NCBI GenBank assembly: GCA_025782575.1 | Contig: JALGYY010000009.1 | Coordinates: 225,512 to 289,511, forward strand | DNA length: 64,000 nt | Source: a bacterium | Lineage (GTDB): Bacteria > Orphanbacterota > Orphanbacteria > Orphanbacterales > Orphanbacteraceae | Direction of reading: 5' to 3' | In this document: positions 1-64,000 of the stretch, in pieces | Layout of the letters: every line of letters begins with the position of its first letter | How positions within the stretch are numbered: the first letter of the stretch is position 1 | The notes under the pieces: generated by a model | Databases searched by the model: none | What the model saw: only the letters and a program-made list of their open reading frames with translations | Told to the model about the DNA's origin: nothing | Position numbers and translations under genes: made by a program

Positions 1-93
1 GATGACGGTGAATCGAACTGGCTCGAAGGGGTTCTGCTATTGGCGGTCTACACGATTCTGGGGATACTCTTCTTCTTCGTGCCTGCTACTTGA
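1..93 (+). CDS. Calcium/proton antiporter, C-terminal 30 residues only (partial)
   Basis: Frame 1 is open from the first base and stops at TGA 91-93. It encodes 30 residues beginning [10 protein letters not shown] and continuing with a hydrophobic helix that ends FFFVPAT. An acidic DG(E/K)SNWLEG turn followed by a last membrane helix with an FFF-P ending is characteristic of the C-terminus of CaCA-family Ca2+/H+ antiporters (Cax/ChaA type). The gene body lies to the left of the window. Its last 8 bases overlap the 3' end of the convergent hydrolase gene. With so few residues the family call rests on this one motif. Confidence 0.6.
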
Positions 94-727
94 TGCCGTG
101 CTCTTCTTTGTACTGAAGCCAGTTCTTCTTGAGATGAAGAAACGCATCATAGTCAGGCTGGATAAGAAACGGGTTTTCTTTTCGCTCGTCGCCGATGGTT
201 GATGACGGACGGACGCCGAAATCGTGGCCGGGCCAGACAGTAACGGCGTCATCCAGCTTCATGAGCTTGGCGAGCCCATCCCATTCCTTGGCCGCCGCCT
301 CATCGGATCCGGTGCCGCCTACTTTGCCGACGAAGAGCGTGTCTCCACTAATGAGGGTTGTTCCGTTCACAAGAAAGCAGACGGAATCGAGTGTGTGTCC
401 CGGGGTGTAAATGACTCGAACCTGGAGTCCGCCGACTGTCAGAATGTCGCCGTCTCCCACGCCAAGGTCATCAGGTCCGGCTGCCGATTTGTGAAACCAG
501 ACCTTTGCTCCGGTAAGCTCTTTCAGTGTGTCGTTCCCGTTCACATGATCGTGGTCCGAGTGAGTGCACGCGATCACCTTGATCGTAAGGTCCTGGGCTT
601 TTGCTTTTTCGTGAAATCGTTCGGGAGTGTAGGCCGGGTCGAAGGCGATTGCCGAGCCGCCCGGTTTGTCGCCGATCAGGTACCCGAAGTTCCTGTCGCC
701 GCCGATTCGGATTTGTTCGAAGAGCAT
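86..727 (-). CDS. Metallo-beta-lactamase-fold hydrolase (glyoxalase II-like)
   Basis: A 213-residue zinc hydrolase of the metallo-beta-lactamase fold. The metal site is readable: THSDHDH at 55-61, TPGH with H111, SGDT with D129 and PGHD with H168. The glyoxalase II consensus is THxHxDH; here the second histidine position is Asp, a variant seen in other MBL subfamilies, so glyoxalase II activity is not assured. I chose ATG 727 because GAGGAGG lies about 10 bases upstream and the fold begins at once ([10 protein letters not shown]); a longer reading to 802 only adds non-homologous sequence. The gene overlaps the end of the upstream radical-SAM gene by about 50 bases, so the two are translationally coupled. 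The substrate is unknown; a thioester, persulfide or lactone are all possible. Confidence 0.85.
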
Positions 728-1746
728 GTTTCCCGGACCTCCTCGGGCAACGTCAGCCCGAAGCGGCCGACGTGCGCCTTGGTCTTGTTTTCCGCAATCC
801 ATCGGGTCACGTGGCCGGCGTGGCGCTTCATGTCAGTCCTGGCGGTGCAGACCATCCAGCATTTCAGCTTGCACGCCCGGACCTCGCCACGGATTTCCTC
901 TGCATTCTGTGAACCCCAGATCTCCTCAAAAGACTGTTCGCGGACGTTCCCGAGGACCTTCTCCATGACATTGCAGGGATAGATGTCACCGTTAGGACCG
1001 ACAAACAGGAAATCTGAGGCGGCGTTGCAGACGAAAGGCCGTCCCTGACCCGCCGCATAACGAAAGATACCATGGGCGAAAAATGCGCGCAGCCAGTTTT
1101 TGGGTTTTGACGAGCGGAGCATGTCGTTCACGATCGGTCCGAGTCTTTCTTTCAGCTCGTCCAGTTTGCCGAAGTTGTTCTCATCGGTCATGAAATAGAA
1201 TGAGGAATTCTGGGCCACAGCCATGCTGAACTCGACCCCCACCTCTTTGGTCAGCCGATAGACTTCGGGAAGATCGTCGACGTTGTCATTGACTACGGTG
1301 AACGCGAGGCGGAGGTTGGTCATGCCGAGGCCCTTCAGGCGCCCGAGCGTATCCATACACTTGTCGAATCCGCCGGGAATGCCCCTCACATGGTTGTGTT
1401 TCTCCCCCCGGCCGTCGATCGAGATCCCGAGACCGACCGAAGGATCGATCTTCAACACTTCCCTCATGGACTCCTCGATCTTGCCCGGCATGAAGCCGTT
1501 GGTCGAGAGAATCACTTGAGCGTTCGGTGCCCGGCCTTTCACAACGCTCACGATTTCAGGAATATCGTCCCTCAGGAACGGTTCGCCGCCCGAGATATTG
1601 ATGTAACGGATCGAAGGGGGCAAAAAACCGTATTCGTGCGGAAGAAGATCATTTTCGGATGGATTCTGCCAGATGTTGCACATAATGCAACGTGCGTTAC
1701 ATTTATAGGTAGTTGCGAGAACAACATCGATCGGCTGAGTAGGCAA
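676..1746 (-). CDS. Radical SAM protein with C-terminal SPASM-type domain
   Basis: About 356 residues. The radical-SAM cluster motif CNARCIMC sits near residues 16-23, followed by ISGGEPFLR and LSTNGF, the usual SAM-binding strands. The C-terminal third carries SPASM-like cysteines (FVCNAA, then GDIYPCN, then CKLKCWMVC) that would hold one or two auxiliary Fe-S clusters. SPASM enzymes modify peptides or mature other enzymes. There is no obvious precursor peptide next door. I prefer TTG 1746, which has GGAAGG nine bases upstream and lies downstream of a good promoter; a TTG at 1800 would add 18 residues but would be almost leaderless. The overlapping hydrolase gene is its likely partner. The substrate is unknown. 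Confidence 0.82.
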   Translation of the reverse strand: MPTQPIDVVLATTYKCNARCIMCNIWQNPSENDLLPHEYGFLPPSIRYINISGGEPFLRDDIPEIVSVVKGRAPNAQVILSTNGFMPGKIEESMREVLKIDPSVGLGISIDGRGEKHNHVRGIPGGFDKCMDTLGRLKGLGMTNLRLAFTVVNDNVDDLPEVYRLTKEVGVEFSMAVAQNSSFYFMTDENNFGKLDELKERLGPIVNDMLRSSKPKNWLRAFFAHGIFRYAAGQGRPFVCNAASDFLFVGPNGDIYPCNVMEKVLGNVREQSFEEIWGSQNAEEIRGEVRACKLKCWMVCTARTDMKRHAGHVTRWIAENKTKAHVGRFGLTLPEEVRETCSSNKSESAATGTSGT

Positions 1747-1808
1747 GCGATGAATCCTTCCGGGGTTACGGCTGGTAGCGCGGATGTGCGAGCGCTTCAA
1801 GTTAAGTA

Positions 1809-1837
1809 ATACTAATAGATTTCGGCGTTGGAGTCAA
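1809..1837 (-). promoter_or_regulatory. Sigma70-like promoter of the radical SAM - MBL pair
   Basis: On the minus strand TTGACT (1837-1832) is followed by a 17-base spacer and TAGTAT (1814-1809), a good match to -35/-10. Transcription would start near 1802, giving a leader of about 55 bases to the TTG 1746 start. Confidence 0.5.
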
Positions 1838-1975
1838 GTGAGAACTGGTGACCGTCCCGTTGACTTCAAGCCCTCCTCTAACTAAAGTAATAAAATACTC
1901 CTTCCATGGGAAGTCGGTCGGGATCGTAATTCCGGCACCTCCCTGAACGAATTATCGGCGATCGGATCGGGTGAC

Positions 1976-3634
1976 ATGAGAAGACGAGCCGGGGAGACTG
2001 CGCCCGACCGGAGGGCGCTGATCCGTGCGGAACGATGCTATGAAGAGACGACGGGGGGGAGCAGAGAGATCTCAGTCGGTCTCGCTTATCCTAATCGCTA
2101 TGCAATCGGCATGGCCAACCTGGGCTATCAGACGATCCGGAGTCGGATCATGGCCGCGGGTCCTTATGAAGTGGACCGCCTCTTCCTGAACGATGCCGTC
2201 GCGGGCGATGGACGCAAAGTCCTTCGAAGCTTTGATTCCGATAGACCCATGGGCGGCTTCGACGTGATCGCCTTCTCCGTTTCGTTCGAGAACGATTTCG
2301 TCAATATTGTCCGCATGCTGAAAGATGCGGGGATCCCGCCCCGGGCTGCCGATCGCAATGACCGCCATCCGATCGTTGTGGTGGGCGGAGCGATCACCTT
2401 CCTGAATGTCGAACCGATCCGGGTGTTCGTGGATGTCATTCTCGCCGGTGAGGGAGAGGAAATTGCACTCGAATATCTCGAATTGTTTCGCATGGACCGG
2501 GGGAAATCACGCCGGGTTCACCTTGAAAACGTAGCGACGCTTCAAGGCGCGTATGTCCCCTCGATACACACGGACAAGCCCGCGTTCGAACGCCGATCGT
2601 ATCCCGCTATGGGGCACGATCCCGCACTTACACGCATTTTGACTCCTCATTCAGAGTTCCGGGACACGCTGCTGCTTGAAATCTCTCGTGGCTGTCCCAG
2701 GCGTTGCCGGTTTTGCACGGTCGGTTCAGCGTTCCCAAAATTTCGCATGCTCCCGGCTGACAGGGCTGTGGAGATTGCCGAGCGATTTCGAGATGAAGAC
2801 AAGCGTCTCGGACGGGAGCCGCTTCGTAAGATCGGGCTGGTAACGGCAGCCTTCTTCGATCACACGGGAGCCGAGGAACTGGCCGGCGCTCTTTATGAGA
2901 GGGGCTTCGAGATCGGCGCGAGTTCCGTGCGCGTCGACCAGTTAACCGATGGTGTTCTCGGGTACTTGAGGGGGAGCGGGCTCCAGACCCTTACGATCGC
3001 ACCGGAAGCCGGGACGGAGAGGCTGCGCGGATTGATTCGAAAAGAAGCTTCAGACGAAAAGATAATGGAAGGGGTCGACAAAGTCGCCCGTGCGGGTTTC
3101 CGGTCGCTCCGGATTTACTACATGATCGGACTCCCCTACGAAACAGACGCCGATCGAACCGGTCTCATTCGAGAGGCGACACGAATTCGGTCGTACTTCC
3201 TGAGCCGGATCAAAGGGCACGGCCGGGTGACCGTCTCGCTTCATCCCTTCGTGCCGAAGCCTCGCACAGCGTTTCAGTGGAGTCCCATGCTCCGGCCGAC
3301 AGAAGCAAAGTCGATCGTCATGGGGATCAAGAAGTCACTCGCCGGGATCCGAGTCAAGTCCCCGTCAATGAAACAGGTTTATATCGAAGGTATTCTTGCG
3401 CGAGGGGGGCATGAACTCGCGCCGTTTCTCGAGTCGCTCGCCGATGGAGCCCCATGGCGCCGGGCGGCCAGGGAGGCGGAGCTCGATCTGAACACGCTCA
3501 TCCATTCGCAGCACGATCCGGAGACCCCCATGCCGTGGGAGGGAAATGTGAAGGACCGTGTCGATCAAGTCAATCTGAGGGAATTCCGGCGAGCCGAGGC
3601 AGCCTGCTCGCCTGCCGGTCGGGAGGTAGCGTGA
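1976..3634 (+). CDS. B12-binding-type radical SAM protein (first of a tandem pair)
   Basis: A 552-residue radical-SAM enzyme. Residues 1-225 have the pattern of a degenerate cobalamin-binding/Rossmann N-domain (YPNRYAIGMANLGYQ; GGFDVIAFSVSFEND; VVVGGAITFLN; AGEGEE). The cluster motif CPRRCRFC is at 240-247, followed by TIAPEAGTERL and YYMIGLPYET, as in the TIGR03960-type family. It appears to be a paralogue of the next gene, with the same domain order and several shared motifs, but lacks that gene's C-terminal extension. Its TGA overlaps the downstream GTG start. The reaction is unknown. The DxHxxG cobalamin signature is not visible, so B12 binding is uncertain. Confidence 0.8.
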   Translation: MRRRAGETAPDRRALIRAERCYEETTGGSREISVGLAYPNRYAIGMANLGYQTIRSRIMAAGPYEVDRLFLNDAVAGDGRKVLRSFDSDRPMGGFDVIAFSVSFENDFVNIVRMLKDAGIPPRAADRNDRHPIVVVGGAITFLNVEPIRVFVDVILAGEGEEIALEYLELFRMDRGKSRRVHLENVATLQGAYVPSIHTDKPAFERRSYPAMGHDPALTRILTPHSEFRDTLLLEISRGCPRRCRFCTVGSAFPKFRMLPADRAVEIAERFRDEDKRLGREPLRKIGLVTAAFFDHTGAEELAGALYERGFEIGASSVRVDQLTDGVLGYLRGSGLQTLTIAPEAGTERLRGLIRKEASDEKIMEGVDKVARAGFRSLRIYYMIGLPYETDADRTGLIREATRIRSYFLSRIKGHGRVTVSLHPFVPKPRTAFQWSPMLRPTEAKSIVMGIKKSLAGIRVKSPSMKQVYIEGILARGGHELAPFLESLADGAPWRRAAREAELDLNTLIHSQHDPETPMPWEGNVKDRVDQVNLREFRRAEAACSPAGREVA

Positions 3635-6213
3635 CGAAAGAAAGAAGCTACATGGATGGGATACTCGAAATCCTTCCCCATGTGGAAAAGCCGAGCAGAT
3701 ACCTGCCCCCCCTTAAAAACGCGCGGCACAAAGATCTGTCGAATGCCGCCGTTACCTGGGCGCTCACGTTTCCCGATGCGGCGGAGTCCGGCCATCCTCA
3801 CCATGGTCTCGAGATTCTATATGACGTTTTGAACCGGGATGAGCGTTTCGCCGCCGAGCGCGCCTTTCTCCCCTGGATGGACATGGAGAAGGAGCTCCGG
3901 AGTCGGGGTATTCCGATCACTTCGAACGAATCACAAACGCCGCTCGGCCGATTTGATGTTATCGGGATGACGCTTCAGTACGAACTCTCCTATACCAATG
4001 TGCTTGCTGCAATCGACCTGGCCGGTCTGGAGTTGAGAGCGGAGAACCGGGAAGATATTTTCCCGCTGATCGGGGGTGGGGGGCCTTGTGCCACCAATCC
4101 CGAGCCGATGGCTCCGTTCCTTGACTTTTTCCTGATCGGTGAGGGCGAGGAGGCGGTGACAGAGATCTCCGAGACGATTCTGCGGTTCAAGAAGAGCGGT
4201 GACGGTAATAAAAGAGTGTTGCTTCGCGCACTGTCGGAAATAGACGGCGTCTATGTGCCGAGCCTTTACACCTTGCAGTACGGTGACGCCGGTCGACTCA
4301 TTTCAGTCGAGGGCCCCGCGATCCGCCGGCGAATTGTGAGCGATCTCTCCCGCGCGCCGATTCCGACCGCTCCGGTAGTTTCCGCAGTAGAGCCGATCCA
4401 TGATCGCGTCTATTCTGAGATTGCGCGGGGCTGCGGAGTCGGCTGCCGATTCTGCCAGGCAGGTTATATTTACCGTCCTCTTCGTGAACGTCCCTATCAG
4501 GAGATCGTCGCCGGCGCTGTTCAATCCCTCCGCGCTACGGGACACGACAACGTGACGCTCGCCTCGCTCTCATCGGGCGATCACGCCGAGATTCTACCGA
4601 TTCTGAGATCGATGAACGGGAAGTTGAGCGACTCCCAGATAGGATTGTCGCTGCCGTCTCTCCGGGCCTGTACTTTGACGAATGAAGTAATCAACGAGGT
4701 CAAGGGTCACCGGAAATCGAGCTTTACCATTGCCCCCGAAGCAGGCTCTGACAGAATGCTCCGGCTCATCAACAAGGGGATTACGCGCGACCACGTGCTC
4801 GATGTGGCCGAGCGAACGGTGAGCCAGGGCTGGGAGCTCTTGAAGCTCTACTTCCTTATCGGTCTCCCGACGGAAGAGGATGAAGATGTCGACGGCATTG
4901 CTTCCCTCAGTAACGAGGTATTTCGCATCGGCCAGTCGATCGCCAAACGGGGCTTTCGGCTGAATGTGAGCGTTTCGAATCTCGTGCCGAAGCCCCATAC
5001 ACCTTTCCAATGGGAAGCGCATAACTCGATAGAAGAAGTGAAGCGCAAACAGAGCCGGATCGCCCGGGCTCTCATGGACAGGCGAATTGCGCTTAAGTGT
5101 CACAATGCGTACCAGACTTCCATTGAGGATGTTCTGTCCAGGGGGGATCGTCGGATCGCCGATGTGATTGAAGCGGCGTACAATGACGGTTCCCGATTTG
5201 ATGAGTGGAAGGAGCTCTTCTCTTATCGGCGCTGGACGGATGCCATTATGAAGAGCGGGATCAATGTCGATGATTGTCACCGCGAACGAGGGGAGGACGA
5301 ACTTCTCCCGTGGCAGCACATCGATGTTCAGATTACGAAGAAGTTCCTGCTCCGTGAACGTCATCGTGCGCGGGTGGAGCGTAACACACCTTTCTGCCGT
5401 AAAGAATGCAGGGTATGCCGATCATGTGACGACGAGACGTTCGTGATTCGGAACCTCGAAAACGAGCCTGGGGGGCTGTCGGAAAACGGGTCTGTTGAAA
5501 CGGCCAACGAATTCGACCGGCTGAAACCGCCGGAAGGGACTCACCGGGTTCGCTTCCGTTTTACCAAAGAAGGAACGAGCAGGTTTTTCTCGCAACTCGA
5601 ATTGCTTCGCTTGTTCAAGATGGCGCTGAAGCGAAGCGAACTTCCTATCGGATACAGTCAGGGCTATTCACCCCATATGAAGATCAGCTTCGGGCGGCCG
5701 CTCCCCGTGGGATACGCCGGACAGGAAGAGTTGATTGAGTTCGTATTCTCCCGGGCTGTTAATCCGGAAGAGGCGGCAGCGAGATTAAACGAGGAGATGC
5801 CGGACGGCGTTCGGATCAAGGGGGGTGAGGATGTCCTCCTCCACGGTCCTTCGCTTGACAATCTACCGATGGAAATCGAGTGGGTGGTCGAAATTCCCTC
5901 GGGAATCGAGATACGCTCGGCCCGGGAGTGGAAAGAAGAGTTCGTTCGCGAAGAAAAAATCCTGGTCGATGTGTTCCGCAAGAAGCGGAGACAGGTGGTC
6001 GACGTGAAATGCGGAGTACGTGATATCGTCCCGGAACCGGGCGCTCGCCGGTTCACGATTCGCACGTCGGTCGAAGGAAATATCCGTCGCATTCTGATCC
6101 ACTTCGCCGGCGGGGACGAAAAGATTGCACGCTCGCTGTACGTCTGCAGGAGGGCGATCGTACTTCCCGTGCCGGATGGTCCTGCTGTTGATCGCCCGGC
6201 AACTCTGGTATAG
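3631..6213 (+). CDS. TIGR03960-type radical SAM protein fused to DUF2344/TIGR03936 domain
   Basis: About 860 residues. The N-terminal two thirds are a TIGR03960-like radical-SAM unit: the opening MDGILEILPHVEKPSRYL, then GGGGPCATNPEP, CGVGCRFC at about 268-275, FTIAPEAGSDRM and LIGLPTEED. A Cys-rich linker (FCRKECRVCRSC) leads to a DUF2344/TIGR03936-type domain from about residue 640 (VRFRFTKEG, then GYSQGYSPHMKISFGRPLPVGY). In many bacteria this fusion sits next to ribonuclease G and ribosomal L21/L27 genes; those are absent here. Start: GTG 3631 overlaps the previous stop and follows GGGAGG; ATG 3652 is the alternative. Function is unknown; RNA or ribosome modification is only suggested by that usual context. 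Confidence 0.82.
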   Translation: MTKERSYMDGILEILPHVEKPSRYLPPLKNARHKDLSNAAVTWALTFPDAAESGHPHHGLEILYDVLNRDERFAAERAFLPWMDMEKELRSRGIPITSNESQTPLGRFDVIGMTLQYELSYTNVLAAIDLAGLELRAENREDIFPLIGGGGPCATNPEPMAPFLDFFLIGEGEEAVTEISETILRFKKSGDGNKRVLLRALSEIDGVYVPSLYTLQYGDAGRLISVEGPAIRRRIVSDLSRAPIPTAPVVSAVEPIHDRVYSEIARGCGVGCRFCQAGYIYRPLRERPYQEIVAGAVQSLRATGHDNVTLASLSSGDHAEILPILRSMNGKLSDSQIGLSLPSLRACTLTNEVINEVKGHRKSSFTIAPEAGSDRMLRLINKGITRDHVLDVAERTVSQGWELLKLYFLIGLPTEEDEDVDGIASLSNEVFRIGQSIAKRGFRLNVSVSNLVPKPHTPFQWEAHNSIEEVKRKQSRIARALMDRRIALKCHNAYQTSIEDVLSRGDRRIADVIEAAYNDGSRFDEWKELFSYRRWTDAIMKSGINVDDCHRERGEDELLPWQHIDVQITKKFLLRERHRARVERNTPFCRKECRVCRSCDDETFVIRNLENEPGGLSENGSVETANEFDRLKPPEGTHRVRFRFTKEGTSRFFSQLELLRLFKMALKRSELPIGYSQGYSPHMKISFGRPLPVGYAGQEELIEFVFSRAVNPEEAAARLNEEMPDGVRIKGGEDVLLHGPSLDNLPMEIEWVVEIPSGIEIRSAREWKEEFVREEKILVDVFRKKRRQVVDVKCGVRDIVPEPGARRFTIRTSVEGNIRRILIHFAGGDEKIARSLYVCRRAIVLPVPDGPAVDRPATLV

Positions 6214-6277
6214 GCTGATTCAGACCTGTCAACGGGCTACCTAGCCCCTTCCGGGGAAGGATCGACAAGGGCACATC

Positions 6278-7003
6278 ATGCGTTACGCCATAATCTCGGA
6301 CATTCACGGCAATAGTGACGCCCTCGAAACAGCACTCTCGTCGATCGCCCGCCGGAAAGCCGAACGCATTATCTGTCTTGGAGATGTTGTCGGTTATGGG
6401 GCGAGTCCGAATGAGTGTATCAAGCTGATCCGAGAAGCTGCCGAGGTCGGCCTGATGGGGAATCATGATTCGGCCGTAATCGGTACGACATCGATCGAGT
6501 CCTTTACGCGGCGGGCTCAGATCTCAACGGAATGGACTCGGGACCAGTTGACCGAGGAGGGATCTCAGTATATCGAGAGCCTCTCTATGCAATGGAACCA
6601 TAGCGGTATCCTCGCCGTGCACGCTTCCCCTTGCGAGCCTGAGAATTGGACTTACATTCTGGACTCGCACTCCGCGGGAGAGGCGTTCCGCTGTTTCGAC
6701 GAGGCTATCTGTTTCATCGGCCACTCACACGTTCCTATTCGCTTCCTGGATGACGGCACCGCCGGAGTCGCGCTACGAGAGGAGACTATCCGGCTCGATC
6801 CTGAAACGCGTTCCATTGTCAATGTCGGCTCGGTCGGGCAGCCACGCGACGGTGACCCCCGTCTCTCATTTGCGATTTTTGATTCCGACAGGGGAACGGT
6901 ACAGATCTGCAGAGAAGAATACGATATAGCGACGGCATCCCGGAAAATCATCGATGCCGGGCTACCGGAAGAGCTTGGAAAGAGGCTCTTCTTCGGCATG
7001 TAG
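6278..7003 (+). CDS. Calcineurin-like metallophosphoesterase
   Basis: 241 residues with the complete metallophosphoesterase signature: SDIHGN near the N-terminus, GDVVGYG, GNHDS, HASP and GHSH. These supply the ligands for a binuclear metal centre. Size and the early SDIHGN-SDALE sequence fit the YfcE/MJ0936-like group, which acts on phosphodiesters or phosphoproteins; no specific substrate can be assigned. The start ATG 6278 follows a GGGGAAGGATCG ribosome-binding region. It sits 64 bases behind the radical-SAM fusion and 45 bases before the acyl-CoA dehydrogenase, possibly in the same transcript. Confidence 0.88.
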   Translation: MRYAIISDIHGNSDALETALSSIARRKAERIICLGDVVGYGASPNECIKLIREAAEVGLMGNHDSAVIGTTSIESFTRRAQISTEWTRDQLTEEGSQYIESLSMQWNHSGILAVHASPCEPENWTYILDSHSAGEAFRCFDEAICFIGHSHVPIRFLDDGTAGVALREETIRLDPETRSIVNVGSVGQPRDGDPRLSFAIFDSDRGTVQICREEYDIATASRKIIDAGLPEELGKRLFFGM

Positions 7004-7048
7004 CCGGAGTCCGACGTTGAATTCACCAGCCACCAGAAGATTGGGATT

Positions 7049-8206
7049 ATGAATCTGGATCAGGAACACAAAACGATAAGGAAGATGGTGCGTGATTTCG
7101 CTTTGAAAGAAGTGGCGCCATATGCACATGAGCTGGATCAGAAAGCGGAGTTCCCCTGGGGACCGGTGAAGAAGCTTGCTGAGCTCGGTCTAATGGGTGT
7201 GCCCTATCCGGAAGAGTACGGCGGGGCGGGCTTCGACTACCTGAGCTACTCGATCGTCGTGGAGGAGCTGGCGCGCATCGATGCATCGACCGCGGTCACC
7301 GTGGTGACTCACACTTCCAATGCGCTCTCTCCTATTTATGACTTCGGTAACGAAGAACAGAAAAAGAATTACCTTGCCGATGGTGCGAGCGGCAAAAAGA
7401 TCGCGGCATACTGCCTGACCGAGCCCGATTCCGGTTCTGATGCCGCTTCGCTGCGGACGTCCGCTGTGGAAGAGGGCGATCACTTCGTGCTGAACGGAAC
7501 GAAGATGTTCGTCACGAATGGAAGTGTGGCCGATATTTACGTGGTCGTGGCACGGAGCGAGCGTGATACAAAAGGCCCCGAGGGTATCTCCATGTTCATC
7601 CTGGAGAAGGGGATGGAGGGACTCCGGCCCGGCAAGAAAGAAGACAAGATGGGCTGGCGCTCATCGGACACGAGCGAGGTAATCCTGGAGAATGTCCGGG
7701 TGCCGAAGGAAAATCTGCTCGGTGTTCGGGGCCTGGGGTTCAAGCAGGCGAAGCAACAGCTCGCCAATGGCCGGATCTGCATCGCCGCTCTCTCTCTCGG
7801 GATAGCGGAAGGGGCTCTCGACGAGTCGGTAAAATACGCGAAACAGCGGGAGCAGTTTGGCCAGCCGATCGCGAACTTCCAGCTCGTACAGGCCATGATC
7901 GCGGATATGGCGACCGGAGTGACAGCGGGGAAGCACCTCGTCTATGAGGCGGCGCGCTGCCGTGACCGGGGTGATACGTACGTGGCTGAAGCGTCGATAG
8001 CCAAGCTCTACTGCTCCGAATTGGCGATGAAGTCGACCATCGATGCCGTGCAGATTCACGGTGGCTATGGTTACACAAAAGAATACGCTGTCGAACGGTT
8101 CATGCGGGACGCCAAGGTCTGCGCGATCGGTGAGGGGACAAGCGAGATTCAGAGAATCATCATTGCGAAGCAGGTTCTGAAGAACATCGAAGTGGTTCTG
8201 CCCTGA
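7049..8206 (+). CDS. Acyl-CoA dehydrogenase
   Basis: 385 residues, full length for a short/medium-chain acyl-CoA dehydrogenase, an FAD enzyme that introduces the alpha-beta double bond and passes electrons to ETF. Visible family marks are AYCLTEPDSGSDAASL and KMFVTNGSVAD in the middle domain, the QREQFGQPI helix, QIHGGYGYTKEYAVERFMRDAK, and the C-terminal GEGTSEIQR containing the usual catalytic glutamate. Chain-length specificity cannot be read. No other beta-oxidation gene is adjacent. Its TGA directly abuts the stop of the convergent mtgA gene, leaving no space for a separate terminator. Confidence 0.93.
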   Translation: MNLDQEHKTIRKMVRDFALKEVAPYAHELDQKAEFPWGPVKKLAELGLMGVPYPEEYGGAGFDYLSYSIVVEELARIDASTAVTVVTHTSNALSPIYDFGNEEQKKNYLADGASGKKIAAYCLTEPDSGSDAASLRTSAVEEGDHFVLNGTKMFVTNGSVADIYVVVARSERDTKGPEGISMFILEKGMEGLRPGKKEDKMGWRSSDTSEVILENVRVPKENLLGVRGLGFKQAKQQLANGRICIAALSLGIAEGALDESVKYAKQREQFGQPIANFQLVQAMIADMATGVTAGKHLVYEAARCRDRGDTYVAEASIAKLYCSELAMKSTIDAVQIHGGYGYTKEYAVERFMRDAKVCAIGEGTSEIQRIIIAKQVLKNIEVVLP

Positions 8207-9010
8207 TCATCGAGAGGGGGGGCGGAGTTCGGCTCGATACTCCGCTTCCTCGATCATACCCCGCATTCTCATCCATCCGAGCGTCACATCCGCCCGGCGT
8301 TCCAGATAGGAACTCGGGTTTCCCGGATCCGACCGCCGGGGTGAGGGGATTGCGCTTGCCATAAGCGCCGCCTCACGCGGTCCGAGATCGGCTGCACTTT
8401 TGCCGAAATAAAGCTGAGCGGCCGCCTCGGCTCCGTATACCCCGTCGCCCCATTCAATCACATTGAGATACACTTCGAGAATCCGTTCTTTCGAAATCGC
8501 TCGATCGATTCGCCAGGCTGTTACCGCTTCCGCGATTTTCCGGCGAATTGATTTATCCGTGCCGAAATAGAGGTTCTTGGCAAGCTGCTGTGTGATGGTA
8601 CTCGCGCCCCGGGCATAGCGTTTCAGACGCCAGTTTTTCTTGATAGATTCACGGAGCTCGTGAAGGTCGAAGCCGTCGTTCGTCCAGAACGTGGCATCCT
8701 CAGAGACTACAACCGCGTTTCGGAGATGCCTGCTGATTCGATCGAATGAGATCCATCGCTGATCACGCCGGGCGGGTCTGTTCTGATCGGCCGCCTCTCC
8801 GGCGCGCTGCCGAATCAGGGCGGTGCTCCGTGGGTTCTCCCGGGCAAGCGCGTCGATGTCGGGTGAGGAGAACGTAAGGAGTGCGACAGGAGAATAGAGG
8901 GAAGCGGCGATCAGGAGAAAGATAGTGAGAAAAAGGATTCGTTTGTGGGAAGCCCTTTCTCTTCTTCGGGAGTGCCTTGTCTGGCGAGTACGTTTCCGCT
9001 GAAATATCAT
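8207..9010 (-). CDS. mtgA: Monofunctional peptidoglycan glycosyltransferase (GT51)
   Basis: 267 residues: a basic cytoplasmic tail, one N-terminal membrane helix (about 25-45), then a GT51 domain that polymerises lipid II in the periplasm. Motifs are VVSEDATFWTNDGFD (with the catalytic Glu), RGASTITQQLAKNLYF, RKIAEAVTAWRID, SKERILEVYLNVIEWG and YGAEAAAQLYFGKSA. There is no transpeptidase domain, hence the MtgA call. Its ATG overlaps the TGA of thiE (TGATG), so it is coupled to a thiamine gene with which it has no obvious functional link. Confidence 0.9.
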   Translation of the reverse strand: MIFQRKRTRQTRHSRRRERASHKRILFLTIFLLIAASLYSPVALLTFSSPDIDALARENPRSTALIRQRAGEAADQNRPARRDQRWISFDRISRHLRNAVVVSEDATFWTNDGFDLHELRESIKKNWRLKRYARGASTITQQLAKNLYFGTDKSIRRKIAEAVTAWRIDRAISKERILEVYLNVIEWGDGVYGAEAAAQLYFGKSAADLGPREAALMASAIPSPRRSDPGNPSSYLERRADVTLGWMRMRGMIEEAEYRAELRPPSR

Positions 9011-9654
9011 CAGTCCGCCATCATCCGCCGGGTCGCCAGTTCCGGGTTCGGCGCGACCGCGATCGCTCGAATGCAGGCGGCCGATCTGATACCTGCTCGA
9101 CGGATTTCCTGGATTCGCGAGATATCTATTCCACCCACTGCGATCACGGGAATTCTTACGGCGCCGGTAATTGTGCCGAACTGTTCCAGGCCGAGGGGAG
9201 GACCCTTCCCCGGTGTTTCAAAGACCGGCCCGGCCATCAGGTAATCCGCCCCGTCCGCAGCCGCTTCGATGGCGCCGGACAGGGAGTGAACGCTCCGCCC
9301 GACGATCAGAGGACGGCCGGGTGACAAAACCGGCCTGCGATCGGACTCGATTCTTCTCACTTCGGAGGGGCGGAGTGAGCATTCAGGGAGGTGAACCCCA
9401 TCCGCTTCAGCGAGAAGAGCGATATCGACGCGATCAGAGACGATCAACCGTGCCCTCGCCCGACGAGTGACTTTGCGGGCTTCAATCGCCAGATGGAGAA
9501 GCTCTCGCCCCTCCATCTCCTTTTCCCGGAGGAGAAATGCATCTACCCCCCCCCGCAAAGCGGCCTCGAGAACAGGAAAGAAAGAATCCTTTCCCGTCAT
9601 CTTCAAATTGCCGATGAAGAGCAGCCTTGGCTTGAATCCCCGGTCCATGTCCAT
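9010..9654 (-). CDS. thiE: Thiamine-phosphate synthase (ThiE/TenI family)
   Basis: 214 residues of the ThiE/TenI TIM-barrel family. ThiE condenses HMP-pyrophosphate with the thiazole phosphate made by ThiG to give thiamine phosphate. Visible marks are LREKEMEG, IVSDRVDIALLAEADGVHLP, VGRSVHS, DYLMAGPVFETPGKG and IPVIAVGGID. The first motif reads LLREKE rather than the usual VQLR-K, so a TenI-like paralogue is possible, but its place opposite thiGHS favours synthesis. The start ATG is only 11 bases from the divergent GIY-YIG start and has no Shine-Dalgarno; an AT-rich palindrome there carries its -10, so the mRNA may be leaderless. An in-frame ATG at 9648 is an alternative. Confidence 0.82.
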   Translation of the reverse strand: MDMDRGFKPRLLFIGNLKMTGKDSFFPVLEAALRGGVDAFLLREKEMEGRELLHLAIEARKVTRRARARLIVSDRVDIALLAEADGVHLPECSLRPSEVRRIESDRRPVLSPGRPLIVGRSVHSLSGAIEAAADGADYLMAGPVFETPGKGPPLGLEQFGTITGAVRIPVIAVGGIDISRIQEIRRAGIRSAACIRAIAVAPNPELATRRMMAD

Positions 9655-9659
9655 ATACT
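9632..9659 (+). promoter_or_regulatory. Promoter of the GIY-YIG-thiGHS operon, predicting a leaderless mRNA
   Basis: TTGAAT (9632-9637), a 16-base spacer and TATACT (9654-9659) form a good sigma70-type promoter lying inside the 5' end of thiE on the opposite strand. The expected transcription start falls at about 9666, the A of the downstream ATG, and there is no Shine-Dalgarno. Confidence 0.55.
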
Positions 9660-9669
9660 GATTATATGG
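9651..9669. promoter_or_regulatory. Perfect inverted repeat holding both divergent -10 boxes
   Basis: CCATATA-CTGAT-TATATGG is a perfect 7-base-arm inverted repeat spanning both start codons. It contains TATACT on the plus strand and TATAAT (9666-9661) on the minus strand. Each -10 lies about 7 bases from the opposite-facing ATG. It could also be an operator. The minus-strand -35 region is weak. Confidence 0.5.
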
Positions 9670-9959
9670 ATAACAGCTGGTCCGTTTACATAGTGGAATG
9701 CGCAGACGGCACGCTTTATACGGGTGTGGCCCGATCAGTTCGGGCGCGCCTGCTCGCCCATAACCTCGGCCGGGGGGCCAAGTACACCCGTGGGCGATTG
9801 CCGGTCCGGCTCGTCTATCTGGAATCGGGACACCCCCGATCTGATGCCTACCGCCGGGAGCGGATGATCAAGAAGAAGCCACGGGAGAAGAAACTCCTCA
9901 TGATACGTGACGCCGAGTCGGTGCGGGGGGGGCTCAGGCTCGCTCCGGCCGGGAACTGA
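9666..9959 (+). CDS. GIY-YIG nuclease superfamily protein (UPF0213/YhbQ-like)
   Basis: 97 residues with the compact GIY-YIG fold: [18 protein letters not shown] (the YIV...YTG variant of GIY-YIG) followed by the Arg of [11 protein letters not shown], then [17 protein letters not shown] and the late ERMIKKK. Length matches stand-alone YhbQ/YazA-type proteins, some of which cleave or nick nucleic acids; the physiological role is not settled. It is the first gene of the thiGHS transcript, with thiG beginning five bases after its stop, and appears to be translated from a leaderless start. Confidence 0.88.
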
Positions 9960-9964
9960 GACAG

Positions 9965-10750
9965 ATGAACGAGTTTAGCGATCCTCTTATTATTGCAGGT
10001 CGCCGATTCCGATCACGGCTGCTTGTCGGGACAGGCAAATTTCCCTCGCCTGAACTGATGGCGAAGGCCGCGGCGGCCAGCGGGACGGAGATCATCACGG
10101 TCGCGCTGAGGCGGGTCGATGCCGGAGCAGCGCAGGGGAACATTCTGGATCATCTCGATCCGGAACGTTATCTCATTCTCCCTAACACATCCGGGGCACG
10201 GGACGCCGAGGAAGCGGTTCGTCTCGCGCGACTCGCAAAGGCAGGTGGAATCTCGGACTGGGTGAAGCTCGAGGTTACGCCCCATCCCGCCCACCTCCTG
10301 CCCGACACGGTGGAGACTCTCAAGGCGACCGAGATTCTGGTCAAAGAGGGCTTCGTGGTTCTACCCTACATGCAGCCCGACCCGATCCTTGCGCGTCAAC
10401 TGGAAGAGGCGGGTGCAGCCACGGTCATGCCCCTCGGCTCGCCCATCGGGACGAATCGTGGAATCCAGACGAGGGACGCCATTCTGATGATCATCGCGGA
10501 GGCTTCCGTGCCGGTTGTAGTGGATGCAGGGCTTGGAGCTCCGTCACATGCCGCCGATGCGATGGAGTTCGGCGCGGGCGCTGTTCTTGTGAACACGGCG
10601 ATCGCGACGGCAGAGGATCCGGTGGCCATGGCACGAGCATTTCGCCTGGGCACGGAGGCGGGGCGCATGGCCTATCTCGCGGGAACCGCCCGAGAGAAAT
10701 CGAACGCCGAAGCATCATCACCGCTGACCGGATTTTTGGGAGGCCAGTAG
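9965..10750 (+). CDS. thiG: Thiazole synthase
   Basis: 261 residues, normal ThiG length. It forms the thiazole phosphate ring from deoxyxylulose 5-phosphate, dehydroglycine (from ThiH) and ThiS thiocarboxylate. Motifs are [51 protein letters not shown], the Schiff-base-lysine strand (VKLEV), [35 protein letters not shown] and VLVNTAIA. It is followed ten bases later by thiH. Presence of ThiH rather than ThiO points to the oxygen-independent tyrosine route to dehydroglycine. Confidence 0.96.
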
Positions 10751-10760
10751 ACGGAATACG

Positions 10761-11876
10761 ATGACCGATCTTATTGAAACTCTAGATCGATTTCCGGCCG
10801 ATGCCATGATTGCGGAAGCGGAGAAATCGACGGAATATGACGTTCGTGCGGTTCTGGCGAAGGAATTCCGGGATGTCCGGGATCTCGCGATTCTACTGTC
10901 TCCGGCAGGAGCGGTCTTACTCGAAGAGCTTGCTGTCGCCGCCTCCCTGCTTACGACGAAACGATTCGGCCGGACGGTGCTTCTCTACGCGCCTCTCTAC
11001 CTGTCCAACGAATGCGTGAATATCTGTACCTATTGCGGCTTTCGGCGGGACATCGATGTGGCTCGGTCCACGCTCGCACCTGAAACGGTCGAAAAAGAAG
11101 CTATATATTTAATTGATCAGGGCTTCAAGCATCTGCTGCTCGTCTCAGGAGAACATCCGAAGTGGGTCGGCCGGGATTACATGGTCAATGTTATCCGCCT
11201 GATTCGAAAGAGGGTGCCGTCGGTCTCCATCGAAATTGAGCCGCTGACAGAAGATGGCTATCGCACAATGGTGGATGCGGGAGCGGATGGTGTAACGGTT
11301 TATCAGGAAGTATACGATCGGAAGCTCTACGCGGAATATCACACCCACGGACCCAAGAAGAACTATGATGACCGTCTTGGCGCCCCGTCACGAGCCGCTC
11401 GCGCGCGGGTCCGCCGCGTCGGGATCGGATCACTGCTCGGACTTGCTCCCTGGCGGCCCGAAATCCTGAAAGTTGCGCTTCATGCGGGACATCTCATGAA
11501 AGACTACTGGCGGACCCACGTATCGATCAGCTTTCCCCGGATCCGTGAGGCGGCAAGCGGTTTTCATGCAGCGTACACCGTCTCAGACAGAGATCTCGCA
11601 CAGATGATCTGCGCACTCAGGCTCGTGCTGCCCGATGTGGGCCTCGTTCTTTCTACGCGGGAAAGTCGTGCCCTTCGGGATGGAATGGTCAGGCTCGGCA
11701 TCACCCAGATGAGTGCCGGCTCGCGAACCGAACCGGGTGGATATCTCGACCCGGACGAGGCGGAAAGGCAATTCGACGTGAATGACACACGGAGCCCGGC
11801 GGAGGTCGCCGCCAGACTGCATGATCTCGGATTCGAACCGGTCTGGAAGGATTGGGAGGAAGCGCTTCATGGGTGA
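10761..11876 (+). CDS. thiH: 2-iminoacetate synthase (tyrosine lyase)
   Basis: 371 residues, the usual ThiH length. It is a radical-SAM enzyme that cleaves tyrosine to p-cresol and dehydroglycine for ThiG. The cluster motif CVNICTYC is present in the segment LSNECVNICTYCGF, followed by LLLVSGEHPK, SIEIEPL, VTVYQEVYD, the HTHGPKKNYDDRLGAP segment typical of ThiH, and the late SAGSRTEPGGY. Its last 8 bases overlap the ATG of thiS, so ThiH, ThiS and ThiG are co-translated. Confidence 0.96.
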   Translation: MTDLIETLDRFPADAMIAEAEKSTEYDVRAVLAKEFRDVRDLAILLSPAGAVLLEELAVAASLLTTKRFGRTVLLYAPLYLSNECVNICTYCGFRRDIDVARSTLAPETVEKEAIYLIDQGFKHLLLVSGEHPKWVGRDYMVNVIRLIRKRVPSVSIEIEPLTEDGYRTMVDAGADGVTVYQEVYDRKLYAEYHTHGPKKNYDDRLGAPSRAARARVRRVGIGSLLGLAPWRPEILKVALHAGHLMKDYWRTHVSISFPRIREAASGFHAAYTVSDRDLAQMICALRLVLPDVGLVLSTRESRALRDGMVRLGITQMSAGSRTEPGGYLDPDEAERQFDVNDTRSPAEVAARLHDLGFEPVWKDWEEALHG

Positions 11877-12072
11877 GATCATCGTCAACGGGAAAACGCG
11901 CGCCTGGCCCGTGGCGGCTCCTCTTCCTCGATTGCTCGAGGAGATGGGACTGACCGTCAAATGGGTACTCGTTGAGCGGAACGGGGAACCGGTGGAACGC
12001 GTCGCAATTGGCAGCACCACAATTGAACCGGGCGATCGTCTCGAGATCGCCGCCCCCATGGCGGGGGGTTAG
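11869..12072 (+). CDS. thiS: Thiamine biosynthesis sulfur carrier ThiS
   Basis: 67 residues with a beta-grasp ubiquitin-like fold (MGEIIVNGK, LPRLLEEMG, VLVERNGEPVER, GDRLEI) ending in the required diglycine (AAPMAGG). The C-terminal Gly is adenylated and converted to a thiocarboxylate that donates sulfur to ThiG. I place the start at ATG 11869, overlapping thiH by 8 bases and preceded by GGGAGGA; reading further upstream only adds thiH in another frame. The adenylyltransferase ThiF is not in the window. Confidence 0.92.
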   Translation: MGEIIVNGKTRAWPVAAPLPRLLEEMGLTVKWVLVERNGEPVERVAIGSTTIEPGDRLEIAAPMAGG

Positions 12073-12165
12073 AGAAGCACCACTTCACCCCTCCGAATTC
12101 CAGACATTGATCAACTTCGATGTGAATCGGCGATTGTTGCTGAGGACCGTTTGCCGCCGGTCTGA

Positions 12166-12181
12166 TGTAATTACCATTACA
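12166..12181. promoter_or_regulatory. Inverted repeat, possible operator
   Basis: TGTAAT-TACC-ATTACA is a perfect 6-base-arm dyad in the 288-base gap between thiS and the cysteine-rich secreted protein. Its size and AT-rich arms resemble a dimeric repressor site. It is about 180 bases upstream of the next ATG and no clear -35/-10 pair is seen beside it. Confidence 0.3.
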
Positions 12182-12360
12182 TTAATCGAGGGATGTCTCG
12201 GGATGCCGATCATTAAATTGATGCCGGTGTTCCGGGAAAACGGGACGATAGACGGACGGAATCGAGGGCCGTTTTCAGGCGCTCGGTCTGTTTGTCCAAT
12301 CCTCGTGCTCTCACGGACACCAGGAACGTGCATCAGGAACTGAGCAGCAGGAGGATATCG

Positions 12361-12969
12361 ATGAACAGGCTACTGTCGATTAAACTGGCGGCATTTCTCA
12401 TTCTAATCGGGACTATCCCCGCACAGGCAGTAATTCCCCCCGCATGCATTTCGGGAACAGCGACCGCGACGGCGACACCAGGCCACGCACTCGGTGACTG
12501 GATGTACTGTGTCGATGTCACGTGGGACACGGGCTCACAAGGGCTGAGCCATGCCAATGTCCTGCTCGGCCTCGATTTCTGTCCCTGTGCCTGTACCGAT
12601 TTTCCGTTCGGGGCAGAGGCGATTGCCGGAACCTCGACAGGTGAAGATGGCGACGGCGCATGCACCGTCAACTATCTGGCGGAGTTTCAGTGTGACGATC
12701 CTTCGATATCCGGAATTGAGGGACCCCTCGTAAAATTCGAGCCCATCAACGGGCAGGATTGTGAACCCGACAAAAGCGGTACGGCTACATTCTGTTTCTA
12801 TAGTGATTGGGCGCCGGTTAATGTCGGATCGCCTAATACCCAGTTGATGGTGAAATTTGCGACGAACAGTTGCAGTGGCGAATTGTCCGGGCAGATTCCG
12901 GGCTGCGAATGCGGCACCACGACAACAGAGAATCAGTCCTGGGGTGGGGTGAAGAATCTCTTCCGGTAA
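12361..12969 (+). CDS. Cysteine-rich secreted protein of unknown function
   Basis: 202 residues. A clear signal peptide (MNRLLSIKLAAFLILIGTIPAQA) is followed by a mature region with 12 cysteines, including FCPCAC, GCEC and spaced single cysteines, an even number that suits disulfides in an exported protein. The rest is rich in Gly, Thr, Asp and Ser and looks like beta-structure (WMYCVDVTWDTGSQGLSHANVLL). I recognise no family. The start ATG 12361 has AGGAGG just upstream. It is convergent with the large subtilase gene, 18 bases away. Unlike its secreted neighbours it lacks the FlgD-like C-terminal domain. Confidence 0.7.
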   Translation: MNRLLSIKLAAFLILIGTIPAQAVIPPACISGTATATATPGHALGDWMYCVDVTWDTGSQGLSHANVLLGLDFCPCACTDFPFGAEAIAGTSTGEDGDGACTVNYLAEFQCDDPSISGIEGPLVKFEPINGQDCEPDKSGTATFCFYSDWAPVNVGSPNTQLMVKFATNSCSGELSGQIPGCECGTTTTENQSWGGVKNLFR

Positions 12970-12987
12970 TCCGACTCGAAACGGGAT

Positions 12988-15900
12988 TTACCGAATGAGA
13001 ACCATCTTGTTTACAGCGTGCTGATCGCCGGCCAGGAGTCGCGAGAAATACACTCCACTCGATACAGGCCGGCCCGACTCGTTCAATCCTCGCCAGGTCG
13101 CTGTGTGGGAGCCTGCCCCCAGCCGGCTGTCGATCAGCTGTTTTACGATTCGTCCCGAGAGTGAATAGATCGAGAGCGATGTTCTGGATTCCGCCGGCAG
13201 ATCGAAGCGGATCGTCGTGACCGGGTTGAACGGGTTCGGCGCGTTCTGATAGAGCCGGAACCGAAGAGGGACGCCGCTCTCACTCACACTTGTATAGTCG
13301 CCGCTCACGTCGACACGAAGCCCGGTCGCTTCGCCCCACACCCCCCCGCTGTCCCGTCCGCGAATCCAGATCGTATCGGCGGGCAGGTCCAGCAGAGAGA
13401 CGTCAATCGTATCGATCACCTCGAGAGTCGTCGCTCCCCAGGTGCCGGTCATCGACGTTCCGGAGCCTCCCGGGGCCGGTCCGAGGGACCACTCCGCCGA
13501 TTCGATCGTTCCGCCCCCTCGAAGGGAGTCGGAGAGAGTGGCACGTATGATCGCGTTGCCGGGGAGTACGGCGGGATTGGGGCTTACCGAAGCGGTACCC
13601 GCGATCATGCGGGGGCCTCGCCAGTCGTTGCCGGCGAGAGCGAGTGTGAAGTTCGCTCCACTCGAAGAGGCTCCCTTGAGTGGTGGATCGCCATCGTCTT
13701 CCACTGTCACACGGATACGAGCGGTGGTTCCGTTCGGGACGCCTGCCAGGTTCCAAGAGTAGGGGCCTGGTCCGGCGCCGTCGGCCACCAGGTTCCACGA
13801 GGAGCCTCCGTCGCCGCTCCATTCTATTTTGCGATTACCGACAAAGTAGCCGGCGTCAGTGTCTGTAGTATCGATCCACCCTATGCTTACCGGCGAAGTC
13901 TGAACCAACTCACCCCCCGTAAACGTCGTAAGAGTGACATCGGGATGATCCCTCCCTGCGAGCCACTTCAATGTCTTGTCGAGAACTGTCCCTCGAGTCA
14001 AATCGTCTTCGCTGGAAGCGTTTAGCTGGGCCCACTCAAAGCTGCTGGTCACCCCCATGGAAGGCATTCCTCCCCAGACAGCACTATCGGGTGATCCGGC
14101 AGGCCCGGGATCGGCCCATTTTATGGCAACTGTCGGACCGAATGTGTCTTTCCATACCGTGCTGCTCGCGCCTGAAAACGGCGCAAGCGTCACTTCATCA
14201 CCCGACCCGCCGCTTCGAAACGGAGTATAGAGAATGCCACTGATACTGTAGAGGCCGCTGATCGGATCCCCGTTCATGCCGAAAGCGATGTTCCAGAATG
14301 ACGGGTCGGTTGAGAACTGAACCTTGAGCCGGTCGGTCAGCCATGATTCCGAGGCGGCGGACCAGTAACCGGAACCTGGATCGCCGAGGGCCCACGCTGC
14401 ATCGTGCGAAACGAAGAGAAGCCTGCCACCACCGTCGATATACTTGCCGATCGAATCGCGAGCCGTTTCGCTCACCGGCGGGTATTGTTCCCATCCCGCC
14501 TGCCAGATCACTACAGGATAGCTCCGCATCCCGGTCGTTCGATTGCCGACGGGCGGTATCGCTCCCGTAATTACCGTGCCGTTCCACCCGAAACGATCGA
14601 ACGCGTTCAGATAGCGATCGGTCTCCGGAAACGTCTCGTTCCCTATTACGAGCAGTACATTCGCCCTCTCCGCCGTACCAGCCCGGAACGGTTCCGCGCC
14701 GCCGTTATCGGTCGTTCGGTTCCCCTGGAGGTCGGCGGAGCTGACGGACAGATAGTAGGTCGTATCAGGAAGAAGACCGGTGAGGGGCATGCGATGGAGA
14801 AGCACCAGATCCGGAGAAGTGACGGAATCGAGCAGAGCGGCGGGGTCGAGACCATAATGAATCGTACAGTCTGACGGCTTGTCGGTCAGCCATTCGATGA
14901 CGAGGGACTGATCGCCCGCCTCTATCACATTCGGAGGCCAGAGAACGGGACCATCCAGCAGGATAGAAGCGGTGGCGCTTGTCTGTCCGGCCGGATCCGA
15001 ATCGAGGTAGCTCGCCGCGAGAGTGTCGCCATGGCTGACCGAGATCATTCCGTCCCCCGCCACCGGGGGGGAAGTGGTCGTCGGAAGCGTGCCTGACCAG
15101 ATGCCGCCGGAGCCGGTGAGGAGGATGCTTTCGGGCGCCGGTTCGCTGCTCGAAGAGACGAGGACTACCGGAGAAACCACGTTGTTGCCGTCCTCCACTT
15201 GAATTCGAATTGAATCATTCCCCCCGTACGACTGGCGATCGAGCGCAAGCGAAGCGACCCCATCATCGAGCGCCCCGGTAACGACCAGGGCGAACGGTTG
15301 AGGTCCGAATGGAATCGATGTGCCTGATATTTCAACCGTCCATAGCCCCGGAGCGGGAGAATCGATCAAGACAACTTCTTCGACATTGATCGAGTCCCGA
15401 AACCCGCCGCTGACGGAAAATCCACCGGAGAAAATATTTCCGTAATAGGTCGTTCCATTTCCCGTCACCCGTAGATCGAGATCGTTGACGAGATGGGTGG
15501 AAGCGGATGGAGTCGAAGGATAGTCATTCCAGACGAGGGCAAGTTCGAGCGGAGTCGATCCGGAGGAGACAGTCAATTCATATATGAATGTCTCGCCTGT
15601 CAGCAAGCCGGGCGATACGTCGGCTACCGCGAGACGTGACGGATCGCCGGGAAAGTAGAGTGCTCCATCGAGATTCAGCCGTCCCCAGCCGATGTCGTTT
15701 GACGGGATCTCGGCATTCGTGACATCGTCCTGACCGGCTGCAAGCAGGACCGCTTTTACGAGTGCGGCGGACGGAGCGAGCGATGGTCCTCCGCCGAAGC
15801 TGCCGCCCGGGTATCGCCCTTCGAGAAAGTACTGGCGGACGAGAGCGGCCGAACCGGCCAGTGAAGGGGCTGACATGCTGGTGCCGTCCAGAATCTGATA

Positions 15901-17310
15901 GGAGCCGTCCCCCGCCCCTGAAGCGGAATTGAGGCGGGCCGGGGCGCAGAGGGTCGGTTTCAGTCGGCCGTCATCTGTAGGGCCCCGGCTCGTATTGGTG
16001 TAGAGATCACCGGCGCTGCTTCCATTCTCCGTACCGCCGGCACTGACACAGTTCTTGGCGGCCGCAGGCGAACCGACCGAACCGCTGAATCCCGAGTTGC
16101 CGTTCGAGAAGACGAGCAGAAAATCCTTGTGCTCCCAGACGAAACGATCGACCTGCTCGCAGCGGAAATCGTACGCGCCGTTCGTCGCGGCGCCCCACGA
16201 GTTCGACATGATGCGAGGAGCGCCTGCGCTGTTCCCGGCGTAAACCGCCTCGAAGAGATTGGTGAGATCGAGTGGGAGATGCACTTCGTTTGTCGTGCCC
16301 CCGCCGTCAATAAATAGAACGCGGGCTTCCGGAGCGATGCCGTCGGCGCTGCTCGCTCCCATGCCTTCATCGTTACCAGCCGCGGTGCCCACCGTATGCG
16401 TGCCATGCCAGCTTGCCCCGGCATCATCACCAAAGAGAATGGACGATGTGGAATCCGCTTTCCAGTAGCCGGTCAGTTTCCGGTGGTTCGGATAGTCGCC
16501 GAAAGCCGTAATCGGAAATGCTGGATCGTAAAACATGTCATGCGACGGCCGGACGCCGCTATCGAGGAGAGACATGAGAACGCCGTTCCCCCGAAGCCCC
16601 TGATCCCAGAGCGCACGAAGCTCAGTGACGTCGGTCTGCACAACCCATTGGCACTCGTTGTTATGGAAGAGGGCCGGCTCATGAGGCTCGATCCAACTCA
16701 CCTCTTCAAGCGCGGCGATCCCCTGTGTCATTGACCGGCTGATCGATGCGCGGATCAGACCGGGGGCGGTATCGAGGATGACTCCCCCCATCGATTCAAT
16801 CACGCGACCGGGAGATTCAGATTCCGCGCCGGGAAGTAGACGAATGACCGCTTCGAAATGGCCGCCCCACTTTGCCCTTATCTGAAGGGCGGCCGATAGC
16901 TTCGTATCCGGAGTGATACGGGAGACGCCGGTCACGCCGGGTGCACGTGTGAGCTCTGACAATCCTCCCCGGCCTGCGCGGACGAAGTAGGTGTCGGGCG
17001 AGTGATAGGCGAGCGGGACGGCGCCGAGTGCCTCGATCGCGGCACGCCACTCGGGACGAATGGGACCGCGGAACTGCACGAAGCCCTGCTCTGCCGGAGC
17101 CTGATCGCCAGTAGGGATCGCCGTGATCACCACAGTTCCGTTAGAGAGCCGGATTGCTCCGCCACGATCAGGCGGCCGGTCATATCTGGTGCCGGCAAAT
17201 CGAAGAAAACCGTCAGCAAAGGAGTTCCCGGCCATCAGAATTCCCACTGCAAGCAACAGGCAAATCGTCAGACAGGTGCGATGCGAAGACACACGTCCCC
17301 CCGGGGTCAA
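12988..17310 (-). CDS. Secreted subtilisin-family (S8) protease with fibronectin-like and FlgD-like C-terminal domains
   Basis: 1440 residues. Signal peptide to about 33, a propeptide-like region to about 230, then an S8 catalytic domain with Asp250 (LLDSGV), His302 (WHGTHTVGTAAG), oxyanion Asn in SNSWG near 370, and Ser478 (DGTSMSAPS). Downstream are a P-domain-like jelly roll (ALVWNDYPSTPSA, LVNDLDLRV), a fibronectin III-like segment (VIEWLTDKPSDCTIHYG), a ThuA/GATase-like stretch (LLVIGNETFPETDRYL) and a final FlgD-like Ig domain with YQNAPNPFNPVTTIRFDLP ending KMVLIR. It probably acts outside the cell on proteins or peptides; the last domain resembles sorting or anchoring modules of FCB-type bacteria. 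Acs lies 169 bases upstream on the same strand. Confidence 0.9.
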   Translation of the reverse strand: MTPGGRVSSHRTCLTICLLLAVGILMAGNSFADGFLRFAGTRYDRPPDRGGAIRLSNGTVVITAIPTGDQAPAEQGFVQFRGPIRPEWRAAIEALGAVPLAYHSPDTYFVRAGRGGLSELTRAPGVTGVSRITPDTKLSAALQIRAKWGGHFEAVIRLLPGAESESPGRVIESMGGVILDTAPGLIRASISRSMTQGIAALEEVSWIEPHEPALFHNNECQWVVQTDVTELRALWDQGLRGNGVLMSLLDSGVRPSHDMFYDPAFPITAFGDYPNHRKLTGYWKADSTSSILFGDDAGASWHGTHTVGTAAGNDEGMGASSADGIAPEARVLFIDGGGTTNEVHLPLDLTNLFEAVYAGNSAGAPRIMSNSWGAATNGAYDFRCEQVDRFVWEHKDFLLVFSNGNSGFSGSVGSPAAAKNCVSAGGTENGSSAGDLYTNTSRGPTDDGRLKPTLCAPARLNSASGAGDGSYQILDGTSMSAPSLAGSAALVRQYFLEGRYPGGSFGGGPSLAPSAALVKAVLLAAGQDDVTNAEIPSNDIGWGRLNLDGALYFPGDPSRLAVADVSPGLLTGETFIYELTVSSGSTPLELALVWNDYPSTPSASTHLVNDLDLRVTGNGTTYYGNIFSGGFSVSGGFRDSINVEEVVLIDSPAPGLWTVEISGTSIPFGPQPFALVVTGALDDGVASLALDRQSYGGNDSIRIQVEDGNNVVSPVVLVSSSSEPAPESILLTGSGGIWSGTLPTTTSPPVAGDGMISVSHGDTLAASYLDSDPAGQTSATASILLDGPVLWPPNVIEAGDQSLVIEWLTDKPSDCTIHYGLDPAALLDSVTSPDLVLLHRMPLTGLLPDTTYYLSVSSADLQGNRTTDNGGAEPFRAGTAERANVLLVIGNETFPETDRYLNAFDRFGWNGTVITGAIPPVGNRTTGMRSYPVVIWQAGWEQYPPVSETARDSIGKYIDGGGRLLFVSHDAAWALGDPGSGYWSAASESWLTDRLKVQFSTDPSFWNIAFGMNGDPISGLYSISGILYTPFRSGGSGDEVTLAPFSGASSTVWKDTFGPTVAIKWADPGPAGSPDSAVWGGMPSMGVTSSFEWAQLNASSEDDLTRGTVLDKTLKWLAGRDHPDVTLTTFTGGELVQTSPVSIGWIDTTDTDAGYFVGNRKIEWSGDGGSSWNLVADGAGPGPYSWNLAGVPNGTTARIRVTVEDDGDPPLKGASSSGANFTLALAGNDWRGPRMIAGTASVSPNPAVLPGNAIIRATLSDSLRGGGTIESAEWSLGPAPGGSGTSMTGTWGATTLEVIDTIDVSLLDLPADTIWIRGRDSGGVWGEATGLRVDVSGDYTSVSESGVPLRFRLYQNAPNPFNPVTTIRFDLPAESRTSLSIYSLSGRIVKQLIDSRLGAGSHTATWRGLNESGRPVSSGVYFSRLLAGDQHAVNKMVLIR

Positions 17311-17479
17311 TCAGTCCAGAATGTCAGGATCGCGGCAAGAATCTCGATGCTATCAGTCTGAATTACGATAGGTCAACAGATGGGGAACTGTTTTTGATCG
17401 ATTTGCACCGATTCTTTCATACCGCACGATCTACGGCATAGTATCGGCGCTCATGTTCCGGACTTGAGCGGGTGAGGGA

Positions 17480-19426
17480 CTACTGTCCCTTCCTGAGCCG
17501 GTCCAGAATGGACCGATCCTCGAGCGTGGTGGTGTCGCCTGTCGTCTCTCTCCCGGCGGCGATGTCACGCAACAACCGGCGCATGATCTTCCCGCTCCTC
17601 GTCTTCGGAAGGCTCTCAGTGAATCGAATTTCATCCGGCCGGGCGATCCCGCCGATCTGCTTCACCACGTGCGCTTTCAGCTCGTCGGAGAGAGCTTCAT
17701 CGACTTCGATGCCTGACTCGACCGTCACGAACGCGGCGATCACTTCCCCTTTGATTTCGTCCGGTTTTCCCACAACCGCCGCCTCAGCCACTTTGGGATG
17801 GCTGACGAGAGCGCTTTCAACTTCCATTGTTCCGAGCCGGTGGCCGGAAATATTGATGACGTCATCGACGCGGCCCATGATCCAGTAATAGCCGTCCTCG
17901 TCACAGCGTGCACCGTCCCCTGTGAAGTATGAACCCTTCACCTGGCTCCAGTACTGGTTCCGATAGCGATCGTCATCGCCATAGATCGTGCGCAACATCG
18001 AGGGCCACGGTTCGCGGAGGACAAGAAAGCCCCCCTTTCCTGGAGGAACGGCGCTTCCGTCGGGGCCGACGATTTCAGGCACAACGCCCGGCAGCGGTCT
18101 CGTTGCCGAACCGGGTTTGGTGCTCGTCGCGCCGGGAAGGGGAGAGATCATGATGGCTCCCGTTTCGGTCTGCCACCACGTGTCGACTATGGGACAACGC
18201 TTCCCGCCGATTACGGAGTGGTACCACATCCACGCTTCCGGATTAATCGGCTCTCCCACTGTACCGAGCAATCGGAGCGAAGAAAGATCATGTCGGTCCG
18301 GCCACTGCTCGCCCCATTTGACGAACGCGCGGATGGCGGTCGGCGCGGTATAAAAAATCGTTACTTTGTATTTCTCGATAATCTGCCAGAAGCGATCGGC
18401 TTCCGGCCAGTTGGGCGCCCCTTCGTACATCACCGTTGTGGCCCCGTTTGCAAGAATTCCGTAGACCACATAGCTGTGGCCGGTGACCCAGCCGATGTCT
18501 GCCGTGCACCAGTATGTATCCTCTTCTTTCAAGTCGAACACCCACTTCGACGTAACGTATGTGCCCACCATGTAACCGCCGGTAGTGTGCATGACCCCTT
18601 TCGGCTTCCCGGTAGATCCGCTCGTGTAGAGGATGTAGAGGGGGTGCTCCGAATCGAGAGGTTCGGCGGGGCAATCGGCATCCACCGCCTCCATCAGTTC
18701 ATGCCACCAGTGATCCCGCTCCGGGTGAAAAGAAACGCTTCCTCCGGTGCGTTTGTAGACGACAACATTTTCGATACAAGGACTTTTGGTGACCGCTTCG
18801 TCAACCGTCTCTTTCAGCGGGACGATTTTACCCCGGCGGTACCCCCCGTCGGCAGTGATGACGAGTTTGGCGCTGGCATCGTTGATACGGTCGGCGAGCG
18901 CTTCCGCACTGAACCCGCCGAAGACGATCGAGTGAGGTGCCCCGATACGGGCGCAGGCGAGCATGGCGATCGCCAGTTCCGGAACCAGCGGCATGTAGAT
19001 CGCTACCCGGTCCCCTTTCTCGATTCCGAGCCGCTTCAAGACATTGGCGAACCGACAGACTTCATGGTGCAACATCTGGAACGTCAGTACACGAGTGTCG
19101 CCCGGTTCCCCCTCCCAGATTATGGCCGCTTTGTTCCGCCGCCAGGACTCGAGATGGACGTCCAGACAGTTGTAGGACAGATTGGTCTTCCCTTCCACGA
19201 ACCATTCGGCGTGCGGAGGATTCCATCGAAGCACTTCTGTCCATGGCTGGAACCAGTGAAGCTCACGGGCGATATTCGACCAGAATGAATCCCGGTTCTC
19301 GATACTCTCTTTGTAGAGTTTTTCATATTCCTCGATGGAGCCGATTCGGGCACGCGACTGAAATTCGGCCGGTGGTTCGAATCGTCTGGATTCTTTTAAC
19401 AGTGAATCGATATCTTTCCGGGACAT
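17480..19426 (-). CDS. acs: Acetyl-coenzyme A synthetase
   Basis: 648 residues, full length for AMP-forming acetyl-CoA synthetase, which activates acetate via acetyl-AMP. Motifs are [18 protein letters not shown] (P-loop), [34 protein letters not shown], the hinge [20 protein letters not shown] and the C-terminal [13 protein letters not shown], whose lysine is the usual site of inhibitory acetylation. The W in WWQTETG is diagnostic of acetate-size pockets. The ATG has GGAGGAG upstream and a good promoter 37-65 bases before the start codon. No pat/sir2-type regulator is nearby. Confidence 0.96.
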
Positions 19427-19462
19427 GGTCTCCTCCGTGGATATTCGATGGGTGAGAAACCG

Positions 19463-19491
19463 ATTCTGGCACGACCGGTTGGGTCCGTCAA
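19463..19491 (-). promoter_or_regulatory. Sigma70-like promoter of acs
   Basis: Minus-strand TTGACG (19491-19486), a 17-base spacer and CAGAAT (19468-19463) preceded by TGC, an extended -10. Transcription would start near 19456, giving a leader of about 30 bases that includes the GGAGGAG site. Confidence 0.55.
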
Positions 19492-19551
19492 GGTTCGGGG
19501 AGGGAAGGACTGATTGGATTGGGAGGCGATTGGTATTAACATGAGTCTCTC

Positions 19552-20364
19552 ATGTCGACCCGAATCCTCATTCTAATTCTATCGGTTGCCTCACTTTTCC
19601 CCGTCTCAGATGCTTTTGCCCAGAACTATCCCGCATCGAGGGGAGCGGTAAACGACTTCGCGGGGGTCCTGTCGCCGGGGACTGAACAAAAGGGAGAAGC
19701 ACTCGCAATAGAAGTTCACGAAAAAACGGGGGCCGCGATCGTAGCCGTAGTGGTCCGTTCGCTCGAGGAAGTGAGTATTGAGGAGTATGCGGTTGAGCTC
19801 TTCGAGCGTTGGGGGATCGGTGAACGCGGAAGGGATCGAGGTGTGCTCCTGCTCCTTTCCGTTGAAGAGCGCCGGCTACGTATCGAAGTCGGATATGGCC
19901 TGGAGGGGATCATCCCCGACGGCCGGGCGGGGTCGATCCGCGACAGATATGTTGTCCCCCATCTCAGGCATGACGACTGGGACGCCGGGGTGCTCGGCGG
20001 TATGGCCGCTCTCGCCCAGTTGATTCTCGACGCGAACGGCGTGGAAGGAGGAAGGCCGTCGACAACATCTGATCGCGACCCGGAATCGGCGCAATTTCGA
20101 AAGGCCCTCTTCGGTCTCTTTCTGATACTGGTCCTTGCTGTTCTGGTCTATACGATTGCGGAACGACCGGGGAGAGGGGGCCGATACATCAGGACCCGTC
20201 GGGGTCGGATTCGGCGGTGGGGTGGCTACGTGGGTACAGGAGGTAGTTTCGGTTCGTGGGGTGGCGGCTTCGGCGGCTTCGGTGGCGGTGGCGGAGGAAG
20301 CGGCGGCTTCAGCGGATTCGGCGGTGGAATGAGCGGCGGCGGCGGTGCGAGCGGCAGCTTCTGA
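19552..20364 (+). CDS. TPM-domain protein with glycine-rich C-terminus
   Basis: 270 residues. Signal peptide (1-23, ends AFA), a TPM domain (about 28-165: VNDFAGVLSP, GAAIVAVVVRSL, ELFERWGIGERGRDRGVLLLLS, RIEVGYGLEGIIPDGRAGSI), a membrane helix near 185-205 and a tail that is almost entirely Gly/Ser/Phe. TPM domains occur in YgcG-like proteins and in the PSII repair factor TLP18.3, some with weak phosphatase activity. TPM genes commonly neighbour lemA, as here two genes on, implying a shared envelope role. No convincing Shine-Dalgarno precedes the ATG. It is the first gene of a four-gene operon. Confidence 0.85.
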   Translation: MSTRILILILSVASLFPVSDAFAQNYPASRGAVNDFAGVLSPGTEQKGEALAIEVHEKTGAAIVAVVVRSLEEVSIEEYAVELFERWGIGERGRDRGVLLLLSVEERRLRIEVGYGLEGIIPDGRAGSIRDRYVVPHLRHDDWDAGVLGGMAALAQLILDANGVEGGRPSTTSDRDPESAQFRKALFGLFLILVLAVLVYTIAERPGRGGRYIRTRRGRIRRWGGYVGTGGSFGSWGGGFGGFGGGGGGSGGFSGFGGGMSGGGGASGSF

Positions 20365-20387
20365 TCGACTATTGAAAAGGAGACAGA

Positions 20388-21128
20388 ATGACGGAACCGA
20401 CTGAGCGTCGGGAAAAGGCTCTGCGCGCACTTGTTAATGGTCTTCGATCCGCATATGGCGATGAGCTGCTCTCGATTATCATTCATGGGAGTGTGGTTCG
20501 TGGGGACTACGATACCCATCGCTCTGACATCAATCTGTTTGTCGTTCTTTCCGAAGACGGGATCGGGCGACTCCGAGAGTCGATCCAAGTTGTCGGGGAT
20601 GGTATGAAGAATGGGATTGCTCCCCCTGTGTTCGTTACGAAACGCTACATCGAGGGAGCGCTCGACGCATTTCCGATCGAGTTTCTCGAGATGATGAGCG
20701 CTTATCGTGTCCTTACCGGGGAAGATCCGCTTGCGTCACTTGTCTTCGAGCGGGAATCGGTCCGGCTACAAGCCGAGCGGGAGGGGCGGAGGTTTCTGCT
20801 TCTTCTCAGGCGCGGATATCTCTCGGCCGCCGGCGACAGGGATCGACTTTCCGGCCTGATTGCCGAAAGTCTGCCCGGCTACTTCGCGCTCTTTCGCGCG
20901 ATGCTCTGGCTTGTCACGGGAGACTACAAAGCCACTCGATCCGATCTGGTGAAAAGGGTGTGCGATCACTTCAATTTGAGGTACGGTCTGTTCGAAGAAC
21001 TCGAGGCGGTTCGACGAGGCGGGCGGCGGCGATCGTCCGATCTCGTGGGGCTTGTCGAGAGCTTCCTTCAGGATGCTCGCCTCATCACTCATCGTTTGAA
21101 TGACATGCAGAAGCAGAAACAGCAATAG
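20388..21128 (+). CDS. Nucleotidyltransferase-fold protein with altered active site
   Basis: 246 residues. The N-terminal part reads as a minimal nucleotidyltransferase: IIHGSVVRGDYDTHRSDINLFVVL at 31-54 (given here in parts: HGSVVRGD, then RSDINLFVV). The family motif is GS...DxD; here the second carboxylate is Asn49, so metal-dependent transfer may be lost. The C-terminal half is helical, with several Arg-rich segments and a basic end. It lies 23 bases after the TPM gene with AAAAGGAG before the ATG, and 15 bases before lemA, so it belongs to the same envelope-associated transcript. Its role is unknown; a nucleotide or RNA sensor would be speculation. Confidence 0.7.
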   Translation: MTEPTERREKALRALVNGLRSAYGDELLSIIIHGSVVRGDYDTHRSDINLFVVLSEDGIGRLRESIQVVGDGMKNGIAPPVFVTKRYIEGALDAFPIEFLEMMSAYRVLTGEDPLASLVFERESVRLQAEREGRRFLLLLRRGYLSAAGDRDRLSGLIAESLPGYFALFRAMLWLVTGDYKATRSDLVKRVCDHFNLRYGLFEELEAVRRGGRRRSSDLVGLVESFLQDARLITHRLNDMQKQKQQ

Positions 21129-21143
21129 CTACGGAGGTAAGAT

Positions 21144-21737
21144 ATGTCCGGTTCGGGTAGGCACGGCGGGGTCAAAGCTGTTCTCCTGATCGTTCTTGCG
21201 GTAATTCTTATCGTGGGAATCGGCCTCTATTCCAAGGTCAAGGGGACATATAATCAGTTGGTGGGACTCGATGAAGGGGTGAAAGGCAAGTGGGCTCAGG
21301 TGGAAAATCAACTGCAACGTCGATTCGACCTGATTCCCAATCTCGTCAGCACAGTCAAAGGTTACGCCGCCCATGAAAAGGATGTGCTCACCGAGGTGAC
21401 GAACGCGCGATCACGAGTGGGAGGCGCCGGGTCGGTACCTGACAAAATGGAAGCCAACAACGGTCTCTCCAGCGCCCTCGCCCGGCTACTCGTTGTGGTG
21501 GAGCGCTATCCGGACCTTAAGGCGGATCAGAACTTCCTGAAGCTGCAGGATGAACTGGCCGGTACGGAAAACAGAATCGCGGTGGAGCGAAAGAGGTACA
21601 ACGACGCCGTAGTCGTTTTCAATACGAAATTGCGAAGTTTCCCGACGAACATCATCGCCGGCTTCTTCGATTTCTCTCGTGCCGATTTATTCGAAGCGCC
21701 GGGGGAGGCGAAGAGCGCGCCGAAGGTCGAGTTTTAG
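21144..21737 (+). CDS. lemA: LemA family protein
   Basis: 197 residues with the LemA layout: a short N-terminus, one membrane helix (about 11-30), then a long helical bundle with the conserved YNQLVGLDEGVKGKWAQVE, NQLQRRFDLIPNLV, VKGYAAHEKDVL and YPDLKADQNFLKLQDEL motifs and the late RKRYNDAVVVFN. LemA proteins are membrane-anchored with periplasmic or cytoplasmic helical domains; their function is not established. Good ribosome-binding site (GGAGGTAAG). The operon with TPM upstream is a recurrent arrangement. Confidence 0.95.
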   Translation: MSGSGRHGGVKAVLLIVLAVILIVGIGLYSKVKGTYNQLVGLDEGVKGKWAQVENQLQRRFDLIPNLVSTVKGYAAHEKDVLTEVTNARSRVGGAGSVPDKMEANNGLSSALARLLVVVERYPDLKADQNFLKLQDELAGTENRIAVERKRYNDAVVVFNTKLRSFPTNIIAGFFDFSRADLFEAPGEAKSAPKVEF

Positions 21738-21738
21738 A

Positions 21739-22302
21739 TTGGGCGGTTGGTTTGCAGGGGTGATACTCCGCATTTTCGGGTGGCGCTGGGAAGGGACGAT
21801 TCCCGACGACGAGAAACTTGTCGTGATCGGTGCGCCTCACACATCCAACTGGGATTTCCTACTCATGGTTCTTTACACGAAGGTACTGGGCACCTCCCCT
21901 TCGTGGATCGGCAAACATACTCTCTTCCGCCCCCCCTTCCGTGGGTTTTTCCGCGCTCTTGGGGGCATCCCGGTCGACAGAAGCCGCAGGCAGAATCTCG
22001 TGGAACAGGTAGTCGAAGGAATGCGCCGGCGGGATCGGGTTTTCCTGATCATCACACCTGAAGGAACACGGGGCGCCTCAGGATACTGGCGCACCGGCTT
22101 CTATCACATCGCGCGGGAAGCGGGCGTCAGGATTCTAATGGGTTATGTGGATGGTCCGAAAAAGATGCTGGGGCTCGGCCCCGCTTTCACGCCTGGCGAT
22201 GACATCGACCAGGTATTTGATGTGCTGCGCGAGTTCTATGCGGACAAGACTGGAATCAATCCCGAACTGACGGGCGAAATCCGTCGTCGACCGCCGACAT
22301 AA
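21739..22302 (+). CDS. 1-acylglycerol-3-phosphate acyltransferase-like protein (PlsC family)
   Basis: 187 residues from a TTG start one base after the lemA stop. Reading from the ATG at 21679 would add an Arg-rich stretch that is just lemA in another frame, and it has no Shine-Dalgarno. The acyltransferase motifs are APHTSNWD (the HX4D catalytic pair), GKHTLFR, LGGIPVDRS and ITPEGTRG. It lacks long membrane segments, and the GIPVDRSRRQNLVEQV/YWRTGFYHIA pattern places it in the small PlsC-like subgroup whose acceptor is often not lysophosphatidate. Membrane lipid remodelling is the reasonable guess. Confidence 0.85.
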   Translation: MGGWFAGVILRIFGWRWEGTIPDDEKLVVIGAPHTSNWDFLLMVLYTKVLGTSPSWIGKHTLFRPPFRGFFRALGGIPVDRSRRQNLVEQVVEGMRRRDRVFLIITPEGTRGASGYWRTGFYHIAREAGVRILMGYVDGPKKMLGLGPAFTPGDDIDQVFDVLREFYADKTGINPELTGEIRRRPPT

Positions 22303-22368
22303 AATCCCCCCATGTGATAGAATGAAATCGTTCTGCACTCTGCCTTCCACTCATCAGAAGGGGGTTCC

Positions 22369-23817
22369 ATGCGATTCCGCTGTCTGATTCCATTTCTGGT
22401 CATCCTGTCAACCGTCTCCCTGCAATCCGCCGAAGCGACGATCCGCTGGACACCGGAAGATGCGAGGAGAGCGAAGGCTTCATCCCCCCCCACGAGGCAC
22501 ATACAATTGCCTCAAGCAAAGAGTGCTGCCACTCCCGAAGACTACCTCTTTGATTTCGAGCGGGCGGCCTGGTTCATTGCCTCTTTGCAGGTGTCGGATA
22601 CTTTATCAGCGAACTACGGGGGCATTCGCGAGGGGGAACATCTCCCCGATATCATTCAGACAGACAATACTTCCGAGTCAATCTGGATCTTCACACGCTA
22701 CTATGATGTATCCGGAAACGACTCGATCCTGACTCATCTCGATGCATCCTGGGACTACGTGCTCAGCCATCCGGCCTATAATGAAGAAGGCGGGGATGAA
22801 ACTTACGGCGGTTATTACCGATATTACAACTGTGGCTGGGCGCTCAGGGCGGGTTTGCTTTTTGAAGAGGTGCTCGGCGACACGAGCCACCGTCCCTATG
22901 TCGATTCATGCGCCAACTACCTTTCTACCCACACCCTCTCCCGCCTGGGTCAGGTTCCGTTCCTGGACAATGTGAATCCTCCCGTTCTGGCATGGGGGGC
23001 GGGCAATCTCCGCCGGTACGGTGAGGCGCGAGGAGACAGTCTATGGTTGAAACGAGGTTGGCGGAGAGGTCAGCGCGCGAAGGGCTGGGTCGAGGGCGAT
23101 CCGAGTATTCTGGGTACCGAGGAGTGGGCCATGTCGGGAGGCGCGGTCATGTGGGGCCTGCTGGAGTCGTATTTTCGTGAATTCCCCGCAGAAGAGTCGC
23201 TTTGGGTCGCCACTTACTCGTCGTTCATGGACACACTTTCTGATCCGGGCACATGGGAGAACGCGTGGCAGGGCTGGTATGCGTTCGGTGAGAAGAGACT
23301 GGAGGAGTCGACGGGCGATCCGATCTGGGGGAATCGCCATCTGGCGCTCACCGATTACCTTGTCGGGTTCGATGATACCGACCAGGACGGGGGGATCATG
23401 GCGAACCCGGCTGAGAATGACACGATGGATCAGGGTTGGGTTACCGCCTATCTCGGTGTCATGTGTCTCGACCTCGTGATGGACGTGGCGACAGGGGTGC
23501 AGGAGGTTCGTGATGCGCCCCGGCCTCATGCAGGGATCCATATAACGAATTCGCCCAACCCGTTCAACCCGGTGACGACGATCGGATTCGATCTGGGTCG
23601 ACGATCACGAGTGAAGCTGACGATTCATGACGTGTCTGGACAGCTCGTGGATGTTCTTGTTGACCGGGAACTCTCCCAGGGACGGTATCGAGGTGACCGC
23701 GGAATTCTCTGGAGGGGCGTCGATCGATCAGGCCGCCCGGTGGCGAGCGGCGCTTATTTCGTGAGACTGCAAACGGAGGTGGGTCTTTCGAGCAGGAGGA
23801 TGATCCTCGTTCGTTAG
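22369..23817 (+). CDS. Secreted protein with alpha/alpha-barrel-like domain and FlgD-like C-terminus
   Basis: 482 residues: signal peptide (1-24), then about 370 residues rich in Trp, Tyr and Asp with repeated helical segments (DFERAAWFIASLQVSD, TDNTSESIWIFTRYYDVSGND, GGYYRYYNCGWALRAGLLFEE, LWLKRGWRRGQRA, GGAVMWGLLESYFREFP), a composition typical of six-hairpin glycoside hydrolases, lyases or epimerases. No named glycosidase motif is certain. The last 90 residues are the FlgD-like domain (NSPNPFNPVTTIGFDLG, ending RMILVR). Good ribosome-binding site (AGAAGGGGG). Its stop overlaps the stop of the histidine kinase gene by 4 bases. Confidence 0.75.
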   Translation: MRFRCLIPFLVILSTVSLQSAEATIRWTPEDARRAKASSPPTRHIQLPQAKSAATPEDYLFDFERAAWFIASLQVSDTLSANYGGIREGEHLPDIIQTDNTSESIWIFTRYYDVSGNDSILTHLDASWDYVLSHPAYNEEGGDETYGGYYRYYNCGWALRAGLLFEEVLGDTSHRPYVDSCANYLSTHTLSRLGQVPFLDNVNPPVLAWGAGNLRRYGEARGDSLWLKRGWRRGQRAKGWVEGDPSILGTEEWAMSGGAVMWGLLESYFREFPAEESLWVATYSSFMDTLSDPGTWENAWQGWYAFGEKRLEESTGDPIWGNRHLALTDYLVGFDDTDQDGGIMANPAENDTMDQGWVTAYLGVMCLDLVMDVATGVQEVRDAPRPHAGIHITNSPNPFNPVTTIGFDLGRRSRVKLTIHDVSGQLVDVLVDRELSQGRYRGDRGILWRGVDRSGRPVASGAYFVRLQTEVGLSSRRMILVR

Positions 23818-26800
23818 ACCGGATCTTTCGCTTTGATCTCAAGTGCAGTGACGGGGGGGACTCCGTCCAAATGGCGTGTAACAATCGACCGGAGTGCCTC
23901 GGCTTTGACCGGCTTGGACAGATAGTCGTCCATATCAGCTGCCATGCAGCGTTCGCGGTCTCCCTTCATGGCGTTAGCAGTCAAGGCGATGATGGGAGTT
24001 CTTGACGGACGGCCGCTCTCCAAAGCCCGGATCTTCGACGTCGCTTCGTATCCACCCATCTTCGGCATCTGTACATCCATCAGGATCAGATCGAAATGCT
24101 CTTCCTCGAACGCCCGGACCGCCTGCTGCCCGTCAGGGACGACGCGGACAGTGTGGCCCTCTCTTTCCAGGATCTTGGTGGCGACGAGCTGATTGACCGC
24201 GTTGTCTTCCGCAATGAGAATTCGATACTCTGGCGACTTGGTTTCGATCTTTGACTCAATCGCCTGGCTGATTTCAACCCCACTTGCTTCATCCTTGAAA
24301 ACAGACATGATCGCATCGAACAGATCGGATTGCTTAATCGGTTTGGAGAGGGTGGACTCGATCCCTACAGATGTATACTTTTCCTTCGGAATGTGAAGGG
24401 CGGATGAGAGAAGCAGCATGTGAGGCGAGTCATCCCCGAAGGCCTCCATTACCTGCTCCGCCAGATCAAGACCATCGATTTCAGGCATCATGTAATCGAG
24501 GAGAAGAAGATCGAAGGGCATTCCGGTCCCGATCGCCTGTGTGACCTCAATCAATGCATCGGGTGCGGATGGAACGGTCTCCACGCTGATTCCCCAGAGA
24601 CCGAGCATCTCCTCGAGGATCAAACAGTTGGTCGCGTTATCATCGACCACGAGGATCTTCTTCGATTGGAGATCGGGGATACTTCTTTCCAGTTCGGCGC
24701 TCTCTACCGGCGGGGCCGAATCGAGGCGGCACGTAAAACTGAACTGCGTTCCGTGGCCCGGAGTACTCTCCACCTTGATCCGTCCGCCCATGATCTGCAC
24801 CAGACTCTGGCAGATCGTCAGTCCGAGACCTGTGCCACCGTACTTCCGTGTGGTCGAGCCGTCGGCCTGGGTGAATGACTCGAAAATTTCCCGCTGCTTC
24901 TCGTACTTGATTCCGATGCCGGTGTCGTGAACGACGAAGTTCAGCATGAGGGAGGTGGAGTCCTCCCCGACAAGGGAAACATTGACGAGAACCTCACCCT
25001 CTTCGGTGAACTTCAGAGCATTACCGACGAGATTTACGAGGATCTGGCGGAGCCTGTTGGAATCTCCCACGAGTCTGTCCGGCACTTCCGGGTCGACATG
25101 CCAGGCGAGTTCCAGCCCTTTCTCGTGTGCGATGACGCCATGAGCGCGAAGCGTTTCGCCGATCAACTCTCTCATATTGAATGGGATCGGCTCCAGTTCG
25201 AGCTTGCCCGCCTCGATCTTGGAGAAGTCGAGAATGTCGTTGATGACGGCGAGCAGGGAATCCGCAGATGACTTGAGCGTTTTCAGGTTCCCTGTCTGCT
25301 CCCTGGTGAGCTCGGTTTCCAGCGTCAGATCCGTCATGCCGATAATACCGTTCAGCGGGGTCCGGATTTCATGACTCATGTTGGCGAGGAACTCTGATTT
25401 CGACTTCGACGCCTGGAGCGCTTCGTCTCTCGCCTCCCGCAATGCCGATTCCTGCCGCTTTCTATCAGAAATATCCTGCTTGATCGCAATGTAATGGGAG
25501 ATCGCCCCCTCATGATCCTCGACGGGTGTGATCGTCATCTCCTCATGGTAGATGGTGCCGTCTTTCTTCTTGTTGAATAACTCTCCGTGCCAGACATCAC
25601 CCCGGACAATTGTCTCCCAGAGTTCACCGATAAAGGCCTGGTCGTGAACACCCGATGACACAAGGCTTAAATTCCGGCCGATGCATTCCTCATCTTCATA
25701 ACCCGACAGAGTCAGGAAAGCGGAATTGGCCCAGGTGATCGTTCCCCCTTGATCCGTGATGACGATGGCGTTCGCGGCGGACTCGAGGGCTGCGCTCTGG
25801 AGCCGGAGCTGTGTGCTGCTTTGCCGGATCTGTTTCTCCAGACCGGAGATGAAGAGGAAGGAAAACACGATCAGCGCGATGGCTATGCCGGCGCCGATTG
25901 CCGTAACCGATGCAACTGCCTTATAGAGGTCGGCTGTCAGGCGCGTGGTCTCCATGAGTATCGCCTGATACCCGATCAGATCGCCTCCCCCGGTTCTCAG
26001 GGGAAAGAACCGGAGCATGTGGCTCCTGCCATCCGCTTCAATGGGAAACTCTCCGCTCGGCGGAGCAAAATCGCTTTCAGAAAGAAGGAGTGAGAATGAT
26101 CGGGGAAGCGCCTCAATCGTTTGATCCACAATTACATGATCGGGAAACTGGTTCCAGCGGGGAACCTTGTGCTTGGCAAGCATGCCGTTTTCCCAGTATT
26201 CCTGAACGAGATTCTTCTTGGCGAGTAACACGATCACATCCATGCTCGTTTCGGACTTCACGATCCGGGCCAGCTGATCGATTCGTCTCGCCAATTCCAG
26301 ATAGCCGATGAGTTCCCCTTCGTAGTACCAGGGGAACACAACTCGTAAAGCGTGATAGGCATGGTACTTTCCCAGTTCAAAACCGACGGTCGGTTTCCCG
26401 GTTCGTTCGGCTTCCAACGTGCCGTGGCGATCGATCGTATCTCCATGAAGTGAGGTGCGATGAAGTCGGACGAGATTTTTGCGGTCCGGGCCGGAGAAAT
26501 AGAAATGGGTGATTCCGTTATTCTCACTCAGCTTATGAAAGAAGGGTGCGGCGGCCTCGATCAGAACCTGGCGATCGCCGGCAAGAAATGCCTCCCGATA
26601 CTCACTGTTTCGGGAGGTCGCGTCGAGAATGGCGAGCATGAATTCGGCAGCCCTATCGAACTCACTCTGGAGGAGAACCTGAGTAGAATAAAATTTACGG
26701 TCGATACGCTCGTCCAGTTGGCGACTCTTGGACAGAAATGTGCCAAAACCGATGGCACCGACAAAAATGAGCATTCCTAATGCAAACGGAATGAGCAATT

Positions 26801-26900
26801 GGGACTTGATATCCAGAAGGGCAGTGATGTTACGTCTCAAGGTTCTTCCTATATCATGAGTAGAAGCGCCGGCCGGAAGGCCCGTTCTAGTGATCGACAT
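23814..26900 (-). CDS. Hybrid sensor histidine kinase with extracytoplasmic sensor, PAS and two receiver domains
   Basis: 1028 residues. TM1 at about 34-56, a periplasmic sensor at 57-328 with the FYFSGPDRKNLVRLHRT and RVVFPWYYEGELIGYLELA patterns of double-Cache-type sensors, TM2 at about 332-353, PAS at 370-480, HisKA with phospho-acceptor His510 (NMSHEIRTPLNG), HATPase with N box (NLVGNALKF), DTGIGI and GGTGLGL, receiver 1 with Asp802 (LLDYMMPEIDG) and receiver 2 with Asp942 (LMDVQMPKMGG). There is no Hpt domain, so the phosphorelay continues to a separate protein. The ligand is unknown. No response regulator is adjacent. It diverges from the HAD nucleotidase gene. Confidence 0.93.
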   Translation of the reverse strand: MSITRTGLPAGASTHDIGRTLRRNITALLDIKSQLLIPFALGMLIFVGAIGFGTFLSKSRQLDERIDRKFYSTQVLLQSEFDRAAEFMLAILDATSRNSEYREAFLAGDRQVLIEAAAPFFHKLSENNGITHFYFSGPDRKNLVRLHRTSLHGDTIDRHGTLEAERTGKPTVGFELGKYHAYHALRVVFPWYYEGELIGYLELARRIDQLARIVKSETSMDVIVLLAKKNLVQEYWENGMLAKHKVPRWNQFPDHVIVDQTIEALPRSFSLLLSESDFAPPSGEFPIEADGRSHMLRFFPLRTGGGDLIGYQAILMETTRLTADLYKAVASVTAIGAGIAIALIVFSFLFISGLEKQIRQSSTQLRLQSAALESAANAIVITDQGGTITWANSAFLTLSGYEDEECIGRNLSLVSSGVHDQAFIGELWETIVRGDVWHGELFNKKKDGTIYHEEMTITPVEDHEGAISHYIAIKQDISDRKRQESALREARDEALQASKSKSEFLANMSHEIRTPLNGIIGMTDLTLETELTREQTGNLKTLKSSADSLLAVINDILDFSKIEAGKLELEPIPFNMRELIGETLRAHGVIAHEKGLELAWHVDPEVPDRLVGDSNRLRQILVNLVGNALKFTEEGEVLVNVSLVGEDSTSLMLNFVVHDTGIGIKYEKQREIFESFTQADGSTTRKYGGTGLGLTICQSLVQIMGGRIKVESTPGHGTQFSFTCRLDSAPPVESAELERSIPDLQSKKILVVDDNATNCLILEEMLGLWGISVETVPSAPDALIEVTQAIGTGMPFDLLLLDYMMPEIDGLDLAEQVMEAFGDDSPHMLLLSSALHIPKEKYTSVGIESTLSKPIKQSDLFDAIMSVFKDEASGVEISQAIESKIETKSPEYRILIAEDNAVNQLVATKILEREGHTVRVVPDGQQAVRAFEEEHFDLILMDVQMPKMGGYEATSKIRALESGRPSRTPIIALTANAMKGDRERCMAADMDDYLSKPVKAEALRSIVTRHLDGVPPVTALEIKAKDPV

Positions 26901-26993
26901 TCCAACGGCTCGTCTTTACACTGATGCGAGACTAACGTCGTTTCCGGTAGTCATTTACCTGCCGGGAGCATCCTGAACCAATTGAGGGAACCG

Positions 26994-28466
26994 ATGAGAA
27001 GATCGAAGACTCCTCCGGACCAGATCGACCTGGAGAGCCTATTTCCGGCAGAAAGCAAGATTCCTCGTCAGAATCGGGTGTTTGTGAACCGAAATCTGAG
27101 GCTTCCTTCGATCGGGGCGATCGGATTCGACCTCGATCATACGCTGGCTCACTACGACCCCATCCAGGTCGAGGAGCTGGCATTTCGTACAACCCAGAAC
27201 AAGCTGGTGGAGCACCGGGGGTATCCGAAGGCTGTAGCCCAGATCCGGTATGATCCGGAGTTCGTGATTCGCGGGCTTGTGATCGATCGCGAGCAGGGCA
27301 ATATCATCAAGATGAACTATCACAGCTACGTCACGCGTGCATTCCACGGAAGACGGGAGCTGGGGAAGTCGATTCTCAAGATCTATCGCCAGGAGCGCAT
27401 CGATCTTTCCGCGGAGCGATACGTCTCCGTTGACACTCTCTTTCACCTCCCCGAAGTGTATCTCTATCTTTCCATAATCGACTTCCTGGAGGAGCGCGGG
27501 GAGAAGGCTGATTTTCAGAAGATTTACTCGGATGTCAGGGAAATGATCGATAAGGCTCACGCCGACGGTTCGATCAAAAGCGTGATTTGCGAGGCGCCGT
27601 CTCGATTCCTCCGGACCGATCCGGAGCTACCGATCCTGCTCGATCAATTCCGATCCTGGGGCAAGAAGATCTTTCTGCTGACGAATTCAGAGCACTACTA
27701 CGCCGACGTATTGCTCAGCCACCTGTTCCGCAGAAAACGTGATACGGGAGGGCGGCACTGGACGGAATTTTTCGATGTCGTGATCTGTGATGCCGCCAAG
27801 CCGGGATTCTTCACGAAGGGTAAGAAAGATACTCATCCGGCGGTGATTGCCGACTGCCGGATAAAGGAAGCGTGGGAAGGGGGGAACACCGAATTCCTAG
27901 AGGAACGCCTCGGGTATTCGAGGGATCAGGTTCTCTACTTCGGCGATCATACCTACGGCGACATCCTCCTCGCCAAAAAGTCCTCGGGCTGGCGGACGGC
28001 TATGCTCGTGGAGGAACTGGACCACGAACAGCGGGTGGCGCAGTTGCTTGAACCGAAACTCCGAACAGTGAGCGGTCTATCCGAGGAGAGGGAGAGGATC
28101 GACATCGAACGTGCGGTCCTGGAGCGGGAGCATGCGAGGCTTACTGTCGCACTGGAGAGTGAGACGGAAAAACGGACGCGCAATCGAAAAACTTCTCAGT
28201 TGAAATACCTGGAGAAAGAACTTCAGAATCGGTTGGATAAAGGACAGGAATTGGGCCGCGAAATCGGGCGGCACTGGGGCGAGTCCCAGCGCGCCTACAA
28301 TCGGGTCTGGGGACCGCTCTTTCGGGAGGGGAATGAAACGAGCCGATTCGGACATCAGGTGAAGGACTTCGCCTGTCTCTACACGAGCCGGGTGACGAAT
28401 TTCCTGAACTACGCCAGCGACCACTACTTCCGGTCACCCATGGATCATATGTCCCATGAACTCTAG
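26994..28466 (+). CDS. HAD-IG family 5'-nucleotidase (cytosolic purine nucleotidase-like)
   Basis: About 490 residues. The HAD nucleophile motif is FDLDHTLAHYD near residue 45, followed by LVIDREQGNIIKM, KIFLLTNSEHYYADVLLSHL (motif II) and VLYFGDHTYGDILLAKKSSGWRT (motif IV acids). This is the signature of the HAD-superfamily subfamily IG 5'-nucleotidases related to eukaryotic cN-II, which dephosphorylate IMP and GMP; bacterial members are presumed to do the same. A Glu/Arg-rich coiled coil lies between about 375 and 430. ATG 26994 is preferred over an upstream TTG because GAGGGA sits just before it. It overlaps the SDR gene by 11 bases. Confidence 0.88.
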   Translation: MRRSKTPPDQIDLESLFPAESKIPRQNRVFVNRNLRLPSIGAIGFDLDHTLAHYDPIQVEELAFRTTQNKLVEHRGYPKAVAQIRYDPEFVIRGLVIDREQGNIIKMNYHSYVTRAFHGRRELGKSILKIYRQERIDLSAERYVSVDTLFHLPEVYLYLSIIDFLEERGEKADFQKIYSDVREMIDKAHADGSIKSVICEAPSRFLRTDPELPILLDQFRSWGKKIFLLTNSEHYYADVLLSHLFRRKRDTGGRHWTEFFDVVICDAAKPGFFTKGKKDTHPAVIADCRIKEAWEGGNTEFLEERLGYSRDQVLYFGDHTYGDILLAKKSSGWRTAMLVEELDHEQRVAQLLEPKLRTVSGLSEERERIDIERAVLEREHARLTVALESETEKRTRNRKTSQLKYLEKELQNRLDKGQELGREIGRHWGESQRAYNRVWGPLFREGNETSRFGHQVKDFACLYTSRVTNFLNYASDHYFRSPMDHMSHEL

Positions 28467-29199
28467 CGGTGGAAAGAGACCTCTCGAAGGTAAGACAGCC
28501 GTCGTAACCGGCGGAGCGGTCCGGATCGGAAAAGCGATCGTGCTCGAATTGGCACGGGCGGGGGCGAGAGTGGCCGTCCACTATCATTCTTCAAAACAGG
28601 AAGCGATGCGCACGGCCCGTGAAGCGGGAGGGGGTGCGGATGTTTTTGCGGCCGATATCTCATCCGTCGAGCAGGCCGGGGGACTGATATCTCAGGTACA
28701 TGAAGTGTTCGGGGGAGCGGATATCCTGGTGAACAATGCGGCGGTCTTCGGGAGAACCCCATTTCTCGAAACTACTGAAGAAGAGTGGGATCGGTTTCAC
28801 TCGACCAATCTGAAGGGGCTCTTCTTTCTGACCCAGGCATTCGCTTCGAAATCTGATCAGGGCGTGGTGATCAACATCGCGGACAGTGCCGGTGAGGCGA
28901 TGTGGCCAGGTTATCTGGCATACTCGACGACCAAGGCGGGCGTCATCGCCCTTACCCGGGGATTGGCGAAGAGCCTGGCGCCGGGGATTCGTGTCAACGC
29001 GATTCTTCCGGGCCCCATGCTTCCGCCGGAGGGTTCAGGAGATCTCGAGTCGATAGCGGAGGGTGTCGGCCGGACTGTCCTCAAGAGGCAGGGGAGCCCG
29101 GAAGATATTGCACGGGCGGTTCTCTATTTTGTGACTGACGGAGGATATGTAACCGGCGCGGTACTTCCCGTGGACGGGGGGCGCCACCTGACAGGATAA
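28456..29199 (+). CDS. Short-chain dehydrogenase/reductase, pteridine reductase-like
   Basis: 247 residues of classical SDR fold. The cofactor motif is TGGAVRIGKA, that is TGxxxRxG with Arg in place of the middle Gly, the form found in pteridine reductase 1 and FolM. It is followed by VAVHYHSS, ILVNNAAVF, a serine of the active site in INIADSAG, and YSTTK with the catalytic Tyr and Lys. The end is GAVLPVDGGRHLTG. NADPH-dependent reduction of dihydropterins or dihydrofolate is a reasonable inference from the Arg motif; other carbonyl substrates cannot be excluded. It is translationally coupled to the HAD nucleotidase. Confidence 0.82.
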   Translation: MNSSGGKRPLEGKTAVVTGGAVRIGKAIVLELARAGARVAVHYHSSKQEAMRTAREAGGGADVFAADISSVEQAGGLISQVHEVFGGADILVNNAAVFGRTPFLETTEEEWDRFHSTNLKGLFFLTQAFASKSDQGVVINIADSAGEAMWPGYLAYSTTKAGVIALTRGLAKSLAPGIRVNAILPGPMLPPEGSGDLESIAEGVGRTVLKRQGSPEDIARAVLYFVTDGGYVTGAVLPVDGGRHLTG

Positions 29200-29234
29200 A
29201 AAAACCTTCCAGGTTCCGCTAAAGCCTGGAAGGT
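29198..29234. terminator. Rho-independent terminator, strongest for the minus strand
   Basis: ACCTTCCAGG (29204-29213) and CCTGGAAGGT (29225-29234) form a 10-base-pair stem with an 11-base loop. On the minus strand it is followed by seven T (complement of A 29198-29204), the textbook form. On the plus strand it lies right after the SDR stop but the downstream tract is not T-rich. It probably ends transcription from both sides. Confidence 0.7.
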
Positions 29235-29362
29235 CTTCGTCTCCGCTTGACTACCCTGTTTTCCTGCCTACTAACCGCAAGAAACTTACATGGACCACTA
29301 TAGCACAAGTCCGTTCAGGTATCAAGCCTGTAGCCATGACGATCCTGCTAGCGCCCCTCTGC

Positions 29363-29609
29363 GCCGGGCGATTCTCCCCGTTACGTGCTCCTCCTCCCGA
29401 GGAGCCGCTGCGGGATTCCGAATGTCGTCCCTCGCCGGCTCGTTCGGCCGGCCCATTTAGTTCCGGAAGTTCCGGGGACACAATACTTAACTCCCACGCC
29501 CCGTTTAGCAGAGTTAAGTATTGTGTCCCCGGAACTAAACGGCCCCAGCCGGCCTCGTCTCGCCAATTCTCCCGGGAGGAGGAGCACGCAACAGGGAGAA
29601 TCGCCCGGC
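29363..29609. repeat. Nested palindromic repeat element, copy 1 (REP/MITE-like)
   Basis: A 247-base imperfect palindrome that fills most of the 431-base gap between the SDR and TPR genes. Outer arms 29363-29404 and 29569-29609 are near-perfect reverse complements (GCCGGGCGATTCTCCC... ). Inner arms 29469-29493 and 29511-29535 are a perfect 25-base inverted repeat containing GGGGACACAATACTTAAC, with a 17-base loop. The left inner flank carries a short tandem TTCCGGAAG/TTCCGG. A second element with the same plan is at 52237-52445. No transposase is encoded. Such GGGGACACAATA palindromes recur in environmental genomes in my recollection, possibly mobilised in trans by REP-associated tyrosine transposases. 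Confidence 0.8.
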
Positions 29610-29630
29610 CCTCGCAATGCCATAGGCCGT

Positions 29631-31532
29631 TCAGTCGCGGTGCAGCTGTACGGGGTAAGGGTTCCTCCGGTTTTTTCGAGCCCGCGTGATCGCCTCCTGG
29701 ATGATCGGCACCCCCGTTTTAGCTGGATCGCCATAACTCCGGTAGTTCAAATATTCCTCATAGGCGGTTATGGCGAGGTCGAGGCTGCCTCTGCTCTCGA
29801 GAGCCCGGCCGAGTGCAGCAAACGCATCGGGGAGTACCGGGGGAAAGTCGAGAAGGGACTCTCCCCGCTCCACGACTGTTTCCAGTTCCTGAATTGCGCG
29901 GGCCGCCTGATCAGCCCCCAGATAGGCGAGCCCCAGATAGTACCGATTCCTGACGGTATCGCTGATTCTGACAGCCCGCCGCAGGGGGGGAACAGCTTCC
30001 CATCCCGACTGGATCCGAAGGAAGTAGAGACCTTCAACAAATGGAGCTCGCGCCGGGTGATGGCCGATTGCTTCTAGTTCAAGCCTTTTGGCGGAAACTG
30101 CGCCTCGATCCTCGAATCGGGCGGCTACGATGCCTTCCAGAAACGGTATGAGGCCGGGGTCCGCGCTGGCCAGAAACTGGGATTCCTCATGGAATCGCAG
30201 GTCTGCCGCTTCATAAGCCGCCTCCCTCGGTTCGTCGGCTTCCAGCAGGGCCCAGACGAGGCGGGCTGTCAGATCGAGGACCGCCTCCTGGTTTCCGAGC
30301 CGGTGTGCCTCCTCCCGGCCCCGTTTCAGCTCGATCACCGCTTCGCCATAAAATCCCCTGGCCAGGTGAAGAGCTGCTCTCGCGGCAGCGTACTGATAGT
30401 AGGCGGTCCATCCGTGCGCGAGCCCGGATGGCGGGTGGGAGAGAAGAAGCGCGGCGTCTTCCGGAAATCCCTCACTGTAATCGATCGACGCGAGGCCGAT
30501 CCGGGCGAGAGCATCACCCCCCGAAAGCTCGTCAGCACGGTGGAACTCCTCGCGGGCCATATCGAGATAGCCGGCCCGGAGAGCAAAATCGCCCAACAGA
30601 CGGTGAGGCCTCGGATCGAGTGATCGAAGCCGGATGGCCGCCCGAAGCTGCTCAGCCGCCCCACGGAAATCGCCCTCTTCGGCTCTCATTCTGGCTACCT
30701 GAACGTGGGTGTCGAAGCGGAGGGGAAATTGTGACTCGAGACGGTCGATCGCCTCGGTCCTGGCCCGCGAGTTTCCCGCGATTGCAAGAATCCGCGCTTG
30801 ATGGGCGGCTCTTTCGAGTGGCGCGAGCCGGAGCGAATCCGTTTCAGCGAGCAGCTTCCGGCCGCGTGCCGGGTACTCTCCGTCGGCCAGACGATACCCG
30901 AGCTCGGCCTTCGCCCCCTCGTGGCTCCCTCTGTTCCACGCCTCTTCCAGATCCCCTAGAGAACCGGTGGCCACACCTCTGGCGAAAAGCTCCTCCGCCT
31001 GGAGATCGTAGAGAGGAAACGACCGCTCTTCACCAGCAGTCCACCCGAACCGGACGATCGCCGAATCCGCCCACGCCTGAGCCGTCTTTCCGAGTGAGTC
31101 GAGAGGGACAGGGGGGAGCAGGGCGACCCAGATCGAGTCGAACGGGGTGGCCGACCCATAGAGGTTGACGAAGACACCCTCTCGCCCGGTCTCGAGAGCC
31201 GCGACAAGAATGTAATCGAGCTGTGAGGATCGCCCTTCGCTTCGGAGGAAGCTGCCTGAACCCCCCTCCACCGCACCCTCGCCATGGCTCACGATGACGT
31301 GAGCGAGGTTGGCTGATTTCCGATCGGGAAGAGTGACCGGCTCGAAAGGGGTTCTCCTGCAATCGAGGGCCCTCTCGAAAAGCATCCTCACTGCAGCCGG
31401 GTACGGAAAGTCCCGGGGAGGTGCGGTAAAAATCGAAACCCTTGGCGGCCGTTCGTGATTGCCCCCCCACGCCAGTGAGGCGGGGACCACCAGGCAGGAG
31501 GCGACGAGAACGTAGCAAAGAAACCTGTTCAT
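29631..31532 (-). CDS. Secreted or periplasmic TPR-repeat protein
   Basis: 633 residues from ATG 31532, where a signal peptide begins (MNRFLCYVLVASCLVVPASLAWG); a reading from 31694 would add 54 residues with no signal character. After a 150-residue N-terminal domain (VSIFTAPPRDFPYPAAV, HVIVSHGEGAVEGG) the rest is a chain of TPR-like helix pairs, for example FRGAAEQLRAAIRLRSLDPRPHRLLG, GYLDMAREEFHRADELSGG and LDLAITAYEEYLNY near the end. These are scaffolding repeats; no enzymatic motif is seen. It diverges from the SPFH-permease operon across 164 bases and may be co-regulated with it, but no functional link is visible. Confidence 0.75.
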   Translation of the reverse strand: MNRFLCYVLVASCLVVPASLAWGGNHERPPRVSIFTAPPRDFPYPAAVRMLFERALDCRRTPFEPVTLPDRKSANLAHVIVSHGEGAVEGGSGSFLRSEGRSSQLDYILVAALETGREGVFVNLYGSATPFDSIWVALLPPVPLDSLGKTAQAWADSAIVRFGWTAGEERSFPLYDLQAEELFARGVATGSLGDLEEAWNRGSHEGAKAELGYRLADGEYPARGRKLLAETDSLRLAPLERAAHQARILAIAGNSRARTEAIDRLESQFPLRFDTHVQVARMRAEEGDFRGAAEQLRAAIRLRSLDPRPHRLLGDFALRAGYLDMAREEFHRADELSGGDALARIGLASIDYSEGFPEDAALLLSHPPSGLAHGWTAYYQYAAARAALHLARGFYGEAVIELKRGREEAHRLGNQEAVLDLTARLVWALLEADEPREAAYEAADLRFHEESQFLASADPGLIPFLEGIVAARFEDRGAVSAKRLELEAIGHHPARAPFVEGLYFLRIQSGWEAVPPLRRAVRISDTVRNRYYLGLAYLGADQAARAIQELETVVERGESLLDFPPVLPDAFAALGRALESRGSLDLAITAYEEYLNYRSYGDPAKTGVPIIQEAITRARKNRRNPYPVQLHRD

Positions 31533-31557
31533 CAGATTCTGGTCCCCATTCCCCCTC

Positions 31558-31586
31558 TTGACAGTCACCCGAGGCATTTCTACTTT
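31558..31586 (+). promoter_or_regulatory. Candidate promoter of the permease-SPFH operon
   Basis: A perfect TTGACA (31558-31563) is followed after 17 bases by TACTTT (31581-31586), only a 3/6 match to the -10. It would give a leader of about 100 bases. No metal-regulator palindrome is obvious to me in the gap. Confidence 0.35.
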
Positions 31587-31696
31587 ATTAGAAGCTGACT
31601 CCGATGATAACCCCCTCCGGGGATTCGGAAAGGATCTTGTTGGACCGATACTCAGGATGAGGGGGAAACGATGAGATTCACCAAAAGGATCCATAC

Positions 31697-33868
31697 ATGA
31701 GCGCCCTTATTGGCTTTCTTGGCGAATTCGCCCAGGAAACTCTCTCCATTCTCTACGAGAGCGGGCTGTTCATTCTATTCGGGTTCTTCCTGGCCGGCCT
31801 GTTGCAGGTCTATCTGAGAACAGATCGTCTGATCCCGTTTCTGGGAGGTCGGAACTTGAAGGCGGTGATCAATGCCGCCCTTCTCGGTGCACCGCTTCCT
31901 CTCTGTTCCTGCGGCGTTGTACCGACCGCTGTGGCGCTTCGACAGAAAGGGGCGAGCCGGGAAGCGACGATGTCGTTTCTAATTTCCACGCCCGAGACAG
32001 GTGTGGATTCCATCTCAATCACCTACGGACTACTCGGACCTTTCTTTGCCATTGTACGGCCGATCGTCGCCATCCTGACCGCTGTGGTAGCCGGCTTCCT
32101 GCACATGCTCTTCGGAGAAGATGTGAGTGCCTCGAAGGATGTCAGGAATGCCGAGAGCGCCGAGGATCAGTGTGCCGACTGCGAGATAGAACCGGGCGTC
32201 GCTCATCACGAAGCGCCGGTGCCGGCGGTGGTTCCTCATGCGACCCATGGGGACCGGCTTCGAAGCGCGATGGAGCATGGATTCATTCGACTTTTTGATG
32301 AACTGGCGTTCTGGTTTCTCTTCGGCATTCTCTTGACCGGTTTTCTAACGGCCATACTTCCCGATCAGTTCTTCTCCGATACGCTCGGCACCGGGCTTCT
32401 TTCCATGATCGTGGTGATCCTGCTCGGCGTTCCGCTCTACATGTGCGCATCGAGCTCGACTCCTGTGGCAGTCGCATTTCTCATCAAGGGCTTGAGCCCG
32501 GGTGCGGCGCTCGTCTTTCTACTTACCGGGCCGGCCACCAACGCCGCGACTCTCTCCGTAGTGGGGAAGGCGTTCGGCGGACGATTCCTGAAGATCTATC
32601 TCGGCTCCATCGTCGGTGTTTCGCTGGCGGCTGGACTGTTTGTCAATGCAGTCTATGAGTGGAGTCCGAGCATGGCCGGAACTGTCGAAGAGGGGACGAT
32701 GGGATTCCTTTTTCGAACACTCAAGGGGATCGGTCTTCTCCTCTTTCTCTTTCTCTCCTGGAAGAGTCTGCGGCGCACCGGTCTGAGGCCCGGCTTTCGA
32801 GAGCTTCGCGAAAATCTCGCCGCCGCTACCGCCCCGATCAAGCGGATTCGTCCTTCCCAGTTGTTGACAACCATGGCCGGTCGTCTGACTCTTGGCGCAC
32901 TGATCGTTTCCTATCTTCTCTCCGGATTCTACTCCGTCGCCCCTGGAGAGGTGGGAATAGAGCGCCACTTCGGGCGTGTGACCAGGACGGCCATCAATCC
33001 CGGCCTTCACTGGTGTTATCCCTGGCCTGTCGGAAAGGAAACGACCTGCTCGACCGAAGGCTTCATCAAACTGGAAATCGGATTTCGTGGCGGCGATCCG
33101 GTAGTCAGTCCCCTAGATTACTACAGACCGATTCCAAGCGAAGAACAAGGGAAGATTGATCGCATTCCGGAGGAGTCCCTCTTCCTGACGGGGGATGAAA
33201 ATCTAGTCGATGTACTTGCATCGGCGCACTACAGGGTGAATGATCCGGTACGATTCATCTTCGGGCTGGAGAATGGGGATGATGCCGTCCGTTCCGCACT
33301 CCTCTGGTCAATGGTCGACGAGTTCGTCCACCGGCCGCTGGATCTGATCTTTACGACGGATCGAATCGCGATAGAAGAGAGCGTGCGGAAAACAGCAAAC
33401 GGGCTTCTGGAGCGCACGGGCACAGGCCTTACGGTCGAGGAGTTCCGGCTTCAAAGCGTACACAGCCCGATGGAAGTGCACTACGATTTTCGCGACGTCG
33501 CCTCGTCTATCGAAGACAGGTCCCGCAAGATTTACGAAGCAAAACTTTACGGAGAGGAAGTGGTTCACAAGGCTCGCGGTGATTCGGCAAGCGTAGTGGC
33601 CGGTGCCGAAGGAGACCGGGAGACGAGACTCGCAGTCGCAAGCGGAGAGGCCGGACGCTTCCGGCTTCTGGAAATGGCGGCGAGGATCGAGCGGTCCGGC
33701 ACAAAGCTTCGTCTCTATCTGGAAACCATGGAGCGAACCCTTCCACGTGTACGTAAACTCGTCCGGCCTGATCCCGGAGCGGTTGATCAATTCGAAATCT
33801 GGTTCCAGTCCGGGGATACCCCGGTGATTCCCGAACTGCTCGGCAACAAAGAGGGAGATCTCCGATGA
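31697..33868 (+). CDS. DUF318/ArsP-type permease fused to an HflK-like SPFH domain
   Basis: 723 residues in two clear parts. Residues 1-360 are a permease of the PF03773 type (ArsP, SO_0444 Cu/Zn exporters) with about eight membrane helices, the hallmark PLCSCGVVPTA (Cys70, Cys72), STPETGVDSI, and the second repeat LYMCASSSTP (Cys250) with LTGPATNAATL. The central loop 141-190 is rich in Cys, His and acids (QCADCEIEPG, HH, HATH), a plausible metal site. From about 397 there is another membrane helix and then an HflK-like SPFH domain (GFYSVAPGEVG, HFGRV, NPGLHWCYPWPV, LTGDENLVDVL). I know these as separate proteins; the fusion is unusual. First gene of a four-gene coupled operon; AAAGGA precedes the ATG. 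Confidence 0.88.
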   Translation: MSALIGFLGEFAQETLSILYESGLFILFGFFLAGLLQVYLRTDRLIPFLGGRNLKAVINAALLGAPLPLCSCGVVPTAVALRQKGASREATMSFLISTPETGVDSISITYGLLGPFFAIVRPIVAILTAVVAGFLHMLFGEDVSASKDVRNAESAEDQCADCEIEPGVAHHEAPVPAVVPHATHGDRLRSAMEHGFIRLFDELAFWFLFGILLTGFLTAILPDQFFSDTLGTGLLSMIVVILLGVPLYMCASSSTPVAVAFLIKGLSPGAALVFLLTGPATNAATLSVVGKAFGGRFLKIYLGSIVGVSLAAGLFVNAVYEWSPSMAGTVEEGTMGFLFRTLKGIGLLLFLFLSWKSLRRTGLRPGFRELRENLAAATAPIKRIRPSQLLTTMAGRLTLGALIVSYLLSGFYSVAPGEVGIERHFGRVTRTAINPGLHWCYPWPVGKETTCSTEGFIKLEIGFRGGDPVVSPLDYYRPIPSEEQGKIDRIPEESLFLTGDENLVDVLASAHYRVNDPVRFIFGLENGDDAVRSALLWSMVDEFVHRPLDLIFTTDRIAIEESVRKTANGLLERTGTGLTVEEFRLQSVHSPMEVHYDFRDVASSIEDRSRKIYEAKLYGEEVVHKARGDSASVVAGAEGDRETRLAVASGEAGRFRLLEMAARIERSGTKLRLYLETMERTLPRVRKLVRPDPGAVDQFEIWFQSGDTPVIPELLGNKEGDLR

Positions 33869-34758
33869 GTCGGATGAAACGGTGGATCGTACCGGGGCTC
33901 GCCATTCTCGCGGTGCTCTATGTACTCTCCTGCTTTTATGTGGTGGACGTAACGGAGTATGCCGTGGTGACGCGATTCGGAAACCCTGTCGCGATCCATA
34001 CCGAACCCGGGCTCCTGTTCGACCTGCTGAAGCCGATCGAATCGATCACGCGAATCGACGCGCGCCTCCTGATACTCGATCTCGAACCGGCCGAATTTCT
34101 GACGGAGGATAAGAAGAATGTAATCGCGAGCGGTTACGCCATGTGGCGAGTGGAGGATCCGCTCATGTATCTTCAGCGGGTTTACAGCCGGATGGGCGCC
34201 GAGTCGAGAATCAGCGACATACTCTCATCGGAAACGGGAGCCGCGCTCGGTACGGTACCCTTTTCGGCGCTGGTTTCAGCGGACACCAGCGAAATTCGAC
34301 TGGCTGAAGTCGTTCGGTCGATCCGGGACCGGAGCGCCGAGAGAATTCTACGGGACTACGGTGTCCGGCTCGAAGACTTCCGGCTGAAGAGATTCACGTT
34401 TCCCAATCAGAACAAAGAATCGGTCTTTCAGCGGATGCGTGCCGAACGACAGAGAATCGCCAAGCGATATCGATCGGAAGGGGAAGAGGAAGCGACCAAG
34501 ATCCGGGCGGAAGCGGACAGGGAGAGTGTCGAGATTCTCGCGAAGGCAACAAGGCGATCGGAGGAGCTTCGGGGTGAAGGGGAAGCGGAAGCGACCCGGA
34601 TTTACGCTGAGGCCATACGACAGGACCCCGATTTCTATCGGTTCATGCGCACCCTGGAATCCTATGAAAAGATTGTGGACGGCAAGATGACAGTTGTGAT
34701 TCCGAGCGATTCCGATCTCATGAGACTCCTGATGCATGGACCGGGAGGTGCGCGGTGA
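33865..34758 (+). CDS. HflC-like SPFH/band-7 membrane protein
   Basis: 297 residues: an N-terminal membrane anchor (about 8-26), then an SPFH domain with the HflC opening FYVVDVTEYAVVTRFGNPV, EPGLLFDLLKPIESI, DLEPAEFLTEDKKNV and ASGYAMWRVEDPL. A long charged helix follows (about 175-265, Glu/Arg/Ala-rich: EGEEEATKIRAEADRE), the coiled coil through which HflK and HflC assemble into cages around FtsH. FtsH itself is not in the window. Start ATGA overlaps the fusion gene's stop and the gene's own TGA overlaps the next GTG. I leave the symbol blank because the operon context differs from the canonical hflKC locus. Confidence 0.88.
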   Translation: MSRMKRWIVPGLAILAVLYVLSCFYVVDVTEYAVVTRFGNPVAIHTEPGLLFDLLKPIESITRIDARLLILDLEPAEFLTEDKKNVIASGYAMWRVEDPLMYLQRVYSRMGAESRISDILSSETGAALGTVPFSALVSADTSEIRLAEVVRSIRDRSAERILRDYGVRLEDFRLKRFTFPNQNKESVFQRMRAERQRIAKRYRSEGEEEATKIRAEADRESVEILAKATRRSEELRGEGEAEATRIYAEAIRQDPDFYRFMRTLESYEKIVDGKMTVVIPSDSDLMRLLMHGPGGAR

Positions 34759-35675
34759 TCAGCAGACCCGCAGAACTTCCCTGGGTGCGGATCGGCTTGA
34801 TCGCCGCCCTTCTGATCTGGCTCGGTTCGGGGATCTACACGGTAGCTCGGGATGAACTTGGTGTGGTCCGGCTGTTTGGGAAACCGTGGCAGACGAGAGT
34901 GCCGCCTGGCATGCACTTCGCCCCTCCCTGGCCGTTTGCCAGGACAGAAGTCGTTCGCACTACTTCCGCTTATCAGATGAGCGTGGGGTTCAAGATAGCC
35001 GACTCAGTGAAAGGAAAGCCTCCCACACCGGCTGAGACTGAGTTTCTAACCGGCGACACCAATATCATTACACTCGAGATGATTCTGCAATACGTTATCG
35101 ACAATCCGTCACGGCTCCTCTTCGGCATTGAGGACCCGCACTTTCTCGTGAGACGGGCGGCCGAAACGACGGCTACGGCGATTCTCGCCCACACTCCGGT
35201 GGATGTGGCCCTTACAACCGGGCGCGCGCCATTTCTCGAGGCCGTGCGTGCCGATACACAGGAGCTGCTTCGCGATTATGGCGCCGGAATCCTTCTCGTT
35301 TCGGCTACTCTTCGGAAGATCGAGCCGCCGGCCGAGGTGATCGACGCTTTCCAGGACGTCCAGAACGCCAAGTCCGACCGTGAACGAAGCATCAACGAAG
35401 CGATTGGATACGCGAATGAGACTCTGCCGCGATCCAGAGGAAAAGGGGAGGCCCGCGTATCCGCAGCAAGAGCAGCAAAGATCAGCCGGATCGAAATTGC
35501 CCGGGGAGACGCGAACCGGATTTCTAATATGATCACAGAGTATCATGCGGCACCGACCGGCGTGAAGAGTCGTATGTATCTTGAAGTCGCGGAAGAAGTG
35601 CTGGGTATGGCGACGATCTACGTGATCGACGGTGGTGACGGGCGGAGGCCGATGGGCCTCAAGCTGATCGAGTAA
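34755..35675 (+). CDS. HflK-like SPFH/band-7 membrane protein
   Basis: 306 residues from GTG 34755, preceded by GGGAGGT. N-terminal anchor (about 10-28), then GIYTVARDELGVVRLFGK, PPGMHFAPPWPFA and LTGDTNIITLEMILQYVI, a second HflK-type pattern distinct from the SPFH domain fused to the permease. The late region (about 205-270) is a charged helix. With the fusion protein and the HflC-like protein this gives three SPFH subunits in one operon, enough for an HflK/HflC-type heteromer carrying a transporter. Confidence 0.87.
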   Translation: MISRPAELPWVRIGLIAALLIWLGSGIYTVARDELGVVRLFGKPWQTRVPPGMHFAPPWPFARTEVVRTTSAYQMSVGFKIADSVKGKPPTPAETEFLTGDTNIITLEMILQYVIDNPSRLLFGIEDPHFLVRRAAETTATAILAHTPVDVALTTGRAPFLEAVRADTQELLRDYGAGILLVSATLRKIEPPAEVIDAFQDVQNAKSDRERSINEAIGYANETLPRSRGKGEARVSAARAAKISRIEIARGDANRISNMITEYHAAPTGVKSRMYLEVAEEVLGMATIYVIDGGDGRRPMGLKLIE

Positions 35676-35677
35676 TC

Positions 35678-36412
35678 GTGCAGACGACTTTGGGAATATC
35701 GATTTATCTGGGGCTGATCACGGGCATTTCTCTACTCGGCGGGTGGGCGCCGCTCATCAGGCCCTGGTCGAGGGAGAAGCTGACGCTACTCGTTTCGGCC
35801 GGTGCCGGCGTGCTGCTCGGAGCCTGTTTCATCCACATGCTGCCCCATATTGTCGAGGGGATCGGAGACGCCGCAGGGGTGACGATACTCGCCGGGTTTC
35901 TGGCGATTTTCGTACTCGAAAAGTTTTTTCTGGTCGATCCCTGTGAGGAGATTGACTGCCACATTCATAAATTCGGGCTTGCCGCGTTTTTAGGGATTTC
36001 GTTTCACAGTCTGATCGACGGCATTGCCGTTGGTACGAGCCTCATTCTCCCGAACCTCGCTGCTCCCGTATTCTTCGCCATTGCCGTGCATAAAATCCCC
36101 GCGGCATTCTCTCTCTGCTCGATCCTGCTTCTCGCCGGCTATTCCCGCGGACGGGCGGCTCTCATGATTCTGGGTTTCTCGCTCACCACTCCGATCGGGG
36201 CGATTCTCGCTTTTCTGTTTCTCCGCGGACTCGCCCCGCAATATCTTTCGATGGCGATCGGCATCAGCGCCGGCTCCTTTCTCGCGATCGCTACATCCGA
36301 TCTCCTCCCCCAGCTCCACAAAGAAGGGGTGAATCGCTTTGCCACACTCCTCTTTCTGCTTGTCGGCGTGGGTGTGATGATGATCGCGGGGATGGTCTTT
36401 CAGACCCACTGA
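35678..36412 (+). CDS. ZIP family metal transporter
   Basis: 244 residues with about eight membrane helices. ZIP signatures: FIHMLPHIVEG in an early helix, then HKFGLAAFLGISFHSLIDGIAVG (helix IV, given partly: SFHSLIDGIAVG) and AIAVHKIPAAFSL (helix V), whose His, Asp and Glu-type residues line the binuclear metal path. The second motif lacks the common Glu after HK-xP (HKIPAA rather than HKxPEG), a possible change in selectivity. The cytoplasmic loop has DPCEEIDCHIH, a small metal-binding cluster. GTG start two bases after the preceding stop; last gene of the SPFH operon. Zn2+ or Fe2+ import is the usual activity. Confidence 0.87.
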   Translation: MQTTLGISIYLGLITGISLLGGWAPLIRPWSREKLTLLVSAGAGVLLGACFIHMLPHIVEGIGDAAGVTILAGFLAIFVLEKFFLVDPCEEIDCHIHKFGLAAFLGISFHSLIDGIAVGTSLILPNLAAPVFFAIAVHKIPAAFSLCSILLLAGYSRGRAALMILGFSLTTPIGAILAFLFLRGLAPQYLSMAIGISAGSFLAIATSDLLPQLHKEGVNRFATLLFLLVGVGVMMIAGMVFQTH

Positions 36413-36429
36413 GAAGTGATGGTGAGAAG

Positions 36430-36446
36430 CCCGGGCTGTAGCCGGG
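36430..36446. terminator. Weak hairpin between convergent ZIP and M14 genes
   Basis: CCCGGGCT-GT-AGCCGGG makes a short GC-rich stem with one bulged G in the 41-base convergent gap, followed by ATTTCG rather than a T run. It may assist termination. Confidence 0.3.
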
Positions 36447-36453
36447 ATTTCGA

Positions 36454-37473
36454 TCAATCGAGAGGGCGAATCCGGGGCTGGGAAAGAAAATAGAAAAGCG
36501 ATTCGATCAAGTTTTCGATTTCCGCTTTGGGGTTGTGCGGATTGAACCAGTGGAACGGATTGAAGAGAACTTTCGGGTGAAGCATTTTCAGTCCCCGACG
36601 GCCGATCTCCACCAGCAGGGATCGCGTTCCGAAAACCTCGTATAGATAATCTGTCTCCGTACCCCGTGCCAGAAAGAACGGAAGAAACCGGCCAAGCTGC
36701 TTGGCTTTGTAACCGTAATTCTGTTGCCGGTCGATCATCTCCCGGCAAAGGTTCTTATACCACTCATCTTCGCGGGGCTTTTTCTTGGTACCACCATATG
36801 GATAGAACAGCCAGCCACCAAACGAGTGAAGCGAAAGGGCGTAGTCGAATCGCGTTTCAAGCAGAAATTCGCGGTAGGCCGACGTTTCCGGTTCGCTGAA
36901 CGGACGATACCCGGGATGCCAGATACTCGGCATGATCCGGTGCAGAAAATACTTGCGCGAAAAGAACGCGCTGAAATTGCGGTTGAGATCGACGCCGTTT
37001 CTGTTCAGCCTGGCAAAGTGCCTGCGCCCTTCAGCCAGGTCCTTCTCGACACGGCGATAACCGTCAGGGTTCAAGACGGGGAAGAAGTAGACCTCCCGGT
37101 TCCAGAGGTCACGGTTCTGGCGCATGGCATTGGTGAACCGTTCCAGAAGAGTGACATTCGCCTCTGCGGCGATGAACTCCTGGGCGTGGATGACCGACGA
37201 GACGAGAAATCGGGGGGGAGGGCCGGTCTTACCACCGGTCCCGGTAACCACACGAAAACCCCAGATCGGTTCGCCCTCTCCGCTTGTCCCGATCGAGAAT
37301 GCGGAGACATCCCGGGGGAACCGCTTCACGATCCGGTCGAGCCGGGTCAGAATTTCGCGGTAGGTGTGGTAGTCGCCGTGAACGGACCTGTCGATCGATG
37401 TCGCGTACTTCTCGTCCTTCAGGACCTTATCTAAATGGCCGCGCCAGCTCGGTTTTGTGGATCGAATTGCCAT
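36454..37473 (-). CDS. M14-family zinc carboxypeptidase
   Basis: 339 residues from ATG 37473, with GGAGGG just upstream (a TTG four codons earlier is less likely). M14 features are HAQEF (zinc His and Glu), NPDGYRRVEKD, LNRNGVDLNRNF with the substrate Arg, LSHS-like ALSLHSFGGW with the third zinc His, and the catalytic Glu in LLVEIGRRG. No signal peptide is evident, so it may act in the cytoplasm or be exported by another route. It would remove C-terminal residues from peptides or cleave amide-linked cell-wall peptides. It diverges from a small secreted protein gene. Confidence 0.87.
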   Translation of the reverse strand: MAIRSTKPSWRGHLDKVLKDEKYATSIDRSVHGDYHTYREILTRLDRIVKRFPRDVSAFSIGTSGEGEPIWGFRVVTGTGGKTGPPPRFLVSSVIHAQEFIAAEANVTLLERFTNAMRQNRDLWNREVYFFPVLNPDGYRRVEKDLAEGRRHFARLNRNGVDLNRNFSAFFSRKYFLHRIMPSIWHPGYRPFSEPETSAYREFLLETRFDYALSLHSFGGWLFYPYGGTKKKPREDEWYKNLCREMIDRQQNYGYKAKQLGRFLPFFLARGTETDYLYEVFGTRSLLVEIGRRGLKMLHPKVLFNPFHWFNPHNPKAEIENLIESLFYFLSQPRIRPLD

Positions 37474-37655
37474 ATTTCCCTCCAATGGATGGTAAGCGAG
37501 AGTCGGTGGGGTGTAAAGGGCGCCGGTTGCTTAGTATGGGATGAACTTTCTCCCATCTGCCCGGTTCAATAGAATAGTCTGTCCGAAAGATCGAAGCGGC
37601 ATGAGAACGGCTGGCCTGCTCCTGATCAGGGCGGCTGCTGAAGAAGGAGTTCCTG

Positions 37656-38207
37656 ATGAGCATACGAAATATGACCCTGGGTGCTTTGGCCTGCCTGCTG
37701 CTGGCGGCCTCACCCGCGAACGCCATACTGCATGTCAGCCTGGAGGATCCGGAAAGCAACAGCTGGGTAGTCCTCTATACCTTTTCCGAGAGCAGGGAAG
37801 GGGCCGATTCTCTCGCGATTTTCCCGTATGACTTCCCGATCGAGATCATCAAGGCGGAGGCGCTCAAAGGGGGAAGGCCGCTCAAGTACGACGAGATCAA
37901 TGAAGGTAAAGAGGGTAAGCCCAAGTATTCTATCCGCTTTCCAAACCCGGTGGTGGGAGGCGAGAAATTCCGATTTCGGGTAGAAGCGAGAATGACCGAC
38001 CCGAAGTCCTTCTTTCTAGACTCCAGAAAGCTGACGTTCATTTATCAGACGGCGCACGATGTTTTCGTCAGCCTGCCGCCGAATTTTCTGCCGGTTTATA
38101 CCGATGAGCCGATGGAAATTAAACAGGAGAAGGGCCGGGTCGTACTGGAGAGCCGCGGAGGGGAGCGCCGCCCGGTGATCATTTTTGCGAACAGATGTTC
38201 TGAATAG
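37656..38207 (+). CDS. Small secreted protein of unknown function
   Basis: 183 residues. Signal peptide (about 1-22, ending PANA) followed by a beta-rich domain with alternating charged and hydrophobic strands (LHVSLEDPESNSWVVLYTFSE, IFPYDFPIEII, KYSIRFPNPVVGGEKFRFRVEA, KLTFIYQTAHDVFVSLPPNF). The pattern suggests a single Ig-like or DUF-type sandwich. I recognise no family. AAGGAG before the ATG. Its stop lies 13 bases from the convergent radical-SAM gene. Confidence 0.65.
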   Translation: MSIRNMTLGALACLLLAASPANAILHVSLEDPESNSWVVLYTFSESREGADSLAIFPYDFPIEIIKAEALKGGRPLKYDEINEGKEGKPKYSIRFPNPVVGGEKFRFRVEARMTDPKSFFLDSRKLTFIYQTAHDVFVSLPPNFLPVYTDEPMEIKQEKGRVVLESRGGERRPVIIFANRCSE

Positions 38208-38220
38208 GAATCAGCCGGTG

Positions 38221-39468
38221 TCAGCACGCCCCGCCACATCCGCAGGATCCGTCCCCGGACTGCTTGTCTGACGGGTGATTTCCGAGCGGGTCACCTGAAA
38301 TGGGTGGTGCCCCCTGGTTCGACATGACCTCTTGCTTCCCATTGGAGTCAGCGCCTCCCATGCGGCCCACCTGCCGGCGAACTTTGAGCTTCATCCATTC
38401 CATTGCTACCCGGGGGAGCATGCTCGGTGTAAAGAGGACTGAGTTGGTAAGAAAGTTCTCGAACGTGCAGTAGCATTTCGTGTCACGGATTTCGCAGCGA
38501 ACCTTTTCCGTTTTCTCCGAGAACCAGATCTTTCGGAAATCATAATCCACATCCCGGAGATTGCCGAGCGGCTCTTCCAGAATTTCGCAAGGATAGACAT
38601 CTCCCCCGGCGTAGATCACGCCTGAAAGATTGGCTGCGTAGCAGGGGAGCTGGTACTCGTTGGTGCGCACGGTCTCACTGATCACATCCTGACGGATATT
38701 TTTCATGGCGTTAATGACATCGGCGCCCGGATAGAAACGATAACCGCTGTTAGTGTCCGTCTCGGTGTCCTCCCGCAGTTCCGCTACCCACTCGAGATAT
38801 TTGCCGCTTTCTACGTCGAGCGCATGGGCGGCACGTGCTCCTTTGCGGGCGATCAGGTTGTTGACGCACTTGACGCCGTAATCGTCCCGCAGAGTGCGAT
38901 AGGTATCGAGGACCGTATCCTGATTGAAGCCGGACATTGTAGTCGCGATATTGGCATTGAAGCTCGGGTATTCCTTTTCCAGTTTCTGGAGTTCCCGAAA
39001 AGTCCAGATGCACTGTTCAAACAGGCCGGGTATGGCCCGCAGGCGATCATGGTCTTTGCCGATCGCATCGATCGAAACGTCGATCGCGAAATCGACACCC
39101 GGATTCTGGTCGAGCATCTTTCTTACTTGCGCAATCACTTTGGTGGTCAGTGAGCCGTTGGTCGGTATGCCGATATTCTTCACGTTGTTGTTCTTGCAGA
39201 AAATGTGGACGATCTCGGCGATGTCGTCCCGCAGAAACGGTTCGCCCCCTGTGGGGAGCAGGAAGAGGATATCTCCCATGCTGCGGGAGGTCTTCTCGTA
39301 CTCGTCAATTGTCATCTCGGTGGTGGAGGGGTGGACCCAGCCGAGTAGACAGTGCCCGCAGTGGGCATTACAGACATCAGTAATGAAAAGGATGATGTAG
39401 TGCGGATCGACTTTCCGCTTCGAAAATATGCGGGGTGCGTATTTGGCGTAGTCAAGAAACCCGCTCAT
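38221..39468 (-). CDS. Radical SAM protein with auxiliary-cluster cysteines and Cys-Gly tail
   Basis: 415 residues. Cluster motif CNAHCGHC at 33-40, then LPTGGEPFLRDD, GIPTNGS, DVSIDAIGKDHDRLR and, toward the end, LPCYAANLSGVI, GDVYPCEILEEPLGNL and KCYCTFENF, the SPASM-like cysteines. The last eight residues are SCGCGGAC, an exposed Cys-rich tail after a Ser/Gly/Asp linker. The substrate is unknown; such tails could bind an extra metal or cluster, or be a target of modification. Its ATG overlaps the stop of the upstream B12-type radical-SAM gene, so the two enzymes are made together and likely act in one pathway. Confidence 0.82.
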   Translation of the reverse strand: MSGFLDYAKYAPRIFSKRKVDPHYIILFITDVCNAHCGHCLLGWVHPSTTEMTIDEYEKTSRSMGDILFLLPTGGEPFLRDDIAEIVHIFCKNNNVKNIGIPTNGSLTTKVIAQVRKMLDQNPGVDFAIDVSIDAIGKDHDRLRAIPGLFEQCIWTFRELQKLEKEYPSFNANIATTMSGFNQDTVLDTYRTLRDDYGVKCVNNLIARKGARAAHALDVESGKYLEWVAELREDTETDTNSGYRFYPGADVINAMKNIRQDVISETVRTNEYQLPCYAANLSGVIYAGGDVYPCEILEEPLGNLRDVDYDFRKIWFSEKTEKVRCEIRDTKCYCTFENFLTNSVLFTPSMLPRVAMEWMKLKVRRQVGRMGGADSNGKQEVMSNQGAPPISGDPLGNHPSDKQSGDGSCGCGGAC

Positions 39469-40994
39469 TCGTTTTTCCCGCCCGGGTTGCTCTCAGATTC
39501 CGTTCGGGCGGCAGATTCATCATGTTCGATGTTTGCCGGTGCCCTGTGTGATCGTTTCCGTTTTCTTGCGTTTCCGCCCATATAATCGACGAAGCTCTTT
39601 ACACCGTGCATCTTGCGCTTGATGTCACCGACCCCTCGAATGGCGGATGCCATACGGACGACCTGTTTCGGCCTCAGGTAGAACTCGCGGAGTCCCGTAT
39701 CGATCAGCTCGTCGATTCGCTCTTTCGGAAGTTGCGGGTAGTCGAGCACAGTCACCTGCTCATGATTCTCGTCGAGGTACTCATCCCAGTCCTTCGGGAC
39801 AAGATAGCCTTCTCTCTCGGCCCAGTCATAGATCTCCGTTCCCGGATAGGCGGCCACTCCCGATATCTGGATCGTATCGAGCGGCAGGCTTTTGGCGAAA
39901 TCGATCGTTGCTCTCGCCGTCTCTTCCGTCTCTCCCGGCGCACCGATCATGAAACATCCGTGGACAGTGAAATCGAGATCGGCGGCGTTCTCCGTGAATT
40001 CTTTCGCCCGGCGGAGGTTCATCCCCTTCTTGACGTTGTCGAGCGCCATCTGCGTGCCGAATTCATAGCCCACCATGAGCATGCGGCAGCCGGCCCTCTT
40101 CATGAGTTGCAGCAGATCCCGCTTGACGTCGGAACGAGCGTTCACGGACCAGCGGATTTTGTTGTCCAGCCCACGCTTCAAAATCTCCCGGCAGACTCCC
40201 TCCACATGTTCCCGATCGGCCGTAAAAGTGTCCGTTTCGATCATCACTTCGCGAAGCGCGGGGAAGAGAGAGAGGTCGTACTCCATCTCATCCACCACCA
40301 GTTCCGGATCGCGATAGCGGTTTTCATGGCCATACATGAGCTGAGGATCGCGGCAATATGTGCATCGGGCGAAACAGCCGCGGCCGGAAAGAAGAGTGAT
40401 AAACGGGTGGAGTTTGCCGCCGTCCCGGTACCATGCCGTATCGATGAAATCCCATGCGGGAAACGGAAGTTCGTTCACGTCGATAAAAGGCCGGGGACCT
40501 GTTCGAACGGGCTGGCCGAAATCGTCCATGTAAAAGAGGCCTGGCGTGTCGGCCGGGTTATTACCCAGGAAGAGATCGCGAATCGTGTGGTCATACTCGC
40601 CGATCGCAATATAATCGAGCGAACCTTCGGACCTGCGAAAGGTGTCTTCAGGGACAGCAGTTACATGCTGCCCCACAAGAATTGTTTTGGAGCCGGCGAT
40701 CTCTTTGGCGATCCGGCAGTAGGCGAGATCGTTCGCAATCGCAGGGGTGGAAGCATGCATGACGACCCACTCGGGCTTTTCATGTCTGAGAAGCGACTCC
40801 ACGTCCCCCTGTGACCAGTTCTGGGCGGCGGCGTCAACGAAGCGAACATCGATTCCGGCCTGGCGCTGTACCCCCGTGGCCACGCAGATGTAGTCGGGAT
40901 GGCGCTGTACCCTTCCACGGGATCGTGCATCCCAGCGGGCGGACCGGACGAAGTCGTCCACATAAGGCGGGTTGAGGATGAGAACCTGCGCCAC
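39465..40994 (-). CDS. B12-binding-domain radical SAM protein
   Basis: 509 residues. Residues 1-170 form a cobalamin-binding-type Rossmann domain (MAQVLILNPPYVDDFVRSAR, PEWVVMHASTPAIANDL, TILVGQHVTAVPEDTF, DYIAIGEYDHTIRDL). The radical-SAM motif CFARCTYC is at 207-214, followed by MIETDTFTADREHVEG, IRWSVNARSD and VGYEFGTQMALDNVKKGM. Class B radical-SAM enzymes of this layout methylate unactivated carbons or rearrange rings. The C-terminal 50 residues are basic and look disordered. It overlaps the downstream SPASM radical-SAM gene by 4 bases. The pathway is unknown. Confidence 0.83.
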   Translation of the reverse strand: MAQVLILNPPYVDDFVRSARWDARSRGRVQRHPDYICVATGVQRQAGIDVRFVDAAAQNWSQGDVESLLRHEKPEWVVMHASTPAIANDLAYCRIAKEIAGSKTILVGQHVTAVPEDTFRRSEGSLDYIAIGEYDHTIRDLFLGNNPADTPGLFYMDDFGQPVRTGPRPFIDVNELPFPAWDFIDTAWYRDGGKLHPFITLLSGRGCFARCTYCRDPQLMYGHENRYRDPELVVDEMEYDLSLFPALREVMIETDTFTADREHVEGVCREILKRGLDNKIRWSVNARSDVKRDLLQLMKRAGCRMLMVGYEFGTQMALDNVKKGMNLRRAKEFTENAADLDFTVHGCFMIGAPGETEETARATIDFAKSLPLDTIQISGVAAYPGTEIYDWAEREGYLVPKDWDEYLDENHEQVTVLDYPQLPKERIDELIDTGLREFYLRPKQVVRMASAIRGVGDIKRKMHGVKSFVDYMGGNARKRKRSHRAPANIEHDESAARTESESNPGGKNE

Positions 40995-41194
40995 TGGCGC
41001 CTCCAGCGTTCAAAAAATGCCGCCCAGCAGATGAGCGGCGGGTGGTGGGCTCCGGGTTTTCGGCCTCGCAATTCATCTTGAGGACAGACTTAATGATACT
41101 GAAAAACAGCCCTCCTGTCAATCGGGAGCAGATGACGCCGGACTCAACAATCCATTGGGATACAAGGATTTGCGGATTTTTTTAAGAACCCGCC

Positions 41195-41223
41195 TTGAGA
41201 GTGTCCCGAGTGGTCGTTATACT
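41195..41223 (+). promoter_or_regulatory. Sigma70-like promoter of the NfuA-like gene
   Basis: TTGAGA (41195-41200), 17-base spacer, TATACT (41218-41223): a near-consensus promoter. Transcription would start about 41230, and GGAGGGGAG lies just before the ATG at 41253. The -10 is followed by a short dyad ATACT...AGTAT that could bind a regulator. Confidence 0.65.
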
Positions 41224-41252
41224 ATGAATAAGAGTATCCAAGGAGGGGAGTT

Positions 41253-41828
41253 ATGGTCACGCTGACAGATACCGCACGGGAGCGCATTCTCAAAGTTATG
41301 GAGATGCAGGGCAGAAAGGGGCACGGGCTCCGTGTCCGGATCGCCGGACGGTCCTCGAACGGCTATAAACATGAATTAGGATTTGTTGAGGAGGGGGGAG
41401 AGGACGAAAACGACACTGTGTCCGAAGAAGCTGGTGTCCGGCTCGTGATCGACTCCGAAAGCAGCAGCCGCCTCGAAGGAACCACGATCGATTACGTGGA
41501 AAACCTTCAGGGCGCCGGATTCGTCTTCGATAACCCGAACAAAGTAGCTTTCACCGATCAAGTGCGGGGAGAGACGCTCCAGGAACTGTTCGAAAGCACC
41601 ATCAATCCAGGGCTCGCTTCTCACGGCGGATTCGCGGAACTGCTCGACGTCAAAGACAACATCGTCTACATCCGCCTGGGGGGCGGTTGCCACGGTTGCG
41701 GTATGGCGAACGTCACGCTGAAGCAGGGGATCGAGCGAATGATCATGACCGCCCTGCCGGAAATCCAATCGGTAATTGATACGACGGACCACGCAAGCGG
41801 ATCGAATCCGTACTACTCTCCTTCCTAG
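41253..41828 (+). CDS. nfuA: NfuA-like Fe-S cluster carrier
   Basis: 191 residues with the NfuA two-domain layout. Residues 1-100 look like a degenerate A-type (HesB/IscA-like) domain without its cysteines (GHGLRVRIAGRSSNGYKHEL). Residues 105-180 are a NifU-type domain with the cluster-binding GGGCHGCGMANVTL (Cys146, Cys149). NfuA homodimers hold a 4Fe-4S cluster and pass it to acceptors such as lipoyl synthase. Many radical-SAM and Fe-S enzymes in this window would need such delivery. It has its own strong promoter and Shine-Dalgarno. Confidence 0.9.
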   Translation: MVTLTDTARERILKVMEMQGRKGHGLRVRIAGRSSNGYKHELGFVEEGGEDENDTVSEEAGVRLVIDSESSSRLEGTTIDYVENLQGAGFVFDNPNKVAFTDQVRGETLQELFESTINPGLASHGGFAELLDVKDNIVYIRLGGGCHGCGMANVTLKQGIERMIMTALPEIQSVIDTTDHASGSNPYYSPS

Positions 41829-41846
41829 CAGGCCATGAATTGAACC

Positions 41847-41867
41847 GGGGTCGCCATTGGCGGCCCC
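41847..41867 (+). terminator. GC-rich hairpin after the NfuA-like gene
   Basis: GGGGTCGCC-ATT-GGCGGCCCC folds into a nine-pair stem with one G-T pair, 18 bases after the stop codon. The following GTGGCCGTTTCG is not a real T tract, so termination efficiency is doubtful. Confidence 0.4.
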
Positions 41868-41920
41868 GTGGCCGTTTCGAGCTAATTCCAGCCGAAAAAT
41901 AGAAATGTCGGCGAATGCGT

Positions 41921-41950
41921 GCACAAAGTGTACAGACTTTGTGCTATAAT
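41921..41950 (+). promoter_or_regulatory. Extended -10 promoter with perfect dyad in the -35 region
   Basis: TGC-TATAAT (41942-41950, consensus -10 with TG extension) is immediately preceded by GCACAAAG-(8)-CTTTGTGC (41921-41928 and 41937-41944), a perfect 8-base dyad covering where the -35 would be. No good -35 hexamer is present. This is the architecture of a repressed or activator-dependent promoter. Confidence 0.5.
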
Positions 41951-42329
41951 GAGCTGCAGACGAGCTGGAGATTCAAGAGAGGTTCACTGGTGCGGAGGAT
42001 CGTTTCTCGTCAGAGGCGATGATCAGTCTTCTGCCATACCCGGAGAAGGTTCGCTGGAGAGCGCCTATACAACCGGTGCTGCTATTTCCGCCAAGAAGCG
42101 GCGTGTGAGTCGGCGTAGGTCCTCGCTGGTCTTTTATCTGTTACTCCTGCTCGCCAACATCGGTTTCCTTCTGATCATCGGGGGGACCACTTTCCGGACC
42201 GACGTGGAGTCTCTACAAACCAGAATTCGGGGCGGATCGTCCGGGCGGGAAACGGTCCGATCGCAGTCCTCTGAGTTTCAGCAGTTCCCGCCGGGAGAAA
42301 ACTGGGTTTCAGATACCGGCGGCGAGTAG
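41949..42329 (+). CDS. Small single-pass membrane protein, hypothetical
   Basis: Up to 126 residues. A basic segment (SAKKRRVSRRRSS) is followed by one strong membrane helix (LVFYLLLLLANIGFLLIIGG) and a 45-residue hydrophilic C-terminus rich in Ser, Gly and Glu. I know no family. The start is uncertain: a GTG at 41919 and ATG 41949 both lie upstream of or inside the predicted promoter, and a transcript from that promoter would leave GTG 42105 (75 residues) as the first common start; no candidate has a good Shine-Dalgarno. It is convergent with thyX. Confidence 0.4.
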   Translation: MSCRRAGDSREVHWCGGSFLVRGDDQSSAIPGEGSLESAYTTGAAISAKKRRVSRRRSSLVFYLLLLLANIGFLLIIGGTTFRTDVESLQTRIRGGSSGRETVRSQSSEFQQFPPGENWVSDTGGE

Positions 42330-42377
42330 CTGCCCGGTTATCGACAGCCTTCTCATCGAAGATTCAAATCCTCTCTA

Positions 42378-43055
42378 TTACGCTTCTTCGTATGTATAGA
42401 ATTCCTCGAACGCGTCCGACGTCCAGGGCATTCGCTCCCGGAACATCGATCGAATGGCGAGGGCATAGAGCCGAATTTCATACTGCGCATGGATGTCGCA
42501 TCGTAATTTCAGAAAGTTCATGAGTGAACGGGCGTTGACCGTCCAGTAAAACTGCGTGTACATGTTCTGGGGCAGGATGATGCGGGCCAGTTCCTTCGCC
42601 GTTCCCTGTTCGAGCAATCTGTTGTATGCATCGACCGATCGTCGGCACTCGGCCCGTATGATCTCAGCAAACTCAACATGCTCCTCGCTCGGGATATCGG
42701 CCACCATCGAACCTTGCTTGTTGACCTTTTCCCGGACGCGCTTCTTGTCAGGAACATAGAACTCGCCTTCATCGAAGGAAGTGTATCGCCCCGAGATCTC
42801 ATTGAAGCTCGACCAACGATGACGGAACCACTGCCTGGCGACGAAGATGGGGCACTTGACGTGAAGCTGAAAGACGGCGTGTTCGAATGGTGTCTCATGA
42901 CCATGTTTCATGAGATACCGAATCAGTTTGCGATCCTTTTCCTCGCCCTTGGAGCCGCCTCCGAACGAGACGCGGGCCGACCTCACCACGGCAAGGTCAT
43001 CACCCATCAGATCAAGGAGAGCAACGAACCCCGAATCAAGAACATCATGTTTCAA
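42378..43055 (-). CDS. thyX: FAD-dependent thymidylate synthase
   Basis: 225 residues with the ThyX signature RHRWSSFNEISGRY (consensus RHRxxSxNExSxRY), preceded by HETPFEHAVFQLHVKCP and followed by LPQNMYTQFYWTVNARSLMNFL. It makes dTMP from dUMP using methylene-THF as carbon source and FADH2 as reductant, releasing THF rather than DHF. No thyA or folA is in the window. It lies 66 bases downstream of the aldehyde dehydrogenase gene on the same strand. Confidence 0.96.
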   Translation of the reverse strand: MKHDVLDSGFVALLDLMGDDLAVVRSARVSFGGGSKGEEKDRKLIRYLMKHGHETPFEHAVFQLHVKCPIFVARQWFRHRWSSFNEISGRYTSFDEGEFYVPDKKRVREKVNKQGSMVADIPSEEHVEFAEIIRAECRRSVDAYNRLLEQGTAKELARIILPQNMYTQFYWTVNARSLMNFLKLRCDIHAQYEIRLYALAIRSMFRERMPWTSDAFEEFYTYEEA

Positions 43056-43121
43056 TGAATCCCGTCCTCCCCGGGAGCCGGCCCGCCGACCGTACTCCCG
43101 TTCATGCCGAGACGATGAATC

Positions 43122-44561
43122 TCAGCGCTTTCGGCGCGATCCTACATCCTGAAGATTAAGGCAGACGACCTTCGGCTCGGTCATCTCCTGCAGGGCGAAC
43201 TTGAGCCCCTCCCGGCCGAGGCCGCTCCGCTTGACGCCGCCGAAGGGCATGTGATCGACGCGATAGTCTGTAGAATCATTCACCATCACGCCGCCGCAGT
43301 CCAATTCGTACACCGCATGAAAAGCGACATCGATATCCTTCGTGAATATCGCGGCCAGAAGTCCGTATGACGTGTCATTCGCCTTTTGAATGGTCTCATC
43401 GAGGTCCGTGAACGGATAGAGGATCACAACGGGTGCGAACACTTCCTCGCACGATACGCGTGCCCCCTCGGGCATATCGGTGAGCACTGTGGGCGCATAA
43501 CAGGAGCCGTTCCGCTCGCCGCCGGTCAGTAGCGTAGCGCCCTCATCAACCGCGTCATTCACCCATGATTCGATTCGGATCGCCTCTTTTTCGGTGATCA
43601 TCGGCCCGATATCGCTGCTCTCGTCGAGCTGAGGGCCGACCTTGATCTTCTTCGTCAGAGAGACGAACCCATCCCGAAATGGGTGAAACGCTTTTTCTTC
43701 GATGAAGATCCTCTGCACGCCGATACAGTTCTGGCCGACCGCCCAGAACGCGCCGGAGACGCATGATTCGACTGCAAGATCCATGTCGGCATCGGCCATG
43801 ACGATCACGGGAGAGTTGGAACCGAGCTCCATACCGATCTTCTTGATTCCTGCCGTCCGAACGACCTGTTCCCCCGCCTCCGGCCCGCCGGTGAACGACA
43901 CCATACGCACTCTCGGATCGGAGACAAGGACATCGCCGATTTCTCCCCCGTGCCCGGTGATCACATTCAGCGCTTCAGCCGGCAGTCCGGCTTCGAGAAA
44001 CGCTTCGGCCAACTTGAGTGCGGAAATAGGGGTAACAGTTGCCGGCTTCAACACGACCGCATTTCCTCCGGCGATCGCCGGGCCGAGCTTATGGGCGACC
44101 AGGTTCAACGGGTCGTTAAACGGTGTGATGGCGAGAATGACACCGATAGGGAACCGGTAGTAATAGCCGACCCGATTCTCAGAGCCGGCGGCTGCGTCGA
44201 ACGAAATCGTCTCTCCCTCGATATGTCTCGCTTCATCCGCCGCCCAGGAGAGCGTATTCGCGCAGCGGCCCGCTTCTTTACGGGCCTCATGAATCGTCTT
44301 CGACCCTTCGCTCGCGATCGTACGAGCGAACTCCTCCTGCCGGCTCTCCACGATCTCAGCCGTCTTCCTCAGAATCGATACGCGCTCATGTGTGGGCATC
44401 CGCTTCATGATCGCAAATCCCCGGACGGCGCTCTCGACAGCTGCGAGCGCATCTTCTTCATCCCCTGCGGGGACCGTATCGATCACCGAGTTATCATATG
44501 GGTTGCAGACATCGATCTTGTTATCCCGATCCTGCCATTCCCCGCCGATCAGCATTTTCAT
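43122..44561 (-). CDS. NAD(P)-dependent aldehyde dehydrogenase
   Basis: 479 residues, full length for the ALDH superfamily. Motifs are FPIGVILAITPFNDPLNL, AGGNAVVLKPA, VSFTGGPEAGEQV, MELGSNSPVIVMADAD with the general-base Glu, FWAVGQNCIGVQR with the catalytic Cys, EEVFAPVV and PFGGVKRSGLGREG. The GQNCIGVQR and N-terminal NPYDNSVIDTVP resemble lactaldehyde, phosphonoacetaldehyde and non-phosphorylating glyceraldehyde-3-phosphate dehydrogenases; the substrate cannot be fixed. It lies 13 bases after hom, likely the same transcript, which would also allow an aspartate-semialdehyde-like or succinate semialdehyde role, but that is inference. Confidence 0.9.
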   Translation of the reverse strand: MKMLIGGEWQDRDNKIDVCNPYDNSVIDTVPAGDEEDALAAVESAVRGFAIMKRMPTHERVSILRKTAEIVESRQEEFARTIASEGSKTIHEARKEAGRCANTLSWAADEARHIEGETISFDAAAGSENRVGYYYRFPIGVILAITPFNDPLNLVAHKLGPAIAGGNAVVLKPATVTPISALKLAEAFLEAGLPAEALNVITGHGGEIGDVLVSDPRVRMVSFTGGPEAGEQVVRTAGIKKIGMELGSNSPVIVMADADMDLAVESCVSGAFWAVGQNCIGVQRIFIEEKAFHPFRDGFVSLTKKIKVGPQLDESSDIGPMITEKEAIRIESWVNDAVDEGATLLTGGERNGSCYAPTVLTDMPEGARVSCEEVFAPVVILYPFTDLDETIQKANDTSYGLLAAIFTKDIDVAFHAVYELDCGGVMVNDSTDYRVDHMPFGGVKRSGLGREGLKFALQEMTEPKVVCLNLQDVGSRRKR

Positions 44562-44574
44562 GATTACTTCTCCT

Positions 44575-45606
44575 TCAATTGCTGCGGGCGATATCGAGAA
44601 GGTCCTGAAGCAGTGCGAAACCGGTTTCGACCCGGCCTGCTCCCGCTCCCACCACAGTCACCGGGCCCAGCAGGTCCGTATGGAAGGTGAGGGCATTGGT
44701 GGCTCCCCCCACTCCGGCGAGCGGGTCAGCGAGCGGAAGGGCGATCGGTTTTACCGACGCGGCGATTCCGGTGGCGGTCTTCTCCGCCGAGCCGATCAGC
44801 TTGTAACGGAGACCGTCTTTTGCCGCCTTCTCCAACTGGCCGATCGAGAGGCCCGTGATGCCCGTACGGTCAACATCTTTCGGACCAATGGCGGCGCCGA
44901 GAAGCAGGTTGGCCAGGATAACCACTTTACCTGCGGCATCGAAGCCTTCCACATCCGCATCAGGCACGGCTTCGGCGTACCCCAGTTCCTGCGCCTGCTT
45001 CAGTGCTATGTCGTAGTCCTTGCCGGCCTCCATCTCGGTGAGCATATAATTCGTCGTGCCGTTCAGAATGCCCTCAATCTTGCTGATCGTGCAGCCGGCC
45101 AGATTCTTCATGGCGAACGAAAGTGTCGGCGTCCCGCTCATTACGGCTCCCTCGAACAGAAACTGCACGCCATTCTTACGGGCGAGGTCCATCATCTCCC
45201 GCGCGGCGAGAACGACCGGTCCCTTGTTCGTGGTCGTTACGTGCATGCCCTTCTCGAGCGCGGCCTTCACGTGTGAGATCGCCGGCTCTCCTGTCTCGAG
45301 GTCGGTGAAGGTCGCCTCACACATCACGTCGGCCCCGCACTCCGAGATCGTCGTCAGGGCGTCCCAGCCGTGGGAGCCTCCTTCATAGGAGTCGAGGGAG
45401 CCGCCATCTTTTACCGCCTCGAGAGCTCGTCCGATGTCGATCCCGTCAGGATCGGCGACTGATCCCTTCTGAAAGTCGGAGATGGCGACCACGCGGACTT
45501 CGACACCTTCTGTCTCCACGAGATCTTTCGATTTTGTCTGGATGATTTCGAGGAGGCCCTGGCCGACCGTTCCGAAACCGATCTGTGCGATCTTGAGCGT
45601 CTTCAT
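44575..45606 (-). CDS. hom: Homoserine dehydrogenase
   Basis: 343 residues. NAD(P) motif IGFGTVGQGLLEI at the start, GGLxxxxx-type middle with THVTTTNKGPVVLAAREMM (TTNKGP), FEGAVMSGTPTL, IEGILNGTTNYMLTEM and DADVEGFDAAGKVVILANL with the catalytic Lys region. It reduces aspartate semialdehyde to homoserine for threonine and methionine. The chain ends without an ACT domain, so it lacks the usual threonine feedback module, as in short bacterial and archaeal forms. Downstream of a cystathionine-type enzyme, fitting methionine synthesis. Confidence 0.94.
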   Translation of the reverse strand: MKTLKIAQIGFGTVGQGLLEIIQTKSKDLVETEGVEVRVVAISDFQKGSVADPDGIDIGRALEAVKDGGSLDSYEGGSHGWDALTTISECGADVMCEATFTDLETGEPAISHVKAALEKGMHVTTTNKGPVVLAAREMMDLARKNGVQFLFEGAVMSGTPTLSFAMKNLAGCTISKIEGILNGTTNYMLTEMEAGKDYDIALKQAQELGYAEAVPDADVEGFDAAGKVVILANLLLGAAIGPKDVDRTGITGLSIGQLEKAAKDGLRYKLIGSAEKTATGIAASVKPIALPLADPLAGVGGATNALTFHTDLLGPVTVVGAGAGRVETGFALLQDLLDIARSN

Positions 45607-45637
45607 GAATTCTGATCTCCCTGACCGGGGTGGGCAG

Positions 45638-45681
45638 GGTGGCGGAGGCGGAGAAGATCATGATCTCCGCCTGCGGCCACC
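45638..45681. repeat. Long hairpin in the CGS-hom spacer
   Basis: GGTGGCGGAGGCGGAGA (45638-45654) pairs with TCTCCGCCTGCGGCCACC (45664-45681) with one bulge, around a loop containing TCATGA. It sits in the 110-base gap upstream of hom. There is no T tract on either side, so it may be an mRNA stabiliser, attenuator or processing site rather than a terminator. It does not match a SAM riboswitch that I can recognise. Confidence 0.5.
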
Positions 45682-45716
45682 AGGTTATTAAGAAAGTAAG
45701 GCGCCCGACCGATGGG

Positions 45717-46853
45717 TCAAGCGAGTGCCTGAGTCAAATCTTCGATAATGTCGTCTTTGTGCTCAATTCCTACTGAAATGCGGACGAGACCGTCTGTCAG
45801 CCCTCGGGCAAGCCGCGCTTTTTTCGGGACAGAAGCGTGGGTCATGGTCGCCGGGTGGGTGATCATCGTCTCTACGGAGCCGAGGCTCTCGGCGAGTGAG
45901 GCGAGCTTCACACTGTTCATGAGAGACCGTCCCGCTTTCAGCCCCCCTATGAGTTCGAACGACATCATTCCGGCGAAGGCCGACATCTGACGCCGCGCGA
46001 TTTCGTGCTGGGGATGGCTCGCGAGGCCCGGATAAGAGATCCGCTTCACTTTGGGGTGGCCCTCGAGGAACTCGGCGACAGCAAGCCCGTTTTCACTGTG
46101 ACGCTCCATGCGAATGGCGAGCGTCTTCAGGCCGGCAAGTGTGAGCCAGCAATCGAACGGGCTCGGCACAGCACCGATCGACTTCTGCTGAAAACGAAGA
46201 TGATCGTAGAGCTCCTTCGTTTTTACGATCGCCACACCGCCGATGATCTGGTTATGACCCGACAGGTACTTGGTGACCGAATGCATGACAATATCCGCGC
46301 CGTAACGGAAAGGTCTAAGGAGCGCTGGCGTGGCGAACGTCGAATCGACCCCGTAGAGTACTTTGTTCTTTTTGCAGATCTTGCCGATCGCGTCGAGGTC
46401 GGTCACTTTGATGAGTGGATTCGTAGGGGTTTCGATCCATACCATTTTAGTGCTCTTCCTGATCGCGCGGGCGACTTTTGCGGGATCGGACGAATCGACA
46501 TAGGAGAATTTCAGCCCGTAGTTCACCAGAATCTGGTTGAACAGTCGCGAAACACCGCCGTAGACATCATCGGATGAGACGATGTGATCGCCCGGCTTGA
46601 AGAGCCTCAGAATAGCGTCCACCGTTGACATTCCCGAGGCAAAACAGGCGGCGTATCGGCCCCCTTCAACGGCTGCGAGAGCCGTTTCGAGTGTCGCCCG
46701 CGTCGGGTTCGACGAGCGGGTGTAGTCGAAGCCGAGATCTCGACCGACTTCGGGGAGCACATAGGTTGCGCTTTGATAGATCGGCGGTACGATCGCACCG
46801 GTCGTCGGGTCGGGGCTGATTCCGGCGCGCACGACTTTGGTTTCAAATTTCAT
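45717..46853 (-). CDS. Cystathionine gamma-synthase/lyase family PLP enzyme
   Basis: 378 residues of the Cys/Met-metabolism PLP family. Motifs are YTRSSNPTRATLE, YAACFASGMSTVDAIL, VSSDDVYGGVSRLF, WIETPTNPL, GVDSTFATP, and the PLP-lysine region MHSVTKYLSGHNQIIGG, then the late MEMGSVET-like ESLGSVETMITHPATMTHASV. Synthase, beta-lyase and gamma-lyase members cannot be told apart safely by eye; location just upstream of hom favours the synthase step joining activated homoserine and cysteine. No activating acyltransferase is in the window. Confidence 0.9.
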   Translation of the reverse strand: MKFETKVVRAGISPDPTTGAIVPPIYQSATYVLPEVGRDLGFDYTRSSNPTRATLETALAAVEGGRYAACFASGMSTVDAILRLFKPGDHIVSSDDVYGGVSRLFNQILVNYGLKFSYVDSSDPAKVARAIRKSTKMVWIETPTNPLIKVTDLDAIGKICKKNKVLYGVDSTFATPALLRPFRYGADIVMHSVTKYLSGHNQIIGGVAIVKTKELYDHLRFQQKSIGAVPSPFDCWLTLAGLKTLAIRMERHSENGLAVAEFLEGHPKVKRISYPGLASHPQHEIARRQMSAFAGMMSFELIGGLKAGRSLMNSVKLASLAESLGSVETMITHPATMTHASVPKKARLARGLTDGLVRISVGIEHKDDIIEDLTQALA

Positions 46854-46974
46854 AATTCTCAGCGGTCCTCATGTTCGTGAAATCGGGGGCTAATATTGAC
46901 AGAAACAAGAGTATCAAAGGGGTTCAGGGAGGGCAAGGGAAGGGGAGCGAGGAGGGGAGTGACCTCCCGGCCGC

Positions 46975-48258
46975 TCAGCTTATAAGCGCTCCTTCCCCCT
47001 TTTCCAGGTCCACCCGGGTCAGCATCCAGGCACCGACGACAAAGAAGACCACCAGCGAAACAATGGCGTACCGGCTGGATCCAGCGAGCTGGGCGATGAG
47101 CGCGAAGAGGAGCGGTCCGGCAATCCCCGCGAAGCGATGACTGACAGAATAGAAACCGAACCACTGGGCGCTCCGGTCACGGGGAGTAAGTGAGGCGAAG
47201 AGCGACCGTGATAGAGCCTGGGTACCTCCCTGCACCATGCCGACCACAACGGCGAGAACCCAGAAATGCCATGCCTCAGAAAGAAAGAATCCGAAGACCG
47301 CGATCCCGCTGTAGACGGCGAGACCGAACAGGATGGCGGGGCGTGCTCCGATCCGACCGGCTATCTTGCCGAAGATCAGTGAAAAGGGAAAGCCGACAAA
47401 CTGGACTACAAGAAGGGCGCCGATCAATGCGTCTCTGCCGATTCCGATTTCCGTGCCGTATATTGTCGCCATCTTGATGATCGTTCCGATTCCGTCGTTG
47501 TAGATCCAGAACGCCAATAGAAACCGGAAAGCTTCTTTGTGGCGCCGGATTTCGCGGAATGTCGCCTTAAGATCGCCGAAGGTCCGGCGGACCAGTTCTC
47601 CCGCATCTGCAACCGTGCGAGTTCCGGCGGGAGGTGGTTCGGCGACGCGCCTGGCGAGTGGAAACGTAAAGAGCGCCCACCAGATTGTGACGCTCACGAA
47701 TGAGAGACGGACCCCGATCGCGGCGCTCGGAATCCCGAGTAGACTGGGGAAGAGAATCATCACCATGTTGATGGTGAGTAGAATGCCGCCACCAAGATAG
47801 CCGAGGGCGTACCCTCTGGTCGATACTCTATCGAGCTCACCCGGACGGGCGACGAAAGAAAGCAGAGAATCGTAGCAGACGAAGGAGATGACGAACCCGA
47901 GCTGGGCAAAGCCGAAAATGATCGACGCCCGGAGCCATTGCCCTTCGCCTACGGTGACCAGCAGCCCGGTGACCGCAGCGCCGAACAGGGCCGAGCCGAT
48001 CAGAAACTTCTTCCGGGCTCCCAGCGCGTCCGCCGCGGCCCCGATCAGGGGTGAGAGTATGGCTGCGACTGCCAGCGCGATTGCCGTGGTGTAACCCCAG
48101 TAGGCTGTGGCCGTGGTCTTATCGAGGCCGCTTGCCGCTACGGTGGCGTAGAATATGGGGAGCACCGCCGCCATGATCGTCGTCGCGAACGCCGAGTTGG
48201 CCCAGTCGTACAGGCACCACGCATTCACCTGTTTCCTGTAGAGACGTTCGGCGTCCAT
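46975..48258 (-). CDS. UMF1-type major facilitator transporter
   Basis: 427 residues with about 12 membrane helices. The N-terminal WCLYDWANSAFATTIMAAVLPIFY and the LSPLIGAAADALGARKKFLI loop (MFS motif A form) are hallmarks of the UMF1/Atg22-like branch; FVCYDSLLSFVARPGELDRVSTRGYALGYLGGG and GMVQGGTQALSRSLFASLTPRDRSAQWFGFY also fit. The transported solute is unknown; eukaryotic Atg22 exports amino acids from the vacuole. It is on the same strand upstream of the CGS-hom block and divergent from hemE. Confidence 0.88.
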   Translation of the reverse strand: MDAERLYRKQVNAWCLYDWANSAFATTIMAAVLPIFYATVAASGLDKTTATAYWGYTTAIALAVAAILSPLIGAAADALGARKKFLIGSALFGAAVTGLLVTVGEGQWLRASIIFGFAQLGFVISFVCYDSLLSFVARPGELDRVSTRGYALGYLGGGILLTINMVMILFPSLLGIPSAAIGVRLSFVSVTIWWALFTFPLARRVAEPPPAGTRTVADAGELVRRTFGDLKATFREIRRHKEAFRFLLAFWIYNDGIGTIIKMATIYGTEIGIGRDALIGALLVVQFVGFPFSLIFGKIAGRIGARPAILFGLAVYSGIAVFGFFLSEAWHFWVLAVVVGMVQGGTQALSRSLFASLTPRDRSAQWFGFYSVSHRFAGIAGPLLFALIAQLAGSSRYAIVSLVVFFVVGAWMLTRVDLEKGEGALIS

Positions 48259-48359
48259 GGCAAGCCTTCCTCCGCGCCCAGTCTAGCCTATGAACGGAGG
48301 CCTTACGAGCATCGCATCGGGGGGTGTCTCAATCGGCCAGATGTTGTAAGATTCCGAGT

Positions 48360-49397
48360 ATGGAATACCGTAACGACACGTTTCTTCGCGCCTGCAGGCG
48401 GGAGAGGGTGAAGCGAACGCCGGTCTGGATCATGCGCCAGGCTGGTCGCACCCTTCCGGAGTATCGCGTGGTGCGAAAGAAGCATGACTTCCTCACAATT
48501 TGCCGAACCCCCGAGCTTGCCGCGACGGTGACGGTACAGCCGATCGATGCGCTCGACGTCGACGCGGCTATTCTATTCGCCGACATTCTTACACCGGTTG
48601 AAGGGATGGGAATCGATCTCGAATTCTCGCCCGGCCCGGTGATCAGCAATCCGGTGCGTACCAGGGAAGATGTCGACTCGCTTCGTATACCCCGGCCGGA
48701 AGAATCGACCCCCTACGTCTTGGACGCGATCCGGTTGATCAACGAGAAGCTTGAAGGACGCGTGCCGCTAATCGGATTCGCCGGATCTCCTTTCACGGTC
48801 TCAGCGTATCTGGTGGAAGGGGGGTCGTCCACGAGTTACCCCACCTGGCGCGCTCTCATGTACAGGGAGCCGAAAACGGCGGAACTTTTACTGACCAAGC
48901 TTGCGGAGACGACAACTCGCTACCTGCGCGCACAGATCGAGGCGGGCGTCGAGGCTGTGCAACTCTTCGAAAGCTGGGCGTCGCTCATGGGGCCGGACGA
49001 GTACGATCGATTCGCCCTCCCCTATGTGAAGAGGATTTTCGCAGAGTTGCGGACTACAGGAGTCCCCCTCATATACTACGCAGGTGGGGGCGCCACTCTT
49101 TTCCGTCAGGTCGCCGGCTGCGGCGCCGATCTCATCAGCGTCGACTGGCGGCAACCGATCGGAGAGGCGTGGCGTTCTCTCGGTGACAACGTAGGAATCC
49201 AGGGCAATCTGGACCCGTTCGCACTTTTCGGACCGAAAGAGGAGATCGAGAGCCGGGTTGCCACTATTTTGAATGATATCGACGGTCGTCCCGGACATGT
49301 GTTCAACCTGGGCCACGGGATCTTCCCGGCAACCCCATGGGAGAACGCGGCCCATTTCGTGGAATGTGTGCATCGCCTTTCGGAGAATAGGAAGTAG
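48360..49397 (+). CDS. hemE: Uroporphyrinogen decarboxylase
   Basis: 345 residues, standard HemE length. It removes four acetate carboxylates from uroporphyrinogen III to give coproporphyrinogen III. Motifs are PVWIMRQAGRTLPEYR with the substrate Arg, ILFADILTPVEGMGIDLEF, GFAGSPFTVSAYLVEGG, FESWASLMGP, DWRQPIGEAW, GNLDP and FNLGHGIFPATP with the substrate His. ATG 48360 is preferred; it has no Shine-Dalgarno and TAAGAT (48347-48352) lies just seven bases before it, so the mRNA may be leaderless. First gene of hemE-hemN-hemY. Confidence 0.96.
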   Translation: MEYRNDTFLRACRRERVKRTPVWIMRQAGRTLPEYRVVRKKHDFLTICRTPELAATVTVQPIDALDVDAAILFADILTPVEGMGIDLEFSPGPVISNPVRTREDVDSLRIPRPEESTPYVLDAIRLINEKLEGRVPLIGFAGSPFTVSAYLVEGGSSTSYPTWRALMYREPKTAELLLTKLAETTTRYLRAQIEAGVEAVQLFESWASLMGPDEYDRFALPYVKRIFAELRTTGVPLIYYAGGGATLFRQVAGCGADLISVDWRQPIGEAWRSLGDNVGIQGNLDPFALFGPKEEIESRVATILNDIDGRPGHVFNLGHGIFPATPWENAAHFVECVHRLSENRK

Positions 49398-49400
49398 AAG

Positions 49401-50798
49401 TTGGCTTCGCAGAAGAAAACGCCCCGTGTCAGTCTGGATCTACTGAAAAAATATGAGTGCTCGGGGCCGCGCTACACTTCCTATCCTACCGCTGTCGAGT
49501 TCAACGAAACATTCAACCATGAATCGTATGATGCGAAACTCGCCGAGGCGAATCGCGCCTCGGCCGAACCGCTCTCATTCTATGTCCATCTTCCGTTTTG
49601 CGAAGAGCGTTGCAGCTTCTGTGGGTGCCACGTAGTAATCACCAAGAAGCGTGATGTTTCACGGCGTTATATCGATTATTTGAAGCGCGAGATCGAGATG
49701 CTCGCCGATCGCCTGCCCGACCGGCGCGGGGTGGTGCAATACCACTGGGGTGGAGGGACACCTACCTATCAGAGCGTCGACGAAATCCGCGAAATCTGGA
49801 AAGCAGTGGCGGATCGTTTCGAGATTCTGCCGGAGGCGGAGGTCGCGATCGAAGTGGATCCTCGCGTGACCACCCGCGAACAGATCGATGTACTCCGTGA
49901 ACTCGGCTTCAACAGGCTGAGCCTCGGGGTGCAGGATTTCACGCCGGAAGTGCAGGCTGCGATCAATCGTAATCAGGATGAAAAGTCGACTCGCGATCTG
50001 TACAATTACGCCACGTCGGTCGGTTTTGATTCGATGAACCTCGATCTCATCTATGGGCTCCCGTTACAGACACCGAAGACTTTTGCCGATTCACTGAAGT
50101 CCGTAATCGAACTGCGCCCCGGCCGTGTGGCCGTATACTCGTTTGCTTTCGTGCCCTGGATCAGGGGGAATCAGAAGGGATTCGACGAGAGCACGCTCCC
50201 CTCGGCGGAGGAGAAGCTGGAGCTGTTCTATCTCGCTCTCGATTCATTCCTCGGTGCTGGTTACCGGCAGATCGGTATGGATCACTTCGCCCTTCCCGAA
50301 GACGAGCTCTCCGTAGCGATGGAGAAGCGAGCACTCCACAGAAACTTCATGGGGTATACGACAAAGCCGGCGAGTGACATGCTGGGTGTAGGCGTTTCCT
50401 CGATCGGCGACCTGGCCGGCGCGTTCGCCCAGAACGAAAAGAAGCTGAGTCGTTACTACGAAGCAATCGATTCGGGCCGCATGCCTGTCGTCCGTGGCTT
50501 CGAACTGGGAGATGACGACAAGATCCGGCGCTACGTGATCGCGAATATCATGTGCAACTTCCATCTCGACCGCCGGCTGGTCGAAGAGAAATTCGGAATC
50601 GATTTCGATCGGTATTTTGCCGTTGAGCTGGAAGAGCTTCAGATTCCCGAGAAGCACGGTTTCGTAACGATCGGGGAGGATGCGATCGAACTCACCCAGG
50701 CAGGACGACTCTTCGTCAGGAACGTCTGCATGATTTTTGACAGCTACCTCCGAAAGGGAAACGGGGACGAAAAACCTGTGTTTTCCAAGACCATCTGA
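49401..50798 (+). CDS. hemN: Oxygen-independent coproporphyrinogen III oxidase
   Basis: 465 residues from a TTG start with AGGAAG six bases upstream. It is a radical-SAM enzyme converting coproporphyrinogen III to protoporphyrinogen IX without O2. It has the true HemN marks: RYTSYPTAVEF near the N-terminus and the CEERCSFCGC cluster motif with the extra CxC cysteine that distinguishes HemN from HemW, then HWGGGTPTYQ, EVDPRVTTREQ, LSLGVQDF and MDHFALPEDELSVA. Three bases separate it from hemE. Confidence 0.96.
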   Translation: MASQKKTPRVSLDLLKKYECSGPRYTSYPTAVEFNETFNHESYDAKLAEANRASAEPLSFYVHLPFCEERCSFCGCHVVITKKRDVSRRYIDYLKREIEMLADRLPDRRGVVQYHWGGGTPTYQSVDEIREIWKAVADRFEILPEAEVAIEVDPRVTTREQIDVLRELGFNRLSLGVQDFTPEVQAAINRNQDEKSTRDLYNYATSVGFDSMNLDLIYGLPLQTPKTFADSLKSVIELRPGRVAVYSFAFVPWIRGNQKGFDESTLPSAEEKLELFYLALDSFLGAGYRQIGMDHFALPEDELSVAMEKRALHRNFMGYTTKPASDMLGVGVSSIGDLAGAFAQNEKKLSRYYEAIDSGRMPVVRGFELGDDDKIRRYVIANIMCNFHLDRRLVEEKFGIDFDRYFAVELEELQIPEKHGFVTIGEDAIELTQAGRLFVRNVCMIFDSYLRKGNGDEKPVFSKTI

Positions 50799-50801
50799 CC
50801 G

Positions 50802-52217
50802 GTGAGCATGAAGAGAGTCCCGCGAATCGCAGTAATAGGTGGCGGAATTGCCGGTCTCGCCGCGGCATTCCGTATCCGGGAAGAATTCGACAAGCGATCG
50901 GCGGGAATTGAGCTCGAGTTGTTCGAGGGGCGAACCACACCGGGTGGGAATATCCGGACGGAACGGGCCGACGGATACACGTGCGAGCATGGTCCGAACG
51001 GTTTTCTGGATAGCGTTCCGGCCACGCTCGATCTCATCGAGAGGCTCGGCCTCACCGACAGGTTGTTTCCCGCGACCGACGCCGCGAACAGGCGCTATCT
51101 TTATCGCCATGGCTCTCTTCACCCGCTCCCCATGAGCCCGATCGGGTTTCTCCGTTCGGGAGTCCTGTCTTTACCGGGCCGATTGCGTTGCATGGCTGAG
51201 CCGTTCCAGAAACAGGGCGCTGCTGCAAGAAACGGCGAGGATGAATCGATTTACGATTTCGCGTCTCGCCGGGTCGGACCCGAGGCTGCCTCTATCCTGA
51301 TTGATGCAATGGTTTCAGGCATCTTCGCCGCCGATGTTCGCGCCCTTTCTCTCCCGAGCGCTTTTCCCAAAATGAGGGAGATGGAAGCAAATTATGGCAC
51401 GCTCGTACGTGCAATGATGGCGAAGAAGAAAGAGGCAAGGAAGAGTGGGAGGAAGGCGGGCTCGCCCGGAGGTTTTGGAGGCACGCTTACCACGTTCCGA
51501 AGCGGTCTGGACGAGTTGACAGGCGCTCTTGCGGCATCACTCGGGGAGAGCGTTAATCTGGGTCTCGCCGGGAGGCGATTGAGCCGCCGGAATGATGTCT
51601 GGACGCTGCAGTTCTGCGATGGGAGCAGCAGGGACTTCGACAGTGTCGTCGTCGCCTCTCCTGCATGGGAGGCCGCCCGTCTCTTCGACCAGACTGAACC
51701 GGAGCTGGCAGGCGACCTGGCGGCGATTCCCTCCTCGCCGATCGCTGTGGTTGCACTCGGATTGAACGAAAGTGATCTGGGCCGTCCTCTTGACGGTTTC
51801 GGATTTCTCGTCCCCCGCGGCACCGGACCCCGGATACTCGGGTCGCTATGGACGTCGAGCATCTGGCCCGGGAGGGCACCCGAAGGGCGCGCTCTGCTTC
51901 GCTGTATGATCGGAGGCGCCCATGATCCGGATGCCGTTGAGAGTTCCGATGATCAGTTGGTAGAAGCCGTTCTGCAGGATATTCGTCCCATACTGCAGCT
52001 TCGGGGTGACCCGGAGTGGCGCCGGATCTTCCGCTATTCCAGGGGAATCCCTCAGTACAATGTGGGGCACGGCGCGCGGCTCGATCGGATTGAAGGGCGC
52101 CTCTCCAACCTGCCCGGCATCTACCTGACGGGAAACTCTTATCGAGGCATCGCCATCAATGCGTGTATCGAAGAGGCGGGGCGCATCGCCTGCCGCGTCA
52201 GCGACGATCTCAACTAA
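50802..52217 (+). CDS. hemY: Protoporphyrinogen oxidase, FAD type
   Basis: 471 residues of the HemY/HemG FAD-oxidase family that aromatises protoporphyrinogen IX. FAD-binding AVIGGGIAGLAAAFRI, the second motif GRTTPGGNIRTERADGYTCEHGPNGFLDS, VSGIFAADVRALSLPSAFP, GSPGGFGGTLTTFRSGLDEL and the C-terminal IYLTGNSYRGIAINACIEEAGRIA are all present. This family classically uses O2, in contrast to the O2-independent HemN before it. GTG 50802 or ATG 50808 could be the start; neither has a clear Shine-Dalgarno. Gene order gives synthesis from uroporphyrinogen III to protoporphyrin; ferrochelatase is not seen. Confidence 0.93.
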   Translation: MSMKRVPRIAVIGGGIAGLAAAFRIREEFDKRSAGIELELFEGRTTPGGNIRTERADGYTCEHGPNGFLDSVPATLDLIERLGLTDRLFPATDAANRRYLYRHGSLHPLPMSPIGFLRSGVLSLPGRLRCMAEPFQKQGAAARNGEDESIYDFASRRVGPEAASILIDAMVSGIFAADVRALSLPSAFPKMREMEANYGTLVRAMMAKKKEARKSGRKAGSPGGFGGTLTTFRSGLDELTGALAASLGESVNLGLAGRRLSRRNDVWTLQFCDGSSRDFDSVVVASPAWEAARLFDQTEPELAGDLAAIPSSPIAVVALGLNESDLGRPLDGFGFLVPRGTGPRILGSLWTSSIWPGRAPEGRALLRCMIGGAHDPDAVESSDDQLVEAVLQDIRPILQLRGDPEWRRIFRYSRGIPQYNVGHGARLDRIEGRLSNLPGIYLTGNSYRGIAINACIEEAGRIACRVSDDLN

Positions 52218-52236
52218 CCACCCGGAACCCACTCCT

Positions 52237-52445
52237 CGAGCCCCCGAGCTATGCGGCCCTCCTCCCGGGAGCCGCTGCGAGACTCCTGAATTCTGGGGAC
52301 ACAATAAATTCTGGGGACACAATACGCAATTCCTGCAGAACGGAACCGAGGGAATTGCGTATTGTGTCCCCAGAATTTTGTAGGAACCCGCCGGCCTCGT
52401 CTCCCTGATTCTCCCCGGAGGAGGATCGCATAGCTCGGGGGCTCG
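52237..52445. repeat. Nested palindromic repeat element, copy 2 (REP/MITE-like)
   Basis: A 209-base palindrome in the 316-base gap after hemY. Outer arms 52237-52271 and 52411-52445 are near-perfect reverse complements (CGAGCCCCCGAGCTATGCG...). Inner arms 52307-52333 and 52351-52377 (AATTCTGGGGACACAATA core) are reverse complements. The left inner unit AATTCTGGGGACACAATA is tandemly doubled (52289-52306, 52307-52324). It shares with copy 1 the shoulders GAGCCGCTGCG and CCGGCCTCGTCTC and the GGAGGAGGA block, but its outermost arms differ in sequence while keeping perfect self-complementarity. No transposase gene is inside. Confidence 0.82.
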
Positions 52446-52468
52446 GGGCGAAGCCACTTGCGAATGGG

Positions 52469-52505
52469 AAAAAAGGGGGCGCCGGAGCATCAAACCCCGG
52501 CGCCC
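52469..52505 (-). terminator. Rho-independent terminator of the cohesin-like gene
   Basis: On the minus strand GGGCGCCGG (52505-52497) and CCGGCGCCC (52485-52477) form a nine-pair stem with an 11-base loop, followed by CC and six T (52474-52469). It lies 29 bases past the gene's stop. Confidence 0.8.
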
Positions 52506-52533
52506 GCGTGCGTGATGTCTGTAATCGACCTCC

Positions 52534-53319
52534 CTACCGGACCAGCGTCATTCTGCTTGACTGGGAGACACCGTTCGATACGAATCGAGAGAAGTAGACG
52601 CCCGACGAAACATCATTACCTGTGCCGTCTTTTCCATCCCAGGAAATCGTGTGAACGCCCGCATCGCGGGTTTCGCTCACAAGTGTCGAGACATGGCGGC
52701 CGCTGACGGAGTAGATGTCGAGTTTGACCTCCGTTCTTTCTGCAAGCTCGAAGCGGATCGCCGTCGTCGGATTGAACGGGTTCGGTGTGTTGCCGACGAG
52801 GCGCGTCCGTACCGGGATCTTGTTCAGAGTGACCGGATTGAACTGATCGACCTGCGTATCCACTTCCCACGCCCCATCGGACGTCTGGAATGAAACGAGC
52901 CGAATCCGGCTCCCTCCCTCATTCAGGACCCGGAACACTACCGTACCGAGAGGAGCTTCACCGGGAGAGATCGGACCGTCCGGCGTGGCGATCGTCACAT
53001 CGACCACATTCTTTTCGGGTCTCAGGAACGGCCCGAAGAGCATGGGATTCGAAAAGACATCGCCCGCCTCGAACGTGACGAATTCGAGATCCCCCGAATT
53101 GAATTCGAGATCGAAGTGTACGGCGTTGATCGCGGTGAGGCCGCGGGCGCCCACCTGGATCCGGATGAGCTCATCTTTTCCGAACACCTCTCCTTGCGCT
53201 GCCGAATCGAGGCGATTCGCGAACGGTGCCGCGCTCCTGTTCGCCCCGGCACGGACATCCGGCGCGAGAAGCGCCATGGCCATTACGAGAATCAGAATTC
53301 CGTTTTTCATCTTGTTCAT
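52534..53319 (-). CDS. Secreted cohesin-like protein with FlgD-like C-terminal domain
   Basis: 261 residues: signal peptide (MNKMKNGILILVMAMALLAPDVRA), a domain at about 40-165 with cohesin-type beta-strands (DELIRIQVGARGLTAINAVHFDLEFNSGDLEFV in part, then VTIATPDG, APLGTVVFRVL), and the FlgD-like C-terminus (NTPNPFNPTTAIRFELAE... ending RMTLVR). Cohesins bind dockerins; the gene directly upstream, 12 bases away on the same strand, encodes a protease ending in a dockerin-like domain. I infer it is a cell-surface receptor for that protease. The domain is recognised by pattern only, so a generic cohesin-fold (not dockerin-binding) remains possible. Confidence 0.75.
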   Translation of the reverse strand: MNKMKNGILILVMAMALLAPDVRAGANRSAAPFANRLDSAAQGEVFGKDELIRIQVGARGLTAINAVHFDLEFNSGDLEFVTFEAGDVFSNPMLFGPFLRPEKNVVDVTIATPDGPISPGEAPLGTVVFRVLNEGGSRIRLVSFQTSDGAWEVDTQVDQFNPVTLNKIPVRTRLVGNTPNPFNPTTAIRFELAERTEVKLDIYSVSGRHVSTLVSETRDAGVHTISWDGKDGTGNDVSSGVYFSRFVSNGVSQSSRMTLVR

Positions 53320-53331
53320 TCTCCTGACCCC

Positions 53332-56300
53332 CTATGGGCACTTATGGCTGGTGATAAGGTGAGTTAAGTATTTGTTCGTATCGAAGAAATTCACGTCTCC
53401 CGCGGCATCGTTGTTGAGGTTGCCGCACGAGCCGGTCCCCGCCATCAGCTCGGGGATGTAGAGGAAAGTATCAAAGAAGTTCAGCTCGCCGTCTCCATTG
53501 AAGTCGGGGCTCTTGATGCTCACAACGGCGCCGGAGGTGAGGGGGATACTTTGTACTTCCGCCGTGAATGTGATCGTACCGCACCCCCCGACATTGGTAA
53601 TGGTGAACGTCGCTTCTCCGCTCGCGTTCGTAGCAGCGGTTGACAACCACTGGGCCAAATCCGGCGTACCGTTGCAGAATTCGATATTGTTTCCATTGCT
53701 GGAAACACCGGCCGCGTTGAGTACCACGTCCCCGGCGGGGATCCCGGCGACCGGTGCGCCGAGACCGTCGATAACAGTGACTGTCACTGTAAGCACGGAA
53801 TCACCGTCACCTGCCGGACAAAGCATGGCATTGTCCGTTGCCGCGATCGTAGAGGAGTCGGGGCTGATGCCGACCGGGAAAATAGCAAGCAGTTCGAAGT
53901 CGTCCATTGCGGCTTCGACGAGCGAGCCGTCCCCGAGGTCACTCGCCAGGAATCGGAACTGCATGGTACTCGTCAGATTGACCGGGCTCTCCAGTATGAA
54001 CGTGAACTGATTCCAGCTGTTCGCACTGGACATGGTGTTCTCCAGATCAGTCCAACCCGTACCGTCGTTCACGGAGACCTGCCACGTGTCGGAACCGGGC
54101 GCCGCTCCCAGATTATTGGAGTACCAGCGCCAGTATCTGACCATAGCCACGCTCGCGCCGCTCAGATCGAGCAGAGGCGAGAGAAGCGTTGTGGTTCCGC
54201 CGTCGATATCGAAGGTTCCGGCGCTCGCACCGGCTGCGAGCTGGGTCGCGTAGCAGTCGGTTCCCGGATTGGGTGTGTGATCGTCCTCCGGCTGCAACTG
54301 GCCGCCGTTGGTCGTCCCCTCGGGATCGCCCAGTTCCCATGCCCCGGTGGTCGCGTCATCGCCTGCGATGCCGGCCGTCCAGCTCTTGTCAGTCTCGAAA
54401 TCATCCGAGAAGACCGTGGTGAAGTCACCAACGTAGAACGGGAGCACGGACGATGGGGCGAGAAGCGGCTCGGTCAGGCTGTTCGCGCTCATGTCTTCGG
54501 CGTAGATGTAGTACTCCACAAAGGCGCCGGCGCTCTGAGCGGGAATAAAACCACTGTAACCGTCGCCGCCGGTGGAGGCCATTCCGACCGAGCTGAAGCC
54601 GCCGCCGTCCACGCGATACTGAACCGCCAGCGCGCCTGAATTGATGCTTGCCGCGGTCGACGTGATCGTCGCCGCGATCTCAATGGCGGTCGACTCATCA
54701 GTGTGGGCGGTCACCGGCGTATGTGAAATCGTGATCGGCGAGCTGATCGGCGGGCAGGTGAACCCGTGGTTGGTGGCGCCCACGCAGAATGAAGCGTAGT
54801 TCGGCGTGCCGTTAGTGAGGTCGCCGTCATCGTCATCGGCGACGAAGGTCCAGAAGACCTGATCCTCTTCAAGTTGGGGCAGTCCGAGACGGCGGGAGAA
54901 GTGCCAGCCGTTCGCGGCGATGCTCTCCGCCTCCGCCGGGGCGACCGTATTCTGGAGGTCCTGCCAGGAATCCCAGATGAAACCGGCGATGATCTGACCA
55001 CCGGTGTGGGAGTCACTCCAATCGGCCGGATATTGCATGGTGTTATCGGAATTACGAATTCCGGAAACGCAGTTCCCCGTGAAGAACCCGAGACCGATAA
55101 TGCTCTCATTGGTCAGCAGGTTGGCGGCGATATCGCTGTTTCCCTCGTGAAGGGATGAGCGGGGCTGGCTGCTGGAGAGATAAACCTGATGGGTGACACC
55201 ATGGCCATACTCGTGGTACACCACGTCACCGAGGCGGCCCGTGTTTCCGAAGCCACTCCCTTCGAGGCAGAAGTTAATGCTCCGGTCACCGAAACTGTAC
55301 CACGCATTCCCGGGGCAGAACCCGTCCGTCCTTTCGATTATGCATGGCGCCTGGTAATCCATTTCGGTGAACGTCGGGTCGAGGGTCAGAAGCCAGTCAT
55401 GCTGCTTGTTGACATAGGCGAAGCAGTCTCTCTCAGCAGGGAGGGAGTTGCCGCCGGCCCAGTCGAGTGTGAGGGGCGTTCCCGGAGTGATGTTTCCGGC
55501 GAGCTGCGCATCGGTGCCCGTGAACCGGTCGATGTCAATCCACGGTCCCAGGAATTCAGCCGTGTATGTGCGCGTATCCGTGTTCCCGTAGGGAAGCGTG
55601 AAGTCGCCGTTTACATCGGTGGTGGCGGTGCCGACACCGCTGACGACGACATCCATTCCGAACATGGGATAGTCGAGAGTGAAGCCGTCACACTCCCCCT
55701 CGAACTCGGCATCACCCTGGGCGTGGCCGGTGAAATCGACCGTGCTGATCCAGTTTTCCCGCCAGAGCACTTCGCCCGTCCCGGCATCGACATGAGTAAC
55801 CCAGTTGCCGAGCGGATCGGCCACATCGAGGTCGAAACGCCACGCCAGCCTGTACTCGAGTTCCATGAGCTCGCCGCTCTCCACTCGAATGGGAAGGATG
55901 ACCAGCTCTCGATAGTATACGGCGTCCCTGCCGTCCAGAAAGCTTACGCCCCCCTTGGCGATCGCAAGGGCGTCTTCTTCAGAGAGTGTCGGTGTCGGAT
56001 TCACATCGACGTCGGGGAAGATGTCAGCTCCTGTGACGAACAGTCGCCCCGACTCGGTGAATACAGTGTGGGCGCGGCCGTCAACGACGCGGAGACCGTT
56101 CGCCATCTGCTCGAAGTGAACAACCCATTTCCCGGCGCCGTTCCGTACCGTGGCGACCCTCAGATCCTCGTTCCCCGCGCTGAAAAGCTCGCGATTCTGC
56201 GCCACAAAGCTGCGTGCGGCATTCTCGGCTGCCTGATCGCTTTGAAGAGCGCCTGCATAGTTGATTCCTGAACCGTAGACACGATGGAGGGACCCTGTCA

Positions 56301-56544
56301 GTGTGTTCGTCTCATAGTGCCAGTTGCCGCCGTAACGCTGTTCCAGACCGGCCAGCGGTGTGGCTTTCAACTGGGCGGCGAATGCACCACCTTTCGCCAT
56401 CCAGAGACCTTCGTTCTCGATCCATCCAGGGCGATCGACTTCAAGTCGAGCGGCCGATGAGGGATCCTCGAACGCGAACGATTGGCCTACTCCAATGACC
56501 AGGAGAGCAAACGAGGCGACGAGGAAGCGGTGACAAGGGTGCAT
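53332..56544 (-). CDS. Secreted HEXXH metalloprotease (M36/M4-like) with dockerin-like C-terminus
   Basis: 1070 residues from ATG 56544 (AAAGGAG upstream, signal peptide to about residue 24); earlier starts add no signal character. An FTP-like propeptide (about 60-220: ENAARSFVAQNRELFSAG, NGLRVVDGRAHTVF), then a catalytic domain with HEYGH at 444-448 and the glutamate ligand in SLHEGNSDIAANL, the fungalysin/thermolysin layout. Then Ig-like and jelly-roll domains (DDFELLAIFP). The last 55 residues hold two calcium-loop repeats, DFNGDGELNFFD and NLNNDAAGDVNFFD, like a dockerin. It is 12 bases upstream of the cohesin-like gene. Confidence 0.88.
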   Translation of the reverse strand: MHPCHRFLVASFALLVIGVGQSFAFEDPSSAARLEVDRPGWIENEGLWMAKGGAFAAQLKATPLAGLEQRYGGNWHYETNTLTGSLHRVYGSGINYAGALQSDQAAENAARSFVAQNRELFSAGNEDLRVATVRNGAGKWVVHFEQMANGLRVVDGRAHTVFTESGRLFVTGADIFPDVDVNPTPTLSEEDALAIAKGGVSFLDGRDAVYYRELVILPIRVESGELMELEYRLAWRFDLDVADPLGNWVTHVDAGTGEVLWRENWISTVDFTGHAQGDAEFEGECDGFTLDYPMFGMDVVVSGVGTATTDVNGDFTLPYGNTDTRTYTAEFLGPWIDIDRFTGTDAQLAGNITPGTPLTLDWAGGNSLPAERDCFAYVNKQHDWLLTLDPTFTEMDYQAPCIIERTDGFCPGNAWYSFGDRSINFCLEGSGFGNTGRLGDVVYHEYGHGVTHQVYLSSSQPRSSLHEGNSDIAANLLTNESIIGLGFFTGNCVSGIRNSDNTMQYPADWSDSHTGGQIIAGFIWDSWQDLQNTVAPAEAESIAANGWHFSRRLGLPQLEEDQVFWTFVADDDDGDLTNGTPNYASFCVGATNHGFTCPPISSPITISHTPVTAHTDESTAIEIAATITSTAASINSGALAVQYRVDGGGFSSVGMASTGGDGYSGFIPAQSAGAFVEYYIYAEDMSANSLTEPLLAPSSVLPFYVGDFTTVFSDDFETDKSWTAGIAGDDATTGAWELGDPEGTTNGGQLQPEDDHTPNPGTDCYATQLAAGASAGTFDIDGGTTTLLSPLLDLSGASVAMVRYWRWYSNNLGAAPGSDTWQVSVNDGTGWTDLENTMSSANSWNQFTFILESPVNLTSTMQFRFLASDLGDGSLVEAAMDDFELLAIFPVGISPDSSTIAATDNAMLCPAGDGDSVLTVTVTVIDGLGAPVAGIPAGDVVLNAAGVSSNGNNIEFCNGTPDLAQWLSTAATNASGEATFTITNVGGCGTITFTAEVQSIPLTSGAVVSIKSPDFNGDGELNFFDTFLYIPELMAGTGSCGNLNNDAAGDVNFFDTNKYLTHLITSHKCP

Positions 56545-56750
56545 CCTCCGAGCTCCTTTCGGTGAGTGGAGCCGGAAACAGAGCCCGGCATCCAGGACAA
56601 AGTAATACAACGATTTTCTGACTGTTCAGGTGGGGGAGCAATCCGGGGAGATACTTCAGATTGCTTGAAAAAATGTTATCATGGAAAGCGCATGCAGGTC
56701 AAGGGGTTCCACCGGATCGAGCGTGATGGCATCGGAAGGAGGAGGGGACG

Positions 56751-57239
56751 TTGTCTCACCAGGAAAACAGACGACCGTACGATGAGTGTCTGAATGAAAT
56801 CCGGGCCACCATCGACGGGGAACCGGATTGGGTGGCCAATCTGGCAAACACGGCGGCGATTCTATTCTTGAAACTGCCGTTTTCGTGGGTCGGATTCTAT
56901 CGTGTGGCGGGGGACGAGATGGTGCTCGGGCCGTTCCAGGGACCGCCCGCATGTGTCCGTGTCGGGCGGGGAAGAGGTGTCTGCGGCTCGGCCTGGGAGA
57001 ACGACCGGACAGAGCGCGTTCCGGATGTTCACGCATTTTCCGGGCACATCGCCTGCGACCCGCGATCCAGGTCGGAAGTCGTTGTGCCGATCCATGGCAC
57101 GGACGGGTCGGTCTGGGGTGTTCTTGATGTGGATAGCAGGGAAATCGATGACTTTTCGGAAGCGGATGCAGAGGCTCTCGAGTCGGTCGTTCGTCTTCTC
57201 GAAGAGAAAATCGGACCTTCTCTCAGTGCATCAATCTAA
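56751..57239 (+). CDS. Free methionine-(R)-sulfoxide reductase-like GAF protein
   Basis: 162 residues, a single GAF domain from TTG 56751 with GGAGGGG upstream. The three cysteines of fRMsr are present: PPACVRV (Cys68), GVCGSAW (Cys78) and HIACDPRSRSE (Cys102), together with FSWVGFYRV, VPDVHAF and WGVLDVDS. This family reduces free Met-R-sulfoxide in the cytosol using thioredoxin. Its end overlaps the end of the convergent M16-like gene by 9 bases. It diverges from the secreted metalloprotease gene across about 200 bases in which no firm promoter is visible. Confidence 0.9.
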   Translation: MSHQENRRPYDECLNEIRATIDGEPDWVANLANTAAILFLKLPFSWVGFYRVAGDEMVLGPFQGPPACVRVGRGRGVCGSAWENDRTERVPDVHAFSGHIACDPRSRSEVVVPIHGTDGSVWGVLDVDSREIDDFSEADAEALESVVRLLEEKIGPSLSASI

Positions 57240-58643
57240 CTGAATGCGCCGGACTTCATAGCCGAAGTCCTCAAGAGGTACATCGAACCGTGACTCGTCG
57301 CCCACCACGAGAATCTGTACTGCATCGGGTCGGATATTTCGGCGCGTCGCATCAAGAATGGTAGGGGCGTCAATCGATTGGTATTTGCGAAAGAGTCCTT
57401 CATAGTAGTCAGCCGGTAACCCCAGATAGTCGAGGTGCACCATTCTCCTCACGAGAATTTCGGCGCTTTCATACTCGAACGCTTCCCGGTTCAGGAGTGA
57501 GCTTCGTGCTGTTTCAAGTTCCTCGTTCGAAACCTCTTCTTCGGCGATCCTCCTGATTTCTTCGAGAAGAAGCCCGGTCACCTGACCCGTACTTTCTCCC
57601 TTCGTAAGCGCTACCGTGCTGAATGTGCCTTCATAAAGACCGCGAGGCGAGAAGAAACTCCCTACCCAATAGGCAAGTCCCCGTTCGTGACGAATCGCCG
57701 TAACGAGGCGGGACGTGGTGAACGATCCCCCCAGAATAAAGTTGGCCATGTTCAGACTTGCCCGATCGGGGTTGCTCTCCCGGATCGAGAGATGACCGAT
57801 CATGATGGTACTCTGCGCCGTTTCTTTCTGAGCATGGTAGATCACGATCGAGTCGTTTCGTATGGGCTCGGCGAACGGGGGATACACAACCGATTTTCTT
57901 TCCCAGTCGCCGAAGCGCTTCTCTACGATAGCAAGCGCTCTTTCAGAAGTGATGTTTCCGGCAATACCGATCCAGAACTCGTTAGGTGCAAAGAACCGGC
58001 GATGAAACGTTTTTAAATCAGCGGGGGACAGCGGGTCGATCGATTCGAATGTCGGATACCGGCCCTCGTTATGATCGGGTCCGTAGAGAATGCTGGATGA
58101 CTCCCGCATGGCAATCCTGATCGGATCATCGTTCTGTCTTCGAATTTCTTCACCCATCTTGTTCTTTTCGATCTCGATCATTTCTCCATCAAAGCGGGGT
58201 CGGCGCAGAATATCGGCGAGAATCTCGATTGCCCGCTCCACATGATCCGAGTGGACATTCAGATAGGCACCGCCGGACTCTTCCCCAACCCAGGTCCGGA
58301 GCCGGGCGGCCATGCCGTCGAGGAGGCGATCGACCTCACGGGGTGCCAATGATTCCGTCCCGCCCGTTCTGAGCGTGCGGCCCACCAGTTCGGCCAGACC
58401 GGCGCGGGCGGGAGGTTCGTATACCGCTCCCGCCCGGAACATGATTGAAACATCGACGAGAGGAATGCGATCGTCCTCCAGGAGAAACAGGCGGATCCCG
58501 TTGGCGAGAACATGACTTGCCGGCACCGTCTTCTCAATTTCAAGGGGAACAATCTCGATCTCCCGCCAGTCGTTTTTTGGGGTGATCGGATCGAGGGGCG
58601 CCATGAGAACAAGAGCGAGGAACGGGATAGTCTGAATTGTCAT
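57231..58643 (-). CDS. M16-family peptidase homologue lacking the zinc motif
   Basis: 470 residues with the M16 (insulinase/MPP) fold: a signal-like N-terminus, LANGIRLFLLEDDRIPLVDVSIMFRAG, then AGLAELVGRTLRTGGTES where active members have HxxEH, and later YLGLPADYYEGLFRKYQSI, FILGGSFTSRL-like NFILGGSFTTSRLVTAIR with the substrate-binding Arg/Tyr region (RGLAYWVGSFFSP). Absence of HxxEH predicts a catalytically inactive partner. Its start overlaps the stop of the active M16 gene by 4 bases, the common arrangement of an M16 alpha-beta heterodimer in the envelope. Confidence 0.88.
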   Translation of the reverse strand: MTIQTIPFLALVLMAPLDPITPKNDWREIEIVPLEIEKTVPASHVLANGIRLFLLEDDRIPLVDVSIMFRAGAVYEPPARAGLAELVGRTLRTGGTESLAPREVDRLLDGMAARLRTWVGEESGGAYLNVHSDHVERAIEILADILRRPRFDGEMIEIEKNKMGEEIRRQNDDPIRIAMRESSSILYGPDHNEGRYPTFESIDPLSPADLKTFHRRFFAPNEFWIGIAGNITSERALAIVEKRFGDWERKSVVYPPFAEPIRNDSIVIYHAQKETAQSTIMIGHLSIRESNPDRASLNMANFILGGSFTTSRLVTAIRHERGLAYWVGSFFSPRGLYEGTFSTVALTKGESTGQVTGLLLEEIRRIAEEEVSNEELETARSSLLNREAFEYESAEILVRRMVHLDYLGLPADYYEGLFRKYQSIDAPTILDATRRNIRPDAVQILVVGDESRFDVPLEDFGYEVRRIQLD

Positions 58644-60151
58644 GATCCACCCGTCTCAGGTTTGATGAGCCGGCCCACAGTTCGATTGCTCTTCCGGAAG
58701 TAGGTTGATGCAACCCGGCGGATGTCCGAAGCGGTCACTTCCCTGCACTCTAGAATCTCAGCGGTACGGGTCATCCAATTGCCGAGGGCCGCCTCGTCGT
58801 AGGCGAGATTGACGGCGCAATCCAGATTGTCAGTGAACGTTCTGACGTAGTTGGTCTCTACGTATGTTTTGGCCCGGGAAAGTTCTTCGGGATCGACCGG
58901 CTCGCGGCCGAGCCGCTCCAGTTCCGCTGCAATCGCCTGCTCCACGTCGGCCGAAGTGTGGGGCGCCTGGATTTCCGCTCCGAAGTAGATGAGATTCGGA
59001 AAGCGTTCGCCGGGGCTGTCAACAGAAGAGCTGATCGACTTCGCGATATTCCGATCCACGACGTTTTCCTGGAGCCGACTCGACCGGCCCCGATTCAGAA
59101 TCACGTGTGTGAGAAGAAGGGCGGGGTTGTCGGGGTGGCCGACGGTCGGCTTGTGAAATCCGATCCAGACAAGGGGTTCCGCGTCGAACTCGACTTCAAT
59201 GCGGCGCTCCCCTTTTTGAGGGGGTTCCACCGTATCAACCGGATCAGGATCGGGCATCTTTTCGGCGTCGCCGAAGTAAGCTTCGATAAGAACGACTGTG
59301 CGGGCAGGGTCGAGATCGCCCACAAGGGAGAGAATCAATCGATTGGGGGCGTAGTGGCTTTGAAAGTAATCTTCTATTTCGCTCCGGTTGATGGTCTGCA
59401 GGTCGGAATCCCAGCCGATGATCTCGACGCCGTATCGATGGGCCTGGAAAGCCGCAGCCTGGCACTCTTCAAGCAACTTCGCTCTCGCGTTATCCTCCAC
59501 TGCCATTCGGCGTTCCTCACGGATGTTTTCGATCTCCGTATAGAACTCCCGCAAGACCGGCTTTTGAAGTCTTTCCGATTCGAGATAGAGCCAGAGTTCG
59601 AGGCGGTTGGAGGGGAGACCCACCATGTAGGCAGTTACGTCGCAACTGGTGAACGCATTCAATCCGCGAGCGCCGTTGGCTGTGAAGATCCGGCCGAATT
59701 CCTCGGGGTCGGAGATCAGGCGAGCCCGCTCACGCAGATCATTCCATTTCTTCTGAAGATTGACAATGAGCGTGGAATCGGTTTCAACGCCCTTCCTCTT
59801 TTCGATCTGCATCGCGACGCGCACCGATTCGATCTTTCGGAGAAGAACGCGTTCCTTTTCGAAATCAGTTGAACCGATCGTTTCCGAACCCTTGAAAAGC
59901 ATGTGCTCCAGAATATGGGTGGCGCCCGACATTCCATCCCACTCGTCTACTGAACCGACACGAAACGCGGCGCAGAGGCCGAGCGTCGGAGCCCGATGGT
60001 TCTCCTGCATCAGAATCGTAAGGCCGTTCTCGAGTGTGTGGCGCCACACCGTAATGGTGGCGCCGCCGACCTCGGTCGTCTCCTTTTCGAGAGCGCAAAT
60101 CGGCATTGCTCCGCAGCAAAGGAGGAAGAGGAGAGGGAGTGATCGAGTCAT
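58640..60151 (-). CDS. M16-family zinc peptidase, secreted, active subunit
   Basis: 503 residues from ATG 60151 (GGGAGG nine bases upstream), where a signal peptide begins (MTRSLPLLFLLCCGAMPICA); the reading to 60277 adds 42 Arg/Pro-rich residues. The zinc motif is HILEH at 79-83 (HxxEH), followed by MLFKGSETIG, and an ordered insertion of charged helices (EKERVLLRKIESVRVAMQIEKRKG) before NAFTSCDVTAYMVGLPSNRLELWL. Later RSSRLQENVVDR fits the substrate-clamp domain. It probably degrades peptides in the periplasm or outside, with the inactive homologue encoded downstream. Confidence 0.9.
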   Translation of the reverse strand: MTRSLPLLFLLCCGAMPICALEKETTEVGGATITVWRHTLENGLTILMQENHRAPTLGLCAAFRVGSVDEWDGMSGATHILEHMLFKGSETIGSTDFEKERVLLRKIESVRVAMQIEKRKGVETDSTLIVNLQKKWNDLRERARLISDPEEFGRIFTANGARGLNAFTSCDVTAYMVGLPSNRLELWLYLESERLQKPVLREFYTEIENIREERRMAVEDNARAKLLEECQAAAFQAHRYGVEIIGWDSDLQTINRSEIEDYFQSHYAPNRLILSLVGDLDPARTVVLIEAYFGDAEKMPDPDPVDTVEPPQKGERRIEVEFDAEPLVWIGFHKPTVGHPDNPALLLTHVILNRGRSSRLQENVVDRNIAKSISSSVDSPGERFPNLIYFGAEIQAPHTSADVEQAIAAELERLGREPVDPEELSRAKTYVETNYVRTFTDNLDCAVNLAYDEAALGNWMTRTAEILECREVTASDIRRVASTYFRKSNRTVGRLIKPETGGS

Positions 60152-60337
60152 CGGTTTTCGCCTCCCAGGCGCCGCCATCAAGCCGCGATCGGAGTTGCGA
60201 GGCGGGCCACGCGAGATTGGATGGAAACCGGCGGGGGGAAACCGGTTCGACTTTCTTCGCACCAGCCTGATCATCATAGCCTCACCGGCCGAAGAAAATC
60301 CCCAATAAACAGGCCGCTACCAGATGATATGCGGGAG

Positions 60338-62338
60338 CTATTTTTCGCGTGGAGGGGAGCCAGATTCCATTAACTTGAGCCGTTCAAGCTGCTCCCCGAG
60401 ACGGGGATAATCGGGGTCGGTTGAGAACAGCCGTTCCCAGAAGATTCGTGCTTGATCGTAGTCGGCCAGCCGGGCGGCAATACTTCCTCCGTTGAACAGT
60501 GCTCTCTTCGAGCCCGGATGGTCGCGCAAGATCTGACCGATGTGTGATGCCGCTTCTTCCAGGCGCCCCTGGCGTGCGAGGATCAGCGCGAGATTGAAGC
60601 GCGCTTCTTCCTGGTCAGGCTCGAGGGTCACCGCTCGCTCGAGAAGAGGGCGTGCCCGATCATCCTCACCCGATCGAATGAGGGAGGCGGCAAGGTTGTT
60701 GAGAGCCATCGGATCATCCGGAGATTCACGGACCATGTCCACTCCGAGAGTGATCGCCTCATCGAGCCGGTTCGATCGGGCCAGAAGACGGGAGAGTTGA
60801 GCTCCGACCTCATCCCGTCTCCCGCTGCCGTTCGCCAGCAAGTCACGATAGATTTCTTCAGCGCCGGCCTGGTCGCCACTCCCGGCGAGAACGCGAGCGA
60901 GACCGATCCGTGCTTCTTCGAAGTCCGGTCTGATCGTGAGGGCACGGCGAAAAGTATCGCCCGCCTCTTCGAACTTGCCGGCATGGAGATAGGAAAACCC
61001 CATCCTGCTTTCAGGTGCGGCGAAATCGAATCGGGGAAGGGGCCAGTTGCTGAAGAGGAGCAGACCTGCCAGCGCGAGGCCGGGGAACGGACCTCGCCTC
61101 ATGACCGATGGGAAGCCGATTGCGCCTGCCGCGGCGAGAGGTATGAGAGCCGGTACGGCGATCAGACGATACCGTGCAGTGACGAAGAAAATAATCGCGC
61201 TTGCCGCGGCCGTCAGTAAAATGACGCCGCACAGCCCCCCCTCTTTTCGGACCCTGGGAAGAAACAGCAAGCCGAACAGGCCGAAGGGGAACAGAATTCC
61301 GAAGAGAGGAATCGGGAGATTCAGAACAGGGGAGATCCCCTTCCAATAGTAGAGATCTTCATTGTTCGGCGCTTCATAGTCGTTTGAAAATAGAAAAAAC
61401 TTGATTCCCAGTCGTTTGAGGGCGCGGGGAAAATCATCCCCTACTTCGGACCACGCCTTTCCTGACCAGTATCGGTTGATCTCGAAAGGTGTAAGGGAAC
61501 GCCCCACATCGGTCTCCGCGCGCAGACGAGCGTCCCGGGCAAAGCCGGCCGGATTGGGTTCGATTCCCTTCACCGGCGACAGATATCCGCCTGCCCCGGC
61601 ATGATTACCGATGTAGAAGTGAATCCCCCCATGGCCGCTGATCGGGACGGGGCCTCCCGAACGGACGCTGCTCGCAATGGTGAACGGGAGAACCAGAGCA
61701 ACCGTACCGACCAGGTGGAGCAGGGCTCTTCGTTTCCCGAAGCCGGCGATGATCATCCCGATCGGGATGAGCAGCACGAGTGGAAGCGTGTCGGGCCTGT
61801 CGAGAGCCAGCACTCCCAGCAGCAATCCGGCGCCGACTGTGCCTCTCGAAGATCGCCGCGCGCCGGACGCGACGAGCACGGCGCTTACCAGGAATGGAAC
61901 GAGCGCTGCGCTCTGCAGTGTTCCCTCGTAGAGAATGAACGGAGGGAGAACCGCAGCTGCGATTCCCGCCGCCACACTTCCCTTCAAACCGGCGATCGGC
62001 CGGGCGGCCCTCGCGATCAGCGGTGCGGCAGCCGCCCCGAGAAGAGCCTGGGCGAGCCGGACGGCAAGAAAAGCTCCGTCCCCGAACAGGAAAAAAAAGA
62101 ACCCGAGCCAGTACGCGTAGAGTGGAGCCGCGTGGAGCAGTTCGGGGGGGTAGAGCTCGCCACCGGCGATCCCACGGGCGAGGGCGACATAGAGATCGGC
62201 GTCCAGTCCTTCGTAAGGGTTCTCGAACAGGGGAAGAGGGCGCAATGCGCCGATGTGCAGGAACCGGACGCCGAGCGCGAACAGAAAAAGTAGCCAGGGC
62301 GCAGCAATCCTGAGGCGGTTGTCCACGGAGAATCCCAT
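60338..62338 (-). CDS. Membrane glycosyltransferase (PMT/ArnT-like) fused to TPR repeats
   Basis: 666 residues. The first 430 hold about ten to twelve membrane helices; the early loop has GLDADLYVALARG, the acidic pair position of GT-C glycosyltransferases (PMT, ArnT), followed by APLYAYWLGFFFFLFG and the loop HFYIGNHAGAGGYLSPV. Such enzymes use lipid-linked sugars. From about 445 on are TPR units (GFSYLHAGKFEEAGDTFRRAL, ARVLAGSGDQAGAEEIY, ALNNLAASLIRSGEDDRARPLLERAV, ARFNLALILARQGRLEEA). This fused architecture is common in TMTC-like and bacterial counterparts. Acceptor unknown. It is 186 bases upstream of the M16 pair. Confidence 0.8.
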   Translation of the reverse strand: MGFSVDNRLRIAAPWLLFLFALGVRFLHIGALRPLPLFENPYEGLDADLYVALARGIAGGELYPPELLHAAPLYAYWLGFFFFLFGDGAFLAVRLAQALLGAAAAPLIARAARPIAGLKGSVAAGIAAAVLPPFILYEGTLQSAALVPFLVSAVLVASGARRSSRGTVGAGLLLGVLALDRPDTLPLVLLIPIGMIIAGFGKRRALLHLVGTVALVLPFTIASSVRSGGPVPISGHGGIHFYIGNHAGAGGYLSPVKGIEPNPAGFARDARLRAETDVGRSLTPFEINRYWSGKAWSEVGDDFPRALKRLGIKFFLFSNDYEAPNNEDLYYWKGISPVLNLPIPLFGILFPFGLFGLLFLPRVRKEGGLCGVILLTAAASAIIFFVTARYRLIAVPALIPLAAAGAIGFPSVMRRGPFPGLALAGLLLFSNWPLPRFDFAAPESRMGFSYLHAGKFEEAGDTFRRALTIRPDFEEARIGLARVLAGSGDQAGAEEIYRDLLANGSGRRDEVGAQLSRLLARSNRLDEAITLGVDMVRESPDDPMALNNLAASLIRSGEDDRARPLLERAVTLEPDQEEARFNLALILARQGRLEEAASHIGQILRDHPGSKRALFNGGSIAARLADYDQARIFWERLFSTDPDYPRLGEQLERLKLMESGSPPREK

Positions 62339-62431
62339 GGAAGCGATCTTACAGGAGCGGCGAGGAGACAGGAACGGGATCCCATCGCCTGTGTGTGATA
62401 TTCTCGCTCCTAACCAAGGAGGTATCAGAAG

Positions 62432-62857
62432 ATGAAAGTCTGGCAGTCACGATCGGGTGGACATCTCTGTATCAAACTCGACAGGGGAGAGGAGGTGGCG
62501 GATTCCATCGGGGCGATCGCTCGGGAGAAGGGGATCCTGGCCGCCTCTCTGAACGGGCTGGGTGCCCTCGAGGATGTGGAGATCGCCTATTTCGATGTCG
62601 AGAAGAAGGTCTACGAGAAGAGCAAGCTCGAGGGGAGCTGGGAATTGCTTTCCATCACGGGCAACATCACCATTCGCGACGGTGTCCCCTTTCCCCATCT
62701 CCACGTGGTGCTCAGCGATCGGGATTGCCGTGTAAGAGGAGGGCATCTCGTCAAAGGCGTGGTCAGTGTGACGGCTGAGATTTTTCTACTGCCGTTCCCC
62801 GTACCCATACATCGAGAGATGGATGATGAAATCGGGCTCGCTCTCATGAACCGCTGA
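62432..62857 (+). CDS. PPC-domain (DUF296) protein
   Basis: 141 residues, a single PPC/DUF296 fold of the kind fused to AT-hook DNA-binding proteins in plants and found alone in bacteria. Motifs are HLCIKLDRGEEVADSI, GILAASLNGLGALEDVEIAYFD, ELLSITGNI and the metal-like segment PHLHVVLSDRDCRVRGGHL. Bacterial stand-alone members form trimers with a putative metal site; function is unknown and they lack the AT hook. The ATG follows AAGGAGGT. It faces away from the glycosyltransferase gene. Confidence 0.87.
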   Translation: MKVWQSRSGGHLCIKLDRGEEVADSIGAIAREKGILAASLNGLGALEDVEIAYFDVEKKVYEKSKLEGSWELLSITGNITIRDGVPFPHLHVVLSDRDCRVRGGHLVKGVVSVTAEIFLLPFPVPIHREMDDEIGLALMNR

Positions 62858-63086
62858 GAGCCGCCTCCGTTCCGATTGGTACACCGATTGCGAGCACATG
62901 GACGATCTCGCCCGCTTCATGGCAAGCGCGAGCGAAACAAAATGGTACGCGCTGCTCCAATCGGTTGATCCAAAACACGTTATCACTCTCCCTTTTCCCG
63001 GGCCCCATCGGCACACCTTATGCAACTCGCCTGATCCGTCGGTAGGGATACCGAGCCTTCTAAACCATCAAGGAAAGGGGAAGGGA

Positions 63087-64000
63087 ATGCATACCAGATC
63101 ATTTCTGCAGGTAGTCGTAGTGATCCTGTCGATCGCAGCGTTCATCGGTTGCTCATCGAACGACAGCCCGATGGAGGTTTCGAACGACCCGGGACAGTCC
63201 GAGGAGCTCGACCTCGAATCGTCGTTCGGCGGGTATACAAAGACCGATGACGCGGTCGCGTTCGATGACAGCGAGCTTCTGGAGAGCGAGGATGACGGCA
63301 TCGAGGCGGAGGACATCATGGAGGATGATCCGGATGTCATCGATCTCGGTTCGCGGGAAACAACCGACATCTACTCTGTTCGTCTCGCCTGGGGCAAGCT
63401 CGAGGGGGATAGTTCCAGCACGGACTTGGTAGACTGGACCGGCTCGATTACGCTCTCTCAGGACGGCGCCATCGTGGTGGAGAGAATACTCCGGTTCGAG
63501 CGGGGCGACTACATCGTGCGGCCCCGCACGGAGCGCAAACTCGTGGAGCTCGTCTCTCACACAGGGCCCCATTGGGACGGACTGCTCTTGACGATCTTCG
63601 ATCCCCAGGATCTGCTGACAGACGAGAAAGCTTCTGTTGTTAATGAACTGACGATCAAGCTCGGCGAGTTCGAGGTGAGTTACCTTCTGACAGATCTCGA
63701 TTCGCTCGACGAAGTCATCGATGTCGATGATTTCGGTAATCAGTTTTCGATTTCAACATTCATGGTTGAAGATTTCTGTCCCCGCGGCTGGATCGCCGGT
63801 CGATGGACCCATACCGCCGCGAACCGGGGCGTTTTCCGGGGCCACTGGAGAAGCCGTTACGGTCTTTCCCATGGCTGGCTCAAAGGGCACTTCGGCGTCA
63901 ATGATAACGGCCGCAAGGTTTTCTTCGGGAAGTACATCGGCCAGAACGGGGAGTTCCGCGGCCTGCTTCGCGGGCATTGGGATGTCGCCGGAGATCGCCC
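63087..64000 (+). CDS. Putative lipoprotein with glycine-spaced repeats (5' part, runs off the window)
   Basis: Open from ATG 63087 (GGAAAGGGGAAGGG upstream) to the last base, 304 codons without a stop. The start MHTRSFLQVVVVILSIAAFIGCS is a signal peptide with a lipobox-like FIGC (Cys21), then an acidic stretch (SEDDGIEAEDIMEDDPD) and a beta-rich domain with several paired strands (YSVRLAWGKLEGDS, DWTGSITLSQDGAIVVERIL). The end repeats a pattern of aromatic or basic residues around Gly (GRWTHTAANRGVFRGHW, GWLKGHFGVND, GKYIGQNGEFRGLLRGHW). I know no named family. The remainder lies outside the window. Confidence 0.7.
   Translation, partial: MHTRSFLQVVVVILSIAAFIGCSSNDSPMEVSNDPGQSEELDLESSFGGYTKTDDAVAFDDSELLESEDDGIEAEDIMEDDPDVIDLGSRETTDIYSVRLAWGKLEGDSSSTDLVDWTGSITLSQDGAIVVERILRFERGDYIVRPRTERKLVELVSHTGPHWDGLLLTIFDPQDLLTDEKASVVNELTIKLGEFEVSYLLTDLDSLDEVIDVDDFGNQFSISTFMVEDFCPRGWIAGRWTHTAANRGVFRGHWRSRYGLSHGWLKGHFGVNDNGRKVFFGKYIGQNGEFRGLLRGHWDVAGDR

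Follow-up and report, generated by a model that had tools for sequence, protein, structure and literature searches.

The window, a 64,000-nucleotide stretch of DNA from a member of the Orphanbacteraceae, encodes a protein in which a complete copper/zinc-type permease and an SPFH domain form a single chain. Two further SPFH genes and the gene of a ZIP transporter follow directly. The fusion and its two partner SPFH genes occur in several unrelated phyla, often with zinc importer genes nearby; this points to a scaffolded machine for zinc handling that has gone unrecognised.

A permease-SPFH fusion heads a four-gene operon

The operon (31697-36412, + strand) runs from the permease-SPFH fusion through an HflC-like and an HflK-like gene to the ZIP gene. 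In the ORF listing, the fusion (31697-33868, ATG start, 723 aa) overlaps the HflC-like ORF (33865-34758, +, ATG start, 297 aa) by 4 nt, and this in turn overlaps the HflK-like ORF (34755-35675, +, GTG start, 306 aa) by 4 nt. A gap of 2 nt separates the latter from the ZIP ORF (35678-36412, +, GTG start, 244 aa). The preliminary description had reported four genes overlapping or two bases apart, and all ORFs, both overlaps and the gap agree with it. The probable promoter region (31533-31696, +) is common to a divergent TPR gene, and its limits were placed according to the signal-peptide-like start of that gene.

The fusion protein consists of an SO_0444-type Cu/Zn permease, a transmembrane helix and an HflK-like SPFH domain with a long C-terminal helix. 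PF03773 matches residues 9-317 (31721-32647, +) with 143.5 bits (cut-off 32.3), and PF01145 matches residues 413-615 (32933-33541, +) with 35.1 bits (cut-off 23.6), so the earlier reading of a complete permease and an HflK-like SPFH domain in one chain holds, and it recurs in relatives. The motifs noticed before could all be located: CSCG at residues 70-73, MCASSS, and a Cys/His-rich loop. This loop (residues 137-186, 32105-32254, +) is acidic, joins the two permease halves and is His-rich in most relatives. In an alignment of 8 fusions, CSCG and MCAS are invariant. The permease had also been called ArsP-type; the PF03773 assignment stands, but the arsenical family does not. An arsenical exporter was ruled out, since the SO_0444 model fits far better: the permease half scores above the curated cut-off of the SO_0444 Cu/Zn efflux equivalog (NF033936, 362.4 vs 300 bits), which L092, L046, L067 and L126 also pass.

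The SPFH half remains below the HflK equivalog TIGR01933 (140.1 vs 159.4) and resembles the HflK chains of solved structures (E about 5e-24). It is preceded by a basic linker (residues 354-392, 32756-32872, +; about 9 K+R vs 2 D+E), which by the positive-inside rule should face the cytoplasm, and by a transmembrane helix at about residues 393-411 (32873-32929, +; residues 393-408 in a low-confidence model). Judging from this helix, the SPFH domain is predicted to lie in the periplasm, as in HflK and HflC. Built from 8 sequences, an AlphaFold2 model of the fusion reached a mean pLDDT of 43.8 and is thus too weak to show assembly.

Both proteins after the fusion carry PF01145, in line with the two separate SPFH genes described before. 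The position-2 protein passes the HflC equivalog TIGR01932 (190.6 vs 134.4), while the position-3 protein barely passes TIGR01933 (161.6 vs 159.4). The host genome has an additional housekeeping HflK/HflC pair. In the tree, HflC proteins from position 2 form one group of 17 (support 83/86), whatever the module type, separate from 12 housekeeping HflC proteins including the host's own; positions 1 and 3 give no clean groups across all module types. The last protein is a ZIP transporter, as first proposed (PF02535, 121.1 vs a cut-off of 35.1), and scores below the ZupT equivalog (55 vs 252). Its TM4 and TM5 read HSLID and HKIPAA, against HNLPEG and QDVPEG in BbZIP, so that the TM4 His is kept and the other metal ligands are replaced.

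The fusion and its SPFH partners recur in unrelated phyla

We found the fusion in five genomes of the host family. Outside it, three genomes of the phylum group of a Binatia MAG and three of the Acidobacteriota group carry it, as do four gammaproteobacteria. Three other host-family genomes have it as an uninterrupted frame. In a further one (G004) it is interrupted by a contig end, and the rest of its C-terminus, together with the HflC, HflK and ZIP genes, lies at the edge of another contig. Intact frames in relatives and occurrence in unrelated phyla rule out the assembly or frameshift artefact that the preliminary description had considered. Four apparent TGA codons in one fusion (L017) lay in a match that begins ahead of the gene, and the ORF proper is free of them. 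Relatives were absent from viral contigs, ruling out a phage-borne system.

HflC- and HflK-like genes follow the fusion in all 15 loci that extend beyond it and the unfused permease in none of 16 loci; the genome sets built around G008 and G011 overlap to a large extent, so the counts from them are not independent. Transporter and SPFH genes thus do co-occur in relatives; the preliminary description had named a lack of such co-occurrence as a ground for rejecting its reading. The three core genes mostly overlap one another, and the gene sets around them vary. ZIP is just one of several importers filling the position after the SPFH genes, and within the host family it was absent from the 20-kb locus searched in one genome (G003).

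The fused membrane domain also varies. A CDF transporter replaces the permease in an Aquibium plasmid and three gammaproteobacterial genomes (L071, L127, L124 and L125), with the same HflC/HflK partners, and the CDF match stops after the membrane region. In Pseudomonas-genus loci, the membrane domain of the first protein has no Pfam match. There the order is SPFH1, HflC, SPFH3, a small protein and a P-type ATPase (in L182, the small protein has 150 aa), and by this gene order we matched these loci to P. aeruginosa PA2439-PA2435. Searches for such loci also returned two-gene HflK/HflC pairs, which are distinct from the module. Since the fused transporter has been swapped naturally between permease, CDF and unclassified domain, the SPFH part is the constant one.

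Zinc importers and Zur-like boxes near the module

ZIP, ZnuA or ZnuB genes lie within 10 kb of the fusion in 9 of 15 loci, compared with 0 of 16 unfused permease loci, which bears out the metal-homeostasis context suggested earlier. In one Binatia locus ZnuABC shares an operon with the module. The ZnuA-ZnuC-ZnuB genes of L092 (PF01297, PF00005 and PF00950 matches) overlap the end of the SPFH operon, in the place where the window has ZIP, and in L211 ZnuC/ZnuB-like genes come after the module. A gammaproteobacterial module (L126) is followed by a ZIP gene and also by RND-type efflux genes.

Zur-like boxes were seen in the Pseudomonas-genus loci and ahead of two gammaproteobacterial fusions (L047 and L050). 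At L047, a putative box lies 68 bp upstream of the fusion gene and a perfect one at the znu promoter. No convincing box was found in the window operon, including its promoter region at 31533-31696, or in host-family relatives. In P. aeruginosa, the PA2439 promoter is bound by Zur with zinc (PMC8531726), PA2437-PA2439 go up 9-14-fold in a znuA mutant (PMC4542158), and zinc depletion raises HflC/HflK proteins (PMC11761036). A strain lacking the three SPFH genes showed no more than mild phenotypes in the reported assays (PMC13086221). The boxes at L047/L050 and the Zur control of the PA2439 locus imply expression at low zinc, and by analogy the zinc-depletion regulation of P. aeruginosa may extend to the host phylum. 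Overall, the gene neighbourhood points to zinc, mostly on its scarcity side. Of the exporter-importer pair proposed in the preliminary description, the importer neighbours stand, but a simple pairing does not: ZnuABC in a Binatia operon, Zur and its boxes in gammaproteobacteria and the Zur-bound PA2439 promoter suggest a response to zinc scarcity.

A proposed zinc platform and its alternatives

We lean, with some reserve, towards a platform of three SPFH subunits that serves zinc transport, chiefly when zinc is low, and has one transporter as part of the scaffold itself. In this reading, the HflC- and HflK-like proteins and the fusion's SPFH half would form a single hetero-oligomeric ring or dome in the periplasm. 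As permease and first subunit are one chain, several transporter copies would be held at the rim of each assembly. A separate importer of zinc would act together with or beside it: ZIP in this operon, and in other loci ZnuABC, an HmtA-type P-type ATPase or others. Such an assembly could concentrate and stabilise transporters and keep the exchange of zinc between periplasm and cytoplasm confined, above all under zinc scarcity. The fusion, the conserved three-SPFH operon, the transporter swapping and the enrichment of zinc importers are read from sequence; the SPFH assembly, its periplasmic side and the metal and transport direction of the permease we infer. Six of the 15 fused loci have no ZIP/Znu neighbour (L035, L050, L197, L198, L212 and L213), and this speaks against the platform, as do the missing Zur box of the host operon and its family, the mild phenotypes of the P. 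aeruginosa deletion and the lack of clean groups at positions 1 and 3. As a general class, one may tentatively imagine periplasmic SPFH domes with zinc transporters (PF03773 permease, CDF or the unclassified domain) as wall subunits around a patch of membrane that holds a partner importer; zinc would then pass through a walled-off compartment, not the open periplasm. We regard this as a speculative extension with perhaps a modest chance of being right.

CDF transporters are exporters. SO_0444 is known as an exporter too (PMC3219624), and with both fused families known as such, control by zinc scarcity fits awkwardly. The permease could instead export surplus Zn/Cu from the cytoplasm into a periplasmic compartment walled by SPFH proteins, for RND pumps or other systems to remove, with the importer merely co-regulated for balance. 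The efflux equivalog passed by the permease, the Zn/Cu sensitivity of SO_0444 mutants (PMC3219624), the induction of an SO_0444 relative by Cd/Cu (PMC10092412), the RND genes at L126 and the exporting CDF relatives would agree with detoxification. However, importers are the immediate neighbours in most of the loci with a metal gene, and the Zur boxes at L047/L050 and the Zur-controlled PA2439 locus (PMC8531726) indicate low-zinc expression, so we consider it unlikely.

It is quite improbable that the SPFH proteins control zinc transporter levels in the membrane by recruiting or excluding the FtsH protease, with the fused permease as a tether or bait. E. coli HflK/HflC do modulate FtsH, and the operon proteins have matches to HflK/HflC models as well as to HflK chains of known structure, but no ftsH gene was noted beside the module and the host already has its housekeeping pair. 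A zinc-sensing receptor role, in which metal occupancy of the permease alters SPFH assembly and nothing is transported, could draw on the retention of a transporter domain in one chain with an oligomerising domain and on the use of three different N-terminal membrane domains; the permease motifs are nevertheless intact across fusions, as expected for active transport, making this role very improbable. That the genes are loose neighbours with no joint function is also very improbable: six fused loci lack a ZIP/Znu neighbour and the gene sets around the core vary, but all 15 loci, from several phyla, keep fusion, HflC and HflK together, mostly as overlapping genes.

Relation to known systems

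SPFH proteins occur in all domains of life. The closest counterpart of the platform is P. aeruginosa PA2439-PA2434 (the hmtA locus; PaFlo5-PaFlo7), where the gene of a zinc/copper importer comes after three SPFH genes. The window has the same order (long SPFH1, HflC, SPFH3, importer), with ZIP as the importer. The Zur-bound promoter and induction by zinc depletion belong to this locus (PMC8531726, PMC4542158), and the Pseudomonas-genus loci share its order and have their position-2 protein in the HflC group of the module. Where the fusion has PF03773, the first protein of such loci carries a membrane domain that matches no Pfam family, and the importer is a P-type ATPase, not ZIP. In the papers found, the SPFH proteins are taken for modulators of FtsH or for flotillin-like proteins and not for a single transport machine.

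The HflK-HflC-FtsH complex shares the SPFH type, the HflK and HflC gene pair and the single N-terminal membrane helix; the window differs in having three SPFH chains, one with a transporter, and a position-2 protein outside the host's own housekeeping HflC group. Ordinary SO_0444 members (NF033936) correspond to the entire permease half but stop after it, and their 16 loci have no SPFH neighbours. The CDF-SPFH fusions resemble CdfX-type CDF proteins without a cytoplasmic domain (PMC11580412) in that their CDF match is limited to the membrane region, but an SPFH domain occupies the place of the cytoplasmic domain. The PacL1-CtpC efflux platform of M. tuberculosis (PMC9374683) shares the idea of a scaffold clustering metal transporters; PacL1, however, is not reported as SPFH, its transporter, a P-ATPase, is a protein of its own, and there was no requirement for flotillin. 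The preliminary description named no earlier system of this form, and searches of an open-access literature library likewise gave none with a permease-SPFH fusion and HflC/HflK.

With the transporter covalently joined to SPFH, the client of the scaffold is written into the gene. If the platform is real, it would explain why P. aeruginosa has three 'HflK/HflC' genes within a zinc locus under Zur control, and the module would offer a direct, genetically simple way into the role of SPFH assemblies in transport.

Organization of the operon

The four-gene operon recognized in the preliminary description is present at 31697-36412 on the + strand, its ORFs linked by two successive overlaps of 4 nt each and then a gap of 2 nt. 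The first gene (31697-33868, +) encodes the 723-aa fusion, whose residues 9-317 match PF03773 and residues 413-615 match PF01145 in Pfam. It is followed by an HflC-like gene (33865-34758, +; PF01145), which passes the NCBIfam HflC model, an HflK-like gene (34755-35675, +; PF01145), which just passes NCBIfam HflK, and a ZIP transporter gene (35678-36412, +; PF02535). The permease half of the fusion scores 362 bits with the NCBIfam model for SO_0444 Cu/Zn efflux transporters, above the cut-off of 300, while the SPFH half is HflK-like, under the HflK cut-off. HflK chains of solved structures match this half with an E value of about 5e-24.

The last membrane helix of the fusion is preceded by a basic linker (about 9 K+R versus 2 D+E). 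By the positive-inside rule, the SPFH domain is therefore predicted to be periplasmic, as in HflK/HflC. An AlphaFold2 model of the fusion was weak (mean pLDDT 43.8); read for secondary structure only, it shows the Cys/His loop flanked by two helical halves that resemble each other, and a long C-terminal helix in the SPFH region.

Head to head with the operon lies a gene for a TPR-repeat protein (29631-31694, -), and comparable long divergent ORFs occur in loci L034, L035 and L036. Just past the ZIP gene, a convergent gene encodes a zinc carboxypeptidase (Peptidase_M14; 36454-37485, -), with a similar protein in L034 (16272-17333). An adjacent pair of radical-SAM-like proteins is encoded at 38221-40994 (-), the first of which has a C-terminal tail rich in Cys (CGCGGAC).

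Distribution of the permease-SPFH fusion

The fusion is real and old. It is present in five of seven genomes compared from the phylum (all from one family, the window's genome included) and is not an artefact of a single genome. Four of these five have an uninterrupted frame; in the other, the gene is cut by a contig end and its remainder is found on another contig. In each of the five, the fusion is followed by HflC- and HflK-like genes, and in four also by a ZIP gene. The family relatives are recorded as Candidatus Eisenbacteria MAGs, one being labelled Gemmatimonadetes.

When GTDB species genomes were scanned, the full-length fusion was detected in one MAG of Candidatus Binatia, two of gammaproteobacteria and an Arenicellales genome. 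A second Binatia copy (41% identity to the window's fusion) came from group searches, as did two further genomes in a group drawn around the Binatia genome, three in a group centred on an Acidobacteriota (Thermoanaerobaculia) genome and one from the order of Halomonas. The fused form is a minority among permease matches: the Binatia group contained 4 full-length fusions versus 22 unfused permeases at E <= 1e-76, fusions were 3 of the 10 matches in the Acidobacteriota group, and none was among the 22 matches in a search of 340 gammaproteobacteria, the four gammaproteobacterial fusions being known by other routes. One in-frame TGA each was seen in the unfused SO_0444-type matches of genomes G746, G889, G795 and G696, consistent with the published list of selenocysteine-containing members (PMC13188914).

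Partner genes and zinc importers

With identical queries for fused and unfused loci, within 10 kb, HflC- and HflK-type genes were found at 15/15 fused loci versus 0/16 unfused permease loci, in a sample where some loci are mutually related, six controls are Halomonas and some control contigs are short. ZIP, ZnuA or ZnuB was near nine of the 15 fused loci and none of the 16 unfused ones, the importer queries having come from the fused loci.

The gene order in the Binatia locus L092 is fusion, HflC, HflK, ZnuA, ZnuC, ZnuB, with overlapping znu genes, and in L211 ZnuC- and ZnuB-like genes (named by sequence and tblastn) directly follow HflK. In two gammaproteobacterial loci, L047 and L067, znuABC adjoins the operon, and L067 also has a Fur-family gene. 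Another fusion locus, L046, carries ZnuA and two COG0523-type GTPases upstream; in L126, also gammaproteobacterial, the three SPFH genes are followed by genes for a periplasmic binding protein and a protein of 162 aa, and by a ZIP gene.

Beside the operon in L047 (11333-13140), L067 (14989-16782) and L126 (11185-12917) are two further genes: one encodes a binding protein of the Peripla_BP_6 type, confirmed by Pfam for L126 only, and the other a membrane protein of 158-162 aa that matches no Pfam family. At L198 (13020-16759), the genes after fusion, HflC and HflK encode an ABC ATPase, a permease of the MacB/FtsX type and a DUF3299 protein. This set is similar to the Zur-controlled PA4064-PA4066 of P. 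aeruginosa, in which PA4066 is a DUF3299 protein.

Exchange of the fused transporter

The transporter fused to the SPFH domain can be exchanged for another. In Aquibium oceanicum, the first SPFH gene of a locus on a conjugative plasmid (L071, NZ_CP018172.1) encodes a CDF-SPFH fusion and is followed by HflC and HflK; given this location, the module can move between bacteria. CDF-SPFH fusions with HflC/HflK partners also occur in three gammaproteobacterial genomes (L124, L125 and L127, L125 being named by alignment). The neighborhood of the plasmid module includes a heavy-metal P-type ATPase, farther along, and genes for PCu(A)C and SCO, which suggests a possible link to copper as well.

A further type occurs in genomes that we take, from their housekeeping HflC sequences, to be of the Pseudomonas genus. 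Its SPFH1 has a long N-terminal membrane domain without Pfam match and is followed by HflC, a third SPFH protein, a protein of 150 aa and a P-type ATPase; both HflC and the ATPase begin with a His-rich stretch. This is the order reported for P. aeruginosa PA2439, PA2438, PA2437, PA2436 and hmtA/PA2435, and genus and gene order suggest that these loci are their counterparts. A different HflK/HflC pair in one Pseudomonas-genus genome (G688; L179 7012-10150, -) has genes for an Nramp-like transporter and a TerC-like protein (named by sequence) immediately after it, another neighborhood of SPFH and metal-transporter genes.

When 74 SPFH sequences were placed in one tree, the HflC-like proteins at the second position of the permease, CDF and Pseudomonas types formed one group of 17 (support 83/86), separate from 12 housekeeping HflC proteins, the host's own included. 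Pairwise scores agree with this grouping: the window's HflC scores 265 bits against the Aquibium plasmid protein versus 160 bits against its own housekeeping paralogue. First-position proteins of the permease type grouped with two CDF-type sequences (92/92); the remaining CDF and Pseudomonas ones were placed elsewhere and the third position was split, long branches making these placements unsure.

Zur-like sites and possible control by zinc

The proteobacterial Zur box has the consensus TGTTATANTATAACA. The znu promoter of L047 matches it perfectly, and a two-mismatch site lies 68 bp before the fusion gene of the same locus (expected number per locus by chance, 0.04; equally good sites in 5 of 1000 shuffled versions of the upstream region). 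Sites with three mismatches occur in L182, L183 and L184, which are of the Pseudomonas type, and 1-3 of 1000 shuffles were as good. Scored against this proteobacterial consensus, no site stood out in the window or its family, so we infer zinc control in the host from its relatives.

In P. aeruginosa, binding of Zur to the PA2439 promoter depends on zinc (PMC8531726), mutation of znuA raises PA2437-PA2439 by 9-14-fold (PMC4542158), and zinc depletion raises the HflC and HflK proteins (PMC11761036). These genes are known there as flotillin-like proteins with a mild phenotype (PMC13086221).

A proposed zinc-handling platform

Zur control of the P. aeruginosa genes is already known (PMC8531726); our searches of an open-access library yielded no account of transporter-SPFH fusions or of the module as a system. 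The parts belong to known families, and their joining and wide conservation appear new. Both transporter families found fused, the SO_0444 permeases and CDF, are exporters by reputation, whereas the neighbors of the module are importers and its known control is Zur. Three explanations would be compatible with this: zinc exchange confined by an SPFH wall, a reversed direction of the permease, or efflux that serves as a balance. Overall, the evidence best supports a zinc-handling platform with three SPFH subunits, one of them bearing a transporter, that would act chiefly at low zinc and alongside a separate importer.
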